From contig NZ_WIXL01000001.1 of assembly GCF_010993955.1 (NCBI RefSeq), positions 525,235 through 589,234 of the forward strand: a DNA stretch of 64,000 nucleotides. The letters run 5' to 3'. Made by a program: the position numbers and the translations under genes. The notes beneath the pieces are model-generated. The model ran no database searches. It was given only the letters and a program-made list of their open reading frames with translations, and was not told the DNA's origin. Positions 1 through 64,000 of the stretch are shown piece after piece (the first letter of the stretch is position 1; every line of letters begins with the position of its first letter). The stretch comes from Oceanobacillus halotolerans. Lineage in GTDB: Bacteria; Bacillota; Bacilli; Bacillales; Amphibacillaceae.

Positions 1-40
1 CCGTGGAAAGCGACTGGCTGGAGCGGAAATCAACCAAACT
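1..40 (+). repeat. Edge of a Bacillaceae dispersed repeat
   Basis: The first bases, CCGTGGAAAGCG followed by CTGGAGCGGAAATC, resemble the terminal part of the repeat seen in full at 12010-12252, where CCGCGGAAAGCG lies at 12222-12233. The rest of the element is outside the window. Nothing else is recognisable before the first gene apart from its ribosome binding site (AAACGAGGGG). Confidence 0.45.
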
Positions 41-120
41 ATTTTACTGCGTCTAATATGGAAAATACGACGTTTACTAACATTTTGACTAGTAATCCTT
101 AAGGAAACGAGGGGTATGAC

Positions 121-1560
121 ATGGAGGAACAATATCCAGATTGGCTATCAAAACAAATAATAGCTGGAGCACGTGGGTTTAACCTTGATACGTACTTGGT
201 AGCATTAGAAGGCTGGAGACGTGGCTTGTCGCTAGAATGGTATTATGAGCCTTCTGATGTAACCGATCTTAAGATTATTGGATTTCAGCCATTAGGAAAA
301 ACCTTCTCATTGCGTTCTGATGAGAAAACACACTTTTTCTATCGTTCAAGAGGAGATAAAGTAGCTAATCAAGCTGTCGATATTGCATCAAGTAAAGAAG
401 ATACAAAAGCATACCTCTCCAAAGCTGGTGTTCCAGTTCCTCAAGGGATACGATTTTACCAACAGGAACGTGATGAAGCAATTTTAAATGAAGCTTTATC
501 TTTAGGGTTTCCATTAGTCGTAAAACCAACATATGGAAGCTTAGGCAAGGGTGTCATTACCAATATCCGGACGAAAGAAAAGCTACTAGAGAGTATCACC
601 TATGTGCGAGATGAGCTCGGATTTACCGACTTAATTATTGAACGCTTTGTGCAGGGTGATGATGTTAGGGTTTATGTAGTAGGAGATTCCGTTTTAGGCG
701 CAGTTAAACGAGTTCCTGCAAATGTCGTGGGCGATGGCATTCATTCTATAGAAGATCTTATCAAAGAGAAGAATAAGGCTAAAAAAACGAATCCACATTT
801 ATCTACTCGGTTAATAAAAACAAATGATCAACTAACGAAATATTTACAGGACCAACAGCTATCACTTCAAGATGTACCAGCAAAAGATGAAGTGATTTAT
901 TTGAATGGAAAAAGCAATATTTCAGCTGGTGGTGACTCGATTGATGTGACAGATGAATTACCAGCTACGATAAAGGAAATAGCCGTGCAAGCTGTACAAG
1001 CCATACCAGATTTGAAACATGCTGGGTTAGATTTGATAATGGATGATGATCAAGCAACTGTTATTGAAATAAATGCTACAGCAGGAATTGCACTTCATAT
1101 TTTTCCGCTGTATGGAAAACGAAGAAATATACCCGCGGGCATTATTGATTACTATTTCCCTGAAACAAAAGGATTAGCAGACCAAAGAAAGCAAATTTAT
1201 TTTGATTATAAAACCATCCTGAGGTTATTACGTAGTCATGTTGCACAACAGTTAGAAGTTCCTAATGCTCCAGCAGGAAAATTACATGCAAGACGGTATG
1301 TTATTACTGGTAAAGTCCAGGGTGTCGGTTTTCGAAAATGGATACGTAAACAAGCTATAAAACAAGGGTTGCACGGTTATACGAGAAATTTAAAAAATGG
1401 AAAAGTAGTTGTCGTTGTAGCTGGAATTGATGAGCAGATAGTCGATGGGTTTCAAGAGATATGTCAAAAAGGACCAAAGCGTGCCGAGGTATCCGAGGTG
1501 AAAGCATATCCATGGGAAAAACAAATACGGATTGGCTTTGAAATTAGAGATGATAACTAA
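121..1560 (+). CDS. ATP-grasp ligase fused to acylphosphatase
   Basis: The 479-residue protein has an N-terminal domain (about 1-100), an ATP-grasp fold (about 100-350) and a C-terminal acylphosphatase domain (about 391-476). The ATP-grasp part resembles cyanophycin synthetase: a Lys/Gly-rich loop near 134-147, a PANVVGDG segment, and metal-binding VIEINA near 320. The acylphosphatase part keeps the signature GKVQGVGFR with catalytic Arg405, and RNLKNG with Asn423. ATP-grasp enzymes join a carboxylate to an amine through an acylphosphate, the bond type acylphosphatases cleave, so the fused domain could edit or discharge intermediates; that is inference. A cytoplasmic location is likely because no signal peptide is seen. 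The gene leads a co-directional set with a CapA-like gene and a paralogue. Substrate unknown. Confidence 0.85.
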   Translation: MEEQYPDWLSKQIIAGARGFNLDTYLVALEGWRRGLSLEWYYEPSDVTDLKIIGFQPLGKTFSLRSDEKTHFFYRSRGDKVANQAVDIASSKEDTKAYLSKAGVPVPQGIRFYQQERDEAILNEALSLGFPLVVKPTYGSLGKGVITNIRTKEKLLESITYVRDELGFTDLIIERFVQGDDVRVYVVGDSVLGAVKRVPANVVGDGIHSIEDLIKEKNKAKKTNPHLSTRLIKTNDQLTKYLQDQQLSLQDVPAKDEVIYLNGKSNISAGGDSIDVTDELPATIKEIAVQAVQAIPDLKHAGLDLIMDDDQATVIEINATAGIALHIFPLYGKRRNIPAGIIDYYFPETKGLADQRKQIYFDYKTILRLLRSHVAQQLEVPNAPAGKLHARRYVITGKVQGVGFRKWIRKQAIKQGLHGYTRNLKNGKVVVVVAGIDEQIVDGFQEICQKGPKRAEVSEVKAYPWEKQIRIGFEIRDDN

Positions 1561-1605
1561 CATAACATTAAGCGCAAGCTAACCGTTTAGAAGAGAGGGT
1601 TCAGG

Positions 1606-2658
1606 ATGATGGACAATCAAAGTCGAAAAGTAACATTAGCTGCTACTGGGGATATTTTACTGCATGATCGTTTATATAACAAAGCAAAAATAGGAAAAGA
1701 TCGCTATGACTTCAGTGAATTATTAGCAGAAGCAAAACCGTTATTTAAGAAGGATTACCTAACTATTGTCAATCAAGAGTCGATCATTGGAGGGGTTGAA
1801 TTAGGATTATCCAACTTTCCACATTTTAATAGTCCTATGGAAATAGGACATACGTTAAAAGATTTTAATGTCGATATTGTCAACCTGGCAAATAATCATG
1901 TGCTAGATAAAGGAGAAGAAGGCATTTTAAGGTCGATTGAGAATTGGAATAAACTTGGAATGCCTTATGTTGGTGCTTATAACTCTCCAGATGATCAAAA
2001 GACCCTTCGTATTTTTCATAAAAATGGCTTAAGGGTTTGCTTTATTTCCTATACAAAGCGTATGAAGGGAATGAAAATACCGAGCAATAAACGATATTTA
2101 GTGAATACATTTGAGGGTGCGAATGTGTTGCCGATTGGAAAGTTTATTCGCCAACTGAAAAAGATGGACGTAGCTGATGTTATCGTATTGTCTATTCACT
2201 ATGGGAAAGAATACCATATGCTTCCAACGTCAGATCAGAAGGAAATTACTGCATCATTGTCAGATGCGGGAGCCGATGTTATTTTAGGACATCATCCCCA
2301 TGTGTTGCAACCACCTTCATACATATTAAATTCAAGAGGTGTTGATTCCTTTGCTATATATTCACTAGGTAATTTCTTTTCCGGACAAAAGGGTATTTAT
2401 AGACAAATAGGTGCCTTTTTAACAGTAGATATTGAAAAGTCATCCCAAAACGCTATCGTAAATATAACGAAACCAGAAATGAAACTGACATTTGTTGATA
2501 CAACTGATAAAAAGGACTATAAACTCTACTTATTAGAGGATATTGTAAAGGAACGAGAGATTATTAAGACGCATATGGGTGATTTTCATGCAAAAGAGGT
2601 ATATCAACGAATTACACAACATATGAGGAAATGGATTCCTGATATGCCTGTATCCTAG
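1606..2658 (+). CDS. CapA-family (PGA_cap) metallophosphoesterase-like protein
   Basis: This 350-residue protein has the order of motifs typical of the poly-gamma-glutamate CapA/PgsA domain: GDILLHDR near residue 15, NQES near 58, NLANNHVLDKG near 93, and ILGHHPHVLQ near 226, which supply the metal ligands of a calcineurin-like fold. It has no N-terminal membrane anchor, unlike membrane-bound CapA of Bacillus capsule operons. It sits 45 bp after the ATP-grasp/acylphosphatase gene and 49 bp before the second ATP-grasp gene, so the three are probably one operon. In capsule systems CapA acts with an amide ligase in making or exporting polyglutamate. A similar role with these ATP-grasp proteins is inference. 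Ribosome binding site AGAGAGGG. Confidence 0.85.
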   Translation: MMDNQSRKVTLAATGDILLHDRLYNKAKIGKDRYDFSELLAEAKPLFKKDYLTIVNQESIIGGVELGLSNFPHFNSPMEIGHTLKDFNVDIVNLANNHVLDKGEEGILRSIENWNKLGMPYVGAYNSPDDQKTLRIFHKNGLRVCFISYTKRMKGMKIPSNKRYLVNTFEGANVLPIGKFIRQLKKMDVADVIVLSIHYGKEYHMLPTSDQKEITASLSDAGADVILGHHPHVLQPPSYILNSRGVDSFAIYSLGNFFSGQKGIYRQIGAFLTVDIEKSSQNAIVNITKPEMKLTFVDTTDKKDYKLYLLEDIVKEREIIKTHMGDFHAKEVYQRITQHMRKWIPDMPVS

Positions 2659-2707
2659 TTGAGTTATAGGCATTAAGCACATTAATTGGGTAAAGGATGA
2701 AAAAGAA

Positions 2708-4387
2708 ATGGAAAATGATAAAGCAACCTATTTAGCTCACTTAGAAGATTCAATACCTGAAGGAATTTCTGGATATAGCCTTGGTATGTATTGTGTAGCG
2801 CTTGAAGGATGGCGACGTGGACTGACACTTAAGTTTATTAATAACAATCGAAAAAAGTCTGAGTTAGATTATTCGCTAACCCTAAAGGATAAAACACATT
2901 ATTTCACCGTTACGAGGGGAGATGCTGTCCCAAGATCAGCCATTAAAGCATGTATCAATAAAAATATAACAAAAGATTACTTGTTGAAGGCTGGGGTCCC
3001 AACACCTAAGGGGGATACATTTGGTGAAGAAAATAGTGATGAGGAAATTATTCACTATGCTAACCAATTAGGGTATCCAGTCGTTTTAAAACCTTCAGAT
3101 GGTACAGGTGGACGTGGCGTTATTGCGAATATAAAAAATGAAAGTGAGTTTAAAGAAGCACTATCTTTCGTCAAATATGATTTGAAATTTGTTAAACTGA
3201 TTGTAGAGCAATATGCAAAAGGTGAAGATTATCGAATTAATGTAATTGGCGATAAAGTTGTAGCGGCATTGAAGAAAATACCAGCAAATGTAATTGGTGA
3301 CGGGAAAAATGATATTTCTACTTTAATTAAGAGAAAGAACAAGCAACGTAAAACGGTGCCTGCACTTTCTGATAAGCCGATAAAGGTAGATAAAGAAACA
3401 CATAACATATTAAAAGCTTCTGGATATACCATAGACAGTGTTCCACCGAAAGGCGAACGTATTTTTCTTAAAACAAAGAATAATATATCATCAGGTGGAG
3501 ATTCAATTGATATTACGGATGAGTTGAGTGATCACATAAAAGAAATTGCCGTCAATGCCTGTAAGGCCATCCCTGGATTAGTACAATGTGGTTTAGATAT
3601 GATGGTTGATGAAGAAAGAGATATTGGAACAGTGATTGAAGTAAACTCCAGACCACATATTAATTCACAATTGTATCCAATGGAAGGAAAAGCAAGAGAT
3701 ATTCCAAAGGAAGTAATTGATTATTATTTTCCAGAAACAGTACAACCAGATTATAGCAAAGGACCGAACTACTTTTTTGAATTTAAGTCAATCTTTGAAA
3801 CGTTCCAAAATGGTACATGCAAAGTGTTTACAGTGCCAGATTGTCCATCGGGTGATTTAACATCTACTAGGTTTATATTGGAAGGGAAGTTCGGGATCAA
3901 ATTTGAAAAATGGATCCAAAAGCAGGCATTGAGGCTTCGATTAAATGGTTACCTAAAATACATAACAAATAGTAGAATATCTGTTGTGATATCAGGGCCA
4001 ACAGAGTCTGTTGATAAGTTTAGAAAAATGCTAAACCAGGATGGTTCTGCTAAAGCTGAGGTGGGTAATGTGGAGGAAAAAACAAGAAATAAACCAGTTA
4101 AAGTTGGCTTTGAAATTAAGGGATCCCCTTTTGCTAGTGGTGAATTGAAAAAAGGAAATGACGTGAAAGAAGATGGCTACCATCCAGTTTATTTTGACTA
4201 TTCTACCGCAAAGCAAACGAGGGGCTCTAAAAAGAAACGTAAAAAAGGAAACAATAAGGGAACATCGGATTTGACCTTAAAACAGGAAAGAGACTTCTAT
4301 AAAAAGAAATATGAAGAAGTATTGAATAGTACATCTTGGAAATTAACTAAACCTATTCGAGCAATCGGACGGTTGCTAAAAAAATAA
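2708..4387 (+). CDS. ATP-grasp protein with degenerate acylphosphatase domain and SW-tail
   Basis: This 559-residue paralogue of the gene at 121 aligns over its N-terminal domain (GYSLGMYCVALEGWRRG), ATP-grasp core (PSDGTGGRGV, VPPKGERIFL, VIEVNSRPH) and acylphosphatase-like region. In that last region the catalytic Arg is replaced by Glu400 (GIKFEKW) and the catalytic Asn by Tyr418, so it should be inactive as an acylphosphatase. The protein continues with a basic Lys-rich linker (about 505-525), a short coiled coil (RDFYKKKYEEV) and the tail NSTSWKLTKPIRAIG. The same tail ends the two YheC/YheD proteins at 15.6 and 17.1 kb. It may be a ligase subunit that has lost the editing activity. Substrate unknown; it is probably co-transcribed with the two upstream genes. 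Confidence 0.85.
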   Translation: MENDKATYLAHLEDSIPEGISGYSLGMYCVALEGWRRGLTLKFINNNRKKSELDYSLTLKDKTHYFTVTRGDAVPRSAIKACINKNITKDYLLKAGVPTPKGDTFGEENSDEEIIHYANQLGYPVVLKPSDGTGGRGVIANIKNESEFKEALSFVKYDLKFVKLIVEQYAKGEDYRINVIGDKVVAALKKIPANVIGDGKNDISTLIKRKNKQRKTVPALSDKPIKVDKETHNILKASGYTIDSVPPKGERIFLKTKNNISSGGDSIDITDELSDHIKEIAVNACKAIPGLVQCGLDMMVDEERDIGTVIEVNSRPHINSQLYPMEGKARDIPKEVIDYYFPETVQPDYSKGPNYFFEFKSIFETFQNGTCKVFTVPDCPSGDLTSTRFILEGKFGIKFEKWIQKQALRLRLNGYLKYITNSRISVVISGPTESVDKFRKMLNQDGSAKAEVGNVEEKTRNKPVKVGFEIKGSPFASGELKKGNDVKEDGYHPVYFDYSTAKQTRGSKKKRKKGNNKGTSDLTLKQERDFYKKKYEEVLNSTSWKLTKPIRAIGRLLKK

Positions 4388-4555
4388 AAAGGGGCATTAA
4401 TATACCGTCTGATTTATATAAATATTTAGACATTTTGTGGTACTATAGATTATATATATATAGAAATTCACCAACTTATTGTACAGAGTTTTGAGAATAT
4501 AGGACAATGAAGGTGGCTTTCGTTTTTTACTATAGGAATAAGAAGGAGTGATAAT

Positions 4556-5548
4556 ATGAGGTTGACGAAATTAGCATTTTTTATAAGTATTGTGTTGGTT
4601 ATCTCCGGCTGTGGTTCAGATGAAGGTGGAAATGATGGTTCAAGCCAAGTTAATATTGCTACAGCAGGGACTGCGGGTATCTACTATGCATTAGGAAATG
4701 GGATTGCAAATGTTTGGTCTGATGAGGTAGAAGGGATGAAAGCTTCTGCTCAATCCTCAGCTGGTTCTCCGCAAAACATTAACTATATAAATGTGGGAGA
4801 AGCAAATGTTGCATTCTCTCAAAATGGAATTGCTTTACAGGCATGGGAAGGAACAGGTCCATTTGAAGAGCCAATCCAAAATATCCGTGCATTAACGTAT
4901 TTATATCCTAACTTAGCCTACTTTGTCGTAGGTGAAGATGAAGGCATTAATGACTTTTCTGGGCTAGAAGGGAAAGTATTAGCACCAGGTTCTGTTGGAA
5001 GTGGAACAGAACAAAATGCTAGGGAAATTCTTGACTTAGCTGGTATTAGCTATGAAGATGGTGGAAATGCAGATGTTCAATACTTAGATAATGCGGAATC
5101 TGCTAGCCAATTTACGGATGGTAAAGTGGATATGGTTTATATTGCTGGAGGATTAGGACACGCTAGCATGATGGAAATGTCAAATTCAAGAGACATAAAA
5201 ATTCTTCCAGTTGATGGTTCACTTAGGGAAAGTGTGCTAGAGGAATATCCTTGGTATTTTGAATACACAATCCCAGCAGAATCCTATAAAGGACAGCCAT
5301 CTGAAGTAGAGACTGTTGCTGTAGGGAATATGTTAATTAGTAGTGAAGACTTAGATGACGAAGCGGTATACAATATGCTAGAAACGCTTTATGGAAATAT
5401 CGATCAATTGAAAAATAACTATCAAGGGATAGCTGATTTAAAGGTAGAGGATGGATTAAATGGGGTTACGATTCCTCTACATCCAGGAGCAGTTCAGTTC
5501 TTTGAAGATAATGATATTGAAGTACCTGATGAACTTAAGCCAGAGTAG
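4556..5548 (+). CDS. TAXI-family TRAP transporter substrate-binding lipoprotein
   Basis: The 330-residue protein starts with a lipoprotein signal (hydrophobic stretch then VISGC, lipid-modified Cys19). It continues with the TAXI hallmark NIATAGTAGIYYALGNGIANVW and later PGSVGSGTEQNAREIL. TAXI proteins capture organic acids such as 2-oxoglutarate or glutamate outside the membrane and pass them to a fused TRAP permease. That permease follows 20 bp downstream, which fits. Ribosome binding site AGAAGGAG. The ligand cannot be read from the sequence. The L-2-hydroxyglutarate oxidase gene downstream makes a C5 dicarboxylate a reasonable guess, but it is separated by a hairpin and its own leader. Confidence 0.93.
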   Translation: MRLTKLAFFISIVLVISGCGSDEGGNDGSSQVNIATAGTAGIYYALGNGIANVWSDEVEGMKASAQSSAGSPQNINYINVGEANVAFSQNGIALQAWEGTGPFEEPIQNIRALTYLYPNLAYFVVGEDEGINDFSGLEGKVLAPGSVGSGTEQNAREILDLAGISYEDGGNADVQYLDNAESASQFTDGKVDMVYIAGGLGHASMMEMSNSRDIKILPVDGSLRESVLEEYPWYFEYTIPAESYKGQPSEVETVAVGNMLISSEDLDDEAVYNMLETLYGNIDQLKNNYQGIADLKVEDGLNGVTIPLHPGAVQFFEDNDIEVPDELKPE

Positions 5549-5568
5549 AACGACATAAGGATGATAGG

Positions 5569-7497
5569 ATGAGTAAGCTGAATAGTAACCCCCAAATTGA
5601 AGTGTCAGATCAAAATCGCCTTAGAGAAGTTCATAATCCTTTATGGAAATATATCATATTAGCGCTAGCCGTAAGCTTGGCATTATTTCATTTATATAAT
5701 GCCGGCTTCGGATCACTGCTTGCAATCAAATATCGAGCCATCCATATTGGCGGAATTATGGTTTTGATCTTTTTACTTATCCCTTTTCGAAAAAAGGGTT
5801 TTTACAGCAAAAAACAAGCACCAAATATCCTGGACATTCTATTAGCCATAGGTGCATTGGTGACAACTGGCTATATTGTCTTCTTTTATGACGATGTTAT
5901 ATTACGAGGCGGTATTGCAGATCAAAAGGAAATTATCTTAGGATCTATCTTTCTTCTACTCGTATTTGAAGCGACTAGAAGAACGATTGGCCTTATTTTA
6001 CCTTTATTAGCAGCACTTTTCTTTCTTTATGCCTTATATGGCGATATAGTACCAGGACCATTCAATCATGTAGGTGTATCCTATAGAAGATTGATGGAAC
6101 AAATGTATATTAGTACAGAGGGAATATTTGGTATCGCCTTGGGTACCTCTGCACAGTATATATTTTTGTTTATTCTATTCGGTGCCTTTATGGGAAAAAC
6201 TGGTATGGGACAACTCATCACTGAGCTTTCGCTTGCTGTTTCTGGAAAAAGGTATGGAGGTCCAGCTAAAGTATCGGTTTTAGCCAGTAGTACAATGGGT
6301 ACCATTAATGGTGCAGCAGTAGCTAATGTCGTGACAACTGGTTCGTTTACAATACCGTTGATGAAGAAGATAGGGTTTAAACCAGTATTTGCTGGTTCTG
6401 TAGAGGCTGTGTCATCAGCAGGTGGCCAAATTATTCCTCCTGTCATGGGAGCTGCTGCGTTTCTTTTAGCAGAATTAACCGGTATTCCATATGCAACAGT
6501 GATGATTGCAGCGATTGTTCCAGCTATTTTATATTATTTAGCCGTATGGATTATGATTGATAAGGAAGCGAGAAGGCTTAATTTAAAAGGATTATCGAAC
6601 GAAGAATTACCATCTTTAAAGGAAGCCATTATCAAAAGAGGACACATGATTCTTCCGTTATTTGTCGTGGTAGCGTTATTGCTCACTGGAATCACACCAG
6701 TATATGCTGCGTTTTTTGGCATTATCAGTGTCTGGGTGGTTAGTTCTTTTCGAAAAGAAACTCGGTTAAGTGTGAAAGAATTCATTTATACATTAGAAGA
6801 GGGTAGTAAAGGTGCGTTGGCAGTAGCTGCAGCCTGTGCGATTGTCGGTATCATTATTGGTGTCGTGTCATTAACAGGACTAGGTGTATCCTTTACATCT
6901 ATTATGCTAGATTTTACGAATGGTCAGCTATCTGTCTTATTACTATTAACGATGCTATCTTGTATTATTTTAGGAATGGGTTTACCAACATCTGCTGCTT
7001 ATATTATGGCGGCAACGGTTGCAGCACCTGTTTTAATTGAAGCTGGTGTCAGTGTCCTTGCAGCCCATCTATTTGTATTTTACTTTGCAACATTATCAAC
7101 CTTAACACCACCTGTTGCGTTGGCTTCATATGCGGCAGCTGGTGTAGCAAATACATCACCATCTAAAGTGGGGTGGACGGCATTTAGGTTGGCTATTGCA
7201 GGGTTTATTATTCCATTTGTCTTTGTGTATCAGCCATCCATTTTAATAATTGATAGTGAACCATTGTCGATTATTCTATCGATCGTAACAGCGGCATTAG
7301 GTATATACTTAATAGCTGTTTCGGTTATCGGTTTTTATAAGGTGAATTTAGGAATGGCAATTAGAGTGGCTATTTTTGCTTGTGGAATATTATTGATTTT
7401 TCCTTATTATTGGGTTAATCTAATCGGTGGCTTGATTGGGTTCTATATTTTATTTCGTGTTAATAAACGAAATCCACCCGTCAGTACAGTCTCTTAA
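5569..7497 (+). CDS. TRAP transporter permease, fused 4TM/12TM (DctQM-type)
   Basis: The 642-residue, very hydrophobic protein is of the length expected for the fused small and large TRAP permease subunits that pair with TAXI binding proteins. A short polar N-terminus precedes the DctQ-like helices. The DctM-like part has conserved Gly-rich loops such as ASSTMGTINGAAVANVVTTG and SAGGQIIPPVMGAAAF, and repeats them as GMGLPTSAAYIMAATVAAP with TLTPPVALASYAAAG. It should use a sodium gradient to import an organic acid delivered by the lipoprotein at 4556. It starts 20 bp after that gene with AGGATGATAGG upstream. A 14-bp hairpin follows 17 bp after the stop. Confidence 0.93.
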   Translation: MSKLNSNPQIEVSDQNRLREVHNPLWKYIILALAVSLALFHLYNAGFGSLLAIKYRAIHIGGIMVLIFLLIPFRKKGFYSKKQAPNILDILLAIGALVTTGYIVFFYDDVILRGGIADQKEIILGSIFLLLVFEATRRTIGLILPLLAALFFLYALYGDIVPGPFNHVGVSYRRLMEQMYISTEGIFGIALGTSAQYIFLFILFGAFMGKTGMGQLITELSLAVSGKRYGGPAKVSVLASSTMGTINGAAVANVVTTGSFTIPLMKKIGFKPVFAGSVEAVSSAGGQIIPPVMGAAAFLLAELTGIPYATVMIAAIVPAILYYLAVWIMIDKEARRLNLKGLSNEELPSLKEAIIKRGHMILPLFVVVALLLTGITPVYAAFFGIISVWVVSSFRKETRLSVKEFIYTLEEGSKGALAVAAACAIVGIIIGVVSLTGLGVSFTSIMLDFTNGQLSVLLLLTMLSCIILGMGLPTSAAYIMAATVAAPVLIEAGVSVLAAHLFVFYFATLSTLTPPVALASYAAAGVANTSPSKVGWTAFRLAIAGFIIPFVFVYQPSILIIDSEPLSIILSIVTAALGIYLIAVSVIGFYKVNLGMAIRVAIFACGILLIFPYYWVNLIGGLIGFYILFRVNKRNPPVSTVS

Positions 7498-7513
7498 CAA
7501 TAACTGAAACAAA

Positions 7514-7549
7514 AAACCCGTTCCTTTCCAAATGTAAAGGAACGGGTTT
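7514..7549. terminator. 14-bp perfect hairpin after the TAXI-TRAP operon
   Basis: Positions 7514-7527 pair perfectly with 7536-7549 around an 8-base loop. A T-tract is missing on the plus side, while the minus side would be followed by a T-rich tract from the A-run at 7511-7516. It probably still ends or stabilises the upstream transcript. Confidence 0.65.
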
Positions 7550-7720
7550 GAAATATGTAAAGGCTGTTTTCTAAAAGATCGTTGTTTTTAAAGTATGAAT
7601 CTTGAACAATAGTTAGAAATCAATGCGGCTTTTAATCGCAGTATAGGTGAACTACGATAGTGAAAAAACAATTAAGCAAGGGAAAAGACCCTACATAAAA
7701 GAATAGTTAAGGAGGAAATT

Positions 7721-8917
7721 ATGAGCATAAAATATGATTTTATTATAGCTGGAGGCGGAATTGTAGGTCTATCCACTGGGATGTGGTTAACGAAACGTTT
7801 TCCAGATGCAAAAGTACTTGTGCTAGAAAAAGAAGGTATATTGGCCTCACACCAAACTGGTCACAACAGTGGTGTTATTCATTCTGGTATTTATTATAAA
7901 CCTGGTAGCTTTAAAGCAAAATTTGCAAAAGCAGGAAGTCAGTCGATGACAGCTTTCTGTGAAGAACATCAAATCAATCATGATATTTGTAGTAAAGTGA
8001 TTGTTGCTACAAACGAAGAAGAAATGGGTTATTTAGATAACCTATACAATAGAGGGATAGAAAATGGACTAGCTATCGCTAAAATAAAAGCGGAAGAATT
8101 GAGGGAAAAAGAACCACATGTGAATGGTTTGGGGGCTATTCACGTACCAGTTGCAGGCATTGTTGACTATAAAGAAGTCAGTGAAAGGTTTGCAGAAATC
8201 ATTCAAAACGGTAATGGAGAAATTAAAGTCAATACGAAAGTTGAAAACGTGACGGAGACAGATGATGGTGCTTTTGTGGAAACAAATAACCAAACCTTTG
8301 AGACAAAATGGTTTATTAACTGTACAGGGCTATTTAGTGATCGTGTTGCCAAGGCATCAGGCTATCTGCCAGATATGAAGATTATTCCGTTTAGAGGAGA
8401 GTATTATAAACTTAAAGAAGATAAACGACATTTAGTAAAAAACTTAATTTATCCAGTACCTAATCCTAAATTTCCATTTTTAGGTGTTCATTTTACTAGA
8501 ATGGTTGACGGGAATGTAGAAGTTGGTCCAAATGCCGTTTTGGGTTTTAAACGAGAAGGATATACCAAAAAGGATTTCAATCTAAAAGATCTATATGAAG
8601 TCTTAGGGTATACGGGCTTTTGGAAATTAGCAAAAGATTATATGCGTGAGGGAATCGATGAAACAGTACGTTCCTTTAGTAAATCACTATTTGTGAAAGA
8701 TGTACAACGCCTAGTACCAGCAATCAAAGAGGAGGATTTAATACCAGCTGAAGCAGGTGTACGAGCTCAAGCCTTAAAAAGCGATGGACAATTAGTAGAT
8801 GATTTTGAAATTATTGTTGGGAAAAGCTCTATCCATGTATGTAATGCACCATCACCAGCTGCAACAGCGTCGATTGAAATTGGGAAATATATTTCATCCA
8901 AAATCCCCCATATTTGA
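7721..8917 (+). CDS. lhgO: L-2-hydroxyglutarate oxidase (FAD-dependent)
   Basis: The 398-residue enzyme matches the LhgO/YgaF family in length and motifs: FAD-binding IIAGGGIVGLSTG at residues 8-20, followed by a HQTGHNSGVIHSGIYY segment and a PGSFKAK segment. A later EAGVRAQ and the C-terminal NAPSPAATASIEIGKYI complete the FAD site. It oxidises L-2-hydroxyglutarate to 2-oxoglutarate, removing a by-product of promiscuous dehydrogenases and passing electrons to the membrane quinone pool in characterised homologues. It has its own AAGGAGGAA site and lies after the TRAP hairpin, so it is likely transcribed separately. Closely related FAD oxidoreductases of the DAO fold are the alternative, but the HNSGVIHSGIYY signature favours LhgO. 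Confidence 0.92.
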   Translation: MSIKYDFIIAGGGIVGLSTGMWLTKRFPDAKVLVLEKEGILASHQTGHNSGVIHSGIYYKPGSFKAKFAKAGSQSMTAFCEEHQINHDICSKVIVATNEEEMGYLDNLYNRGIENGLAIAKIKAEELREKEPHVNGLGAIHVPVAGIVDYKEVSERFAEIIQNGNGEIKVNTKVENVTETDDGAFVETNNQTFETKWFINCTGLFSDRVAKASGYLPDMKIIPFRGEYYKLKEDKRHLVKNLIYPVPNPKFPFLGVHFTRMVDGNVEVGPNAVLGFKREGYTKKDFNLKDLYEVLGYTGFWKLAKDYMREGIDETVRSFSKSLFVKDVQRLVPAIKEEDLIPAEAGVRAQALKSDGQLVDDFEIIVGKSSIHVCNAPSPAATASIEIGKYISSKIPHI

Positions 8918-8920
8918 GAC

Positions 8921-8976
8921 AAATCAACTTGAATTAGATAGATCTAATCTACCTGATTCAGGTTGATTTATTTTAA
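8921..8976 (+). terminator. Terminator after lhgO
   Basis: Positions 8921-8934 pair with 8956-8969 (one G-U), with an inner TAGAT/ATCTA stem, followed by the T-rich TTATTTTAATT. Confidence 0.75.
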
Positions 8977-9007
8977 TTATCCTAAAAATGGAATGCTTAT
9001 TATACTC

Positions 9008-9036
9008 TTGAAAAAAATATTTTTTTAATAGATACT
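9008..9036 (+). promoter_or_regulatory. Promoter of the amidase gene, matching that of the glucosaminidase gene
   Basis: TTGAAA (9008-9013), a 17-bp spacer and GATACT (9031-9036), then AGATAAGT. The same arrangement, TTGAAA-N17-GATACT then ATATAAGT, precedes the second autolysin gene. This suggests shared control by the vegetative sigma factor, or possibly by SigD. Confidence 0.55.
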
Positions 9037-9077
9037 AGATAAGTAATAAACTATCTAAATAAGGAGGTGAGACTAGA

Positions 9078-11648
9078 TTGAGGAAAAGAAGCCTGATGTT
9101 ACTGTTCATGATGGTATTCGTTTTCATCTACTTTAGTCCACTAGAAGTAGGTGCGACTGAAGGTGATAGTACTAGCGATCTAGACGGTGAGACAGTAGTA
9201 GAATCACCTGAGAAAGTGATAGAAGAGGAAGTAGATACTGTAGATAAAGATAAGGCAGATGAGTCATCCGAAAATAAAGTAGACGTACATACTAAGAAAG
9301 ATGAATCACAAGGTATGACAGAACCTGAAATAGGGGAGCCAACTAAAACCGAAGAGGTACCAGCTAATGACCAGAATCGTAATCAAGAGGATAGTCAGGA
9401 TAGTGAATCACTTAAAGTGAAGGCACAAAATCTAAGTAAAACTCCCGAAACTCTGGAATTCGACATGGAGCATCCTGGTATTAGTGCTTTAAAAGAAAAG
9501 CTAAATGCTATTGGTTTTGATGGCATTAAGATTACCGATTATTTTGGTGGTTGGACTGAAACAAGAGTTAAACAGTTTCAAAGTTTTGTAGGATTGCAAG
9601 CTAATGGGATTGTGGATGCCAACACACGTGATAAGCTAGATGATTTACTAGAGAATGGATATCAACAGGGAGACCGGCATTCATCCATTATTGATTTAAA
9701 AGAAAAATTGAATAAAACAAGTTTTGGTGGTATTACTGTTACTGATTATTATGGATCATTTACAGAACAACGAGTTAGTGAATTTCAAGAAGACAATGGT
9801 TTAGAGGTAACAGGTAGAGCCAATATAGCTACACTTAATAAGTTGGATGAAATTTTGGCAAATACTCTTCGTCTCGGTGATAGAGATGAGGCTATTGCAG
9901 ACATCAAGGTAAAGTTAAATGCAATCGGCTTCGATGGTATTAAAGTGACAAACAACTTTGGGAATTGGACAGAAACACGTCTGAAGCAATTCCAAGATAA
10001 TTATGGATTAGAAGTTACAGGAGTCCTGGATGCTACTACGACTAACAAGATTAATAATGTCTATAAAAGTCCACTACAAGTTGGAAATCGCCATGATGAA
10101 ATTATCCCATTGAAGGAAAAATTAAATCGTATGGGCTTTGACAACATTCGTGTGACGAGGAACTTTGGGAATTGGACCCAAACACGACTAAAACAGTTTC
10201 AACGTTTCGTCGGCTTAGAAGATAATGGCATAGCGGATAGCTATACCTTAGCAAAACTAGATGAATTTATGGAATATGGTTATGAAAAAGGGGATCGACA
10301 TCAGTCTATTGTTGATCTTAAAAATAAGCTAAATAAAACACGATTTGGCGGGATTAAGGTAACCGAGTATTATGGGAATTGGACGGCAACACGTGTGAAG
10401 CAATTCCAAGAGGCTTATGGTTTGTCTGCTACAGGAAGAGCAAATGCAGCTACCTTAAATAAGCTTGATGAAGTCTTGCAAAACATCTTGAAAAAAGGGG
10501 ATCGCAAGGATGCCATTATTCCACTAAAAGAAAAATTGAATGCAATTGGCTTTGATGGAATTAAGGTTACCAATTATTATGGAAATTGGACAGCAACACG
10601 TGTGAAGCAATTTCAAGAAAACTATGGCCTGAAAGCAACTGGAATAGCTAACCCTGTAACACTTGAAAAATTGGACAAGGTATATAATAACCCATTCCAA
10701 CATGGGAAGCGTCACGACAACACGATTGAATTAAAGAATAAGCTAAATGAAATTGGGTTTGGCTATATTACGGTAACAACGCTATATGGATCATTCACCG
10801 AAAAGCAAGTAAAGAAATTCCAAGACCATTATGGTTTAGCAGTAACTGGAATTGCGGATGATCCAACTATTGAAAAAATAAATGCAATTTATTCCAGCCC
10901 ATTTCAAAAGGGAAAACGTCATAAGGATACCATTCAGCTTAAGAAAAATTTAAATAAAATTGGGTATGGTGGCATTAAGGTAACCAATTATTATGGTGAT
11001 TTCATGCAAAAGCGTGTGAAACAGTTTCAAAGAGATCACGAATTACCAATTTCAGGTATTGCTGATAGTATTACACGGAAAAAGATAGAAGATAGCATTA
11101 TCAAAGTCTTTATTGATCCAGGGCATGGTGATCATGATCCAGGTGCTCAAGGCTATGGTATAAATGAAAAAGATATTGTCCTTGATATCGCGTTAAGAGC
11201 AGCGGATGTTTTATCATCAGATTATTACGCTGTAGATGTAAAACTGTCTCGAACTACCGACAAATTTGTTGAACTAGAAGACAGAGCCCATATGGCGAAT
11301 AGTTGGGGGGCAGATTACTTTGTGAGTGTGCATAACAACTCATTTAATGGTAGTGCTAGTGGGTTTGAAAGCTATATCTATAATGGCGGTGTTTCAAGCA
11401 TAACGAAACAAAGACAAAGAGACATGCATCAGTATTTAATTCGTAAATTAGGTGTGAATGACCGAGGCATGAAAAGCGCTAATTTTAATGTCTTACGGAA
11501 TTCGACAATGCCTGCTATATTACTAGAATACTTATTCATTGATAATTCAACAGAAAATGCTCTACTGAAAAGAGCAAGTTATCGCAATTGGTTAGGTGAA
11601 ATAACTGCTGATGCAATTGCAAATTCCTTTAACATCAAGAAAAGGTAA
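9078..11648 (+). CDS. N-acetylmuramoyl-L-alanine amidase with eight wall-binding repeats
   Basis: The gene starts with TTG seven bases after AAGGAGGTGA. It encodes 856 residues: a signal peptide (about 1-26), an acidic Ser/Thr-rich stretch (about 27-125), eight tandem peptidoglycan-binding-like repeats of about 69 residues (about 130-670), and a C-terminal Amidase_3 domain. The domain has zinc ligands His683 (DPGHGD), Glu697 (NEKD) and His752 (SVHNN), and probable catalytic Glu817 (LLEY). It should be exported, bind the wall and cut between MurNAc and L-Ala during growth or separation. Each repeat carries GFDGIKVT, WTETRVKQFQ and a GL..TG core. The gene at 12494 has the same N-terminal design but a different catalytic end. 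A terminator follows immediately. Confidence 0.95.
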   Translation: MRKRSLMLLFMMVFVFIYFSPLEVGATEGDSTSDLDGETVVESPEKVIEEEVDTVDKDKADESSENKVDVHTKKDESQGMTEPEIGEPTKTEEVPANDQNRNQEDSQDSESLKVKAQNLSKTPETLEFDMEHPGISALKEKLNAIGFDGIKITDYFGGWTETRVKQFQSFVGLQANGIVDANTRDKLDDLLENGYQQGDRHSSIIDLKEKLNKTSFGGITVTDYYGSFTEQRVSEFQEDNGLEVTGRANIATLNKLDEILANTLRLGDRDEAIADIKVKLNAIGFDGIKVTNNFGNWTETRLKQFQDNYGLEVTGVLDATTTNKINNVYKSPLQVGNRHDEIIPLKEKLNRMGFDNIRVTRNFGNWTQTRLKQFQRFVGLEDNGIADSYTLAKLDEFMEYGYEKGDRHQSIVDLKNKLNKTRFGGIKVTEYYGNWTATRVKQFQEAYGLSATGRANAATLNKLDEVLQNILKKGDRKDAIIPLKEKLNAIGFDGIKVTNYYGNWTATRVKQFQENYGLKATGIANPVTLEKLDKVYNNPFQHGKRHDNTIELKNKLNEIGFGYITVTTLYGSFTEKQVKKFQDHYGLAVTGIADDPTIEKINAIYSSPFQKGKRHKDTIQLKKNLNKIGYGGIKVTNYYGDFMQKRVKQFQRDHELPISGIADSITRKKIEDSIIKVFIDPGHGDHDPGAQGYGINEKDIVLDIALRAADVLSSDYYAVDVKLSRTTDKFVELEDRAHMANSWGADYFVSVHNNSFNGSASGFESYIYNGGVSSITKQRQRDMHQYLIRKLGVNDRGMKSANFNVLRNSTMPAILLEYLFIDNSTENALLKRASYRNWLGEITADAIANSFNIKKR

Positions 11649-11650
11649 CG

Positions 11651-11697
11651 AAAAAGTAGATGAGCTAGAATGCTAGTTTATCTACTTTTTTTGTTTT
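11651..11697 (+). terminator. Terminator after the amidase gene
   Basis: AAAAAGTAGAT (11651-11661) pairs with ATCTACTTTTT (11680-11690) and runs into TTTGTTTTTT. An inner CTAG/CTAG pairing extends the stem. Confidence 0.85.
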
Positions 11698-11810
11698 TTA
11701 AGCAGATTATTGTTCCCTAGGTATGTGTGTCCTTAATGAATAGTTGATGTATTATGCGCAACTAATGAAAACCGTTGATTTCCATTTCGGACAGTCTCTT
11801 TTAGCTTCCT

Positions 11811-12009
11811 CTATAGAAAAGCGGAAGTGCCTGGTTACCTCCGATTAGAAAACTAGGCTTGTCGCCAAATGGCGAAAGCCATAGTTGCACTTATGCAGTA
11901 AGTATTTTCTTATCTGCCAAGCTTAAGCCGAGCCTCGGTGTGGCGCTTTTTGCGCGTAATGAGGATTGACTTAAGACCTCGAGGGGGTAGGCACTGAAGC
12001 TAGACATAG
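11811..12009 (-). repeat. Dispersed structured repeat A, inverted copy
   Basis: This 0.2-kb intergenic block is the reverse complement of the core of the two repeats at 59.0-59.9 kb. Shared segments read, in the minus orientation, CTACCCCCTCGAGGTC, then an AAGTCAATCCTCAT segment, CTTACTGCATAAGTGCAACTA and CTTTTCTATAG. It contains long self-complementary arms (CTTAAGCC against the matching ACTTAAG side). No open frame is conserved between copies, so a structured RNA or non-autonomous mobile element is more likely than a protein. Confidence 0.75.
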
Positions 12010-12252
12010 GAAGCAAAGACCGCTTCCTGTGGGATCTTCAGCTGTTGTTTTTTCCGCAGGAGTCGACTGTCCTACGCTCCAATCAACTATCGTATTAGCA
12101 ATAATAATGATTAGAAAGAGGATAGCACACATCAGCGGAGGAAATATACGGAGACTCCTGCGGAAAAACGAGCCTAAGAGACCCCGCAGCGAGGGTACGA
12201 GTGAGGAGGCTCGTGGGTAGTCCGCGGAAAGCGTAGTGTATTTCCGTAACGG
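12010..12252. repeat. Dispersed repeat B with long inverted arms
   Basis: A second element lies against repeat A. It has inverted arms TTTTCCGCAGGAGTC (12050-12064) and GACTCCTGCGGAAAA (12153-12167), and ends with a CCGCGGAAAGCG block (12222-12233) before TTTCCGTAACGGAAAT. The same sequence style appears at position 1. Similar repeats are common between genes in Bacillaceae. About 70 bp between the arms (12080-12150) look unrelated, as if inserted. From 12253 to 12421 I see nothing else, so with repeat A this accounts for the whole 0.8-kb gap between the two autolysin genes. Confidence 0.7.
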
Positions 12253-12421
12253 AAATTCTTTGCTTAAACTCTTTATGACGCATCATATAGATTATTAGCA
12301 GCAAATTATGCAAAAAACTTAGTTTATAGGTGTGTGAGTAAATTCTAACTTTTGTTGACAAAAAGGACAGTTTCTTATCGACACAATCTAGCAAATATAT
12401 GTAAAATAGGCAATTTTGTGC

Positions 12422-12450
12422 TTGAAAATAGCAAAAAAATAGCCGATACT
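12422..12450 (+). promoter_or_regulatory. Promoter of the glucosaminidase gene
   Basis: TTGAAA (12422-12427), 17 bp, GATACT (12445-12450), then ATATAAGT. The overlapping GCCGATAC with TGAA 15 bp upstream also resembles a SigD promoter (TAAA-N15-GCCGATAT), the sigma factor that drives several Bacillus autolysins. Confidence 0.55.
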
Positions 12451-12493
12451 ATATAAGTGAAATAGATTCTACTTTAAGGAGGTGAAACGAGTA

Positions 12494-15448
12494 GTGAAGG
12501 CAAAAAATTCTATTACTCTATTAACCATACTATTATTTTTAATCCTTTCAACACCCATGGCAGTTGCAGCAACAGCAGAAGATGAGGATTCCAAGGACAT
12601 GGATGAAACAGGAGATGCCGAAATAGAAGAAGACGTTTCGGGTTCCAATACAGAAGATCAGACAAGTACTGCAGAAGATCAAACTGTAATAACAGATGAA
12701 GAAGAGGCTAAGGAAGATCAAGAACTGCCAGCTTCTGAAGAAATGACAGGTGATCAAGATGCCACCGAACAACAAGACGCTGATGCCAAAGATAGTAAGG
12801 CATACATACAAAACGCCAGCAAAACAGCTGTAACGTTAGAGCAAGGTGTTCGAGATCCACGTCTCATCGATTTAAAACAAAAGCTAAATGAAATAGGATT
12901 CGATGGTATTAAAGTGACAAACTATTTTGGGAATTGGACCGAAACTCGTGTGAAGCAATTCCAAGATAATTTTGGATTAGATGTAACAGGTATTCTAGAT
13001 GAAACGACCATCAACAAGATTGATGATGTCTATCATAGTCCACTAAAAGTTGGAAATCGCAATGAGGCAATTATTCCGTTGAAGGAAAAGTTAAATCGTA
13101 TGGGATTCGATAACATTAGTGTGACGAAGAATTTTGGAAATTGGACAGAAACACGGTTAAAACAGTTTCAACGTTTTGTCGGCTTAGAAGCTAATGGGAT
13201 AGCAGATGATTATACACTGGCAAAATTAGATGAATTTGTCGAAACCGGTTTTCAGCAAGGTGATCGACATAGTTCGTTAACCGACTTAAAAAAGAAACTG
13301 AATACGATTGGTTTTGGTGGAATCAAGGTTACCGACTACTTTGGAAATTGGACCGAAACGCGGGTCAAACAATTTCAAGAGAATTATGGTTTGAATCCAA
13401 CAGGGAAAGCAAATGGAAAAACGTTAGAAAAGCTAGATGAAATTTACAACAGTCCATTTCAAGTAGGCAATCGTCATGATTCTATTATTCCATTAAAAGA
13501 AAAGCTAAATGACATGGGATTCGATAACATTAGTGTGACGAAGAATTTTGGAAATTGGACTGAGACACGGGTGAAACAATTTCAACGCTTTGTGGGTTTA
13601 AAAGAAAATGGTATAGCAGATGCCTTTACACGTACAAAGTTAGATGAATTAGTAGAAAATGGCTATAAACAAGGGGATCGCCATCAGAATATTATCGATT
13701 TAAAAGAGCAATTAATTAAAACTGGGTTTGATGGTGCTCCAGTATCGAATTATTTTGAGTACCAAACCGTTCAACGTGTAATGGATTTTCAGGATTATTA
13801 TGGGTTGGATGTTACCGGTACATTTAATAGGGAAACTATAAATAAGATCACGGATATTTTAAAAAGTCCATTCCAACAAGGAAAAAGACACGATGATACA
13901 ATTGAGCTAAAAAACAGTCTAAATAAACTTGGGTTTGGTAACATTAAAGTGACAACACTTTTTGGGTCATTTACAGAAAGTCAGGTAAGAAAGTTCCAGG
14001 ATTATTATGGGCTTGTTGTTAATGGGATAGCTGATGATCGTACGTTCCAAAAAATCGATGAAATTTTAAATAGTCCATTCCAATATGGGAAGTCTCACAC
14101 AAATGTTAGTAAGCTGAAAGAGCAGCTGGATACATTAGGATTTCCTATATCTGAAAGTGAGATGGAAATAGCTAGTGACGAAACCTTCTATGGGAAAGCA
14201 TTAGAGGAAAAGGTTTCTGAATTTCAGTCCCATTATGGATTAAGAGTAAATGGAATAGGGGATGACCCTACCTTACAAAAAATCGATGATACCTTGTCTA
14301 GTCCATTACAATTTGGCAAACGACATGAAGATGTGATTCCATTAAAAGAAAATTTAATTGAGTTAGGCTACAATGGTATAAAGGTTACAAACTACTTCGG
14401 TGAGTGGACCGAAACCCGTTTAAAACAGCTTCAGGAGGATTATAATCTCCCTGTTACTGGAATTGCAGATGAAGTAACATTAACAACTATCGATAATTTG
14501 CTTAAAGCAACGAGGTATACTAAGTATAATTTAACGTTGCAAGAAGCACTTAATCTGCAAATGAAAGTATCACCACAAACCGACAAACATTATGCCTATG
14601 TTTCAAAAAGTTTTATTACAAATAGTAAGGTAACAGCTACGAGGCTGAATGTTCGTTCAGGACCTGGTACAAAGCATGATATAGTAGGTAAATTGGATAA
14701 TGGAACAAAAGTGGAAATCATTGGAGAAACTGGAAATTGGTACGTGATTGAACATGATGATAATCGTCAATGGGTGAACGCACGTGATGAAGATGTTAAG
14801 TATTATTTAGATCCTAACAACTTCATCAATGACAAGAAACAACAATTCCAATTCCTAGACCTATCTAGATCCAGTGATGCATCTAAGACTGTGCTAAATA
14901 ACTATCTAAGTGGAAAAGGAATATTAGATGGGAAAGGTCAAGCATTTATCGATGCAAGCCGTAATCACGGAGTCAATGATGTTTACCTCATGTCACATGC
15001 AATATTGGAAACGGGTCATGGAACGTCAGGTTTATCCAATGGTGTAAAAGTTGGGAAAAATAAATCTGGTAATCTAGTACTTGTCACTTCCAAAAATAAA
15101 GAAGATCTAACGAATATTAAAACGGTATATAACATGTATGGTATTGGTGCTGTTGATAGCAATGCTTATAAAGGTGGAGCATTCCGTGCTTATAATGAAG
15201 GATGGGACACACCAGAAAAAGCGATTATTGGTGGTGCGAGGTTTATCGGCAATAGCTATATTAAATCTGGCCAAAATACACTGTACAAAATGCGTTGGAA
15301 TCCAGATGCAATGGCTAATAATGGATATGTAACACACCAGTATGCAACAGACATTGGATGGGCATCCAAGCAAATCTATTCGATGTATGATTTATATCAA
15401 TCCATAGGTTCATATACATTATATTTAGATGTTCCAGAATATAAATAG
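12494..15448 (+). CDS. Endo-beta-N-acetylglucosaminidase with eight wall-binding repeats and SH3b
   Basis: I place the start at GTG 12494, eight bases after AAGGAGGTGA, because the in-frame GTG at 12482 lies inside that ribosome binding site. The 984-residue product has a signal peptide (about 1-26), an acidic linker (to about 105), eight peptidoglycan-binding-like repeats of 69-76 residues (about 115-665) and a bacterial SH3 domain (RLNVRSGPGT, about 715-765). It ends in a LytD-type glucosaminidase domain with probable catalytic Glu839 in AILETGHG. It should cleave the glycan strand. Repeats 1-4 are nearly the same as repeats in the amidase at 9078, down to nucleotide level. The two enzymes look like a co-expressed pair. 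Confidence 0.95.
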   Translation: MKAKNSITLLTILLFLILSTPMAVAATAEDEDSKDMDETGDAEIEEDVSGSNTEDQTSTAEDQTVITDEEEAKEDQELPASEEMTGDQDATEQQDADAKDSKAYIQNASKTAVTLEQGVRDPRLIDLKQKLNEIGFDGIKVTNYFGNWTETRVKQFQDNFGLDVTGILDETTINKIDDVYHSPLKVGNRNEAIIPLKEKLNRMGFDNISVTKNFGNWTETRLKQFQRFVGLEANGIADDYTLAKLDEFVETGFQQGDRHSSLTDLKKKLNTIGFGGIKVTDYFGNWTETRVKQFQENYGLNPTGKANGKTLEKLDEIYNSPFQVGNRHDSIIPLKEKLNDMGFDNISVTKNFGNWTETRVKQFQRFVGLKENGIADAFTRTKLDELVENGYKQGDRHQNIIDLKEQLIKTGFDGAPVSNYFEYQTVQRVMDFQDYYGLDVTGTFNRETINKITDILKSPFQQGKRHDDTIELKNSLNKLGFGNIKVTTLFGSFTESQVRKFQDYYGLVVNGIADDRTFQKIDEILNSPFQYGKSHTNVSKLKEQLDTLGFPISESEMEIASDETFYGKALEEKVSEFQSHYGLRVNGIGDDPTLQKIDDTLSSPLQFGKRHEDVIPLKENLIELGYNGIKVTNYFGEWTETRLKQLQEDYNLPVTGIADEVTLTTIDNLLKATRYTKYNLTLQEALNLQMKVSPQTDKHYAYVSKSFITNSKVTATRLNVRSGPGTKHDIVGKLDNGTKVEIIGETGNWYVIEHDDNRQWVNARDEDVKYYLDPNNFINDKKQQFQFLDLSRSSDASKTVLNNYLSGKGILDGKGQAFIDASRNHGVNDVYLMSHAILETGHGTSGLSNGVKVGKNKSGNLVLVTSKNKEDLTNIKTVYNMYGIGAVDSNAYKGGAFRAYNEGWDTPEKAIIGGARFIGNSYIKSGQNTLYKMRWNPDAMANNGYVTHQYATDIGWASKQIYSMYDLYQSIGSYTLYLDVPEYK

Positions 15449-15464
15449 AATACTAGTTTTGTCG

Positions 15465-15503
15465 AACGACTCTCTATCATTAGTGATGGGGAGTCGTTTT
15501 TTT
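15465..15503 (+). terminator. Terminator after the glucosaminidase gene
   Basis: AACGACTC (15465-15472) pairs with GAGTCGTT (15491-15498), enclosing a secondary stem, followed by a run of T. Confidence 0.85.
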
Positions 15504-15611
15504 GTAGTTATTTGTTAAATATTAGTATCTGATAAGTATACATCAGTAAAAATTGGAAAAAATAAACATAATTCTTTTGTCACTATTCCACACAAGAAAA
15601 GAGGTATGCCA

Positions 15612-16877
15612 ATGCTTATCGGCTTCATGAGAAATTCCAGACAACCAACAAAATTAGCACATTTCACTGCAATGCTTTGTATGTGTCATAGGATTGAACT
15701 TATTTATATTCATCCCTATGACGTTGATGTAAATGCTAACATGGTGGAAGGAAAACTATTTAAACACAACACATGGGTACCAGTTCGTACGCAATTACCT
15801 CCTTTTATTGATATTGATCCTTACTGCTTTCATAAAAAATCCAAACCAATCATGAATTATTTGCGAGTGAAAACAATTTTATCCTATGACAAAAAGAATT
15901 CCTTAAATAAATCAAAATTACAAAAGGAATTAAAGAAGGATGGGCAATTTTCTCATTTGGTTTTACCTACAGCAAGAATCAAAAGCCTTGCAGATATTGA
16001 AACATATTTAGAGAAGTATTCGTCTATTGTCATCAAGCCAGTTTATGGGGAAAAAGGTAAAGGAGTGTACCTTTTACATAGCAAGGAAAATGAAAATACA
16101 TATATACTACAATACAGAAAAGATGAAAAAACACTAACAAAAGAAGGCCTTCGTCGCTTTTTTGAGAACAAAATTCAAAATAAGAAATACATCGTTCAAA
16201 AATATGTGACCTCCCGAACTATTCAAGGGGATCCGTTTGATTGCCGGATTCATGTCCAAAAAAATGGTCAAGGTGAATGGTGCATCGCGAAAATGCTTAT
16301 TCGGATTGGAATCGGCCAAAAAGTAATATCTAATGTGAATCAAGGTGGCGGAATTAGTGAAGTAGAACCCTTTTTAAAAGCTAACTTTGGGGATAATTGG
16401 GATACTATCATGGACAAGTTAACTGAGTTAGGAAAGACATTGCCATATAAAATAGAAGCTGTAAAACAGACACCAATTATGACAATGGGACTTGATGTAG
16501 GAATCGACCATGATGGACAATTATATTTATTCGAATCGAATGGATCACCGACTACAGATCCATTGTTAGCTGAATCAGCTATTTTAAGAACAGAGTATTA
16601 TAAGTACGTTATCGAAACAAAATTAAAACCAGCGAGGGACTTTGTGCAAATGGCGGAATTTTCGTCGGAAACTGGATATCTCGCAAAGGAAATTAATCAG
16701 TTAAAAGAAAACTATAACCAGTTAGAGAAAGAAAAAAGCTACTATGAGAAGAAGTACCTTTCAATTGAAAATAGTAGATCTTGGAGATTAACGAAACCAG
16801 CACGACGAGTAGGTAGTGTAGTAAAACGGATCTTTCGCAAAGTTATTTTGGAGAATATCATTTTTTTCTACTCTTAA
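15612..16877 (+). CDS. YheC/YheD-family ATP-grasp protein with SW-tail
   Basis: I prefer ATG 15612 over 15606 because the paralogue at 17056 starts with the same MLIGFMRN and AGAGG lies seven bases upstream. The 421-residue protein has the YheC/YheD pattern: LSYDKKNSLNKSKLQ, VIKPVYGEKGKG, SSRTIQGDPFDCRIH-like core (here TSRTIQG then DPFDCRIHVQK), SNVNQGGGISEV, LDVGIDHDGQLYLFE and SNGSPTTDP. In Bacillus subtilis such proteins are associated with the spore coat; the reaction is unknown. After the ATP-grasp domain comes a coiled coil (about 355-390) and the tail ENSRSWRLTKPARRVG, shared with the proteins at 2708 and 17056. A 12-residue hydrophobic end (IIFFYS) is unique to this copy. Confidence 0.88.
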   Translation: MLIGFMRNSRQPTKLAHFTAMLCMCHRIELIYIHPYDVDVNANMVEGKLFKHNTWVPVRTQLPPFIDIDPYCFHKKSKPIMNYLRVKTILSYDKKNSLNKSKLQKELKKDGQFSHLVLPTARIKSLADIETYLEKYSSIVIKPVYGEKGKGVYLLHSKENENTYILQYRKDEKTLTKEGLRRFFENKIQNKKYIVQKYVTSRTIQGDPFDCRIHVQKNGQGEWCIAKMLIRIGIGQKVISNVNQGGGISEVEPFLKANFGDNWDTIMDKLTELGKTLPYKIEAVKQTPIMTMGLDVGIDHDGQLYLFESNGSPTTDPLLAESAILRTEYYKYVIETKLKPARDFVQMAEFSSETGYLAKEINQLKENYNQLEKEKSYYEKKYLSIENSRSWRLTKPARRVGSVVKRIFRKVILENIIFFYS

Positions 16878-17055
16878 TGTACTATACATAACAACAAAAG
16901 TTCATATATACTGGTAATGATAAGATTTTTCACTTGGCTGTCTGATAGAAACGGGGAAATTTTAAAAAGTTGTAATATAAATCTTTTTTCATCTTACCTT
17001 TTATTGTAAAGGTTATAACGTATCAGGAATGTATGCAGTTGAAAGGGGAATAAAA

Positions 17056-18282
17056 ATGCTTATTGGTTTTATGAGGAACTTTAAACACCCTCCAGACTTG
17101 GCTAAATTAACAGCAATGTTATGTAATTATCATGGAATTGAACTTATATATATAAGACCACCTGATGTTAATATGAATACTAAAAAAGTTGAAGGTAAAA
17201 TGTTAATTAACAATAAATGGATAAATGTACATAGAGAACTACCACCTTTTATAGATATAACGCAATATTGTTTTAAACGCAAATATAAAGAGATTATAAA
17301 TTATTTACGAAAAAATACTATATTGTCATATGATAAAGGGAACACACTAAATAAGGAAAAACTACAACAAGAATTACTTAAAGATGATGAGTGTTCGCAT
17401 TTTGTCATTCCAACCCTGAAAGTGCATAAATTTAGCGATATTGAAAAATTTATAAATAAACATAAAGTAATTGTAATGAAACCAATAAGAGGTGAGCGAG
17501 GTAGAGGGATTTTTATCTTAAAGAAGCATAATAAGAACTATATGCTCGGGCACCAAAAAGAGGAAAAAGTGTACTCTAGTGAAGAATTTAAGGACTTTTA
17601 CGATGATCATATTAAAAATAAGAGATATATTATACAAAAATATATCTCATCTAGAACAATTCAAGGTGACCCATTTGATTGTAGAATCCATATACAGAAG
17701 GGACAACAGGGGAAATGGATAGTAGTAAAGAAGTTTATTAGAATAGGTATTGGACAACAAGTAATTTCAAATGTGAATCAAGGCGGGGGTATTAGTGAGG
17801 TGAAGCCATTTTTAAAAGCAAACTTCGGTGAAAAATGGCAAGATATTGCTAAAAAGTTAGATGATTTGGCATTAATACTACCCAATAAAATTGAAGAAAT
17901 TAAGAAAGCTCCTATTATGACAATTGGGTTAGATATAGGGATTGATAGTACTGGAAAAGTATATTTATTTGAATCTAATGGTGAGCCTACAACAAAACCG
18001 CTTTTAGCTGAATCAGCAAAGACAAGAACAGAATATTATAAATATGTTATTGAACATAAATTAAAATCAGATCAAAAAACAGGAAAATACGATTTAGATA
18101 AACATAACAAAAACACGGAAACAGAAATGGAAGAGTTACAAGAAAAATATAACCTTATCAAGAAAGAAAAAGATTTATATAAAAAGAAATATTTTGCTAT
18201 AGAGAATAGCACATCATGGAAAGTGACGAAACCTGTACGAGTAATTGGAAATATAGTCAAAAGTGTTATTAATCCTAAATAG
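17056..18282 (+). CDS. YheC/YheD-family ATP-grasp protein, paralogue
   Basis: The start at ATG 17056 follows AAAGGGGA by six bases; the upstream ATG at 17029 has no site. The 408-residue protein parallels its neighbour throughout: MLIGFMRNFKHPPDL, LSYDKGNTLNKEKLQ, PIRGERGRGIFIL, SSRTIQGDPFDCRIHIQ, NVNQGGGISEVKPFLKANFG, LDIGIDSTGKVYLFESNGEP. It ends in the same coiled coil and tail NSTSWKVTKPVRVIG. Base composition is distinctly more AT-rich than the copy at 15612, with many AAA, ATA and AAT codons, so the two may not be a recent tandem duplication; one may have arrived separately. The ligase reaction is unknown. Confidence 0.88.
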   Translation: MLIGFMRNFKHPPDLAKLTAMLCNYHGIELIYIRPPDVNMNTKKVEGKMLINNKWINVHRELPPFIDITQYCFKRKYKEIINYLRKNTILSYDKGNTLNKEKLQQELLKDDECSHFVIPTLKVHKFSDIEKFINKHKVIVMKPIRGERGRGIFILKKHNKNYMLGHQKEEKVYSSEEFKDFYDDHIKNKRYIIQKYISSRTIQGDPFDCRIHIQKGQQGKWIVVKKFIRIGIGQQVISNVNQGGGISEVKPFLKANFGEKWQDIAKKLDDLALILPNKIEEIKKAPIMTIGLDIGIDSTGKVYLFESNGEPTTKPLLAESAKTRTEYYKYVIEHKLKSDQKTGKYDLDKHNKNTETEMEELQEKYNLIKKEKDLYKKKYFAIENSTSWKVTKPVRVIGNIVKSVINPK

Positions 18283-18665
18283 TAAAGGTATAATAATTCT
18301 CAATTGTAGTTTGGATTTTATGTTAATAAATTTTCAGTTAAATATGTACGCATCGTGTACTTGTCTTAATCATTCATTGCCTTTGCGTCTTTTTCGGCAT
18401 CATGGTAATCATCTTTAATAGTGCAACATTTATTAACATCATTAGTCATCTATAACATGATTATTCTTGATATTCAGCTGATCGCGGAAATTGCAGGGAT
18501 AATTGCAGACCTCTACTGGATGGCTTTCAAAGAATAATGAGTATACGTAAAGTAAACAACAAGCAATGATGCGCGGCGACGCTCGTATGAGCTAGTAGTG
18601 CTGAGTGGCATGTTAGCATGAGTTCACCTACATTATGCACGATTTTTAGATCCCCTACATCATAA
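18283..18665 (+). other. Intergenic stretch with weak coding-like relic
   Basis: No complete gene is seen. The segment 18457-18537 reads as a 26-codon open frame (MIILDIQLIAEIAG then IIADLYWMAFKE) without a ribosome binding site, and the preceding 70 bp give hydrophobic stretches in other frames. This may be the tail of a decayed membrane-protein gene. Confidence is low. Confidence 0.25.
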
Positions 18666-18706
18666 AAAACCTGCTAATCTCCCATCATAAGAGGTTAGCA
18701 GGTTTT
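18666..18706 (-). terminator. Terminator of the LCP gene at 18710-19777
   Basis: A 16-bp stem (18666-18681 with 18691-18706, one G-U) lies directly after the minus-strand stop codon. On the minus strand it is followed by a run of T (A-run at 18664-18669 on plus). Confidence 0.9.
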
Positions 18707-18709
18707 AGG

Positions 18710-19777
18710 CTAATAGGAGTTAGATGTCCCTTCACTAAGAACACTTTCTGTTTCACCAGTTTCACTTTCACTGTCTCCATTTTCGCCTTCAAGCTCCAAA
18801 TGGCTTTTTAGCATAGACTTTGTTTCATTTAATGCGACTTGGTCTAACTGCCAGTAATACGTGCTTTCTGGCTGCCAATCGTTTCCTTCTAAGGTGTGTG
18901 TGTTAATATCAATATTCTTACCATCTGTTCCATAGGAGATAAAGCTTTTCATTTCATCGAATGTCATGTTGGTTGTCATATTTTCACCAACAGCATCAAT
19001 TATGTTATCAAACTTAAATACGGAATTAGCAGAAGCTGCCTTATCGACTACTGCTTTAATGAGTTCTTGCTGACGTTTTCCACGTTCAATATCATTATCT
19101 AGTTTCCGTGTACGAGCTAGTGCTAATGCTTCTTCTCCATTTAATTCTTGTTCACCAGGTAATAGATGGATTGCATTTCGTTGGTCCATCGAATTGGATT
19201 CATAAAATTCATATGGCACCTCGGCTGTTACTCCATTCAGTGCATCTACGACATCGACAAATGCATGGAAGTTCACTTTTACCCAATAATCAATTGGAAT
19301 GTCCAGTAAATTTTCAACCGTACCGATTGTAGCTTGCGGACCACCAAATGCATGAGCGTGGTTGATTTTATCCTCATAGCCAACTTCTGGAATATAGACA
19401 TAGGAGTCACGCGGAATGCTGACTAAATTCACGCTTTTATCCTCTTTATTCAAGGTAGCAACCATTAACGCATCAGATCTCGCGCTTCCCTCATTATCAC
19501 GGTGATTGTTTTCATCTACCCCGATGATTAAAATGGATACATTATCCTCGGTGGGATCAACTTTTACCTCACGTAGTTCTGATTTTTCTCTACCATCATC
19601 TTCATAGGATTCACTCATGACGGTATCGGCCTTCATATATAAATACGTCCCATAGCCAATAATGGATAAAAATGCAACTAGTATTGGGATGAGAATAAAT
19701 AATGCTCTTTTTCGAAACGTACGTTTTTTCTTTTTTCGCTTAACCAAGCGACTTTGCGACGTATTGTCTTTCTCCAT
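18710..19777 (-). CDS. LytR-CpsA-Psr (LCP) family wall-polymer transferase
   Basis: The 355-residue protein has a short basic cytoplasmic N-terminus (KRKKKKRTFRKR), one membrane helix (about 25-47) and an extracellular LCP domain (about 85-310). The LCP motifs are present: DNVSILIIGVD, SDALMVATLN, SIPRDSYVYIP, KINHAHAFGG, YWVKVNFHAF, and NGEEALALARTRK with DIERGKRQQELI. LCP enzymes move undecaprenyl-linked glycopolymers such as teichoic acids onto peptidoglycan; the Arg and Asp residues in these motifs bind the lipid pyrophosphate. The C-terminus is acidic, Glu/Ser-rich and probably disordered. One of three LCP genes in this window, and closest to the one at 20501. Confidence 0.95.
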   Translation of the reverse strand: MEKDNTSQSRLVKRKKKKRTFRKRALFILIPILVAFLSIIGYGTYLYMKADTVMSESYEDDGREKSELREVKVDPTEDNVSILIIGVDENNHRDNEGSARSDALMVATLNKEDKSVNLVSIPRDSYVYIPEVGYEDKINHAHAFGGPQATIGTVENLLDIPIDYWVKVNFHAFVDVVDALNGVTAEVPYEFYESNSMDQRNAIHLLPGEQELNGEEALALARTRKLDNDIERGKRQQELIKAVVDKAASANSVFKFDNIIDAVGENMTTNMTFDEMKSFISYGTDGKNIDINTHTLEGNDWQPESTYYWQLDQVALNETKSMLKSHLELEGENGDSESETGETESVLSEGTSNSY

Positions 19778-19977
19778 TATAAATTTCCCCTTTAATGTTA
19801 AAGTGCCTTCTTCTTATCATTATCTATTGTTATAAGGTTAGTAGAAAAGTACTAACCTATATTGTACTATGAAAAACCATTTTCGTATATTAAAAGTTTG
19901 TTACATTTTGTCAAAAATCCATCACACATATTAGACGAATGAAATGGTAAAAAGATTCACCTTATCGAAAGAAAATT

Positions 19978-20005
19978 TTAAAAAAACACCCAAAACATAT
20001 GGGTG
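19978..20005 (-). terminator. Terminator of tagD
   Basis: On the minus strand CACCCATATG/TTTTGGGTG forms a 6-bp GC-rich stem followed by eight T (A-run at 19979-19986 on plus), 27 bp after the tagD stop. Confidence 0.75.
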
Positions 20006-20031
20006 ATTAGGTGATTAGGTGCCAGTACTAA

Positions 20032-20421
20032 TTATAGGTTACGAAGATTATCCTTAATTTGTGAGGTGGAAATACCAGTTGTGCGTGGCAAATAAATGAC
20101 GTTACAGTATTCATTGAGATAATCAAATTCGCCTTCCCAATCATCCCCCATTACTAATATGTCTACGTTGTATGTTTCAATATCATGAATCTTTTGTTCC
20201 CAAGAATCCTCTGGAATGACTTTGTCCACATAACGAATCGCTTCGAGAATCATTTTACGATTTTCGAAGGTGTGATACGCCTCTTTATGTTTGATGACAT
20301 TAAATGAATCTGTTGAAATGCCGACAATTAAGTAATCGCCCATCGCTTTGGCACGATGTAATATATTAATATGGCCAGCATGTAATAAATCAAATGTTCC
20401 ATAGGTGATTACGGTTTTCAC
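20032..20421 (-). CDS. tagD: Glycerol-3-phosphate cytidylyltransferase
   Basis: GTG 20421 is chosen because GGAG lies eight bases upstream and the product then has 129 residues with the usual start MKTVITYGTFDLLHAGH; an in-frame GTG at 20430 overlaps the ribosome binding site. The nucleotidyltransferase signature H14-A-G-H17 and the C-terminal RTTGISTSQIK are intact. The enzyme makes CDP-glycerol from glycerol-3-phosphate and CTP for poly(glycerol phosphate) wall teichoic acid. It lies 79 bp downstream of an LCP gene on the same strand, so precursor supply and polymer attachment are probably co-transcribed. Other tag genes are not in this window. Confidence 0.96.
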   Translation of the reverse strand: MKTVITYGTFDLLHAGHINILHRAKAMGDYLIVGISTDSFNVIKHKEAYHTFENRKMILEAIRYVDKVIPEDSWEQKIHDIETYNVDILVMGDDWEGEFDYLNEYCNVIYLPRTTGISTSQIKDNLRNL

Positions 20422-20500
20422 TGTTAACACTCCATACAGGATTTAGGAATTTTCTTTATCATAACATGAGTTTGTAGATTAGGCGAGGAGTGTCTCCCCC

Positions 20501-21499
20501 TTATTCTCCTTCATCCTCTATTTCCAAATCTAGATGCTGTCGTAATTCCTGTTCCACTTCAATCCGATTTTCTTCATACACATCATAATACCAAAGTCCA
20601 TCCTCATGACGCGTTCCAACTCCATCAAGGTTAACGTCCTCGACTTTAATTTCTTCATCCAATCCGTAGGCAAGAAAGCTTTTCATATGATCAAAGGTAA
20701 GGTTTGTTTTCATATTTGGCGCAATCGCATCCAATACATCCCCAAGCTTGAATACCGATGAAGCGGACGTTGCTTTTTTAGCCACAGCAGTAATAATCTC
20801 TTGCTGACGTTTCCCTCGTTCCACGTCACTATCTTGCTTTCTTGTTCTTGCAAGTGCGAGCGCTTCTTCTCCATTTAAATGCTGATAGCCGGCCTCAAGG
20901 TAAATTGCATTTTTATTATCGTCAGAGTCAGATTCACTAAAGGCATACGGAACATCAAACATAATCCCTCCTAAAGCATCGACTACTTCGACAAATGCAT
21001 TAAAATTCATACGCACATAATAATCGACAGGAACATTGAGGAAATCCTCCACCGTCTGAAGCGTCGCCTTCGTCCCACCGAAAAAATGCGCATGATTGAT
21101 CTTCGTAAAATAACCAACCTCTCTTACATACACATACGTGTCACGCGGAATACTTAGAAGTTTAATCGATCCTAAGTCCTTATTAAACGTCGCGAGAAGC
21201 AGTGCATCGGTTCGGCTTGCATTTTCATCCCGATGTTCGCTGTTATCGACACCCATGAAAAGGACAGAAACATTATCTTCCACCGGATCCACGCTCACAT
21301 CCCTTAACTCAGATGTCTCATTCTCACGGCCAACCTCTTCATGGGACTCCTCCACGATATTTTCGGTTTTATTATATATATGTGATGCATACACCCCAGC
21401 TCCAGCCACTAGTAAAAGAACAACAGCACCGATAATTAGGATCCATTTCTTTTTCCTAGATTGAGCTGGCGTTGCATTGGTATTATTGTCATTCTGCAT
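20501..21499 (-). CDS. LytR-CpsA-Psr (LCP) family wall-polymer transferase
   Basis: ATG 21499 is preferred: GAAGGGGACG lies upstream, and the frame above it gives a His/Phe-rich stretch unlike the family. The 332-residue protein has a polar N-terminus, one membrane helix (about 20-42) and an LCP domain with DNVSVLFMGVD, TDALLLATFN, SIPRDTYVYV, KINHAHFFGG, and NGEEALALARTRKQD with ERGKRQQEII. It attaches a lipid-linked polymer to the wall, most likely the teichoic acid whose precursor is made by tagD directly downstream. Its promoter region faces the first 21-bp repeat array, which begins 100 bp upstream of the start. Confidence 0.95.
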   Translation of the reverse strand: MQNDNNTNATPAQSRKKKWILIIGAVVLLLVAGAGVYASHIYNKTENIVEESHEEVGRENETSELRDVSVDPVEDNVSVLFMGVDNSEHRDENASRTDALLLATFNKDLGSIKLLSIPRDTYVYVREVGYFTKINHAHFFGGTKATLQTVEDFLNVPVDYYVRMNFNAFVEVVDALGGIMFDVPYAFSESDSDDNKNAIYLEAGYQHLNGEEALALARTRKQDSDVERGKRQQEIITAVAKKATSASSVFKLGDVLDAIAPNMKTNLTFDHMKSFLAYGLDEEIKVEDVNLDGVGTRHEDGLWYYDVYEENRIEVEQELRQHLDLEIEDEGE

Positions 21500-21599
21500 G
21501 TAAACGTCCCCTTCGTAAATACAGATTACGTACTTTATAGCGTTAACGAAAAAGTGGAAGTGTATTCGTGAGGGGAGTGCTGTTATTTGAGCGAGGCCG

Positions 21600-21913
21600 C
21601 ATGAGTTTCTCACGATGGCGCACGAGGTTTGAGCATTCTCACATGAGATTAAGGGAAAGCTGCACGAGTTTTGAGAGGTGTCGCATGAGTTTCTGGGATT
21701 GCTGCACGAGTTCTGAGAAATGCTGCATGATATTCAAGGAATGCCGCACGAGGTTTGAGAGTTTTCGCATGAGTTTCTGGGATTGTCGCACGAGATTTGA
21801 GAGTTCTCGCATGAGATTGAGGCGGTGCCGCATGAGTTTTAAGTGTGCTCGCATGAGATTTGAGGAATACGGCATGACTTCTGATCATTCTCGCATGACT
21901 TGTCAACATAGTC
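21600..21913. repeat. 21-bp repeat array 1 (15 units)
   Basis: Fifteen units each begin with GCATGAG or GCACGAG (one with ACATGAG, two ending GAC). They start at 21600, 21621, 21642, 21663, 21684, 21705, 21726, 21747, 21768, 21788, 21809, 21830, 21851, 21872 and 21893. All intervals are 21 bp except one of 20. The 14 bases after the core vary widely. The array fills most of the region between the divergent LCP and NERD genes. Arrays 2-4 carry the same core in the opposite orientation (CTCATGC). Open frames over it in several frames are a by-product of a period divisible by three. Confidence 0.92.
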
Positions 21914-22098
21914 GTACTTTACTCAAAAGATATAAAATGAACGTTTCTTAAATTTTATCCTTTATAAAATTAGCTTTTTCTATAAGGAAAACATTATTAT
22001 CCTTATTATTTCTACTAGAAACGTTTATTTTATGAATTTCATTACTTCATAAAAATGCTATATGATAAGGAAAACGTGAATGGAAAGAGGTTAATCAC

Positions 22099-23079
22099 AT
22101 GATTATTAGAAGAAGATCGAAGCCTTTGCCACTTAAAAAGTTAGATACTCGGCTACCAACTACATTCCCAAGGTATACAGAAATGGAGATTGATGCACAG
22201 AAACGAAGAAAAGGCTATGTCGGGGAACAGCAAGTGGATTATCATTTGGAACAATTCGCGGATGATTATATTATCCTACAAGATGTTAACTTGAAAGTGA
22301 ACGGGAAAAATGTACAGCTGGACAATATTATCATAACGGAATATGGAATCATACCAGTCGAAGTGAAAAATTACGATGGAACGATTACGTTTAATACTGC
22401 TCTTAATACGTTTACTCGTTCTAATGGAGAAGTGGAACAAGGCTACAAACACCCCATTACACAAGCAGAAAACCAACAAAGAAATCTTCAAACTTGGCTT
22501 CAACAATATAACCTTCAACATATTCCAGTCTATTTTTTTGTAGCAATAAGTGATCCGCGTACTGTTATTAAAGTGGTTGGTGATGAGGAGAAAATCGGCA
22601 AAATTGTTGCACATGGTGAGAATATTCCAAAGTTATTAAGAGAAAAAGTTAATGAATTGAAAAGCCACGATCTTCGCAAGTTTGATCCGAAAAAAGTTGG
22701 CCATATGATATTAAATGCCTGCGAAAATTATGATGGGGAGATAATGAAAACCTATCAAGTTCAGAAATCTGATCTGTTAACTGGTGTTCACTGTCCATCC
22801 TGTAAGCGATTGGGTATGCGGCGAATTTTTGGGAATTGGCTATGCCTTAATTGTAATCATCGTTCTAAATATGCACATCACCGCGCTTTAGATGATTATT
22901 TGTTATTAATACGTCCTTTTATAACGAACAAAGCATGCATGCGATTTTTGCATCTGGAATCCAGAGGTATCGCAACAAGAATATTGCAGCATAGCAACCT
23001 TTTGTATGATCAAAAGAGAAGAGTCTGGCGGAAGAAGCGAAGTGCACTTGTACAAGGTGGTCATGCGAGAAATGTCTGA
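22099..23079 (+). CDS. NERD-domain protein with C-terminal zinc ribbon
   Basis: The 326-residue protein has a nuclease-related domain (about 38-150): RRKGYVGEQQVDYHL, LDNIIITEYGIIPVEVKNYDG with the Asp and the Glu-x-Lys expected of a restriction-endonuclease-like fold, and NQQRNLQTWL. A zinc ribbon follows near 234-255 (CPSC then CLNC), and then a basic tail. NERD proteins in Bacillus are thought to act on nucleic acid, but their substrate is not established. The last six codons (GHARNV and stop) are encoded by the first unit of repeat array 2, so the array supplies the C-terminus. Start ATG follows AAAGAGG. Flanked by arrays on both sides. Confidence 0.85.
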   Translation: MIIRRRSKPLPLKKLDTRLPTTFPRYTEMEIDAQKRRKGYVGEQQVDYHLEQFADDYIILQDVNLKVNGKNVQLDNIIITEYGIIPVEVKNYDGTITFNTALNTFTRSNGEVEQGYKHPITQAENQQRNLQTWLQQYNLQHIPVYFFVAISDPRTVIKVVGDEEKIGKIVAHGENIPKLLREKVNELKSHDLRKFDPKKVGHMILNACENYDGEIMKTYQVQKSDLLTGVHCPSCKRLGMRRIFGNWLCLNCNHRSKYAHHRALDDYLLLIRPFITNKACMRFLHLESRGIATRILQHSNLLYDQKRRVWRKKRSALVQGGHARNV

Positions 23080-23345
23080 ACTCATGCAAGAAAGTCTGAA
23101 ACTCATGCGAGGAAATGGAAAAGTCATGCAAGGAAGCCTGCAACTCATGCGAGGAAAGGAAAAACTCATGCAAGAAAGCCTGCAACTCGTGCGAGAAAAG
23201 AAGGAACTCATGCGAGGAAATGGAAAAATCATGCAGGAAAGCCTGCAACTCGTGTGAGGAACGGAGAAAGTCATGCAAGAAAGCCTGCAACTCATGCGAG
23301 GAAAGGAGAAGATCATGCAGGAAAGCCTGCAACTCGTGCGGGCAT
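23060..23345. repeat. 21-bp repeat array 2 (13-14 units)
   Basis: Units start at 23060 and then every 21 bp without exception to 23333, each with the core (C/G/A)TC(A/G)TGC. Even and odd units alternate between a GCGAGGAAA-type and a GCAGGAAAGCCTGCAA-type interior, giving a 42-bp higher-order period. The second type forms a small perfect hairpin (TGCAGG, loop AAAG, CCTGCA). The array begins inside the end of the NERD gene and stops about 95 bp before the next gene. Repeats in both strands stay open in several frames, but no start site supports a protein. Confidence 0.92.
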
Positions 23346-23439
23346 AAGAAAAAATTATGAAGTAGTGCCTATAATTCGTGTTACAGCAACACTTCCAACT
23401 TATTAATTCCCTTCATTCCTATTAAAAAGGTGTGTTAAA

Positions 23440-24363
23440 ATGAAAGTATATGAAGAGAAAGAAACCTCGGCTTATATCAAACATGATCAGCTATTTAAAG
23501 AATTAATCCACACATTTCTCGCAGAATTTATCGAAGCATTCTTTCCAGATATATATCACCATATTGATTTTTCAGTTGTACAGCCAATGCCTGATGAAAT
23601 TTTTACTGATTTATTAGAGGGAGAAAAGCGCAGGCTAGATATTGTGGTTGAAACGAAATTAAAGGGAAACGAGGCAATGATTATCATTCACATTGAGCCA
23701 CAAAGTTATGTGCAATCAGAATTTAACAAGCGAATGTATCTCTATTTTAGCCTGTTGTATCATAAGTATCGGAAGCCTATTATACCAATTGCTGTTTTTA
23801 GTTATGATGAGAATTGGGAACAGAATCGGTATAAAATGGAATTTCCGTTTTTTCATGTGTTAACGTTTAACTTTTTAGCATTGCATTTGCGGAAAATGAA
23901 CTGGCGCAACTATATCCAATCTAACAATCCAGTTGCGGCGGCACTGTTAAGTAAGATGGGGTACACGGAAGGTGAACGGGTCCAAGTAAAGAAAGAATTC
24001 CTGCGAATGTTGGTGCGTATGAAGTTAAATCCTGCGAAAGAAAGGTTAATTTATGGATTTTTCGAGCGGTATTTAAAATTAAACGAACAGGAGGAGAATA
24101 TTCTTATGGAAGAAATCAAAAAGATGGATAATGCAGAGAAGATTATGGAATTGCCGATATCGTATGAGGAGAAAGGTATAGAGAAAGGAAAAGAAATTGG
24201 AAAAGAAATTGGAAAAGAAATTGGAAAAGCAATTGGGATAAAAAAAGTAGCAGTCGAAATGCTGAAGGAAGGATATAATATGGAAACTGTAACGAAGCTC
24301 ACAGGTTTGGATCAAAAGGAAGTTGAGGAATTGAAGAAGCGCTCTGATGAAAAGGATGGGTGA
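23440..24363 (+). CDS. Rpn-family recombination-promoting nuclease / putative transposase
   Basis: The 307-residue protein resembles the Rpn/YhgA-like PD-(D/E)xK family. It has KHDQLFKELIHTFLAEFIEAFFP near the start and a catalytic core RRLDIVVETKLKG then IIIHIEPQSYVQ, with Asp and the Glu-x-Gln pair at residues about 68-88. It also has MYLYFSLLYHKYRKPIIPIAVFSYD, and a C-terminus with tandem KEIG units (GKEIGKEIGKEIGKAIG, residues about 248-266) followed by a helix-turn-helix-like EMLKEGYNMETVTKLTGL. Rpn proteins promote RecA-independent recombination in E. coli. The KEIG stretch comes from a 12-bp DNA repeat that probably varies in copy number. The 3' end of the gene is duplicated just downstream. 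Confidence 0.85.
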   Translation: MKVYEEKETSAYIKHDQLFKELIHTFLAEFIEAFFPDIYHHIDFSVVQPMPDEIFTDLLEGEKRRLDIVVETKLKGNEAMIIIHIEPQSYVQSEFNKRMYLYFSLLYHKYRKPIIPIAVFSYDENWEQNRYKMEFPFFHVLTFNFLALHLRKMNWRNYIQSNNPVAAALLSKMGYTEGERVQVKKEFLRMLVRMKLNPAKERLIYGFFERYLKLNEQEENILMEEIKKMDNAEKIMELPISYEEKGIEKGKEIGKEIGKEIGKAIGIKKVAVEMLKEGYNMETVTKLTGLDQKEVEELKKRSDEKDG

Positions 24364-24384
24364 ATCATTTATAAGAAAATGAAT

Positions 24385-24628
24385 ATTGAACAGGAGGAGA
24401 ATGTTCTTATGGAAGAAATCAAAAAGATGGATGATGCAGAGAAGATTATGGAATTGCCGATATCGTATGAGGAGAAAGGGATAGAGAAAGGAAAAAAAAA
24501 TTGGTAAAAAAATAGGATTTAAGAAAGTAGCAGTCGAAATGCTGAAGGAAGGATATAATACGGAAACTACAGCGAAGCTCACAGGTTTGGACCAAAAGGA
24601 AGTTGAGGAGTTGAGGAAGTTGCTTTGA
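24385..24628 (+). pseudogene. Duplicated 3' fragment of the Rpn-type nuclease gene
   Basis: This segment repeats the last 260 bp of the gene at 23440 with high identity, from GAACAGGAGGAGAAT onward (source near 24083), through the EEIKKMD, ELPISYEEKG and EMLKEGYNTETTAKLTG coding parts. The KEIG block has shrunk to one unit and the reading frame is broken by a run of nine A after GGA (near 24491-24501), so translation stops at once. It has no start of its own. It reads as a tandem partial duplication that was never a full gene. Confidence 0.85.
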
Positions 24629-24755
24629 TAGACGTTTAAGTTAATTAATGGATTGGCAGGAGAAGCGTGTGCCCATGGATAAGAAGTATGCCTCGTGAGG
24701 AACTGGGAAAATACGTGGAAAAGACATTGCCAAGTCATGCAAAAGAAGGAATAAT

Positions 24756-24956
24756 TCACACAACCTCACCTGCAATATCTATAACATTATCCACCTCAAA
24801 CACCAAATAGCCCAACCTTGAATCAGAAACAAAAATCTTTTTATTTAATGACTGAGCAATTTATTCACTTCTTAAATCAGTCAAATCATAAAAATTATAT
24901 GCTTTTTCCGCTAGAGTCCGTTTAATAAATGAATAATCTACTATGTAATACTTCAT
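24756..24956 (-). pseudogene. Small gene with an in-frame stop, function unknown
   Basis: On the minus strand an ATG at 24956 opens a 66-codon frame broken only by TAA at 24861-24863: MKYYIVDYSFIKRTLAEKA.. up to the stop, then IAQSLNKKIFVSDSRLGYLV.. to TGA at 24756. Composition on both sides of the stop is protein-like. No strong ribosome binding site is visible. It is either a decayed gene or a 31-residue short protein; I do not recognise the family. Confidence 0.35.
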
Positions 24957-24986
24957 ATTGCATCAGAACTCTATAACAGGTGTCAA

Positions 24987-25174
24987 TTCATTCGGTAGCA
25001 GAGCGAATTCATGCAACGAATTGGAGAACTCGTGCAACAACCAGCATAAGTTGTGCGAGAACTATCTAAACTCGTGCAAGAAGTTGAAAAACTCGTGCGA
25101 GGGGTGCGTTAAGTCGTGCGAGAATCTGAAAACTCATGCGAAGACATCGCTAACTCATGCCAGAGAAGCGGATT
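24987..25174. repeat. 21-bp repeat array 3 (8-9 units)
   Basis: Core CTCGTGC/CTCATGC starts at 25008, 25029, 25050, 25071, 25092, 25113, 25133 and 25154, with a degenerate unit at 24987. Intervals are 21 bp, with one of 20. It lies between the pseudogenes and the end of the NlpC/P60 gene, in the same orientation as array 2. Confidence 0.88.
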
Positions 25175-25234
25175 TGAGATCACATTTTTTAAATAAAAAA
25201 GGAGGATAGAAACACCCCCCTTCAAAAAAATCAA

Positions 25235-26281
25235 TTAATAAAACCGCTTATACCCATCAAAATGCTTTTTCCAATACGAATTACTTAAGCTAGATATTTC
25301 TACACCATTTGAGCCTGCATGGATGAATTGATTATTCCCTAAATAAATCCCTAAATGGGAGATGCCGGCTTTGTATGTACCTTCAAAAAAGACAAGATCT
25401 CCGACTTGGGGGTTATTTACATAATAAGCGCGGTTGTAATATCCACCACTAGATAAGCGACCAATGCTCATGCCTGCTTTTTGGTAGGTATAGTAAATGA
25501 ATCCACTACAATCGAATCCACTAGGTGTTGAACCACCCCATACATAATCAATGCCAAGCATGTTTTTGGCTGAACTAATTAGCCTGTCCACGTTATAGCT
25601 TACGTCAGCGGATGGTTTTTCAGTTGAGCTGGATCCACTGTCCCCTTTTGCACCAATGTTAAGCTTTTGTCCGATTAAGATAAGGTCTGACTTCAGATTG
25701 TTCCATTTCCGTAAGTTTGCAACTGTTACATCATGGCGGGAAGCGATACCAGATAAGGTGTCCCCTGATTTAACAGTGTATACTTTAGCGCTTCCAACTT
25801 TTCCGTTAGATCCTGAATTACTGTTGGATTCATCTTTATTATTGTTGTTTCCTGATGAGCCTGATCCTGATTTGGATACAACAAGTTCATTTCCAGGATA
25901 GATCAAGGTTGTATCTAAGTCATTCCATTTCATTAAGTTAGATAACGATATATTATGCTTGGATGCGATGCCACTGAGGGTGTCGCCTCGCTTCACCGTA
26001 TATGTAGAGGAGTCATTGGAGCTGGATTGCTGTTTGGAATTGTTGGTGGAACTAGATTTTTTCTCAGTAATAATGACTTGATTTGGAAAAATGATGTCCC
26101 CATTTAAGTCATTTAGCTTTTTTAATTGCGACACACTTGTGTTGTACTTTTGGGCGATGGACCAAAGTGAATCGCCACTTTTGACTTTATGATCTGCTGC
26201 TTCAGCTTCATCTGTTGCCACGAAAGTTGACGCAATAAACGCACCAGCTGTAGCGGTCATGATTGCCTTTTTATTCGCCAT
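25235..26281 (-). CDS. LysM and NlpC/P60 cell wall endopeptidase
   Basis: ATG 26281 follows AAGGGGGAAA; the ORF extends to 26305 without a site. The 348-residue protein has a signal peptide ending near AEA (about 1-28) and three LysM domains (about 31-75, 92-135, 167-210, each with GDTLSGIA or GDSLWSIA) joined by Ser/Asn/Gly linkers. It ends in an NlpC/P60 domain with catalytic Cys258 (GFDCSGF), His309 (SHLGIYL) and His321 (FIHAG). It should bind peptidoglycan and cut D-gamma-Glu-mDAP bonds, like LytE or CwlS of B. subtilis. Arrays 3 and 4 flank it on both sides. Confidence 0.95.
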   Translation of the reverse strand: MANKKAIMTATAGAFIASTFVATDEAEAADHKVKSGDSLWSIAQKYNTSVSQLKKLNDLNGDIIFPNQVIITEKKSSSTNNSKQQSSSNDSSTYTVKRGDTLSGIASKHNISLSNLMKWNDLDTTLIYPGNELVVSKSGSGSSGNNNNKDESNSNSGSNGKVGSAKVYTVKSGDTLSGIASRHDVTVANLRKWNNLKSDLILIGQKLNIGAKGDSGSSSTEKPSADVSYNVDRLISSAKNMLGIDYVWGGSTPSGFDCSGFIYYTYQKAGMSIGRLSSGGYYNRAYYVNNPQVGDLVFFEGTYKAGISHLGIYLGNNQFIHAGSNGVEISSLSNSYWKKHFDGYKRFY

Positions 26282-26458
26282 TATAATTTCCCCCTTATCC
26301 GACACGTGATTACATTATGGTGAATCCCTTCCATAATCGGAAAAAATCCCCATATGGTTTTAGATTAATTATAGCACGCTATTAGTAGATTATTAGATAT
26401 TGAAGATGTTTGTAATATTTTTGTAATATTTGTCAAATTAGTGGTTGAAGTAGGGGGA

Positions 26459-26752
26459 GTCTTGCGAGAATGAGAGGAACTCATGCCGATCATATCTAAA
26501 ATCGAGTAATAGCAGATGAAAGTCGAGCAGCTGCAGGATCAAGTCATGCAGCATCATTCTAAATTCGTGCAAGAACAGGATCAAGTTATGCAACATTATT
26601 CTAAACTCGTGCAAGAACAGACTAAATTCGTGCAGACATAGGGTTAGGTCATGCAGCAACAGCCAAAACTCATGCAGTAGCGTCCCAAACTCATGCAACA
26701 ACCTCCCAAACTCGTGCGACACCACCCCAAACTCGTGCACCAACATCCCAAT
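26459..26752. repeat. 21-bp repeat array 4 (14 units)
   Basis: Fourteen units start at 26459 and every 21 bp exactly to 26732; most have CTCATGC, CTCGTGC, GTCATGC or TTCGTGC. Units at 26501 and 26522 have a mutated core (TCGAG) but keep the spacing. The array sits between the divergent promoters of the NlpC/P60 gene and mnaA. Confidence 0.92.
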
Positions 26753-26859
26753 CGCACATTTTCACCCATATCATCTATCACTTTTTTTGTTATAATTTCA
26801 GTAATCGTGTAAAATTTTATAAGAATGTATTCATGAAAATATCCACTGGAGTGAATGAA

Positions 26860-27981
26860 TTGAGTAAACGGATAAAAGTGATGACGATTTTTGGGACAAG
26901 GCCAGAAGCGATTAAGATGGCTCCACTTGTTCTGGAATTAAATAAACGATCAGATGAATTTGAGTCGATAGTGGCAGTGACCGCACAGCATAGAGAGATG
27001 CTTGATCAGGTGCTAGCTATTTTTGGTGTGTCACCTGACTTTGATTTGAACATTATGAAAAAGGGTCAGTCCCTTGCGCAAATTACAACTCGTGCGCTAG
27101 AGGGATTGGACCGGATTATGAAGGAGACGAAGCCGGATATAGTGCTGGTGCATGGTGATACGAGCACGACATTTACGGCTTCCCTTGCTGCGTTTTATAA
27201 TCAAATTGCAGTTGGTCATGTCGAGGCAGGTCTTCGTACATGGGATAAGTATTCTCCGTTTCCGGAAGAGATGAATCGCCAGCTAACAGGTGTTATGGCT
27301 GATTTGCATTTTGCACCAACAGATAAATCTAAGCAGAATTTGCTGGATGAAAATAAGGACCGTGATCGAATAGTTGTCACAGGAAATACGGCAATTGATG
27401 CGTTGAAAACAACGGTTGATGAGAGTTATACGAGTGAGATATTAGATCAGATAGGTGATAAGCGCCTTGTTTTGATGACAGCACATCGTCGGGAAAATCT
27501 AGGGAATAATATGCAGCAAATGTTCCGTGCGATTAAGCGACTTGTCGAAACCCATGATGACATTCAAGTTGTGTATCCAGTCCACTTAAATCCACTTGTT
27601 CTGCAAACAGCTGATGAAATTCTTGGTAATGATGATCGGATTAAGTTAATTGATCCATTAGGTGTGGTGGATTTTCATAACTTTGCAGCACGAGCACACT
27701 TAATTTTAACCGATTCTGGTGGAGTGCAAGAGGAAGCGCCATCCTTAGGAGTGCCAGTTCTCGTATTACGGGATACAACCGAACGCCCAGAAGGTGTGGA
27801 AGCTGGAACGTTAAAATTAGCAGGAACCGATGAGGACAATATATACCATTTAGCAAATGAACTGTTATCAAGTGATGCAGCACATGAAAAGATGGCCAAA
27901 GCCTCAAACCCATATGGTGACGGGGAAGCATCACGCCGGATTGCCGATGCGATTGTAGACTATATGAATAAGGAAAGATAA
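26860..27981 (+). CDS. mnaA: UDP-N-acetylglucosamine 2-epimerase (non-hydrolysing)
   Basis: TTG 26860 is preferred because GGAG lies eight bases upstream and gives the usual start [22 protein letters not shown] 26833 has no site. The 373-residue enzyme has family motifs [52 protein letters not shown] and [14 protein letters not shown]. It interconverts UDP-GlcNAc and UDP-ManNAc, the precursor of the ManNAc linkage unit of wall teichoic acid and of some capsules. This fits the tagD and LCP genes nearby. The ugd gene follows after 28 bp and is probably co-transcribed. Confidence 0.96.
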
Positions 27982-28009
27982 GGAAAACTGTAGAAAAAGG
28001 GGATTTCTA

Positions 28010-29176
28010 ATGAAAATTACCATTGCAGGGACAGGATATGTAGGACTTTCCAATGCCGTTCTGTTAGCACAGCATAATGAAGTTATTGCACTCGATATCA
28101 TGCAGGAAAAAGTAGATATGATTAATAACCAAAAGTCACCAATTGTGGATCCAGAGATTGAGGACTTTTTAGCAACAAAAGAGTTAAACTTAACGGCTAC
28201 AACAGATAATGAGAAAGCATATAAAGATGCCGAATACGTCATTATTTCAACACCGACAAATTATGATCCCGAAAAAGATTATTTTGATACGAGTTCGGTT
28301 GAAGCGGTGATTGAAAATGTGCTTTCCATCAATCTGGATGCCGTCATGGTTATTAAATCAACCATACCAGTTGGCTATACAGAGGAATTAAGAAAGAAAT
28401 TTGATACAACAAACATTATTTTCTCACCAGAATTCCTAAGAGAAGGGAAAGCATTATTGGATAATTTATATCCATCGCGGATCATTGTCGGGGAGCAATC
28501 GGAAAGAGCGGAAAGGTTTGCTCATTTATTAGCAGAAGGTGCGCTGAAAGAAGATATCCCTATTTTATTTACCAATTCAACAGAGGCAGAGGCGATCAAG
28601 TTATTTGCGAATACATATTTAGCAATGAGAGTGTCCTTCTTTAATGAATTGGATAGTTATGCAGAAATGAATGGGCTGGATACAAAGCAAATTATTGAAG
28701 GGATCGGACTTGATCCACGAATTGGGGACCATTATAATAACCCTTCTTTCGGATATGGCGGTTACTGCTTACCGAAAGATACAAAGCAGTTATTAGCTAA
28801 CTTTAAAGATGTACCAAATAACATCATTACGGCAATTGTTGATGCAAATCGTACAAGAAAGAGTCATATTGCAGATCGTATCCTAGCTCGAAATCCTGAG
28901 GTGGTAGGGATTTATCGCCTGACGATGAAGACTGATTCTGATAACTTTCGGCAATCCGCGATACAAGGGGTCATTGAACGCTTAAGAATTAAAGGTGTCG
29001 GGATTGTAATTTATGAACCTGCACTTGATGATGATGAATTTGAAGGTCTGAAAATAGTGGAGGATTTTGATGAATTCAAACGTACCTCTGATGTCATTGT
29101 GGCAAATAGACTGTCAGTGGACCTCAAAGACGTAAAGGAAAAAGTATATACAAGAGATATATTTAGTCGAGATTAG
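28010..29176 (+). CDS. ugd: UDP-glucose 6-dehydrogenase
   Basis: The 388-residue protein is collinear with the short UDP-glucose dehydrogenase type of E. coli: NAD site [65 protein letters not shown], and catalytic Cys253 in [16 protein letters not shown]. It oxidises UDP-glucose to UDP-glucuronate with two NAD, supplying uronic acids for teichuronic acid or an exopolysaccharide. It follows mnaA closely and ends at a terminator. A short piece resembling its [16 protein letters not shown] segment lies 2.9 kb downstream at 32024, which suggests a lost second copy. Confidence 0.95.
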
Positions 29177-29178
29177 CA

Positions 29179-29207
29179 GGAGGTGGCGTTTGTCACCTCT
29201 TTTTTTT
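29179..29207 (+). terminator. Terminator of mnaA-ugd
   Basis: GAGGTG (29180-29185) pairs with CACCTC (29194-29199), followed by eight T. Confidence 0.85.
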
Positions 29208-29804
29208 ATGACTTTTTACTAATTAATATGACTTTTTTATGACTGCAAGCACATGTTATGCCTGTCTGTTTCATGGTAACATAGATTATGGACATTTATC
29301 GGTTTATACGAAAGTTTTTTGAAAATGAAGGGGATGCTCGGTGGAACCCAAGAATATTGTGATCGATTTAGATGTAGGTAACATCACTTTATCATCAATT
29401 CGAATCTAATAAAATGAAAGCCATTACAAGTATGATAAAAGATCTGTTTGTTGAATGAAATGATACAAAAGTTAAATTAACTACATAATGATTAGTTGGA
29501 TCCAATCCTATTTTCTTTGTAAGCTTAATTATCAGAAAAATTGGCGAAAACACCCACATATTATCATTATTATAAAATAATACTTTTATATATATCAAAT
29601 ATTGGGAAAAATGCGATTCCATTAAACTATCACAATGAAAATCTGAAAACAAACAAGTATTATCTAATTTTTTAATTGAAAATGGGATAATTCGATTGTT
29701 TCTCAAACCAAGCAAAGGTATTTCAATTTTTGAGGTGTGTTTTAATCGATATCGTTCATATATAACAAAATAATAGGGCATGTATATAGGGGGTTGCTGC
29801 TTGT
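29208..29804. other. AT-rich intergenic region
   Basis: No convincing gene is seen. A GTG at 29341, seven bases after GAAGGGGA, opens a 22-codon frame (MEPKNIVIDLDVGN..) that may or may not be translated. A minus-strand frame of 175 codons across 29395-29922 runs into the regulator gene, has no start site and has AT-driven composition, so I do not accept it. The length suggests a regulatory region for the response regulator. Confidence 0.4.
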
Positions 29805-30473
29805 ATGATACGAGTATTGGTTGTAGAAGATCAGCTACTTGTTCGAGAAGGGATTCAAGCATTACTAGAAAAGGTAGAGGATATGGAAATAATTGGGACA
29901 GCATCGAATGGATATGAAGCAATCCAACATGTCCAAAAAAGTCCCCCAGATGTAGTACTAATGGATATTCATATGCCGAAATTAGACGGCATTAAAGCAA
30001 CGTTACATCTTAAAGAACATTTCCCTAATGTAAAAGTAATTTTACTGACGACCTTTGCGGAAGAAGATCGGATTATTACGGGGATCAATGTTGGTGCAGA
30101 TGGATTCTTGCTGAAGCGGCTGGATGTCAATCATATTGTACGTTCTATTCGAGATGCCTATGAAGGTCAGATGGTGATTGTGGGGGAAGCGGCAAGGATA
30201 TTGGCGAAAAATATTAGAGATGCCAAGTACAACAAAAAAGAAGTACTCAATAGAAAATTACAGGTACGGTATATCTACTTGTCAAAACGTGAATTAGATG
30301 TCGCATATGCGCTTATGGAAGAGATGACAAATAAACAAATGGCACAAAAATTATTCCTAGGGGAAGGAACCATTAAAAATTACATAAGTGAAGTCTATAC
30401 GAAATTGGGGATCCGTAATCGGAATGATGCGATTGCTTTTTTACAATCATTATTTAAGATGGAAAACTACTAA
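29805..30473 (+). CDS. NarL/LuxR-type response regulator
   Basis: The 222-residue protein has a receiver domain with Glu8/Asp9, phosphoacceptor Asp54 (VVLMDIHMP), the Thr/Thr-Phe switch (LLTTFAEEDR) and conserved Lys104. A linker and a LuxR-type helix-turn-helix follow (LSKRELDVAYALMEEMTNKQMAQKLFLGEGTIKNYISEVYTKLGIRNR). It should bind DNA as a dimer when phosphorylated. No histidine kinase gene is adjacent, so it is an orphan here. It follows the mnaA-ugd surface sugar genes and precedes a related regulator, so control of exopolysaccharide or wall genes is possible but not shown. Ribosome binding site GGGGGTT. Confidence 0.93.
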   Translation: MIRVLVVEDQLLVREGIQALLEKVEDMEIIGTASNGYEAIQHVQKSPPDVVLMDIHMPKLDGIKATLHLKEHFPNVKVILLTTFAEEDRIITGINVGADGFLLKRLDVNHIVRSIRDAYEGQMVIVGEAARILAKNIRDAKYNKKEVLNRKLQVRYIYLSKRELDVAYALMEEMTNKQMAQKLFLGEGTIKNYISEVYTKLGIRNRNDAIAFLQSLFKMENY

Positions 30474-30726
30474 AAAACAAAGTTGATAAATTTTTTAGTA
30501 AAATATGACTTTTTTGTTTAGAAGTCACTAAAAATATGAATTTATATATAGTATTATACCATTTAAGGATGTTTTTATTTCGCATTAACTGGAAAGCTGA
30601 TTAAGAACCCCACGCCTTGACAATGTTGGATCTTTGTAGGGAGCAATGCTGATACAGTTTTCCTAGTGCGTCCAATCCATGCATTAATAGAAGCTACACT
30701 GATAGAAAAGAAGGTAGGTAGGAGAG

Positions 30727-31380
30727 ATGGACAAAATCAGTATTATCCAGCATGATAATCACTCAGTGAGTGTAGATAATCAATGTCAGGCAAAAGCCAC
30801 GATAAATCATATTCCCTACAATGATGATATAGCAACAAGGATAGAGGAATTAAATCCAGATTTCATTGTTTTTGTCCCTGATGAGTTGGACCAACGAAAT
30901 GCAATCTTTAAGGTCGATTATATTAAACAGCAACATCCACGTATCCCAGTTATCATTTTATCCCATACATTTGAAACAATTGATGTTCTTGCATATATAC
31001 GTGTTGGTGTGAGTGGTTTTATAGATGATATGACTGATTTATCAAATACTATTTGTGTCTTAAAACGTGGTCATTATGTCTTGCCAAACGACTGGACGGA
31101 AGACTTTCTATTAGAGGTCTTACACTTAAAGCAACGAAACAAATATACCTTCTCCCAGTTATTGCATGAACATGGTATTCACTTAACAAAACGTGAGACC
31201 GATGTGGCGTATCTGTTAAAGCAAAATAAAAGCAACACGGAAATCGGTAAAAAACTAGATTTACGCGTTGGTGCGGTTAAAGTACATGTGAGTCATATTT
31301 ACTCGAAGCTAAATATAAAAAAGCGAAGTGAAGCCGTATCATTCCTAAACCGGATTGGGATGCTGCGATTAGGTGCTTAG
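30727..31380 (+). CDS. LuxR-family regulator with degenerate receiver domain
   Basis: The 217-residue protein aligns along its length with its neighbour but lacks receiver chemistry. The acidic pair near the N-terminus is gone, the phosphoacceptor region reads DFIVFVPDELDQ with no Asp in the MD position, and the conserved Lys region reads GFIDDMTD. The LuxR DNA-binding part is intact (LTKRETDVAYLLKQNKSNTEIGKKLDLRVGAVKVHVSHIYSKLNIKKR). It is probably a phosphorylation-independent regulator, perhaps working with or against the regulator at 29805. Start ATG follows GTAGGAGAG. A hairpin with a T-tract lies 51 bp after the stop. Confidence 0.88.
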   Translation: MDKISIIQHDNHSVSVDNQCQAKATINHIPYNDDIATRIEELNPDFIVFVPDELDQRNAIFKVDYIKQQHPRIPVIILSHTFETIDVLAYIRVGVSGFIDDMTDLSNTICVLKRGHYVLPNDWTEDFLLEVLHLKQRNKYTFSQLLHEHGIHLTKRETDVAYLLKQNKSNTEIGKKLDLRVGAVKVHVSHIYSKLNIKKRSEAVSFLNRIGMLRLGA

Positions 31381-31430
31381 CTACGCCTTACGAAAGGTAC
31401 AACAATTCGTGATCTTGTGCCTGTCATGAA

Positions 31431-31471
31431 GGAAATCCCCGATTAATTGGATTGGAGGATTTTCTTTTTTT
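31431..31471 (+). terminator. Probable terminator after the LuxR pair
   Basis: GGAAATCCCC and GGAGGATTTTC (31454-31464) form an imperfect stem with two bulges, followed by TTTTTTT. A second arm pair, AAAGGTA (31472) and TACCTTT (31509), follows. Confidence 0.6.
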
Positions 31472-31582
31472 AAAGGTAAGAAAAAATGGGAAATCCTCGA
31501 TATACTCCTACCTTTTAAAGATTAGCTTTTTTCCTAACGAAAATAAGACGAGTATTTGGGCAATAAGTATTCCTAGTTTCAT

Positions 31583-31750
31583 TTATTTTTTATGATGGCC
31601 ATATAAAACCAAATCAATTTTTACATCATGCCAAAGTAGTTCGGATAAACAATCCGAATAATATTCGATTTCCTTTTTCTTTATTTTTATAGCACTTGAT
31701 ACTTTATTAAACTCCTTTAACTTTTCCTATACATACTCAAGTGAAGGCAT
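31583..31750 (-). pseudogene. Small gene interrupted by TAG at codon 8
   Basis: On the minus strand AGGAGG stands seven bases before ATG 31750. The frame reads MPSLEYV, then TAG at 31727-31729, then 47 codons that look coding (EKLKEFNKVSSAIKIKKKEI.. to LYGHHKK) and a TAA at 31583. One CAG-to-TAG change would explain it. The family is unknown to me; the product would be a small, charged, possibly coiled-coil protein. The rest of the 31472-32023 gap shows nothing I can identify. Confidence 0.5.
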
Positions 31751-32023
31751 GATACTACCTCCTGATGATTTAGTAATTCATAAACTATCGTAACATAGAT
31801 TGAATTATATAAATATGCTAACTCCTCCCTGTTTCCGTGAATTTCTCTTCTTCAATGTCAACATATGAAACATAATATTCCCACTATTCTATATGAATAT
31901 TTTAACATATATCATACCTTAGAAAATAATCTGTATGTAAAGAAGCAGTTGTGAGTATGGGGGATCGTTTCTAGGCTTCTAGAAGTGTGTCAAGAAATAG
32001 AATGAGGTAAATCAATGATGATA

Positions 32024-32112
32024 ATTTAAGACAATTAGCCATTCAAGGTGTCATTGAACGGTTAAAACAGTTTTCAGCGGCAGCTGTTTATCGAAAAATG
32101 TCAAAACGTTAA
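32024..32112 (+). pseudogene. Relic fragment of a UDP-glucose dehydrogenase gene
   Basis: One frame gives [18 protein letters not shown], which matches the [18 protein letters not shown] part of ugd (28010-29176), and then runs out of homology and stops. Only about 60 bp of similarity are left. It is probably all that remains of a second ugd gene. Confidence 0.6.
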
Positions 32113-32133
32113 CTTTTTTTATAATTTAAAGTA

Positions 32134-32162
32134 TTGACCAAAATAGAATATTAACTTATAAT
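32134..32162 (+). promoter_or_regulatory. Sigma-A promoter of the catabolic operon
   Basis: TTGACC (32134-32139), exactly 17 bp, TATAAT (32157-32162). The operator-like palindrome begins 12 bp further on, over the expected transcription start. Confidence 0.75.
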
Positions 32163-32174
32163 AACGTTTGTATC

Positions 32175-32199
32175 GGTTTTGTGGTCCAACCACCAAACC
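32175..32199 (+). promoter_or_regulatory. Predicted operator for the GntR/FadR-type repressor
   Basis: A 25-bp imperfect palindrome has 11-bp arms (one mismatch) around CCA; its centre GTGGT-CCA-ACCAC fits the FadR-subfamily pattern TnGTnnnACnA. A FadR-type regulator is encoded at 36592 inside the operon that this promoter should drive. Binding there would block transcription. Confidence 0.65.
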
Positions 32200-32244
32200 A
32201 AAAAACTAAAAGTAAGTCACTAATATAATAAAGGAGGTTTCTAT

Positions 32245-32997
32245 ATGTTTGTGCGTTTTACAAAAGGTGATGTTACATCATACGGTGTCCTTAATGGGGA
32301 CAACATTAAAAAAATCCAGGGGGATCTATTTACAGGAGATTATAAGATTACCGAAGAGACCCTACAACGTAAAGAGGTGAGACTTCTTGCGCCATGTAAA
32401 CCAAGTAAAGTTATTTGTGTAGGGTTAAATTATAAAGATCACGCTAAAGAAGTGGAGTTACCATTGCCAAAAGCGCCACTATTATTTTTGAAGCCACCAA
32501 CATCCGTTGTTGGTCCCAATAATGAGGTCTATTATCCAGAGCAATCTGGTCAAGTTGATTATGAAGCTGAATTGGCCATTGTCATCGGTAAGGAAGCAAA
32601 AAATATTTCGGAGGAAAATGCAAACGATTACATACTTGGCTATACATGCGCCAATGATGTAACCGCCAGAGACATTCAATTTGGTGATGGTCAATGGACT
32701 AGAGGGAAATCATTTGATACATTCTGTCCAATTGGACCAGGAATCGTAAAAGAAGTAGATTTAGAGAATGCTAAAGTCGAGTTATATGTAGATGGGGAAA
32801 ACAAGCAGCGTTCTACATTGGATCAATTAATTTTTAAAGTGCCACATCTAGTTAGCTACATTAGTCAGCATATGACATTAATGCCTGGTGACATTATTTT
32901 AACTGGTACGCCACATGGGATTGGTCCTGTTGAGAAGGGAAGTACCATGACCGTTAAAGTAGAAGGAATTGGTGAATTGGCTAATAAACTAGTGTAG
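32245..32997 (+). CDS. Fumarylacetoacetate hydrolase (FAH) family protein
   Basis: The 250-residue protein has the C-terminal FAH catalytic domain: KVICVGLNYKDHAKE, PLLFLKPPTSVVGPN, metal ligands in DYEAELAIVIG, GYTCANDVTARDIQ, KSFDTFCPIGPGIV and ILTGTPHGIGPV. Members include acylpyruvate hydrolases, oxaloacetate decarboxylases and dehydratases or isomerases of 2-oxo acids; the sequence alone does not choose. As the first gene of an operon with an HpcH/HpaI aldolase, TRAP uptake genes and an Ldh_2 dehydrogenase, it probably acts on an imported sugar acid or hydroxy acid. Ribosome binding site AAAGGAGGTT. Confidence 0.93.
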   Translation: MFVRFTKGDVTSYGVLNGDNIKKIQGDLFTGDYKITEETLQRKEVRLLAPCKPSKVICVGLNYKDHAKEVELPLPKAPLLFLKPPTSVVGPNNEVYYPEQSGQVDYEAELAIVIGKEAKNISEENANDYILGYTCANDVTARDIQFGDGQWTRGKSFDTFCPIGPGIVKEVDLENAKVELYVDGENKQRSTLDQLIFKVPHLVSYISQHMTLMPGDIILTGTPHGIGPVEKGSTMTVKVEGIGELANKLV

Positions 32998-33011
32998 GTA
33001 GGAGGTGCATG

Positions 33012-33755
33012 ATGTCTGACTTTGGTTTAGGTACATGGGTGCAAATAAATAGTGCAACCGTGGTAGAAATCATTGGAAATAGTAACTTCGACTTTGTTGT
33101 TATTGATTTAGAGCATGGCAATATCTCGCTTGAAAGCCTTGAGAATCTTTTACGAGCTGCAAAGTTGTCTGGATTGGAGACAATTGTTCGTGTCTATGAA
33201 AATAATTCTTCCTTAATTATGAGGGTTTTGGACTTAGGTCCAGATGGTATTTTAGTACCGCACGTTTCCTCTAAAGAGGATGCAGTACGGGTAGTACAAA
33301 GTGCCAAATATCCGCCTCTTGGAGATCGAGGTTCCTGTCCATGCATTCCAGAAGCAAATCATTGGACGAATGATTGGACGAGTTTTATGGAACAAAGCAA
33401 TCGGGACACAGAAATTATTGCACTGGTAGAGGGGCAGCATGGAATGAATCATTTCCAGGAGATTATCGAAGTGGATGGGATTGATACGTTTATGATAGGG
33501 CCATTTGATCTGTCCGTGTCCTTAGGGATTCCTGGTGACAGTTCTCATCCGCTAATTGAAGAAAAGTATAACAGTTTAATAGAGCTTGTTGAAAAACAGG
33601 GGAAAGAGCTTATTGGTGTTGACTTCTCCTATGAAATGAAAGCAATTCAATCCAATATTGAAAAATGGAGACAACGTGGTGTGACAAGAATGATGACGGG
33701 GATTGATAAGATGTTTGTTACTAAAATGATGAAGGAAGTTGGAAACTTTAAATAA
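33012..33755 (+). CDS. HpcH/HpaI-family aldolase
   Basis: ATG 33012 is preferred over 33009 for spacing from GGAGG (33001). The 247-residue protein shows the class II aldolase family pattern: GTWVQINSATVVEI, FVVIDLEHGNISLESL, VPHVSSKEDAVRVV, GDRGSCPC, and metal/substrate site EGQHGMNHFQEI then MIGPFDLSVSLGIPGD. Relatives split 2-oxo-3-deoxy sugar acids or 4-hydroxy-2-oxo acids to pyruvate and an aldehyde. It starts 14 bp after the FAH gene. I place it as the carbon-carbon cleavage step of this pathway; the actual substrate is not determinable here. Confidence 0.92.
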   Translation: MSDFGLGTWVQINSATVVEIIGNSNFDFVVIDLEHGNISLESLENLLRAAKLSGLETIVRVYENNSSLIMRVLDLGPDGILVPHVSSKEDAVRVVQSAKYPPLGDRGSCPCIPEANHWTNDWTSFMEQSNRDTEIIALVEGQHGMNHFQEIIEVDGIDTFMIGPFDLSVSLGIPGDSSHPLIEEKYNSLIELVEKQGKELIGVDFSYEMKAIQSNIEKWRQRGVTRMMTGIDKMFVTKMMKEVGNFK

Positions 33756-33786
33756 TTAGTACGAGATAGAAGGGGTGGAAAGTTTC

Positions 33787-34779
33787 ATGAAGAAAATAAT
33801 GCTATTTTTAGCAGTGACTATGATCGTATTTGTAAGCGCTTGCGGAGGTGAAGAATCCAGTGGTGGAGAAGGGAGTGTAGAGTTAACGGTAGGTCACATA
33901 TTCCCAGATAGTCATCCAGGTGGTGTTTATTTAGACAAATTGGCTGAAGAAGTGGAAGAAGAAACAGACGGGGAAGTTACATTGCAAATTAATCATAATG
34001 CAGTACTAGGCAGTGAAGCAGATGAGATCCAACAAATGCAAGCTGGTAACTTAGATATGGCATTATACTATGGTATTGCGAACTTTGAATCGATTGATCC
34101 TGCTTTTGGTGTAGAGGAATTGCCGTTTATATTCAATGATATCGATCATGTTAGAAGAGCATATGATGGGGAATATGGTGATAAGCTGTCAGACATGCTG
34201 CGGGAACATGAATTTGAAGTATTGTCATACTGGGAGAACGGATTTAGACATTTTACCAATAATGAACGTCCCATTGTGGAGCCTGCTGATATGGAAGGAA
34301 TTAAATTCCGCAGTGCTGAAATTCCAATTCGCTTAGAGATGTTTGAGTTACTAGGAGCAAATGCCATATCCATGGGTTTTGATGAATTATTTACAGGTCT
34401 GCAGCAAGGTACAGTGGATGGACAAGAAAATCCATTAGCAACGATTGACTCGTCAAATTTCTATGAAGTACAGGATTATCTATCTCTATCTGGACATATT
34501 TATAATTCTGCGCCATTAATGATTAGTTCCAATAGTTTGGATAAATTATCTGACGAACAGCAAGACATTTTGTTAGAAAAAGCGGAAGAATTAAAAGTAG
34601 AACAGCAAACAATGCTGGATGAACAGAATGCAGAATTGGAAGAAAAGCTAGCTGAAGAAGGAATGGAAATTAATGAGATTAATAGTGAATCATTCAAAGA
34701 TGCTGTACAGCCATTATGGGATTCATTTGCTGAGGAAAATGGTGATGAATTAATCAAACTTATCCAGGACTCTGAGTAG
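33787..34779 (+). CDS. dctP: TRAP transporter substrate-binding lipoprotein (DctP)
   Basis: ATG 33787 gives a clean lipoprotein signal, MKKIMLFLAVTMIVFVSAC (lipid Cys19 then GGEE); the GTG at 33775 overlaps the ribosome binding site AAGGGG. The 330-residue protein has DctP features: LTVGHIFPDSHPGG, VTLQINHNAVLGSEADEIQQMQAG, FRHFTNNERPI, KFRSAEIPIRLEMFELLGANAISM, and DELFTGLQQGTVDGQENPL, where the Arg and Asn bind the carboxylate. It captures an organic acid for the DctQM permease directly downstream. No clear clue separates C4-dicarboxylate from sugar-acid ligands, but the enzymes around favour a sugar acid or similar. Confidence 0.95.
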   Translation: MKKIMLFLAVTMIVFVSACGGEESSGGEGSVELTVGHIFPDSHPGGVYLDKLAEEVEEETDGEVTLQINHNAVLGSEADEIQQMQAGNLDMALYYGIANFESIDPAFGVEELPFIFNDIDHVRRAYDGEYGDKLSDMLREHEFEVLSYWENGFRHFTNNERPIVEPADMEGIKFRSAEIPIRLEMFELLGANAISMGFDELFTGLQQGTVDGQENPLATIDSSNFYEVQDYLSLSGHIYNSAPLMISSNSLDKLSDEQQDILLEKAEELKVEQQTMLDEQNAELEEKLAEEGMEINEINSESFKDAVQPLWDSFAEENGDELIKLIQDSE

Positions 34780-34795
34780 GATTGGGGGGAATCAA

Positions 34796-35287
34796 ATGGA
34801 AACAAACGTGTTACGGTGGATTGAAAAGTTAATTAGTGGCTTAACCGTCGTTGTGTTTGCCCTCATGACCATTATTGTATTTGCACAGGTTGTTTTTCGC
34901 TATGTATTTGATATGAATATTCATTGGGCAGAAGAATTTGCGCGTTTCGGAATGGTATGGATTGCATTTTTAGGCGCTGCAATCGGCATCAAGTATGAAG
35001 AACATACACGTATTGATTTTTTCATTAAAAAGCTGCCACCTGCTGGCAGAACCTTTATTGAAATTCTAAACAAATTAATATGTATCGTATTCCTAGCCGT
35101 TATCTCCTATTATTCGATTACATCACTTGGAGATATGATGTCACTTATGACGCCTTCATTACAGATTCCAACTGGGATTGTCCATCTTATTATCCCAGTA
35201 ACTGGTATCGTGATGATCATTTACCTTATCATTCAAATGCTAGGGATTATACGAAATAGTAATGAAAAAGGAGATCAACCTGTATGA
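34796..35287 (+). CDS. dctQ: TRAP transporter small permease subunit (DctQ)
   Basis: The 163-residue membrane protein has four helices, as usual for DctQ, with FAQVVFRYVFDMNIHWAEEFARFGMVWIAFLGAAIG as the family core in pieces. It starts 16 bp after dctP behind TTGGGGGGA. Its stop overlaps the start of the large subunit by four bases (ATGA), which suggests translational coupling. Confidence 0.93.
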   Translation: METNVLRWIEKLISGLTVVVFALMTIIVFAQVVFRYVFDMNIHWAEEFARFGMVWIAFLGAAIGIKYEEHTRIDFFIKKLPPAGRTFIEILNKLICIVFLAVISYYSITSLGDMMSLMTPSLQIPTGIVHLIIPVTGIVMIIYLIIQMLGIIRNSNEKGDQPV

Positions 35288-36555
35288 TTATTTTTCTTAT
35301 ATTAGGGATTTTACTGTTGATTGGTCTTCCTGTCAGTTTTGCAATTGGTGTATCTTGTCTTGCATTTTTATTCCTTCAAGATACAGCTGTAGCACCAAGT
35401 ATTATTCCACAGCAAATGTTTAGTGGTCTGAATTCATTTCCCTTGCTGGCACTCCCATTTTTCCTGCTAGCAGGGAACTTGATGATGTATGGTACAACCC
35501 CAAGATTGATGCGTTTTGCTAATGCTCTGTTAGGATTTATTAAGGGTGGTTTGGCCGGTGTTTCGGTTACAGCTTCCGCGTTCTTTGGAGCAATTTCTGG
35601 TTCTGGTGTTGCAACCGTAGCTGCTGTTGGTTCGATTGTTACTCCTGAAATGATCAAAAAAGGATATGACCGTGGATTTATCGCACCATTAATTGCTGGT
35701 GCTGGTGTTTTGGGAATGGTTATTCCGCCTAGTATGGCAATGGTCGTATTTGGTGTCAGTGCTGGTGTTTCCATTGGTGATTTATTCCTGGCTGGAATCC
35801 TGCCTGGAATCTTGGTTACATTATTATTAGTGATCTACGGAATTATTGTGTCCCGTAAACGAAATTATGGTGGGGATACCACAGCATTTGATTTTAAAGA
35901 ATTGTTCCAATCGTTTATATCTGCCATACTCCCGATGCTGCTGCCTGTCATTATTTTGGGCGGTGTGATGTCAGGTGCATTTACACCGACAGAATCAGCA
36001 GTTGTTGCGGTTGTCTATGCCTTAATATTGGCAACTGTCGTTTACCAGGAATTGCCAGTAAGCAAACTGTTTTCTGTATTTAAGCAGTCCGCTGTAAATA
36101 GTGCCATCATATTATTCATTATTGCTGCTGCAACGCCATTTGGTTGGATTTTAACGACACAGCAAATTCCAAATGAATTGGCGACCTTTTTAACAAGCGT
36201 TACGACTAGTGATATACTGATTTTGATATTTATTAGTATTATTTTACTAGTGATGGGTACATTTATGGAGACCATTGCAACGATTATTATTATGACACCA
36301 ATCTTATTTCCGATTGCGATGCAAATTGGGATAGAGCCACTTCACTTCGGTGTCCTGATGATGGTAAACTTAGCAATTGGTGGCGTTACACCGCCATTAG
36401 CAGTTGGACTGTTCACATCAGCCAAAATTGCTGACATTCCAGTCGAAAAAACATTCCCGGATGTGCTTCACGTACTTGGTGTCATGGTTTTATCATACAT
36501 CATTATAGTGTTGATACCTGAGTTATCGCTATGGATTCCAGAAATCTTTGATTAA
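35284..36555 (+). CDS. dctM: TRAP transporter large permease subunit (DctM)
   Basis: The 423-residue, twelve-helix protein has the large-subunit signatures: GLPVSFAIGVSCL, LPFFLLAGNLM, FFGAISGSGVATVAAVG, GAGVLGMVIPPSMAMVVFG, FTPTESAVVAVVYAL, METIATIIIMTPILFPIA and NLAIGGVTPPLAVGLF. With DctP and DctQ it forms the sodium-driven importer. It overlaps dctQ by four bases and precedes the repressor gene by 36 bp. Confidence 0.95.
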   Translation: MIIFLILGILLLIGLPVSFAIGVSCLAFLFLQDTAVAPSIIPQQMFSGLNSFPLLALPFFLLAGNLMMYGTTPRLMRFANALLGFIKGGLAGVSVTASAFFGAISGSGVATVAAVGSIVTPEMIKKGYDRGFIAPLIAGAGVLGMVIPPSMAMVVFGVSAGVSIGDLFLAGILPGILVTLLLVIYGIIVSRKRNYGGDTTAFDFKELFQSFISAILPMLLPVIILGGVMSGAFTPTESAVVAVVYALILATVVYQELPVSKLFSVFKQSAVNSAIILFIIAAATPFGWILTTQQIPNELATFLTSVTTSDILILIFISIILLVMGTFMETIATIIIMTPILFPIAMQIGIEPLHFGVLMMVNLAIGGVTPPLAVGLFTSAKIADIPVEKTFPDVLHVLGVMVLSYIIIVLIPELSLWIPEIFD

Positions 36556-36591
36556 TAAAAATGAATATGTTTGTTAAATGGGGTATGTGTT

Positions 36592-37326
36592 ATGAAAATT
36601 GAACCAATAAAGAAAACATCATTATCTGATTTTGTGGTGGATCAATTAAAAGGTTTAATCATAAAACGGGAAATTAAGGTTGGGGAAAAGCTGCCAAATG
36701 AACGAGAGTTAAGCCAGTTATTTGATGTCAGTCGAAATTCCGTTCGTGAAGCTTTACGAGTGCTGGAATTACAGGGGCTATTAAACAGAACCCACTCTGG
36801 AACGTATGTTCAAGCTGATTTTTCAAGAATTATTGAAGAGTCATTCACCTTGCAGATTTTATTAAATGATGCGAAATATGAAGATATTCAGCATACACGT
36901 GTCATGCTGGAAAAAGATCTAGTTCGCTTAGCAGCAGTACGGAGATCCGAGAAAAATCTGTCTAATATTCAACAATACATTGATGATATGAGCAAGGCGA
37001 TTAAGGAAAAAGATAAAGAGAAGTACATTGCTGCTGATATTGGATTTCATAGGGAAATAGCAGAGGCTGCCAATAATTCAGTATTACTATTTTTGTACAA
37101 TACCATTTCTGATTTGTTATTTAAAGTACAGAAACAGGTTGCCTATGATGACAATGTGTTAACGGCTTCTCTAGATTATCACAAGCTGATTTATGAGGCA
37201 GTTATCCATAAAGATGAAGATGAAGCAGAGCGGCAATTAGTTCTTCATTTAAATGATGTAGAGAATCGGATTTTAAAATTAAATGAAATGGACCAAATTG
37301 CTCGTGAGGAATTTCAAAACTATTAA
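36592..37326 (+). CDS. GntR-family regulator, FadR/FCD subfamily
   Basis: ATG 36592 is eight bases after GGGG; the upstream in-frame TTG has no site. The 244-residue protein has a winged helix-turn-helix (VVDQLKGLIIKREIKVGEKLPNERELSQLF then VSRNSVREALRVLELQGLL, about 8-75) and an all-helical FCD ligand domain (about 85-230). The FCD domain has the metal-binding Asp and His residues in DIGFHREIAEAANN and YHKLIYEAVIHKDEDEAERQ. It probably represses the operon until a pathway intermediate binds. A FadR-type palindrome lies at the operon promoter (32175-32199). Confidence 0.94.
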   Translation: MKIEPIKKTSLSDFVVDQLKGLIIKREIKVGEKLPNERELSQLFDVSRNSVREALRVLELQGLLNRTHSGTYVQADFSRIIEESFTLQILLNDAKYEDIQHTRVMLEKDLVRLAAVRRSEKNLSNIQQYIDDMSKAIKEKDKEKYIAADIGFHREIAEAANNSVLLFLYNTISDLLFKVQKQVAYDDNVLTASLDYHKLIYEAVIHKDEDEAERQLVLHLNDVENRILKLNEMDQIAREEFQNY

Positions 37327-37346
37327 TAGCAGGGAGAGGAATTATC

Positions 37347-38390
37347 ATGCATGTAGCAAGAGATAAAGTCTATCAATTTTCGATTAACTGTTTGAAAGAA
37401 GTAGGAATGAAAGAAGAAGATGCCAAAACGATTACGGATACGATGCTAGTAGCTGATTATCGCGGTATTCACAGTCATGGATTTCTTCGTCTTCCTATTT
37501 ATATTGAACGGATTAAAAAAGGATTTATTAACATCGATGCTGTTGTGGAAACGGTTAATGACAGTACTTCGCTTTCATTAATGGATGGAAATTATGGTGC
37601 TGGCCAGGTAGTCGGAAAAACTGCCATGAATAATTCTATTAACAAAGCAAAAGAATCAGGAATTGGCTTAACCGTAGTACGAAACAGTAACCACTTTGGG
37701 ATAGCAGCTTATTATGCTTCGCTGGCAACGCAGAAAAACATGATTGGGCTTGTCATTAGTAATGTTGAACCATTAATGCCTGCTGTTGGCGGTGCAGAAA
37801 AACTTATTGGGAATAACCCAATTGCTATCGCTGCACCAAATGCTGAGGGCAAGGATCCAATTGTATTAGATATGGCGTTAAGTAATGTACCACTAGGAAA
37901 AATTTTAGTAGCGAAAACAAAAGGTGAATCGATCCCGTCTGGCTGGGGTGTGGATAAAAATGGTCAGGAAACGAATGACCCTGCTGAGGTTACAGATGGT
38001 GGATTCTTATCACCAGTTGGTGGACCAAAAGGTTTTGGGCTAGCGTTATTAACGGAAGTTTTAACTGGTGTTATTTCTGGAGGTCAATTCTCCAAAACAA
38101 TCTCGTCTATGTATAACTTAGAAGAAAAACAGTCTATTTCCTATTTTATGCTAGCAATTGATACTTCCTTCTTCTTAAAACCAGAAGAATATGATGAACG
38201 AATTCAGATGCTTTCTTCTTTTGTAAAAGATACGAAAAAAGCACCAGGTGTTGAGGAAACATTCTTGCCAGGTGAAATTGAGTTTAAACGTGAGAGAGAT
38301 AATGCGGAAAAAGGTGTTCCTGTTGATGAAAGCGTCCTGGAGGAACTTCGTAAGCTAGGAGAATCATTGGACATTCCATTTGAATTATAA
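37347..38390 (+). CDS. Malate/L-lactate dehydrogenase (Ldh_2) family oxidoreductase
   Basis: The 347-residue enzyme has the Ldh_2 pattern: DYRGIHSHGFLRLPIYIERIKKG, GNYGAGQVVGKTAMN, VVRNSNHFGIAAYYASLA with the active-site His, GNNPIAIAAP, DMALSNVPLGKI, and GGPKGFGLALLTEVLTG. The family oxidises or reduces 2-hydroxy/2-oxo acids with NAD(P), including malate, ureidoglycolate, sulfolactate and 2,3-diketo-L-gulonate. It is the last gene of the operon and could feed the aldolase or handle its aldehyde or oxo product. It starts behind AGGGAGAGG, 20 bp after the repressor gene. A strong hairpin lies 100 bp downstream. Confidence 0.94.
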   Translation: MHVARDKVYQFSINCLKEVGMKEEDAKTITDTMLVADYRGIHSHGFLRLPIYIERIKKGFINIDAVVETVNDSTSLSLMDGNYGAGQVVGKTAMNNSINKAKESGIGLTVVRNSNHFGIAAYYASLATQKNMIGLVISNVEPLMPAVGGAEKLIGNNPIAIAAPNAEGKDPIVLDMALSNVPLGKILVAKTKGESIPSGWGVDKNGQETNDPAEVTDGGFLSPVGGPKGFGLALLTEVLTGVISGGQFSKTISSMYNLEEKQSISYFMLAIDTSFFLKPEEYDERIQMLSSFVKDTKKAPGVEETFLPGEIEFKRERDNAEKGVPVDESVLEELRKLGESLDIPFEL

Positions 38391-38487
38391 GGTGTCTAAG
38401 GATAGAGACTAGGTGACGGGTAATGGATCAGGCTTTTAATACTTCCTTCGTACAGGAAGAAGCATCCATACTTAGCACATACTAAAT

Positions 38488-38530
38488 AAATGACTGCCTC
38501 AGAATATATGAGGCAGTCATTTAATATAGT
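38488..38530 (+). terminator. Terminator of the catabolic operon
   Basis: A 14-bp perfect stem (38488-38501 with 38509-38522) with a 7-base loop is followed by AATATAGTTTTATT. Confidence 0.8.
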
Positions 38531-38830
38531 TTTATTATTCTTGTGCTCTAAAGGAAAAGGAGAGGCGCAATTAACTACACAAATGTAAGATTCGCGAACC
38601 GCATCAAGAATTTATACAGAAGGGACTTACGAGAATTACTCATCAACATTACCAGCTGGATAAAAGTTTCCATGTCCCGTTGTTTCAAATACTTCATTAC
38701 TTTCGCCACCACTTCGTCTGGACCTTTAGAAAAAAGTACGTTAGAAATAGTTATAATGATGTGTGGGTGGTCGGTTAGGAATTACATTGATTAAATTTTA
38801 CATAAGTTAACCGTATAATGTTATAAAAGT
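38531..38830. other. Intergenic stretch with no gene seen
   Basis: All six frames are broken. Nothing recognisable apart from the ribosome binding site (GAGGGTG) of the next small gene. Confidence 0.5.
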
Positions 38831-38845
38831 TTGAGGGTGAGAATT

Positions 38846-39028
38846 ATGCTTAAGGATGAAATTAAGAAGCTGATTGACCATTTGCCAAATGATTGTTCCA
38901 TAGAAGATATTCAGTATACATTATATGTCCGTTCTAAAATAGAAAAGGGCCTAGATGATCTTGAAAAAGGAAATATTGTTTCTCACAAGGAAATGGAAAA
39001 GAGAATGGATAAATGGCTAAGACAGTAG
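38846..39028 (+). CDS. Antitoxin-like protein of a ParE/RelE-type module
   Basis: This 60-residue protein (ATG 38846, GAGGGTG upstream) is small and charged: LKDEIKKLIDHLPNDCSIEDIQYTLYVRSKIEKGLDD then MEKRMDKWLRQ. Its end overlaps the ATG of a ParE/RelE-like frame by 16 bases, which is how such antitoxins are usually placed. The toxin frame is broken, so the antitoxin is now an orphan. Assignment rests on size, context and general resemblance, not on a clear domain. Confidence 0.75.
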   Translation: MLKDEIKKLIDHLPNDCSIEDIQYTLYVRSKIEKGLDDLEKGNIVSHKEMEKRMDKWLRQ

Positions 39029-39295
39029 TTTGGGCTCAATATGCACTTAATGATTAGAATATGTAATTGAATATATTTCTCAAGATTCTCCAGCATATGC
39101 TGCGTCATTTTATGATGGGGTTAAAAGTAAATCACTGAGTTTGAGTCTATTTTCCGAAAGAGATAGAATAGTACCAGAATTTAATAATGAAAAAATAAGA
39201 GAGATTTTGTACATCGTTATAGAATGATATATAAAGTTTCTGATAAACAAATAATTATATTAGCCTTTATACATGGAGCAAGGGAATTAATATAG
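39013..39295 (+). pseudogene. ParE/RelE-type toxin gene with two frameshifts
   Basis: The frame starts MAKTVVWAQYALND and then loses one T in GATTAG, where LEYVIEYISQDSPAYAASFYDG continues in another frame. A second one-base lesion follows near 39216 (GAGATTTTGTAC), before VHRYRMIYKVSDKQIIILAFIHGARELI and TAG. The HRYRMIY and ILAFIHGAR segments are typical of ParE/RelE toxins. Two lesions mean the toxin is dead. Confidence 0.85.
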
Positions 39296-39603
39296 AGGTA
39301 GGACTTATACTTGGTTTTAGATTATAAAGGACAAGGGGGGGGAAAGGAATTGAAGCATGGAGATGGTTCTCTTGATTTCTAAAGAATTGCCCCTTTTATT
39401 TTTTGATTTCCAGTCAAGTTATTTTAATAACTTCGGGCAGAGTTTTGCCTATGTTCCAGTTCAGTTCTTAATTTAGATGTAAGATGTATTTTCTCTAGGG
39501 AATTATGTTCAACGTACGGAAATCAGTAATACTATAAGGCTGGTGTCACCCCATCTTGGTAGTATTTTTAATGTAGTGAAGTTTTTAATTGTATTAAATG
39601 TTT
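39296..39603. other. Intergenic stretch with a possible terminator
   Basis: No gene is seen. AATACTA (39528-39534) and TAGTATT (39560-39566) with a following T-run form a likely plus-strand terminator. Confidence 0.45.
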
Positions 39604-40396
39604 TTAAAATCGGTCATTCCTAAAAATAGGCTTATCCCCATTAGTTATTCGCATCTTATTAATCCGCTTTCGAATATGATTCAAGAAATGCTGTTTAAGA
39701 TATAACGCTTCATCCATCAGTTCATGTTCTTGTTCGAGTGTAAGCTCCTGCTTTTCAAAGTTAATTCCGTTACCTCTTAACCAGCTAATAAATGTTAGCT
39801 GTTGTTGTGTAATGTGTTCTCCCTTGTATAAGACAAGAATATACAGGTAATCTTTATTGACATCGTTTTTGAATGCTTCCTGAGATATCTTAGTGATGAT
39901 CCTTTCTTTTTGTTGCCGGATGGTCTCACTCTTGACATTTGGGGGTAGATCTAAATAGTTCTCAATGTCTTTTTTTTTTATTCAGATAGGTGGTTAATTC
40001 TGATTTAGGTAGGTTAAATTCATAAATCAATTTAGTAATTATATCACGACGATCATACCAATTCGTTATACGATGTTTCATCATCCAGTCGATTGTGATT
40101 AAGTACTTCTCGCTCTCTTCTAAGTCATAAAAAACTTTACATAGAATAAGTCTGTTTTTAGGGTAGAGATGTTGATATGCGTAATAGGTTGTATAATTCC
40201 CTACCACAGAATACTTGCAGGTCTTTACATCAAACACCACTTCTGGCAAGTAAGAAGAATAGATTTCCTTGTTGACTTTCTTTATTTCACGACTAAGCTG
40301 TTTCTTAGGGATGTCTAGATTTTGGATGAAAGGTTCCATGCTTTCTAGAGGAACAAATACAAATTCATTGACAAGCAATCTTGAGTAGTTAATCAT
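39604..40396 (-). pseudogene. ParB-like gene frameshifted in an A-run
   Basis: The first 143 codons (from ATG 40396, AAGGG upstream) are open and end just after an eight-base homopolymer (T-run on plus, about 39970-39977). Skipping one frame there, the protein continues DIENYLDLPPNVKSETIRQQ.. through ISQEAFKNDVNKDYLYILVL and EHELMDEALYLKQHFLNHIRKR to TAA at 39604, about 264 residues in all. The N-terminal part (VPLESMEPFI, then YSVVGNYTTYYAY) and a helix-turn-helix-like RRDIITKLIYEFNLPKSELTTYLN then LDLPPNV remind me of ParB/Spo0J-type proteins; this is tentative. Homopolymer slippage could also be a sequencing error or a phase switch. Confidence 0.6.
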
Positions 40397-40473
40397 AGGC
40401 TGTCAGTCCCTTCTAAAACAGCCTATGTTATAGCTAGTTTGTCCTATTACACTACAAATGTTAGCCGACCATT

Positions 40474-40501
40474 CGACAAAATTCGGGTGGTGACAGGCAC
40501 C
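40474..40501 (+). repeat. 28-bp dispersed repeat C, copy 1
   Basis: It begins CGACAAAATTCG and ends GTGACAGGCACC. Other copies are at 43721-43748 and, inverted, 47788-47815, with three or fewer differences. This copy abuts the IS element. Confidence 0.8.
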
Positions 40502-40512
40502 AAAAAATGATA

Positions 40513-42012
40513 GGGTCAGACCCATTGGCCTTGCATGTGTGGAAATAACTTCCAATTCATTAAATGTAAGAAAATTATTTACAAAAATAAAAAAGGCTCC
40601 TATTGTAGAAGTGAGACCATACTTGTTCCCAAAATTTCTACAAAGGAGCTTTTAAATTGCCAAATAAAAGTATAGGTCATAAACAGTTAATTAGTCAATG
40701 TTTATCGGTTTTACCTACAGAAGTTTTTTCATCTCCACTCTTAAATTATGAGTATGACAAGCTTTCTGTAGATGCATTAATGAAAATTTTTGCGGCTGCA
40801 CAACTAGATAAGTGGGAGTCCTACGAAGATATGGAAGAGCGTCTTCGTGCCAATCCAGAGTTTTGTGAAGCTATTAATCACCTAGTATTAGTGGATCACA
40901 ATTAAGTCGCAGAATAAACAATTTACCCACAGAGTGGGCTCAGGAACTATTCCAAAAAGTTGTACATAAGATTCAAGAACTCACAAAAGATTATAAAGGA
41001 ATAAGTCCTGAAATAGGGCGACTAAGAATCATAGATTCTACCCATTTAAAACTTCCTCCACAGCTCTGTGATTGGGCTTTCGTCACTAAAGGATGGAATG
41101 TAGTGAAAAAGCATATCCGTATCATGGTTGTCTCAGAAGATATCTCCTATCCTGACAAGATTGTACCTTCCACGGGAAATGTAGGAGATGTTGAAACACC
41201 TACTTACTAGTCGAAGAAGCTGATGTAACCTATCTGATGGATCGTGGCTACCCATCAGTAAAGAACTTGATGAGTTGGCAGGAAAAGGGGATTTCTTTCG
41301 TCGTACGAATATCAAGAGTATAAAAGCTGTACCAAAAGTAAAGTATGAGACCAATCATCCAGCTATTCTTATGGACGCAAAAGTTCAATATAGCTATGCG
41401 GATGAACCGATTCGCCTAGTAGGATTCGAAGGCGAAGAAAAAAACTCTATCGATTAATGACGACGAGATGGGATTTACCTGCAGAGCAAATTATGGATCT
41501 CTATCGTTATCGATGGATGATTGAGACATTTTTCAAATGGGTAAAACAACATTTAAAACTGGTCAAGATTTGGAGTACGAAACCACAAGGAATGTGGAAT
41601 CAGATGTTCCTTGCCTTAGCCGCATATGGGCTGGCTTTGATCCTACAATTACAGTTAAAGTCGAAGAAGAAACTTTGGCCGTTTTTAAGGTTAATGCGAA
41701 CGTATATGTATAAACCATACAGTGAATTTATGGAAGAGTTATATCAAGGCAAAAGCAAGAAATCACGAGGGCGCCAGAAAGTCCCTATACCAAATGAAAA
41801 GGAGACGAAGTTTGAAGGGAATGTAGCCATTATCAAGCCACAAAAGAAGAAATAGTGTTTATTTTTTTTGACATTTAAATATGGAAAAAAATGGGAACAA
41901 GGTCAACTTAATACCCCGTTCTCATTTTTTAATTTAAAATCTGAAACCAATTGGTAAATTTTTATTCTTATGGATTTTAATAACATTGATGCAAGGCCAA
42001 TGGGTCAGCCCC
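40513..42012 (+). mobile_element. Decayed IS4-family insertion sequence
   Basis: Near-perfect terminal inverted repeats of 24 bp bound the element: 40513-40536 (GGGTCAGACCCATTGGCC..) and 41989-42012 (..GGCCAATGGGTCAGCCCC), with one or two mismatches. The 1.5-kb length and the single broken transposase gene inside fit IS4-family elements. I could not identify a target-site duplication. Copy 1 of repeat C lies 11 bp to the left. The element cannot move on its own. Confidence 0.88.
40657..41855 (+). pseudogene. IS4-family transposase, several frameshifts
   Basis: The transposase starts at TTG 40657 (AAAGGAGC upstream) with MPNKSIGHKQLISQCL. It changes frame near 40888 (before SGSQLSRRINNLP), near 41208 (after TGNVGDVETPTY), near 41300 and near 41450. 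The DDE parts are recognisable: IIDSTHLKLPP, TYLMDRGYPS, and the IS4 signature Y-(2)-R-(3)-E-(6)-K in YRYRWMIETFFKWVK. It ends at 41855. At least four lesions make it non-functional. Confidence 0.9.
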
Positions 42013-42095
42013 TCATACTATGAGAGTGAATCATTAGATTGCTATAAGGGTCAAATAATTCCACCCTACTTTATTATACATAATACTTATATTAT

Positions 42096-42440
42096 TTAAC
42101 GTAAAATGTCATTAAACATGGCCTCGGCTTTTCTAAAATCTTTTTCATCCATAGTGCCTAATTTCTTTAAAATTATTCTATTTTCAATAGAAAAAACCTT
42201 ATTTGGTAATACCCATTGGTCACTATAAAGTAAGCCTATTGAAGTTGTTTTATACATTTTAAGTTCATAGCGAACAGTATCACTTCTTTTTTCTTGGCTA
42301 GTAATTGCTAGACATATATACTTCCCATACTCTTTGTAATGATTTTCATTACTGATAATAACAGCAGGGCGCTTTTTGAATCCCGGTTGATCATTGAATG
42401 GGAAAGGGACTAAAACAATATCTTGTTTTTTATAAGTCAT
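42096..42440 (-). CDS. MazF/PemK-type toxin (endoribonuclease)
   Basis: ATG 42440 lies inside the end of the antitoxin gene (11-base overlap), giving 114 residues, the usual MazF length. It has the MazF/PemK fold pattern: KKQDIVLVPFPFNDQPGFKKRPAVIISN, YICLAITSQ, and SDQWVLPNKVFSIE. These toxins cleave single-stranded RNA at short sites and are neutralised by the partner. The frame is intact, unlike the other toxin genes in this window. It sits just beyond the right end of the IS4 element. Confidence 0.88.
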   Translation of the reverse strand: MTYKKQDIVLVPFPFNDQPGFKKRPAVIISNENHYKEYGKYICLAITSQEKRSDTVRYELKMYKTTSIGLLYSDQWVLPNKVFSIENRIILKKLGTMDEKDFRKAEAMFNDILR

Positions 42441-42654
42441 TATAGGCATCGTCCTTTTCATTATCCCAAGCTTCTTTAAGAGATTCATTGACTATTCCAT
42501 TATAAAGATTATCCTCTTCTTGGTTTAGTAATTTCTCAACCTTTTTTTTAATATCTATAACCTTTTCAGCGTAGACTTGTTTTTCTTCTTCAGATAAAGA
42601 TTTAATTAGGTTATCGAACTCATTAAAGACATCTTCTTTTTTTAGAGCAGACAT
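42430..42654 (-). CDS. Antitoxin of the MazF-type pair
   Basis: ATG 42654 follows GAGGTG by seven bases. The 74-residue acidic protein (ALKKEDVFNEFDNLIKSLSEEEKQ.., ending WDNEKDDAYNDL) has no DNA-binding motif I can see and is probably mostly helical. Its size, acidic composition and 11-base overlap with the toxin gene mark it as the antitoxin. It does not look like classical MazE. Confidence 0.75.
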   Translation of the reverse strand: MSALKKEDVFNEFDNLIKSLSEEEKQVYAEKVIDIKKKVEKLLNQEEDNLYNGIVNESLKEAWDNEKDDAYNDL

Positions 42655-42769
42655 GATTGGACACCTCACAAGTCATATTTTCCTTATTATAACATTTCAG
42701 TAACATTACACAAGACAGACTACAGGTGTCAACTCCCCGCTACGTAGAGTTTAGAAGGAGGAGAAAAAA

Positions 42770-43656
42770 TTGATTATAGCATAGATGTGATTATGCTTCA
42801 AAGGTAAGTAATCTAAACATTGAAGCGATTACAACGGTTGCTGGAAATGTGGAAGTAGAAAAAAACACATTAAATGCTCTTAAAGTTTGTGACATTATCG
42901 GGCTACATGATGTACCAGTTGCACAAGGAGCGGGAAAGCCATTGCTTAAGAAGATGGAAATAGCCGAAGAAATTCATGGTGAATTGGGTCTAGATGGTCC
43001 GAAACTTCCTGATGAACCAAAATCTAAAGCCGTTAAACAGCATGCTGTTGATGTAATAATAGAGAAAGTCTTATGTTCTGATGGGGATATTACGTTAGTG
43101 CCAACTGGGCCCCTTACGAATATTGCGATGGCTATGATTAAGGAACCCAACATTGTTCCGAAAATAAAAGAAATTGTACTAATGGGTGGAGGGACATTTG
43201 GTAATTGGACCCCTGCAGCAGAATTTAACATTTGGGTTGATGCAGAAGCAGCTAAGGTAGTTTATGAGAGTGGTGTACCGATTGCAATGTTTGGCCTAGA
43301 TGAGCCTCGGCAACGAAAGAAGTAATTAACAAATTTGCTGACATTGATAATCCAGTTTCTAATTTTGTCGTTGAACTGTTAGAATTCTTTCAAATAAGTA
43401 TCAAGATGTTTTTGGCTTTGGAGGAGGACCATTCCATGATGCTTGTACAGTCTCGTACTTAATCGATCCTTCCATCTTTAACTTTAAACATGTGCGTCTA
43501 GATATTGAAACAAAAGGTGAATGTACGTATGGAATGACTTCTGTTGATATTCTAGGTATAACAAACAAAGGACCAAATGTGTGTTTTGCTTACCAGTTAA
43601 AGCAGGACAAGTTTTGGAACTTATTTGATAGCGTACTGAGATCTTATTCAAATTAG
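42770..43656 (+). pseudogene. Inosine-uridine preferring nucleoside hydrolase, broken
   Basis: A good AGGAGGAG site precedes TTG 42770, but the DxDxGxDD-type start is lost (LII then frameshift). The central part is intact in one frame (42849-43325): AITTVAGNVEVEKNTLNAL in pieces, LVPTGPLTNIAMAM, EIVLMGGG and AEFNIWVDAEAAKVV. Another frameshift follows near 43310 and a further one near 43400, after which GFGGGPFHDACTVSYLIDPS and ETKGECTYGMTSVD are readable to TAG at 43656. The enzyme would have released bases from ribonucleosides; it cannot do so now. Confidence 0.88.
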
Positions 43657-43720
43657 AGGACAAGGAAATCATTCGTTTAGTGATAACAGAAAAGAAATCA
43701 TCCATGTAGAAGACGACTTT

Positions 43721-43748
43721 CGACAAAATTCGAGTAGTGACAGGCACC
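43721..43748 (+). repeat. 28-bp dispersed repeat C, copy 2
   Basis: Same orientation as copy 1 with two differences. It lies between the dead nucleoside hydrolase and the T-box promoter. Confidence 0.8.
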
Positions 43749-43811
43749 TTCTTTTTAAAGAGTTTTGTCATTTTCATTTTGACGATTGGTTGAAAAACTA
43801 CAAAATAAGTG

Positions 43812-43840
43812 TTGACAGATTATTCAGAAGTGCATATAAT
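43812..43840 (+). promoter_or_regulatory. Promoter of the aroA-hisC-tyrA operon
   Basis: TTGACA (43812-43817), 17 bp, TATAAT (43835-43840): a consensus sigma-A promoter about 35 bp upstream of the first T-box leader. Confidence 0.85.
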
Positions 43841-43874
43841 ATGAAACTATAACATTTAAACTGAAAAGAAAATC

Positions 43875-44128
43875 ATAAAAGGCAATGAACGGATCGAAGT
43901 AGTGTCTTATCTCCCTGAACAGAGAGCTGATGGTGGTGCGAATCAGTCATAGATAAGGTGCGAATTACAGTCCTGGAGCTTCTTTTTCTTCTTAAAGCTA
44001 GAGTCTTTAACAAGAAAAAGACGGTTATTTGATCGTTAACCAATTAGAGTGGTGAATCGTCTATTCACAACTAGGGTGGTACCGCGAACCAATCGTCCCT
44101 ACTGATCGTTATCAGTGGGGACTTTTTA
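43875..44128 (+). promoter_or_regulatory. T-box leader 1, tyrosine specifier
   Basis: The leader has the stem I landmarks (AGAGAGCTGATGG, GGTGCGAATCAG), a specifier region GAATTACAGTCC with codon TAC, and the T-box AGGGTGGTACCGCG near 44073. A terminator follows (GTCCCTACTGAT with ATCAGTGGGGAC, 44095-44122, then five T). The TGGT bulge would pair with the ACCA-type end of a tRNA whose discriminator is A, as in tRNA-Tyr. Uncharged tRNA-Tyr should favour readthrough into leader 2. Confidence 0.93.
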
Positions 44129-44169
44129 ATTCTTGAGAGTTCGCCGTCACCACTAAACCAAAATGAAAT

Positions 44170-44427
44170 ATATCAAAAAGCAATGAACGGACCGAAGTAG
44201 CGTCTTATCTCCCTGTCCAGAGAGCTGATGGTGGTGTGAATCAGTCATAGATAAGGCACGAATTACAGTCCAGGAGCTTCTTTCTCATCATTTTTCCTGA
44301 GAAAGACGGTCGAACAGATCGTTAACTAGAATCAAGAGGTGAACGCACATTTCGTTCACAATGAGGGTGGTACCGCGATGAGAATCGTCCCTGTCGTAGA
44401 TCAATTTACGACAGGGACGATTTTTTT
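44170..44427 (+). promoter_or_regulatory. T-box leader 2, tyrosine specifier
   Basis: A second full T-box follows with the same landmarks (AGAGAGCTGATGG, GAATTACAGTCC with TAC specifier) and AGGGTGGTACCGCG near 44364. It ends in a strong terminator (44386-44399 with 44407-44420, then seven T). Leaders 1 and 2 are about 75-80% alike by eye, so the second probably arose by tandem duplication. Both must read through before aroA is transcribed. Confidence 0.93.
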
Positions 44428-44472
44428 CGTATATCACGACACGTTAATTAAAATTTTAAGGAGGAATGAAAC

Positions 44473-45570
44473 ATGAGTGCAAATGAATTAAAAGAATTAC
44501 GTAACCAAATCGATGAGGTAAATCTAGAGATATTGAAGCTGTTAAACCAACGTGGTGAAATTGTACAAAAAATAGGGGAATACAAAGAAAAGCAAGGTGC
44601 GGTAAAATTTGATCCAGTTCGTGAACGGCAATCGCTTGATGTCATTATGAAAAACCATGAAGGCCCGTTTGAGTCATCCACGGTTCAGCACATTTTCAAA
44701 GAAATTTTCAAAGCAAGTCTGGAGCTTCAGGAAGATAATCATAAAAAAGCATTACTAGTATCCCGTAAAACATGTCCTGAAAACACCATTGTTGATGTGA
44801 ATGGTACAAAGATTGGCAATGGAGAGCAGGGTTTCATTATGGGACCATGTGCAGTGGAAAGTTATGAGCAGGTTAAAGAGGTAGCAAAAGCAATGAAAGC
44901 ACAAGGTCTAACGCTTATGCGAGGCGGCGCTTTCAAACCTCGTACATCTCCATACGATTTCCAAGGTCTTGGAATAGATGGGTTGAAAATTTTACGAAAA
45001 GTTGCCGATGAAACTGGCATGTCTGTTGTCAGTGAAATCTTAACCCCACATGATGTCGAAACAGCGCTAGACTATGTTGATGTCATTCAAATTGGTGCGC
45101 GTAACATGCAGAACTTTGAACTATTGAAAACGGTAGGGAGAGTGAAGAAGCCTGTCCTGTTAAAACGAGGATTGGCCGCTACGATTGAAGAATTTATGAA
45201 TGCGGCCGAATATATCATTTCACAAGGAAACGATCAAATCATTCTGTGTGAACGGGGAATTCGGACGTATGAGAAGGCAACACGGAACACGTTAGATATT
45301 TCTGCTGTACCAATCTTAAAGCAGGAAACCCATCTTCCAGTTGTCGTTGATGTCACCCATTCTACTGGCAGAAAAGACTTACTTTTCCCAGCAGCAAAAG
45401 CAGCACTAGCGATAGGTGCAGATGCCATCATGGCAGAAGTTCATCCAGATCCAGCAGTGGCCTTATCGGATTCCGCACAACAAATGAATATTCCGGAATT
45501 CAAGGAGTTCATGGACGGTATAAAGGCATTTAACGGTAAGCTAGCGCAAAATGAAGCGCTTATTCGATAA
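44473..45570 (+). CDS. aroA: Chorismate mutase / DAHP synthase bifunctional enzyme
   Basis: The 365-residue protein has an N-terminal AroQ-type chorismate mutase (about 1-85: [39 protein letters not shown]) and a C-terminal type I-beta DAHP synthase. The synthase has [63 protein letters not shown] and [14 protein letters not shown]. It condenses phosphoenolpyruvate and erythrose-4-phosphate, while the mutase domain senses chorismate/prephenate for feedback control, as in B. subtilis AroA. It is the first gene after the tandem tyrosine T-boxes, so entry into the pathway responds to tyrosine supply. Ribosome binding site AAGGAGG. Confidence 0.96.
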
Positions 45571-45586
45571 TAAAGGAGGAACTGGG

Positions 45587-46672
45587 ATGAAATGGAAAGA
45601 GCAAATTCTTGATTTAGGTGCATATCAACCAGGTAAGTCAATAGAAGAAGTGAAGAAGCAGTATCAACTCGAATCAATTATAAAATTAGCTTCAAACGAA
45701 AACCCATATGGCTGTTCACCACATGTGGATGAAGCATTAAAACAAATGGATTCGTCCTTTATGCTTTATCCTGATGGCAATGCTTCTCAATTAAGGGAAG
45801 CAACTGCCTCCCATTTAGGGGTAGATGAAAAACAGCTTATTTTCACCAATGGCACAGATGAGCTGGTCCAAGTTATTTCCAGAGCGATGCTTGAACCTGG
45901 CAAGAACACTGTCATGGCTTCACCAACCTTTCCACAATATAAGCAGGCAGCCATTATTGAAGGTGCAGAAGTGCGGGAAGTAGAGTTGGTAAATGGAGAT
46001 CACGATTTGGCTGAAATGCTGTCAGCAATAGATGAGGACACTGCCATTGTATGGGTTTGTAGTCCAAATAACCCAACAGGGATCTATATTCCAGAGAGTG
46101 AGATAAGAGATTTTCTCCGTCAAGTTCCAAGTGATGTATTAGTCGTTCTCGATGAAGCTTATTATGAGTATGTGACAGATCCGTATGATTCACTGTCACT
46201 TATTGATACATTTCCTAACTTGATCATCACGAGAACATTTTCCAAAATTTATGGCCTTGCTAGTTTTAGAGTGGGATATGGGATTGCATCGGAAAACATT
46301 ATTCAGCAACTGGAACCAGTTCGTCTTCCGTTTAATACCAATGTACTTGGTCAACGAGCTGCAACTACTGCCATAACAGACCAAGCATTTGTAGAAGGCT
46401 GCCGCAAGAAAAATACAGCCGAGCTGGAAAAATATTATACATTTTGCAAAGACCATCAGCTTGATTATTTTCCATCACAAGGAAACTTTATCTTGATTGA
46501 TTTTCATCTGGATGGAGATGAGGTTACAGAATTTTTATTGACAAAAGGGCTCATTGTTCGTTCTGGAAAAGCATTAGGATTTCCAACATCAGTCCGGATT
46601 ACGGTTGGTCAAGAAGAGCATAACGAACAAGTGCGAAGTGCCATAAAAGAGCTTATCACCGAGAAGGTTTAA
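45587..46672 (+). CDS. hisC: Histidinol-phosphate / aromatic aminotransferase
   Basis: ATG 45587 follows AAAGGAGG; the longer frame begins inside aroA and has no site. The 361-residue PLP enzyme has HisC features: LASNENPYGCSP, YPDGNASQLREA, FTNGTDELV, CSPNNPTGIYIP, VVLDEAYYEY, the Schiff-base lysine in TRTFSKIYGLASFRVGYG, and RLPFNTN. In Bacillus HisC serves both histidine synthesis and the final transamination to tyrosine and phenylalanine. Its place between aroA and tyrA favours the aromatic role here. Confidence 0.95.
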   Translation: MKWKEQILDLGAYQPGKSIEEVKKQYQLESIIKLASNENPYGCSPHVDEALKQMDSSFMLYPDGNASQLREATASHLGVDEKQLIFTNGTDELVQVISRAMLEPGKNTVMASPTFPQYKQAAIIEGAEVREVELVNGDHDLAEMLSAIDEDTAIVWVCSPNNPTGIYIPESEIRDFLRQVPSDVLVVLDEAYYEYVTDPYDSLSLIDTFPNLIITRTFSKIYGLASFRVGYGIASENIIQQLEPVRLPFNTNVLGQRAATTAITDQAFVEGCRKKNTAELEKYYTFCKDHQLDYFPSQGNFILIDFHLDGDEVTEFLLTKGLIVRSGKALGFPTSVRITVGQEEHNEQVRSAIKELITEKV

Positions 46673-46687
46673 TGAGGAGGAGTAGGC

Positions 46688-47785
46688 ATGCGTGGAAATG
46701 TATTGATTGTAGGGCTAGGATTAATCGGCGGATCCTTAGCCCTTGCCATCAAGAATAAACATCCAGAGGCACAGATTTATGGCTATGATAAGCGGAAAAG
46801 TGAAGCAGAAACGGCAAAATCACTTCAAATTATTGATGAAAAAGTAACCTCTTTCCGCAAAAGTGCAGAACTCGCGGATGTGATTATTTTGGCAATCCCC
46901 GTGTTACAGATGAAAAGGGTCATGAGACAATTAGCAGGTTTTGACCTGAAGGAAAATGTCATTATAACCGATACTGGCAGTACGAAAAATGGGATCATGG
47001 AACTGGCTGAGGAGTTGTGGCAGGAGGTTACATTTATCGGCGGTCATCCGATGGCAGGATCCCATAAAACCGGTGTAGAAAGTGCCAAGGCCTATCTATT
47101 CGAAAATGCCTATTACATCCTAACGCCTACAAATCATGCTTCTGATCGAGTAGACGAACTAAAACAATGGTTGCAAGGTGTTAATGCGCATTTTCTTGTT
47201 CTGGATACAGCGGAACATGATTATGTAACAGGTGTCGTTAGCCATTTCCCGCATATTATGGCAGCGGGTTTAGTGAATCAAGCAAGTAAATATGCAGAAA
47301 ATCATCCATTGGTAAATGTGCTAGCAGCTGGTGGGTTTCGAGATATTACCCGAATTGCATCGGCTAGTCCAGAGATGTGGAAAGATATTATGAAACAAAA
47401 TCAGGCCAACTTACTAGAAATAGTCGATGACTTTGTTGAGGAAATATTGGATTTCAAACAGGTATTAGAAAAAGGGAATGATCAGGCGATTTCTGAGTTC
47501 TTTGCAGATGCAAAGGAGTATCGTGATTCGTTACCAGTTCGTTCGAAAGGTGCCATCCCTTCGTATTATGATTTGTATGTGGATGTAATGGATGTCCCTG
47601 GTGCTATTGCAGGCATTACGACATTGCTAGCTGAACATGGCATCAGTCTCACCAACCTTCATATTATTGAAAATAGAGAAGGCCTGCTCGGCGTCATGCG
47701 CATTAGCTTTCAGAAAGATGAGGATCGCACAAAGGCTCAAGATCTATTAAGAATGAATGATTATAAGACGTTTGAAGCGGCCTAA
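46688..47785 (+). CDS. tyrA: Prephenate dehydrogenase with ACT domain
   Basis: The 365-residue enzyme has an N-terminal NAD fold (IVGLGLIGGSLALAIK, DTGSTKNGIMELAEEL), the substrate region GGHPMAGSHKTGVESA and VSHFPHIMAAGL, and a C-terminal ACT domain (YDLYVDVMDVPGAIAGITTL and LTNLHIIENREG, about 285-355). It oxidatively decarboxylates prephenate to 4-hydroxyphenylpyruvate; the ACT domain should bind tyrosine for feedback. It starts 16 bp after hisC behind GAGGAGG. Repeat C copy 3 begins three bases after its stop. Confidence 0.96.
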   Translation: MRGNVLIVGLGLIGGSLALAIKNKHPEAQIYGYDKRKSEAETAKSLQIIDEKVTSFRKSAELADVIILAIPVLQMKRVMRQLAGFDLKENVIITDTGSTKNGIMELAEELWQEVTFIGGHPMAGSHKTGVESAKAYLFENAYYILTPTNHASDRVDELKQWLQGVNAHFLVLDTAEHDYVTGVVSHFPHIMAAGLVNQASKYAENHPLVNVLAAGGFRDITRIASASPEMWKDIMKQNQANLLEIVDDFVEEILDFKQVLEKGNDQAISEFFADAKEYRDSLPVRSKGAIPSYYDLYVDVMDVPGAIAGITTLLAEHGISLTNLHIIENREGLLGVMRISFQKDEDRTKAQDLLRMNDYKTFEAA

Positions 47786-47787
47786 CT

Positions 47788-47815
47788 GGTGCCTGTCACT
47801 TCCCGAATTTTGTCG
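47788..47815 (-). repeat. 28-bp dispersed repeat C, copy 3 (inverted)
   Basis: GGTGCCTGTCAC to AATTTTGTCG, reverse complement of copies 1 and 2. It lies in the 48-bp gap between the convergent tyrA and SulP genes. Confidence 0.8.
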
Positions 47816-47833
47816 TTTGATGTCGAATGGTGA

Positions 47834-49096
47834 TCATGCGAAACTTCTCGCTCCTTTAACCAAAAGTGACACCGTAATTCCAATAAGTAGTCCGATGAAA
47901 ATATCAATCATTAAGGTGGATAGAAACGTAGCGATGAGAATAAGACCATCTGACAGTTTATTCTTTATATAATCGATCATTTGCTTTAGGTTGATCAGTT
48001 TGGAAACAGCCACAATAATAATTGCTGCAAGTGTCGCTTTTGGTAAGTAATAAAATAATGGTGTTAGAAAAAGAATGGCTACGAACATGAAAAAGGCAGT
48101 GATCAATAAGGATAAGTTCGTTTTTGCACCAGACTGATGGTTGACTGCTGACCTTGAAATCGCCCCAGCAATTGGGATGGATCCAACAGCGGAACTGGTA
48201 ATATTAGCAAGGCCTAAACCCATTAGTTCCCTGTTAGGATCGAGCTGTTCATTCTCTTTGTTCGCTAATGTTTTGCCAATGGCATAGGATTCCAAAAAGG
48301 ATATAAAACTAATCATAAATGCTGTTGGCATTAACAATAAAATGAGATCCCATGTCGGTATTGTCATAGAAAGATCTGGAAATCCGCTTGGAATTTGGCC
48401 GACAATATCGACGTTTTTTTGATGAAGATTAAAATAATCCACGAGTCCAATCGATAACACGATGACAATAAATGGCCCGGGAGAAATGGTGAACATTTTC
48501 TTAAGCGTTACCAATAGAAGGATACTTCCGATGCCGATTAACGCAGTATAGGCATTGATGTCAGAAACGTGTCGTAAAATTTCCATCCCATAATCAACTA
48601 GATTATCATACTTTGGCAATGATACCCCCATAATGGATTTAACTTGGTTTAATGCAATAATAATTGCGATTGCTGAGGTAAACCCAGTGATAAACGCGGG
48701 GGAGACATAATCAAAAATAGATCCAAATTTAATCAATCCCATGCAAAATTGCAATACACCCACAAGCAGTGCCAGAAAAATAATGAGCTGCAGGAACTGA
48801 GCGGAATTTGGTGCAGCAATGCTAGAAACAGCCGAAAAAGCTAATAAGGAAACAACGGAAACGGGACCTACCGATAAATATTTCGAGGTCCCAAATAAAG
48901 CGTAAATGATGAGCGGAAAAGTAGCCGCAAATAAGCCGAGTGAAACTGGTACTCCAGCTATTGTGGCATACGCCATGCTTTGAGGGATTAACAAAAATGC
49001 TACAATTAATCCAGCAGTAAGATCCCCTATTAAATTGGACTGTTTATAGTTTGCGAGATGCTTTAATCCAGGCATGAGTTTGTAGATCTTCAACAT
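47834..49096 (-). CDS. SulP-family anion permease lacking a STAS domain
   Basis: The 420-residue membrane protein has the SulP core: DLTAGLIVAFLLIPQSMAYATIAGVPVSLGLFA, KYLSVGPVSVVSLL, PAFITGFTSAIAIIIALNQ, and NRELMGLGLANITSSAVGSIPIAGAISRSAVN. Bacterial SulP proteins carry sulfate, bicarbonate or other anions, usually with a C-terminal cytoplasmic STAS domain of about 100 residues. This frame stops after SLLVKGARSFA, right after the last helix and 19 bp from repeat C, so the STAS part has been lost or never existed. Possibly still functional. ATG 49096 follows AGGAGA. Confidence 0.9.
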   Translation of the reverse strand: MLKIYKLMPGLKHLANYKQSNLIGDLTAGLIVAFLLIPQSMAYATIAGVPVSLGLFAATFPLIIYALFGTSKYLSVGPVSVVSLLAFSAVSSIAAPNSAQFLQLIIFLALLVGVLQFCMGLIKFGSIFDYVSPAFITGFTSAIAIIIALNQVKSIMGVSLPKYDNLVDYGMEILRHVSDINAYTALIGIGSILLLVTLKKMFTISPGPFIVIVLSIGLVDYFNLHQKNVDIVGQIPSGFPDLSMTIPTWDLILLLMPTAFMISFISFLESYAIGKTLANKENEQLDPNRELMGLGLANITSSAVGSIPIAGAISRSAVNHQSGAKTNLSLLITAFFMFVAILFLTPLFYYLPKATLAAIIIVAVSKLINLKQMIDYIKNKLSDGLILIATFLSTLMIDIFIGLLIGITVSLLVKGARSFA

Positions 49097-49277
49097 CGAT
49101 TTCTCCTTACTATGTACAGGCTATACGATTAAATATATTAGTTGTCTTATGAAATATGACTCGGTGTTTGAAGGGTAGTTGGTAGCGGGTGAGTAAACGT
49201 GCGGTATGATTGACTAACTTAGGGGGAGAATTTTTATAAAGAAACTCGAACCGCCATACATAATAAAGGTGAACACA

Positions 49278-49700
49278 ATGAAAACAACATCCAAATCAAA
49301 GCGGGAAGAAAGACGAAATGAACATATCTACATTGCAGGACCAGATTTTCCCCAAATTGATACAAAACCAATTGATGACATTTATGAAGCACTCGCCAAA
49401 CAGCACTTCACGCCACGCAGACCAATCCAGGAAAATGGATTGGTCACTGGCGAGGAAACAGAAGAAGAGAAGCTGGCCATTTACGAAAAGGACATTCGTC
49501 TTCAGGAGGAATGTTCCATGCTTGTTGTGTGCTGATTAATGATGATCCTGGAACCTACGTGGAAATCGGCTTGATGGTAAATAATGGCAAGCAAACCATC
49601 CTTATATGACCCTTTCCACTAGGCAGAGAATTTGTTTTTAGTGAAAACGGTGGATTGTGTGAAAGATTATGCTGGGGGATTAGGTATAATAGGTAATTAG
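49278..49700 (+). pseudogene. Decayed copy of the deoxyribosyltransferase-like gene
   Basis: ATG 49278 (AAAGGTG upstream) opens HIYIAGPDFPQIDTKPIDDIYEAL.. and ENGLVTGEETEEEKLAIYEKD, closely matching the intact gene at 56068. It is frameshifted at LVV (near 49528), after which LINDDPGTYVEIG continues in another frame. It shifts again near 49604 before AENLFLVKTVD and ends near TAG 49700. Confidence 0.88.
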
Positions 49701-49744
49701 ACTCACCGTACCGAAAATAGTATCTACACATAGAGTATAACTAG

Positions 49745-49785
49745 GAACTTACGAGCAGCAAAATACATAGCTAGTAAGTTCTTTT
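49745..49785 (+). terminator. Hairpin with T-tract in the gap before the sigma-54 activator
   Basis: GAACTTAC (49745-49752) pairs with GTAAGTTC (49774-49781), then TTTT. The remainder of 49786-50050 holds no gene that I can see. Confidence 0.55.
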
Positions 49786-50050
49786 ATAATAGTTTTGTAC
49801 TTGGTGGGTCAGATTAGTGTATTTATTTTGACATACAGACTAACTGGTATTTATTTGTGGAAGTGGTATTTTGCTCATTATTCCTAATGTATATAAATAG
49901 GTTTAAAGAAAATGTGTTGATGTTAGTTAAAGTTAAGTTTATACTTTAATAACTGATAATTTAAAATAATAGTTCTATTAAGATATATCTAATAGTAGTG
50001 ATGTATTAGATTTGTATAAGACATAACAAGTCCGATAAGGAGGTATAAAA

Positions 50051-51610
50051 ATGTCTATAAAAGCTAGTTCTATAGAAACCAAAGCGCTGGTAGATTTTCT
50101 AAAAGGGGAAAAGATTGAAGAAGTAAGTAAAAAATATGACCTAGATTTGTTTGAAATTAATAATATCATTGGCAGCTTTAATGCAATGTTCCAAAATGGC
50201 AAAGAAGCGGTATCAGATGAGATAAGAAATCATTCTTATAAATTGAAACAACAAATTGAAGAGTTTCAGGCAGCAATTGATTCATCATACGATGGGATAT
50301 GGATAACAGACGGTGAAGGTTATACATTATTTGTAAATAAGGCAGTAGAGCGTATTACCGGATTAAGTACTGATGATGTTATAGGGAAGAATATGCGCGA
50401 ACTGGTTGATAAAGGTGTATTTAATATAAGTGCCACTCTAGAGGCAATGAAAGAAAAGAAAACGGTAACGGTGATGCAAAAAGTGAATACAGGAATAGAA
50501 ACAATTGTTACTGGAAATCTTTCATTTGATGAAAACGGACAAATTTTTCGGATTATATCCAATGTAAGAGATATTACCGAATTAAATTACCTTAGAGAAC
50601 AAATTAAGCATATAGAGGAAAAGAATCAAAAATACCATATTGAATTAAACAATCTAAAACTAAAATTAGAAGAGCTTAATAATGTTGTATTTAAGAGTGA
50701 AGAAATGAGTACAGTGATTGATCAGGCGCTGAGACTTGCAAAATTTGACACAACGGTTCTTTTAATGGGAGAAACAGGAGTTGGAAAAGAAGTCATTGCA
50801 GAGTTAATTCACGAATCTAGCACGAGAAAAGAAACTGGATCCTTTATTCGAATTAACTGTACTGCGTTGCCAGATAGTTTACTGGAATCCGAATTATTCG
50901 GGTATGAGGGTGGTGCTTTCACAGGTGCAAATCCAAAAGGTAAAGCAGGTTTATTTGAATTAGCAGATGAAGGCACCATATTCCTCGATGAAATAGGCGA
51001 ACTCCCTTTACATATTCAGGTTAAACTGCTTCGAGTTCTGCAGGAAAGAAATGTATTAAGAGTAGGTGGATCTAAACCAATTAACATTAATACACGAGTG
51101 ATTGTAGCTACAAACAGAAACTTAAGTGAGATGGTGCGGGAAGGCTCATTTCGGGAGGATTTATATTATCGTTTAAATGTTGTTCCAATCACAATCCCAC
51201 CATTAAGAAAACGGACAGATGATATTCCTATTCTCATTAAACATTTTATTAAAGTTGTAAATAAGAAGTATAACATAAGTAAACATTTTTCTTCAGATGT
51301 AATGAAGTCACTCATTAATTATAGTTGGCCAGGAAATGTCCGTGAACTTAAAAACATTGTGGAGAGGCTGATTGTCACAACAGAAAGTGCAACAATAAAG
51401 GTCGAGGACTTACCAGAACATATCCATAAGGCTTCCGTAACAATCAAAGGAAACTCACTGAAAGAAATATTAGAAAGTACGGAAAAAGAAATTATTAAAA
51501 GTACACTGAAACAATACAAAAGCACATATAAGGCTGCAGCTTCATTAGGGATTAGTCAGTCAACGATGTCACGAAAAGCAAGAAAGTATGGCTGTAAGAC
51601 ACATGATTAA
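50051..51610 (+). CDS. Sigma-54-dependent activator with PAS sensor domain
   Basis: The 519-residue protein has an N-terminal helical part, a PAS domain (about 72-185: [34 protein letters not shown]) and a coiled linker. The AAA+ domain (about 215-445) has Walker A GETGVGKE, the sigma-54-contacting GAFTGA loop ([13 protein letters not shown]), Walker [13 protein letters not shown] and the arginine finger region [15 protein letters not shown]-terminal Fis-type helix-turn-helix follows ([24 protein letters not shown]). It should bind an enhancer and drive the predicted sigma-54 promoter at 51858, just after this gene. The PAS signal is unknown. Ribosome binding site AAGGAGG. Confidence 0.96.
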
Positions 51611-51633
51611 TAGTTGTACACCTTTATACATTA

Positions 51634-51647
51634 ATTCAAATTTGAAT
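51634..51647. promoter_or_regulatory. Perfect 14-bp palindrome, possible activator site
   Basis: ATTCAAATTTGAAT is exactly self-complementary and lies about 215 bp upstream of the sigma-54 promoter, a normal enhancer distance. AT-rich palindromes occur by chance, so this is only a candidate. Confidence 0.35.
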
Positions 51648-51857
51648 CACAACCCATTGATGCATCGTTTGGTTATAGATCAGTAATTACCCAGCAGGGT
51701 TTAATGTTATGAACCAGTTTGTTATGGTAGGTGATGCAAAAATGGGTTATCGGATCCGTTGGACAAGCATGTTTTTTAGTATGCGATTAATATAGAAAAA
51801 TAAGAAAGCACCCTTTTAAACAATGCCTAGAGGGTGATAAAGAAGAATTTTTAATTT

Positions 51858-51874
51858 TTGGCATGTTTTTTGCG
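51858..51874 (+). promoter_or_regulatory. Sigma-54 (-24/-12) promoter
   Basis: TTGGCATG-TTTT-TTGCG, with GG at 51860-51861 and GC at 51872-51873 exactly ten bases apart, matches the TGGCACG-N4-TTGC consensus. It lies between the sigma-54 activator gene and the symporter/nitrilase genes. Confidence 0.88.
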
Positions 51875-51913
51875 AATATAAAAGTAAGCGCATTCAAAAA
51901 AGGAGGTATTTGG

Positions 51914-52168
51914 ATGAATAAAAAGTTATTTTATACGTTGTTTGGTTTATGGTTTGTGATCGTCAATTTGCCACAATTTGTTCCATCATTAAATCGAATC
52001 GAACCTTTTATTTTAGGTATTCCTTTTAATATGGTTTGGATTTGGGTACCAAACTTACTCATTACGATCCTAATTATTGTTTATTTGGCACGTCGGAAAA
52101 ACCCAAATACGGATTGGGATGAAGTGAAGCAATTGGTTAAAAAGGACGGATTGGAGGTTAATAAATAA
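51914..52168 (+). CDS. DUF3311-like small membrane protein
   Basis: ATG 51914 follows AAAGGAGG; the frame upstream includes the promoter and is not translated. The 84-residue protein has two membrane segments (KLFYTLFGLWFVIVNLPQF and MVWIWVPNLLITILIIVYLA) and a charged tail. Such small proteins are commonly encoded just before sodium:solute symporters, as here, where its stop overlaps the symporter start by one base. It is probably an accessory subunit. Confidence 0.85.
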   Translation: MNKKLFYTLFGLWFVIVNLPQFVPSLNRIEPFILGIPFNMVWIWVPNLLITILIIVYLARRKNPNTDWDEVKQLVKKDGLEVNK

Positions 52169-53676
52169 TGAGTATAACAACATTGGTTTATCTGGTTTTA
52201 TTTATATCTGTTTTTGTCTATTTAACGATTTGTTATTTGGGATACAAAAAGACAAATCAAGGTTCTGTTGATGACTTTTATTTGGCAGGAAGAAGTCTAG
52301 GTGGCTTTGTATTATTTTTGACGGTCGGAGCCTCTTGGTTTAGTATGTGGTTTTTATTAGGAGCAACTGGATCATTTTTTACTCACGGTGTGGGATTTAA
52401 TTCATTTTTTATTTTAAATATTGTATTGGCAATGTTTATGTTTATATTTGGCAGAAGACTCTGGGTACTAGGGAAGATATATGGTTATGTAACACCTGGT
52501 GATTTATTGGGTCATTATTATGACAGCAAAATGACAAGGTTAATTTCAAGCATTATTGGTGTTTATCTATTATTCCCTTATATTGGTATTCAATTACTGG
52601 GTGCTGGTGTAGCATTTGAAGTAATGGGGAGTCCCTTCTGGCTGGGGATTGTGACGATGCTTATCTTAGTGACAATATACAGTGTTGCCGGTGGTTTGAA
52701 AGCGGTTGCATGGACCGATGCAGTTCAGGGACTGTTTTATATGCTGCTTAGCTGGGGATTAGCCTTTTGGTTACTAGGGAACGGTGTAACAGGAATTGGA
52801 AGCTTAAAGGATTTATTTATTGGTGTACAAAGTGAATTACCTGAGTTTCTTTCTTATCCAGGACCTTCTGGCTACTTTACGGCTGCCAACTGGTTTGCAT
52901 ATATTGTAATTTACGTAATGGCTGGTATTTGTTTTCCACATCTGTGGACCCGGTACTATATGGCAAAGGATATCAAATCGTTTAAAACAGTATCAATTGG
53001 TCATATATTCTTTGCAAGTTGGGGATTCATACCTATTATTATTGTTGCAATGCTCGGTAGATTATTCTTACCAGAAATAGCAAATCCAGATCAAGTATTC
53101 CCGACATTAGTATTAGAGTACTCGCCAATTTTAGCAGCTATTTTTGTTGCTGCTGCATTTGGTGCTGCGATGTCTACTGTTGACTCGCAAATGTTTGCTT
53201 TAGGTACTATTTTTACAAGAGATGTGTGGAAAAGTTTTATAAAACCAGATGAAAGTGAAAACCGTCTAGTATGGGTTGGCAGAATCGCGACACTAATCTT
53301 AATGGCTATATCGGTTATATGGACTTTCGTGGCAGAAGGATCGATAGTAGCACTTTCAATGATATCCTTTACTTGTGCTGCAATCTTATTTACCCCCATG
53401 TTTGGTGCGATGTTTTATCCGAAGGCTGGTAAGTATGCAGCGAATGTCAGCATGGCGGTAGGATTTGCCATTTTATTATTAACCAGCTATGTATATCCAG
53501 ATCCACTTGGGGTATATGGAGGTGCTTACGCTTTGTTGGGACAGTGGATATTGTTTTTTACTATCGCCCAATTTGAACAAAACCAAAATAGAGAACGTCG
53601 AGATAAGTACCAGCGAATCCTTAAGATTGCTTTGAATGAAAAAGGTGAGGAAGATAGCCATAAGGCTATTTCTTAA
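52168..53676 (+). CDS. Sodium:solute symporter (SSS family)
   Basis: The 502-residue, about 13-helix protein has SSS motifs: VDDFYLAGRSLGGFVLFLTVGASWFSMWFLLG, GKIYGYVTPGDLLGHYY, VAGGLKAVAWTDAVQGLFY, FPHLWTRYYMAKD and AAFGAAMSTVDSQMFALGTI. It should use sodium to import an organic solute. Its place between the sigma-54 promoter and the nitrilase suggests that the solute is a nitrile or a related nitrogen compound; this is inference. The 3' end is polar. Confidence 0.94.
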   Translation: MSITTLVYLVLFISVFVYLTICYLGYKKTNQGSVDDFYLAGRSLGGFVLFLTVGASWFSMWFLLGATGSFFTHGVGFNSFFILNIVLAMFMFIFGRRLWVLGKIYGYVTPGDLLGHYYDSKMTRLISSIIGVYLLFPYIGIQLLGAGVAFEVMGSPFWLGIVTMLILVTIYSVAGGLKAVAWTDAVQGLFYMLLSWGLAFWLLGNGVTGIGSLKDLFIGVQSELPEFLSYPGPSGYFTAANWFAYIVIYVMAGICFPHLWTRYYMAKDIKSFKTVSIGHIFFASWGFIPIIIVAMLGRLFLPEIANPDQVFPTLVLEYSPILAAIFVAAAFGAAMSTVDSQMFALGTIFTRDVWKSFIKPDESENRLVWVGRIATLILMAISVIWTFVAEGSIVALSMISFTCAAILFTPMFGAMFYPKAGKYAANVSMAVGFAILLLTSYVYPDPLGVYGGAYALLGQWILFFTIAQFEQNQNRERRDKYQRILKIALNEKGEEDSHKAIS

Positions 53677-53699
53677 AAAATAAGAAAGGATGAGTAATA

Positions 53700-54722
53700 A
53701 TGAATTTTCCTAAATTTACTGCTGCATCAGTTATTGCATCACCTGCTATGTTTGATTTGAGTGGGACGGTTAATAAATGCTGTTCCTATATTGAAGAAGC
53801 CTCTGAAAATGGTGCAAAACTAGTCGTTTTTCCAGAGACTTTTATTCCAATGTATCCTTGGTGGATCTGGATGAGTGTAAACAATGTGAAGAAATTAGAA
53901 TTGTATAAGGATTTATATAAAAATTCAGTTGATATCCATGGATCAGAATTTAAAAAAATACGTGATAAAGCTAGTGAATGCAATGTCTATGTTGTTGTTG
54001 GGATTAATGAGATTAATAGTATGACGTTATATAATTCACAAGTTTTTATTAATGATCAAGGAGAAATAATCGGGAAAAGAAGAAAATTAGTTCCTACAGG
54101 AGAAGAAAGAACTATCTGGGGACGCGGCGATGGTAGTGATCTATTTGTTTGTGATACAGATATTGGTAAGTTATCTGGCCTTGTATGCTATGAAAATTCT
54201 ATGCCACTATCTCGTTATGCACTATATTCAATGGGAGCGCAAATTCACATTGCGAATTGGCCTGGATCAAATTTTAAAAGTCAGCCTCGGGACCGGACCA
54301 AAATAATTGATTTAACATCAAGATTTGCTGCTTTCGAAGGTCAGATGTTTGTAATTGCCTCTTCCTCATATTTAGGAGAAGAAGAACTAGCTTTTTATAA
54401 AGAGTTAGATCCTTCATTAGGTGATTCTTTAACCGTAGGGGGAGGTATCGCTGGTATTATTTCTCCATTTGGTGAGTATGTATCTCGCCCACTTCAAGAT
54501 GAGGAGGGAATCGCATATGGTGAGATTGATTTAGAAGCTGTTTTAGACAGTAAACATTTGCTTGATAGTGTTGGTCACTATGCAAGAGGTGATGTTGCTA
54601 AACTGTTGCTTAATAAGGAGGATGCGAATCCAGTCAAAATAAAAAATAATGACACTAGTGATCTTACAGAAGCGAGAGAAGGGATCGAGGTTTTGAGTAG
54701 CACTCAGGATGTTAATAAGTAG
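53700..54722 (+). CDS. Nitrilase (carbon-nitrogen hydrolase)
   Basis: The 340-residue protein has the nitrilase catalytic triad: Glu46 (VFPETFIP), Lys129 (RRKLVPTG) and Cys163 (GLVCYENSMP), with the true nitrilase feature PETFIPMYPWW and the HIANWPG segment. Length and spacing fit aliphatic or aryl nitrilases, which convert R-CN to the acid and ammonia, rather than amidases. It follows the symporter by 23 bp. Sigma-54 control, a PAS-type activator and a symporter fit a nitrogen-scavenging unit. The C-terminal 40 residues are polar and variable. A terminator follows. Confidence 0.95.
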   Translation: MNFPKFTAASVIASPAMFDLSGTVNKCCSYIEEASENGAKLVVFPETFIPMYPWWIWMSVNNVKKLELYKDLYKNSVDIHGSEFKKIRDKASECNVYVVVGINEINSMTLYNSQVFINDQGEIIGKRRKLVPTGEERTIWGRGDGSDLFVCDTDIGKLSGLVCYENSMPLSRYALYSMGAQIHIANWPGSNFKSQPRDRTKIIDLTSRFAAFEGQMFVIASSSYLGEEELAFYKELDPSLGDSLTVGGGIAGIISPFGEYVSRPLQDEEGIAYGEIDLEAVLDSKHLLDSVGHYARGDVAKLLLNKEDANPVKIKNNDTSDLTEAREGIEVLSSTQDVNK

Positions 54723-54739
54723 TAGGGATATATGGCTTT

Positions 54740-54783
54740 AGCTGTTAGAACTTATTTAGTATGGGTTCTAACAGCTTTTTTTA
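54740..54783 (+). terminator. Terminator of the nitrilase operon
   Basis: AGCTGTTAGAAC (54740-54751) pairs perfectly with GTTCTAACAGCT (54765-54776), followed by TTTTTT. Confidence 0.92.
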
Positions 54784-55291
54784 TATTCTCCAAAAGTTAA
54801 AAAGCAGATTACCTGAGCAAATGGAGAATTTTATTTACTGATAGATTTTAGCTATTTTCACCTAAATAGTTGGTGCTCTTCTTAATACACAATGTTCCTG
54901 ATAAGTTATTAATTAAATGAGATTCTGATGAGGATCTTGATAGCCATATAGTGGTTAATTGTTTGCATTTTTAGAAATATCCATGAAATATCACTGGTCT
55001 ATCACAACGCAGGCTGCAGGGGTTTTAGGAGTTTCAGAGAATCTTATTTTTAAAGCTTAATGCAAAAATGAAACGCGGAAGCAAAAGAGCCGTCCCTTTG
55101 CTTATACTTTTTCTAATATAGGCTTATGACAAACAGTACCATTCTCCTTCTGTATAGTGTCGTTACCATCATTATACATTTTAGGAAAAAGCTGGACTAT
55201 GGTCTGAATTAGGATTGATTTAAATGATTAAATTACTCAGTTGGTATCCTTAATAATGCTATAATTCAGTAATAAAAATAAAGGAGTTGTT
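54784..55291. other. Intergenic stretch with gene debris
   Basis: No intact gene is seen. Near 54987-55060 one frame gives WSITTQAAGVLGVSENLIF then stop, suggestive of a helix-turn-helix or transposase scrap. AAGGAG at 55281 serves the next broken antitoxin gene. Confidence 0.4.
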
Positions 55292-55562
55292 ATGATGCCT
55301 CAAATTCTGCCTATAAAGGATTTGAGAAATACAACAGAAATTTCTGAACTGTGCCGCGAAACGTAGGGAACCGCTATTTATTACAAAAAATGGTTATGGG
55401 GATTTAGTTGTCATGAGTATGGAAACGTATGAAAGGTGCTTAGAAAAGTTAGAGTTATATTAAAAATTATTTGAAGCGGAAGCAGAAGTTAAAAATGGGG
55501 AAGAACTGATAGATGGAGAAGAAATTTTTAGGGATTTAAAGAAGAAATATAAAGGGAAATAA
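55292..55562 (+). pseudogene. Phd/YefM-type antitoxin, frameshift and nonsense
   Basis: AAGGAG precedes two ATGs (55292, 55295). The frame PQILPIKDLRNTTEISELC shifts near 55352 into REPLFITKNGYGDLVVMSMETYERCLEKLELY. It then meets TAA near 55460, and continues KLFEAEAEVKNGEELIDGEE to TAA at 55562. The IKDLRNTTEIS and FITKNGYGDLVVMS segments are diagnostic of Phd/YefM antitoxins. Two lesions. Confidence 0.88.
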
Positions 55563-55563
55563 G

Positions 55564-55868
55564 TTAACGATTAAGTTTATATCAAAAGCTTTTAAAGATA
55601 TAGATGAGATTTATAACTTCATTTATAAGGAACTATCCAATGAAGGTGCATCGGATGGCATTTTAAAGAAAATGGAAACGAACATTATGAGACTAAAGGA
55701 TTTCCCGTTTTCAGGTAGTTTTGTAACGGATGATACTTTAAAAGCTAAAGGATATCGTAAGCTAGTAATGGGAACTATGTTGTTTTTTATTTAGTTAAAG
55801 AAGCAGAAAAAGAGGTTTATATCATGCGCATTTTGTATGCCAGAAAAATATATCAAGATTTTATTTAG
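55564..55868 (+). pseudogene. RelE/ParE-type toxin, frameshifted and without a start codon
   Basis: Directly after the antitoxin relic a frame reads LTIKFISKAFKDIDEIYNFI.. and GYRKLVMG. It loses one base near 55775 (GGAACTATG where GGAAACTATG is expected) and resumes VVFYLVKEAEKEVYIMRILYARKIYQ to TAG 55868. No start codon is present in frame. This was a RelE/ParE toxin paired with the antitoxin at 55292. Confidence 0.85.
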
Positions 55869-56067
55869 ATTTTTAATATAGGCCTCTATACTGTTACCTC
55901 AAAAATATGTATCACCTCGTATTCCATCATATAGATGGAATATCTGAACAGAAATTGCTCCCCCAAATTCGTATCACAATAGGAAGCTTGCATCATTGCA
56001 TAGCTACTTTTATTGGAATATGATTAGAAGTAGAATCAACGATAACAACAAGGTTAGGTGAATTAAA

Positions 56068-56523
56068 ATGCAGACCAAATCCCAGTTGAATTGGGAAGAT
56101 AGACGTGACTATCATATTTATATTGCGGGACCAGATTTTCCGCATATTGATACGAAACCAATTGAGGATGTACATATTGCCCTGGACGAACAAAATTTTT
56201 CCCCGCATAGGCCAATAAAAGAAAATGGTTTGTTTACTGGCGAGGAAACGGAAGAAGAGAAGTTAGCGATTTACGAAAAAGATATTCAGCTCTTACAGAA
56301 ATGTTCCCTTCTGGTTGCCGTGTTAATCAATGACGATCCTGGAACATATGTGGAAATTGGCTGGATGGCTAAGAGCGGAAAGCCAACCATTTTATATGAT
56401 CCAGATTATAAAGCGGAAAATTTATTTTTAATAAAAACGGTAAATCAAGTGTGTCATACATTAGATGAAGTGGTAGATGCGGTATTTGAATACTTCGGTG
56501 AAGATGGGGACGAGATTAAGTGA
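56068..56523 (+). CDS. Nucleoside 2-deoxyribosyltransferase-like protein
   Basis: The 151-residue protein has the family start YHIYIAGPDFP, a GEETEEEKLAIYEKDIQLLQKCSLLVAVLINDDPGTYVEIGWMAKSGKPTILYDPD core in pieces (substrate Asp and catalytic Glu in the DDPGTYVEIG stretch), and an acidic end. Members transfer deoxyribose between bases or hydrolyse deoxynucleoside monophosphates. An earlier, decayed copy lies at 49278. The gene stands alone, with no good ribosome binding site (GGTGAATTAAA). Confidence 0.88.
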   Translation: MQTKSQLNWEDRRDYHIYIAGPDFPHIDTKPIEDVHIALDEQNFSPHRPIKENGLFTGEETEEEKLAIYEKDIQLLQKCSLLVAVLINDDPGTYVEIGWMAKSGKPTILYDPDYKAENLFLIKTVNQVCHTLDEVVDAVFEYFGEDGDEIK

Positions 56524-56527
56524 ACCA

Positions 56528-56647
56528 TTACAGCAAATAAAATCCAATCCCCATAATGATATAGGCAATTGTGGCTATAGTCACTAGTTGGGGATTAATC
56601 CATTTAATTAACGACGTTTTTATATTATGATATTTCTGAATAGTGGG
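56528..56647 (-). other. Relic of a membrane-protein C-terminus
   Basis: A minus-strand frame without a start codon gives KWINPQLVTIATIAYIIMG then IGFYLL and TAA at 56528. The sequence looks like a last transmembrane helix, but nothing upstream supports a gene. Confidence 0.3.
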
Positions 56648-56720
56648 TTATTTTGTTTTCCTAAGACGTATAATGATGAAGAATGTTCACGTTTTTTACC
56701 TTTAAGAAAGTAGTGATAGT

Positions 56721-57428
56721 ATGGAAAAACCAGTCGGCATTATCGGAGGGATGGGTCCTTTTGCTACTTCTGACCTTTTCAACAAGATTATCCATCATAC
56801 CAACACAAAAAAGGAACAGGATCATATACCAGTCATTATTTATAATCATCCACAAATTCCTTCTAGGGCAGACGCAATATTTGGTGAAGGCCCTTCCCCG
56901 ATTAAGGATTTAATTGCAACTGGCAAGAAGCTCGAATTGGTGGGAACAGATTTTTTAGTTATGCCATGTCATACGGCACATTTGTGGTTTGATGAGTTGC
57001 AATCTAACCTGAACACAAGAATGATCAGTTTGATTGAGAATACGTTTCGTGTAGTGAATAATGATCCTACATTTTTTAAAGAAAAGATATTATTGCTTTC
57101 TTCACGCATGACGTTGAAATCAGGACTTTATCGCGAATTATTTGAAAACGCAAATGTTATGTTAGTGGAACCAAGTGAAGCGGAACAGGATGTCATTACA
57201 GAGGTTATCCAGCATGTGAAGGAAAAACAAGACGTGAGCAGTATTTCCCTAGATAAATTGGAGGATCTTCTACATCATTATCAACTCCAAGGAGTAAAAG
57301 GAATTATTGGAGCCTGTACGGAAATTCCATTAATTTTTCCGTATTTAAAAACATCCTTATCTAAGATCGATCCAACCCTTGAATTAGCCAAACGAGTTAT
57401 ACGTGAAAAGAAAAGAGAGTTGCTCTAG
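56721..57428 (+). CDS. Aspartate/glutamate racemase family protein
   Basis: The 235-residue enzyme has GIIGGMGPFATSDLFNKI at the start and the two catalytic cysteines in VMPCHTAHLWFDEL (near 80) and GACTEIPLIF (near 192), as in aspartate racemase. It should racemise an acidic amino acid, possibly L- to D-aspartate. The ribosome binding site is weak (GAAAG). It stands alone, so the physiological role is unclear. Confidence 0.92.
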   Translation: MEKPVGIIGGMGPFATSDLFNKIIHHTNTKKEQDHIPVIIYNHPQIPSRADAIFGEGPSPIKDLIATGKKLELVGTDFLVMPCHTAHLWFDELQSNLNTRMISLIENTFRVVNNDPTFFKEKILLLSSRMTLKSGLYRELFENANVMLVEPSEAEQDVITEVIQHVKEKQDVSSISLDKLEDLLHHYQLQGVKGIIGACTEIPLIFPYLKTSLSKIDPTLELAKRVIREKKRELL

Positions 57429-57565
57429 CAGGAGTTTAGGGGTCAGCACCTACTGTCATGATTATTGTCAAATCCGTTTCACCTCATAGGCTTGAAGTGG
57501 GGGTATTACACATAGGACGTGGGTTCTGAGCCGGCCTGCCAGTTACATGCGTGATAAAAGATGTG

Positions 57566-57650
57566 ACGAGAGGTTTTTGTGCATCGTTATAGAATAATAT
57601 ATAGTATTTTAACTGAATATTGGCCTTTATTCATGGAGCAAGAACAGAAG
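57566..57650 (+). pseudogene. Fragment of a ParE/RelE-type toxin gene
   Basis: The 85-bp segment reads VFVHRYRIIYSI and, after a frameshift, ILAFIHGARTEV, which parallels VHRYRMIYKVSDKQIIILAFIHGAREL in the broken toxin at 39013. Upstream and downstream parts are missing. Confidence 0.7.
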
Positions 57651-57677
57651 TTGTCCAATGGATGATATAAATCCGAG

Positions 57678-57720
57678 GAAGCTATCCCAAATACATTTAC
57701 GTTTGAGATAGCTTCTTTTT
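57678..57720 (+). terminator. Terminator-like hairpin between convergent genes
   Basis: A 14-bp stem (57678-57691 with 57702-57715, one wobble) is followed by five T on the plus strand. It lies directly before the stop codon of the minus-strand regulator gene. Confidence 0.75.
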
Positions 57721-57721
57721 A

Positions 57722-58135
57722 TTATAGGTGATCTGGTTCCTGCCCGCTGCGTACTTTCGCCTTCTGGACTACTTGCTCAAAGTGATCATTCATTTCCTTC
57801 AGATCTTCACATGTTAACATCTCCCATTTTTCATGCTGGAGTATATAAGGTTTTTCCATTCCATGCTTTTCAAATACGGCAAGTACTTGTTCCGCTTTAT
57901 CAAGGTTGGTACTATATGTTGCCTTTGCTTCAGATACGGTACCACGGAGTAAATAATCAACTGAAACATCATATAAATCAGCTAATTTTACGAGTGTTTC
58001 TGTCGTTGGTCTTCTTTTTTCATTTTCATAATTTCCGTATGTATTGATGGAGTAGCCTAACTTGATACTTACCTCCCTGCGTTTATACCCATCCTTTTCA
58101 CGCAGCTTCTCCAAACGTAATCCTAATCCCTCCAT
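57722..58135 (-). CDS. XRE-family transcriptional regulator
   Basis: The 137-residue protein begins with a Cro/CI-type helix-turn-helix (LRLEKLREKDGYKRREVSIKLGYSINTYGNYENEKRRPTTETLVKLADLYDVSVDYLL, given here as one family-typical segment in parts, residues 6-63) and has a helical tail with Lys/Glu. It could repress itself or the divergent genes (a small peptide frame and a sigma factor relic). Ribosome binding site GAAGGGGGAA. Confidence 0.93.
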   Translation of the reverse strand: MEGLGLRLEKLREKDGYKRREVSIKLGYSINTYGNYENEKRRPTTETLVKLADLYDVSVDYLLRGTVSEAKATYSTNLDKAEQVLAVFEKHGMEKPYILQHEKWEMLTCEDLKEMNDHFEQVVQKAKVRSGQEPDHL

Positions 58136-58298
58136 AAACCAACCATTCCCCCTTCTAAAATATAGGACTTAATTAAGATTATTATATTGTAAAAATATAG
58201 GAAAAAAGCACCCATTTTGTGTATTTTTAGTGAATTTTTACGAAAAATCTGTAAAATGTAAATAGGCTGTAATCACCATGACAAAGGAGGGACTTTCG

Positions 58299-58392
58299 AT
58301 GCATAACAATTTGTAGTGGCAAAATAAGTGAATGCTTATTTTTAATGGGTTTTGGTTGGGGTGTTTTGTTAATGGTAATCAATGCAGTTTGA
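58299..58392 (+). other. Frameshifted small hydrophobic peptide frame
   Basis: AAAGGAGGGA lies seven bases before ATG 58299, but the frame closes after five codons (MHNNL). In the next frame a hydrophobic sequence follows (SGKISECLFLMGFGWGV then LLMVINAV, TGA at 58390). A single frameshift would make a 30-residue membrane peptide between the XRE regulator and the sigma factor. Low confidence. Confidence 0.3.
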
Positions 58393-58428
58393 AAACAGCT
58401 TTAAATGAATAGGAAATGAGGGGGAAGC

Positions 58429-58953
58429 ATGAATCAAAATCAGGATTTACAAATGACTTTTGAGGATATTGTCGAACAAAATGAAAGAAGAATACATTAC
58501 CATATCCAGCAACTGAAGATTAGTGACCCTGACCAAGAGTTTTTCCAGGAAGGCCTTTGTGCCATGTGGAATGCATATAGAACATACCAGCCAGACAAAG
58601 TCCCGTTGGCTACCTATCTCAATTACATGATTCGTTATCGTTTAATCGATTTAATCCGGCTAAAGGCGAAAGAACAGTGCCATCATAACTTACTTATTCA
58701 ACAAGAAGCAACAATGTGAAATGTCGATGTCGATATAGCAGATGATCCATATATATGGACTGAGCTTCAATCCCAATTAACCAAAAATCAATGGAAATGG
58801 GTTGATTCCTTTATTCGGCAGAACTTGTCGATAAAGGAGATAGCCAACCAGGAAGGCGTATCCATTGATGCCGTTAAAAGCTGGGGAAGACAAGCAAGGA
58901 AGAAACTCCAACAAGATCACTTCAAAGAAAAACTACTCGTATTAAATGGTTAA
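58429..58953 (+). pseudogene. Sigma-70-like factor with one in-frame UGA
   Basis: From ATG 58429 (AGGGGGAA upstream) the frame runs 96 codons: TFEDIVEQNERRIHYHI, EFFQEGLCAMWNAYRTY, and YLNYMIRYRLIDLIR of region 2. It then meets TGA at 58717-58719 and continues in the same frame for 77 codons with region 4: WKWVDSFIRQNLSIKEIANQ and GVSIDAVKSWGRQARKKL to TAA 58951. It is collinear with the intact factor at 61031. One base change kills it, unless UGA is read through. A terminator follows at 58973. Confidence 0.88.
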
Positions 58954-58972
58954 ACACTATAGGGAGAAAGTT

Positions 58973-59002
58973 AAGCGTCTTTTGTCGAAAAGACGCTTTT
59001 TT
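58973..59002 (+). terminator. Terminator after the sigma factor relic
   Basis: AGCGTCTTTT pairs with AAAAGACGCT (58988-58997) around GTCG, followed by TTTTTT. Confidence 0.9.
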
Positions 59003-59007
59003 CATAA

Positions 59008-59496
59008 AGTAAGAAAAAAGTTGGTGTCATTACTGTCTCCTATAGGAAAGGCCACGTCCAGCTTCGAACGATTGACGTCCTAGTACTGGCGTTGTCACAG
59101 GACGTGACGATTTTACCAGTGAGAGCGATTGACTTCCTAGTGCTGATAGTCATAAGGACGCCCGAGTTTTCATCGGCCAGTGCTACCCCCTCGAGGTCAT
59201 AAGCCAATCCTCACTACGAGCAAAAAACGCCACGTCGAGGCTTGGCTTATGCTTGGCAGACAAAAAAGTATAAAACTTTCTTACTGCATAAGTGCAGCTA
59301 AGGCTTTCACCATAAGAACTTGGCGACAAGCCAAGCTTTCTAATCGGGGTAATCAAGGCACTTCTAGCTTTTGTACCACGTTAGGAAAGCATAAAATTTT
59401 AGCTAAGAAGAAGACTCGGCGTTGCTAACATTTTAATGTCCCAAGTATAAGAAAAACGAACACATTCGCTAAAGGACGAGCGAATGCGAGTTTTTC
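59008..59496 (+). repeat. Structured repeat A, tandem copy 1
   Basis: This 0.49-kb block shares most of its sequence with the next block: GGAAAGGCCACGTCCAGCT, the CCCCCTCGAGGTCATAAGCC arm, GCTTGGCTTATGCTTGGC, TTCTTACTGCATAAGTGC and TTTTAGCTAAGAAGAAGAC. It differs by about 115 extra bases (about 59063-59177). CATAAGCCAA pairs with TTGGCTTATG, so the core can fold into a long arm. It ends with a nested hairpin (GAAAAAC 59451 with GTTTTTC 59490; ATTCGCT with AGCGAAT). The short open frames are not conserved. Confidence 0.88.
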
Positions 59497-59502
59497 TAAA
59501 AA

Positions 59503-59887
59503 GGTAAGAAAGCATAAAAAGTTGGCCTCATTACTGTCTTAATATAGGAAAGGCCACGTCCAGCTCCAGCGCCTACCCCCTCGAGGTCATAAGCCAATCC
59601 TCATTACGAGCAAAAAACGCCACGTCGAGGCTTGGCTTATGCTTGGCAGATAAGAAACAAAACGTTCTTACTGCATAAGTGCAACTAAGGCTTTTGCCAT
59701 AAGAACTCGGCGAAAAGCCTAGTTTTCTAATCGGGGGTGATCAAGGCGCTTCTAGCTTTTGTTCCACGTTAGGAAAGTATAAAATTTTAGCTAAGAAGAA
59801 GACGCGACGTTGCAAAATTTTATTGTCCCAAGTATAAGAAAAACGAACTCATTCGCTAAAGGACAAGCGAATGCGAGTTTTTCTAAT
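59503..59887 (+). repeat. Structured repeat A, tandem copy 2
   Basis: The second copy lacks the extra 115 bases of copy 1 but is otherwise nearly the same to the end, including the final hairpin (GAAAAAC 59838-59844 with GTTTTTC 59877-59883). Together the two copies explain the gap between the sigma factor relic and the DnaD-like gene. A third, inverted and more diverged copy is at 11811-12009. Confidence 0.88.
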
Positions 59888-59916
59888 GGTGCCTGTTGTT
59901 TGGATATGCTGGTTGT

Positions 59917-60948
59917 CTATGCTTCACTTGTTTCACTAGAGAACTCAGCCAAGAGTTTTGCAAGTTCTTCGCGTTCTGCCTCCAAAGCAGCTTGATCCAT
60001 CTTTGGTCTTATCGGGGACTGTTGTGCAGCCATTCTTTCCTGATGTTTGTGCTGTCGTTCGAGAAACCAATCTGGCAATACTTCCGTCCTTTTCTGCTCA
60101 TCGCGATTAGGCTGCTTTGGGTAGTACTGGTTTCGATATGCGACTTCCTCTGCACCAGCTTCGTCAACCGAGGTAATCCCTTTTCTAGCCCAATCTTGTA
60201 GGATGCCTTTGACATAGTTCCAATTCATTTTATTACGCTCCAACGCACGTTTCATTGCTTCCACAACGAGAGCATCCCCGATGTCATGTACCCAATTTTG
60301 AATCGCATCAGAAACGTATGGACTGGTTAAGCCAAAATTTTCCTGGTAAAACACAAATGCATCTGCAGTATTATGATGTTTCTTTTTTTGTTTTTCTTTC
60401 TGTTTAATTAATGGGGCTGGATTGTGGTTTATGTTATGGATTGTGTTGTGGGTCATGTTGTGGTCCAAAAAGGGATTTGAGTCTATATTTTGGTCCATAG
60501 ACTGGTCTGGATTGCGGACTAGGTTGTGGTCCATGATGTTTAGGTTGTCCTGTTTATGGTCCAGATTATGGTCGGTTTTGTCGTTCAGGGAGATTGCTTT
60601 TTGGTCTGGTTCAGGTTGTGGATCTTCAATCGTTGTAGCTGTTTGTGCGCTGTTTGTATCGATTGGGCCTGTTAAGTTTGTAACACGATAAATTGGAGAC
60701 TGATTTCCACCCTGATTTTGGACATGGATATACCCTTTTGCCGCTAATTCTGCACGAGCACGTTTAAAGGTAGATGTTGTTAATCCAGACTTCATTCGCA
60801 GCGTAATCATCGCAACCGAAAATGTTTCTATCCAGCGAGATCGATTATTGATATGCATTAAGCTATGCCACAAGGAAATGGCTGGTCCAGATAATGGGTT
60901 TACCTCAAGTTCCATATAAAATGCATTAATTTGCTTAATATAATTCAT
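59917..60948 (-). CDS. DnaD-like replication/primosome protein
   Basis: ATG 60948 is preferred because GAAAGGGATGG covers the upstream ATG (60957). The 343-residue protein has a winged-helix N-terminal part (about 1-95: YIKQINAFYMELEVNPLSGPAISLWHSL, RARAELAAKGYIHVQN) and a low-complexity middle rich in Asn, Asp and His (about 122-185). A DnaD C-terminal domain follows (about 200-265: FYQENFGLTSPYVSDAI, NWNYVKGILQDWARKGI), then a charged tail. DnaD-type proteins help load helicase at origins; those with this layout are often prophage or plasmid encoded. The next upstream gene on the strand is a sigma-like factor, 82 bp away. Confidence 0.88.
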   Translation of the reverse strand: MNYIKQINAFYMELEVNPLSGPAISLWHSLMHINNRSRWIETFSVAMITLRMKSGLTTSTFKRARAELAAKGYIHVQNQGGNQSPIYRVTNLTGPIDTNSAQTATTIEDPQPEPDQKAISLNDKTDHNLDHKQDNLNIMDHNLVRNPDQSMDQNIDSNPFLDHNMTHNTIHNINHNPAPLIKQKEKQKKKHHNTADAFVFYQENFGLTSPYVSDAIQNWVHDIGDALVVEAMKRALERNKMNWNYVKGILQDWARKGITSVDEAGAEEVAYRNQYYPKQPNRDEQKRTEVLPDWFLERQHKHQERMAAQQSPIRPKMDQAALEAEREELAKLLAEFSSETSEA

Positions 60949-61030
60949 GATTTCCATCCCTTTCTATGTATCTCGAATTTTTTAATAAGTTAAGAGCGCA
61001 CCCTTTTGTGAAGGCTACGCTAACGTTTGG

Positions 61031-61612
61031 TTATAGGCTAATATCCCACGCAATTTTTTCTCGAAATGCTGGATCTCGAAGCTTTTTCCTTACTTGTTTT
61101 CCCCAGCTTTTCACAGCGTTCTCTGTGGTGTTCTCCTGAATCGCAATATCCTTCACTGACATGTTTCCGATAATATAAAAATAGATCCAGTTCCACTCTT
61201 TATCGGTGAGGTAGTGCTGGAGGTTCTGCCAAAGCTCGGTATCATCTAGTAGGATATCTGACATATGTTGTAAGTCGACGGCACTTCCCTCTTTCCGAAT
61301 ATGATTGCCGTCGGTTGTTTGTGTTTTGTGCTCTAGTACGATCTTTTCCTGATTTTCTCCCTCCCGATTACGCTTTCGTATCATATCGATTAGCTGGTTG
61401 CGAATGGTGTAATTGAAATAGGTAGCCATTGGACCTTTGGTTGGCTCGTATGTCTCGTAAGCCTTCCATAAGGCATATAATCCCTCTTGATAAAATTCAT
61501 TATGTGGATCTTGGATGTGCAGCTTGTGAATGTGATAGTGGATTCGTCGTTCATTTTGCTTAAAAATCGTATCAAACATATCGATCTCGTGTTTATCATT
61601 ATTAGTAGCCAT
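61031..61612 (-). CDS. Sigma-70-like RNA polymerase factor
   Basis: The 193-residue protein has region 2 (FKQNERRIHYHIHKLHIQDPHNEFYQEGLYALWKAYETYEP, YFNYTIRNQLIDMIRKRNRE) and region 4 (EWNWIYFYIIGNMSVKDIAIQENTTENAVKSWGKQVRKKL), like small ECF-type or phage-type sigma factors. No anti-sigma gene is adjacent. It is collinear with the UGA-interrupted gene at 58429 on the other strand. ATG 61612 follows GGGAGG by about eight bases. Probably co-transcribed with the DnaD-like gene. Promoter targets unknown. Confidence 0.9.
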   Translation of the reverse strand: MATNNDKHEIDMFDTIFKQNERRIHYHIHKLHIQDPHNEFYQEGLYALWKAYETYEPTKGPMATYFNYTIRNQLIDMIRKRNREGENQEKIVLEHKTQTTDGNHIRKEGSAVDLQHMSDILLDDTELWQNLQHYLTDKEWNWIYFYIIGNMSVKDIAIQENTTENAVKSWGKQVRKKLRDPAFREKIAWDISL

Positions 61613-61807
61613 TCCCTAACCTCCCTTTTACCTCTATAATCGAAAAGACTCGACAAAAGGTGGCATGGAAATGGAAAATTTTTATATTGTAATATCCATT
61701 TTTATATATATGACTTATTTCGACAGACTAGTATTTATTTAGCTGCTGGTGATGTCAGCAAATTAACATACAAAAACGCTTGGATAGAAATAGCATCTTA
61801 GGTACCG

Positions 61808-61852
61808 ACCCCCGAAAGTTAGAGTAATAAATCTAACTTTCGGGGGTGTTTT
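61808..61852 (+). terminator. Very strong hairpin with no gene upstream
   Basis: A 16-bp perfect stem (61808-61823 with 61832-61847) has a GC-rich base and a following GTTTTT. No plus-strand gene ends nearby; the closest features are the minus-strand sigma gene start (61612) and the repeats at 61880. It could end an unseen small RNA from about 61640-61807, or be a relic. Confidence 0.8.
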
Positions 61853-61879
61853 TAGAATATAGGAATCATCTCATCGTAT

Positions 61880-61956
61880 TGACAGCCAGTCTATCGGTTG
61901 ATTGCTTTTTATTATTGTATTCAAGGCGGCCGTGACAGCCAGTCTATCGGTTGATT
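61880..61956. repeat. 24-bp direct repeat pair, 53 bp apart
   Basis: A 24-bp sequence (TGACAGCCAGTCTATCGG..) is present exactly at 61880-61903 and 61933-61956, with similar flanks (CGGCC before copy 2 and after it, near 61978). Intervals of 53 bp and about 51 bp suggest a short tandem array of a roughly 53-bp unit. The rest of 61957-62338 shows no gene. Confidence 0.85.
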
Positions 61957-62338
61957 CTCTCTTATTAATCGATGAAATCGGCCATGACATTGTATGAAGG
62001 ACAAACCTTTCAGCAATTAAAGTGATATTCTAATTTTCACCCTACTAATACTTATTAGCAATGTGTTAATTTGAGTCCATTTTTAATGGAAAGGGAGGTT
62101 ATTTACATATCAACTAAAATAGCAATACCAACCACTAATCACATGATTTGATATGCTATTTCGATAATTTATATTTTCTCATCATAAGTGAGCTACTTGG
62201 TACATGTTTTAGTCACTTTTTGTTTAAAATTGTCATATTTTTCTCGTGTGTGCTTTTCTAGCAGAAGGGATTATAGTAAGTTAGTAGTATAAATATCTTT
62301 GAAACGATAATAGGATAGGAATGTGGGGAGAGTACATA

Positions 62339-63265
62339 ATGGAAGAGAAGAGATTGAAACCAAAAAAAGCCAAAAAACGTTGGATTTTGATTTCACTTAT
62401 CATTTTATTGGTTATTGGAATAGGTGTTGGTGCCTATGCATTTTCTGTTTATAATGGTGCCAAAAAGACTGTGAATGAGCAGATGAACGAACCTGTTTCT
62501 TCTATTGATCATACGGTAACCAAGAAAAAGGTGAAAGCATCCGAGCCATTAAATATCTTGCTTTTAGGTGTGGATGCACGTGAAAACGATTCAGGTAGGT
62601 CTGATGCGTTAATGGTATTGTCGTTAGAACCAAAAGGTGACAAAATGCAATTGATTAGTATCCCCCGAGATACACGTACAACGATTGTTGGTAAGGGTTT
62701 TGAAGATAAGATTAATCATGCTTATGCTTTTGGTGGAACAGATATGGCTGTTGAAACGGTGGAAAATTTCCTAGATATTGAACTAGACTACTATGTTCGA
62801 ATGAATATGGAAGGGTTAAAGGAACTAGTAGACGAGCTTGGAACCATTACAGTGAATAATGAAATTGAATGGGAAGATGGAAAGTATCACTTTACGAAAG
62901 GCCCAATTGAGATGGATGGAGAGAAAACCATGCGCTTTGTGCGTATGCGTAAACAAGATCCAAATGGTGATTTTGGACGAACAAAACGTCAACGACAAGT
63001 GATTGAAGGCATCGTGCAACGTGGTGCATCTGTTGGTACCATTACAAAAGTAGGTGGTTTAATGGATATTCTCGGAAATAACATGGCAACCAATATGGAG
63101 TTTTCCGACATGCAGAAGCTACTGACAGGGTATAAAGACACACGAAAAAACGTGGAAAGCTATCAAATGAAAGGCAGTGGAACGAATATTGATGGCATCT
63201 ACTATCTTCAAGTACCAGATGAAGAAATTTCGAAAGTACATGATATGATTGAAGGCAAAGGGTAG
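62339..63265 (+). CDS. LytR-CpsA-Psr (LCP) family wall-polymer transferase
   Basis: ATG 62339 follows GTGGGGAGAG by eight bases; the frame opens at 62321 without a site. The 308-residue protein has a basic N-terminus (KPKKAKKRW), one membrane helix (about 16-38) and an LCP domain: LNILLLGVDAREND, SDALMVLSLE, SIPRDTRTTIVG, KINHAYAFGG, YYVRMNMEGL, and MDGEKTMRFVRMRKQDPNGDFGRTKRQRQVI. It is more distant from the other two LCP proteins in this window than they are from each other. It probably attaches a different polymer, or acts redundantly, at the outer face of the membrane. Confidence 0.95.
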   Translation: MEEKRLKPKKAKKRWILISLIILLVIGIGVGAYAFSVYNGAKKTVNEQMNEPVSSIDHTVTKKKVKASEPLNILLLGVDARENDSGRSDALMVLSLEPKGDKMQLISIPRDTRTTIVGKGFEDKINHAYAFGGTDMAVETVENFLDIELDYYVRMNMEGLKELVDELGTITVNNEIEWEDGKYHFTKGPIEMDGEKTMRFVRMRKQDPNGDFGRTKRQRQVIEGIVQRGASVGTITKVGGLMDILGNNMATNMEFSDMQKLLTGYKDTRKNVESYQMKGSGTNIDGIYYLQVPDEEISKVHDMIEGKG

Positions 63266-63273
63266 ATGGAGAA

Positions 63274-63310
63274 AAACTTGATTAATTTATATCAATATAT
63301 TAATCAGTTT
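63274..63310 (+). terminator. AT-rich hairpin after the third LCP gene
   Basis: AAAC-TTGATTAAT pairs with ATTAATCA-GTTT (63299-63310). There is no T-run, so it is a weak candidate. Confidence 0.4.
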
Positions 63311-63394
63311 CCCCTTATATCAGATATTAGGAAGGAATTTTTAAAAGGCTTTCGAAGGGAGAAAATCCTACAAGTTCTTTGAGGAGGACCCAAA

Positions 63395-64000
63395 ATGAAA
63401 TTCGTGAAAAGTCTACTTGTGTTATGGAAAAGTAAACACACAAATGTGTATTATCATATTGGAACACTTACATTTAATGGGGAAGTGTATGTTTTTCAGT
63501 ATACATTTCATACGGATACCTATCGAAAAGTACATGATGCATTAAGAAATGGATATCGTCTTCATCCAGCTTTTCCAAAGTTAGAAAAAAAATATGAGTC
63601 AAGTACCTTATTTCCAGCATTTGATCGACGAATTCCTTCTCATGATCGTGTAGATTATCAAGGTATATTGAATAGTTTAGGGCTACCACCTGAAGCTGAT
63701 CGAATGGATATATTACGAGAGACTAGAGGGATATTAGCTAGAGATTCCTATTCATTTGAAGAACCCCTTCGTTTATATAAGGATGATCTTGTTTAGGCGA
63801 ACTTTTATGTAAACGGGATAAGCCATCAGAATTTACCACATAACTGGAACTCCTTTGTGGTAGAAGGAAGTACACTTGTAGCTATTTCAGAGCCTGACAT
63901 AAAATTGACCCATATGCTGTTCGTATTGAAACAAGTGATGGTCAAAAGTTAGGGTATGTTCCTGGTGTTCATGCTCAAGTAGTTAGTACGATGTTGAAAA
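63395..64000 (+). pseudogene. HIRAN-domain protein, broken and cut by the window end
   Basis: AGGAGG lies before ATG 63395. The first 133 codons are open (KFVKSLLVLWKSKHTNVYYHIG.. to LRLYKDDLV) and end at TAG 63794-63796. The same frame then continues with FYVNGISHQNLPHNWNSFVVEG, and after a one-base shift near 63900 with IDPYAVRIETSDGQKLGYVPGVHAQVV, a HIRAN-type segment, to the window edge. HIRAN domains bind DNA ends or damaged sites in other proteins. One nonsense and one frameshift; the remainder is outside the window. Confidence 0.75.

Follow-up and report, generated by a model that had tools for sequence, protein, structure and literature searches.

Within a window of 64,000 nucleotides from Oceanobacillus halotolerans, four intergenic gaps around two nuclease-type genes are occupied by direct repeats with a step of 21 bp. 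The question raised by this locus is what keeps a short core in register while the bases between the cores change.

The arrays of the window and their neighbours

The four arrays contain 52 units in total, in agreement with the estimate of about 50 in an earlier note on this DNA. All four are intergenic, and Arrays 1 and 4 lie between divergent genes, as the note had described. Array starts are given as the first core position and ends are accurate to within one unit. Array 1 (21585..21899, minus strand) consists of 15 units separated only by 21-bp steps. It is flanked on one side by a gene of the LytR-CpsA-Psr family (20501..21613, minus strand) and on the other by a NERD-domain gene (22099..23079, plus strand) with a clear NERD match. 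The LytR-CpsA-Psr ORF is listed with a GTG start that falls within Array 1; translation probably begins further downstream. Array 2 (23060..23395, plus strand) also has 15 units, with thirteen steps of 21 bp and one of 42 bp, and its last unit, which comes after a skipped unit, is doubtful. It lies in the gap between the NERD gene, whose stop is overlapped by about 20 bp at the array start, and an Rpn-like PD-(D/E)XK gene (23440..24363, plus strand), the label of which derives from a weak Pfam match (PF12784, E 2e-4) below the family cut-off. Array 3 (24987..25174, plus strand) has 9 units with seven steps of 21 bp and one of 20 bp, and is convergent with a LysM and NlpC/P60 gene (25235..26305, minus strand) that marks a slot common to several genera. 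Array 4 (26459..26752, plus strand) is located between this LysM-NlpC gene and a divergent gene at 26833-27981; it has 13 units with eleven steps of 21 bp and one of 42 bp, and its cores are more degenerate at the 5' end. Where two or three 20-bp steps had been reported for the window, one was found, together with two skipped units. Two window neighbours are presumably a tagD-like gene and mnaA.

The earlier note had also proposed that the adjacent Rpn/NERD proteins might copy the repeat, and had asked whether arrays always lie near their genes. When both window proteins were compared by BLAST with ORFs called in 35 stretches that carry arrays, NERD turned up at a single further locus (G084, where arrays flank the gene on either side) and Rpn at no other locus. 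A general association is therefore not supported, and neither is copying by these proteins. Most of the other neighbours tested are routine genes of metabolism, transport and the cell wall.

Conservation and distribution of the repeat

In the genome (3.32 Mb) there are 82 occurrences of CTCRTGC-N14-CTCRTGC and none of the reversed pattern; with up to two mismatches the two-unit pattern occurs 314 times, against 26 for the reversed control. The stretches read from this genome contain 23 arrays with 225 steps, of which 212 measure 21 bp. The Lentibacillus arrays give 655 of 674 (867 of 899 for both groups pooled), and further species 287 of 310, so that the spacing on which the earlier note had staked its reading is kept in related organisms. 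The units follow the general frame AANTCGNGCR at intervals of 21 bp, some bases being lineage-specific, and an array comprises about 4 to 49 of these direct repeats. Spacing is less strict in G073, where four steps out of eight are 20 bp, and unit lengths are mixed in the arrays of Neobacillus terrae; in G078 many cores are decayed.

Variation in core columns is several-fold lower than in spacer columns, and the spacers are the more variable in 64 of 64 arrays (23 of 23 in the window's genome and 41 of 41 in Lentibacillus), a contrast that is biased upward by the picking of units by core match. The difference holds among near-identical units too. The 14 non-core bases, previously described as free, are variable, but columns 1-2 (AA), 10-11 (RR), 13 and 21 are biased. 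Some arrays contain runs of identical or alternating units, and the identical runs reveal recent expansion. Step and core are also kept in window Array 4, a degenerate array without recent copies.

In a profile search of the family, 38 of 159 genomes, from 19 of 46 genera, proved to have arrays of this kind; unit sequences were inspected in seven genera, and the matches in G183 and G364 were excluded from the class because their units differ. No array was detected at the tested threshold in the other 121 genomes, which suggests that the function of the arrays is dispensable or replaced there. The arrays are intergenic, called ORFs of at least 150 aa overlapping them by more than 40 bp in 4 of 64. 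Certain intergenic slots are occupied by arrays in more than one species even though the units differ. Arrays are found 3' of the LysM-NlpC/P60 orthologue in G076, G079, G080, G084, G085 and G093, and in one slot three species have different unit runs next to the same hairpin. Between orthologous slots the spacers are largely replaced.

A GTDB scan gave at least 111 stretches, and the picture outside the family is partial, as units were read in 34 of these and the 77 others were counted only. Ten of the 34 are Lentibacillus arrays of the same class, one is the related-looking Neobacillus terrae repeat with units of 20-21 bp, and the remaining 23 resembled microsatellites or repeats of another kind. 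A three-unit pattern was present in 36 stretches of viral contigs; 35 were counted only, and the one whose units were read (L174) is a different repeat. A phage or plasmid origin was also considered and rejected, one 820-bp array of G079 having no blastn match in either collection with the low-complexity filter on.

Replication polarity and possible explanations

With the leading strand inferred from GC skew, the motif lies on this strand in 60 of 64 arrays of the window's genome and Lentibacillus, Array 1 of the window being among the four on the inferred lagging strand. In convergent or divergent gene gaps 22 of 24 arrays follow the leading strand (four arrays that lie at the ends of stretches are left out of gene-context counts). 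In additional species, whose cores differ, 32 of 38 arrays are on the leading strand, and three chromosome maps give 64 of 68; on the maps the arrays are clustered in part of the chromosome. GC skew reverses across arrays. Recurrent breaks with deaminated overhangs were rejected as the source of this reversal, since the expected asymmetry is absent from the core changes. Outside arrays, CTCATGC and CTCGTGC occur singly 3 and 6 times in 222 kb (3.3 and 6.1 expected) and 7 and 4 times in 283 kb (5.4 and 4.9 expected), and no leading-strand excess was found in these regions. Such a lack of enrichment would be expected if only clustered sites count.

We tentatively favour the reading that the arrays are helically phased binding tracks for a putative protein, turned over by tandem duplication. 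Cores two helical turns apart would all lie on one face of the DNA, and a sequence-specific DNA-binding protein could sit on them side by side; such cooperative, one-face binding would agree with the core conservation and the 21-bp step. Once bound, the protein would mark or organise a part of the chromosome in a manner that follows replication polarity. Arrays would turn over as units are duplicated in tandem or lost, and selection for binding would discard units with a spoiled core or phase; for this reason the core, its step, the array positions and the polarity may be retained although the spacers are not. The helical phasing and protein-coated site proposed in the earlier note agree with a step that is kept in relatives and with arrays that are not coding; the protein, its cooperativity, selection rather than copying, and the role are what we infer. 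A role in the nucleoid or in segregation would fit the leading-strand polarity and the clustering.

Nearly as likely is a self-propagating satellite, in which a fork or repair enzyme recognises the core and causes units to be copied or duplicated with little gain to the host. Copying of only those units with a good core would keep the core uniform, and replication asymmetry would give the polarity. The runs of identical or alternating units, the slot with different runs beside the same hairpin in three species, the replacement of spacers between orthologous slots, the replication polarity and the restriction of the conserved core to arrays are all consistent with this. Against it stand the degenerate Array 4, the slots common to several genera and the missing link to NERD or Rpn proteins as copying enzymes; we know of no enzyme that copies such arrays. 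Neutral minisatellites, made and shortened by slippage and surviving in one fork orientation while unstable in the other, would account for the evident tandem growth, and orientation-dependent stability is established for other repeats. They leave unexplained both the low variability of core columns in every array and the single frame across genera, and are an improbable explanation.

Readings at the level of the product fare worse. The arrays might encode heptad-repeat proteins, since a 21-bp unit corresponds to seven codons and long reading frames are present; in addition, 27 of the 41 Lentibacillus arrays have their greatest variation in the class of columns that would be third codon positions of one particular frame. 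Of the 63 arrays free of N bases (one other was left out), just 21 are open in this frame, and the excess, which we attribute to columns 11 and 14 of an extended core, is absent from the window's genome (8 of 23). Furthermore, at least one step breaks the frame in 20 of 64 arrays, the best of six frames is open in no more than 39 of the 63, core columns are conserved at every codon position, and eight array ORFs matched no Pfam family at its cut-off. The arrays were thus found not to be coding, whereas coding arrays were an outcome that the earlier note had set against its own reading, and we give the heptad explanation almost no credence. A further candidate, an RNA-level or transcription-border element that is part of the transcript of the upstream gene and serves in termination or as an inter-operon spacer, is very unlikely. 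It would agree with the shared direction of array and genes in 34 of 36 co-directional gaps, with several arrays that by eye begin directly after a terminator-like hairpin, and with a C-rich, G-poor 3' part in the window's genome. However, arrays in convergent and divergent gaps follow replication, and a scan of co-directional arrays placed terminator-like sites no more than 200 bp away on the upstream side in only 8 of 34 and on the downstream side in 2 of 34. Folding of both strands (40 shuffles each) gave no consistent signal, with z < -2 in 4 of 22 arrays forward (mean near zero) and 3 of 22 reverse, and it is hard to see what an RNA would gain from a fixed step of 21 bp.

The binding-track reading is favoured by core conservation, step, shared slots, polarity and clustering. 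Against it are the recent expansion of identical units, which binding does not need, the decayed cores of G078, the looser steps of G073 and Neobacillus terrae, and the 121 of 159 family genomes without arrays at the tested threshold; nor does it account for the reversal of GC skew. A more specific and rather doubtful proposal is a chromosome-organising system of Bacillus relatives, in which a putative protein assembles along replication-directed phased AANTCGNGCR arrays, concentrated in one part of the chromosome, and co-evolves with its site. Co-evolution would shift the variable core bases genome-wide between lineages while the array slots stay.

The class obeys three measurable rules, namely a step of two helical turns, replication polarity and conservation of the core alone, and it spans many genera while core bases change. 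These rules make its function testable, as arrays can be used as protein bait and the polarity predicts the behaviour of a flipped array. If a protein is found, the arrays would represent a new chromosome landmark system; if not, they would be a clear bacterial example of a satellite coupled to replication.

Comparison with known repeat systems

No description of such arrays was present among the literature matches listed. CRISPR arrays, which have long identical repeats, unique spacers and adjacent cas genes, were rejected, as only about 9 core bases are common, spacers recur and no cas family was found among 20 neighbours scanned. Chi and KOPS/SRS are short, non-palindromic single motifs, scattered and replication-polar; the repeat resembles them in its short non-palindromic motif and its polarity, but a genome-wide motif of this type is ruled out because lone motifs are not enriched outside arrays. 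Iterons, like the arrays, are direct repeats about two helical turns apart, and are protein-bound on one face. They are located at a plasmid origin beside a rep gene, whereas the arrays are dispersed beside unrelated genes, and no rep family was found among the 20 neighbours scanned. In Bacillus subtilis, RacA binds many chromosomal sites, the ram sites, which are more frequent in part of the genome (PMC6593407); the arrays are likewise numerous and regionally denser, which makes RacA a possible working analogy. By description, not by sequence, the ram sites are set apart, phased direct arrays and replication polarity not being known as features of theirs.

The STAR elements of staphylococci (PMC3532100) are dispersed intergenic direct repeats subject to expansion and contraction and long without a known function. 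Their 14-bp motif, T(G/A/T)TGTTG(G/T)GGCCC(C/A), is by eye not the consensus AANTCGNGCR, and at least 40 bp separate the motifs, in contrast to the 21-bp steps that prevail here. The words 'orientation' and 'leading strand' are absent from the text of PMC3532100. STAR loci differ between species (PMC3532100), whereas the array slots are partly common to species and genera. Both are nevertheless intergenic direct repeats that combine a conserved motif and locus-specific spacers with expansion and contraction.

The arrays and their surroundings

The window holds four intergenic arrays of the unit AA(C/G)TC(A/G)TGC(A/G)..., with 15, 15, 9 and 13 units at 21585-21899 (- strand), 23060-23395, 24987-25174 and 26459-26752 (all + strand), and no Rfam family overlaps them at gathering score. 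The window corresponds to C1:525235-589234. The earlier note's description of these repeats holds in substance, with a correction to the steps: the four arrays together show a single step of 20 bp, and a unit is skipped twice. A genome-wide count at 21-bp intervals, proposed in the same note, gave 82 exact matches to CTCRTGC-N14-CTCRTGC in the window's own genome (G000, a 3.32-Mb draft assembly of 24 contigs) and none for the reversed control. The stretches read of this genome contain 23 arrays, with a 21-bp step in 212 of 225 cases.

A link of the repeats to Rpn and NERD genes had also been suggested, and is not borne out as a rule. In G000 and in the Lentibacillus genome G084 the NERD gene (22099-23079, + strand) is bracketed by arrays. 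A scan of 20 neighbours gave, among others, genes of fatty-acid metabolism, GMP synthase, malate synthase, transport, flavodoxin and the cell wall, as well as one DUF. Directly after the Rpn-like gene (23440-24363, + strand) a decayed duplicate of its C-terminal part is seen by eye at 24373-24629, reaching the GKEIGKEIG-type repeat and the gene end. In the same gap, scattered degenerate units (CTCGTGAGG, GTCATGC) visible by eye at 24690-24750 may be what is left of a fifth array. The window also carries a tandem pair of T-box leaders (43876-44103 and 44174-44395), both of which exceed the Rfam gathering score.

Distribution and a slot shared between species

As an exact three-unit pattern CTCRTGC is narrowly distributed (in the family Amphibacillaceae it is present in 7 of 159 genomes, in the order Bacillales in 2 of 397) and, among the matches listed, occurs chiefly in Lentibacillus, including L. 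salicampi, L. kapialis and L. jeotgali; in G093, one of the seven family genomes, the array differs in being alternating. This narrow distribution was revised on inspection of the gap 3' of the LysM-NlpC/P60 gene (25235-26305, - strand), where other cores were seen. Close orthologs of the gene are present in 13 of 16 genomes searched, and in several of them arrays with other cores adjoin its 3' end. The cores found there are CTCGTGC and CTTGAGC (G079), CTCGTGC (G084), a degenerate AACTCGCGC (G076), AATTCG(A/C)GC (G093) and perhaps CTCGATCG (G077), while CTCGAGC arrays lie 0.59 kb (G080) and 0.67 kb (G085) past the gene. In G000, G079, G080, G084 and G085 the array points towards the gene, and in G076 and G093 the two run in the same direction. 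No array was recognised 3' of the ortholog in G081, G082, G083 and G087, or in the 0.7 kb read there in G078.

The frame common to the lineages is AANTCGNGCR, of which bases 3 and 7 vary between lineages and sometimes inside one genome. A four-unit profile built from 32 windows (E up to 1e-6) matches 38 of the family's 159 genomes, which fall in 19 of its 46 genera and include all 12 Lentibacillus genomes, those that supplied profile windows matching by construction. Inspection of units covered seven genera (that of the window, Lentibacillus, and the genera of G001, G014/G092/G093, G167, G073 and G165), the remaining 12 being assigned on profile score. Eight of 397 genomes match in the order sample; two of the eight are not members of the family, and their units look different. 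Outside the family, arrays with a period of about 21 bp but different units, which may or may not be of this class, are seen in stretches L108 (2320-2600, Neobacillus terrae), L263 (G183) and L262 (G364).

Core conservation, unit turnover and replication polarity

In G000, column heterozygosity averages 0.11 over core columns 1, 2, 4, 8 and 9 and 0.53 over columns 13-21; the corresponding Lentibacillus values are 0.08 and 0.42. All 23 G000 and all 41 Lentibacillus arrays have the lower value in the core. Choosing units by core match biases these figures, but skipped slots are rare within arrays (steps of at least 40 bp in 5/225 and 8/674). Where two units are almost identical, the changes fall chiefly outside the core: 203 non-independent G000 pairs show 4 changes per column for columns 1, 2, 4, 7, 8 and 9 and 33 per column for columns 13-21.

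The slot upstream of one PTS gene (proteins 84-94% identical) is common to G078, G082 and G079, with a downstream flank that is recognisably one and the same but with 23, 13 and 17 units respectively; many cores have decayed in G078. Three of six comparisons put the spacers of these arrays slightly nearer to one another than to any control array, by 0.05-0.6 of 12 bases and with a single control in one of the three; the other three comparisons do not. Most of the unit content has thus been replaced, whereas position, frame and step have been kept. A hairpin, TTTTGCACC...GGTGCAAAA, lies directly 5' of arrays of 6-7 near-identical units in G078, G079 and G081 (stretches L048, L053, L198 and L277); the unit that follows it differs by species.

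The leading strand was inferred from GC skew, as is common practice for Firmicutes, the strand richer in G being called leading in each stretch of 6-64 kb. By this measure 60 of 64 arrays have their core on the leading strand (21/23 in G000, 39/41 in Lentibacillus). Arrays in co-directional gaps run with the genes in 34 of 36 cases. Gene direction can mimic such a bias, so convergent, divergent and antisense arrays are the informative cases; 22 of the 24 arrays in convergent or divergent gaps are leading, as are both arrays antisense to their two neighbours. Arrays with other cores in further species are leading in 32 of 38. These comprise 25/29 (two G093 pieces belonging to one array, and some stretches having gone into the profile), 2/3 known from the profile only (lagging, the G092 array in L292) and 5/6 (lagging, G165). 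Window array 1 is a further lagging exception, as is the degenerate array beside the LysM-NlpC gene in G076, which is left out of the counts.

Three Lentibacillus genomes with a 3.6-4.0 Mb contig were mapped, using profile matches (E up to 1e-6) and GC skew at 20 points each. Leading arrays number 16/17 (G074), 28/30 (G075) and 20/21 (G084, four arrays being shared with the stretch-based set), and in G084 orientation switches with the chromosome arm. On these maps the skew change is located only to about 0.2-0.3 Mb, and one G074 array falls inside that interval. The arrays cluster, in intervals picked after the data were seen: 20/30 inside 226 kb (1.08-1.31 Mb) of the 3.60-Mb G075 contig, 10/17 inside 3.16-3.33 Mb in G074, and 14/21 inside 2.17-2.88 Mb in G084, where the cluster includes the LysM-NlpC slot.

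GC skew reverses across the arrays. On the 5' side the adjoining 60 bp are G-rich (G000 +0.43, Lentibacillus +0.23), on the 3' side C-rich (-0.33, -0.22), skew being higher before than after in 58 of 64 arrays (22/23 and 36/41); the reversal is absent from 32 control gaps flanked by co-directional genes (+0.06, +0.11). The 3' half of the spacers is the more C-rich in 19/23 G000 and 28/41 Lentibacillus arrays (13/20 in an earlier Lentibacillus set). Neither RNA folding, for which arrays were folded, nor deamination at breaks explains the reversal.

Predicted role and relation to known systems

The earlier note had counted the encoding of heptad-repeat proteins as evidence against its reading; frame, Pfam and column tests reject coding, and the arrays are judged non-coding. 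The sole sign in favour, a third-position class excess in 27/41 Lentibacillus arrays, is ascribed to the extended core. A genome-wide polar motif of the Chi or KOPS kind is likewise rejected, as single sites show no enrichment outside arrays in the stretches counted (222 and 283 kb). Two-turn spacing, conservation confined to the core and clustered sites without single-site enrichment suggest that a putative protein would line up along one face of array DNA, and polarity together with clustering suggests a task linked to chromosome replication, layout or segregation. On these sequence features we tentatively read the arrays as binding tracks for a predicted one-face DNA-binding protein, which we hold to be plausible at somewhat below an even chance. 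The strongest rival, which we regard as only slightly less likely, is a satellite whose copying requires the core.

In repeat dynamics the arrays resemble the STAR elements of staphylococci, the nearest described kind, which are presented as intergenic direct repeats with a conserved motif, locus-specific spacers and no known function (PMC3532100). However, motif, spacing and the sharing of slots between species all differ from that description, and the arrays are therefore not STAR elements as characterised there. With RacA and its ram sites the likeness may be one of functional analogy only (PMC6593407).
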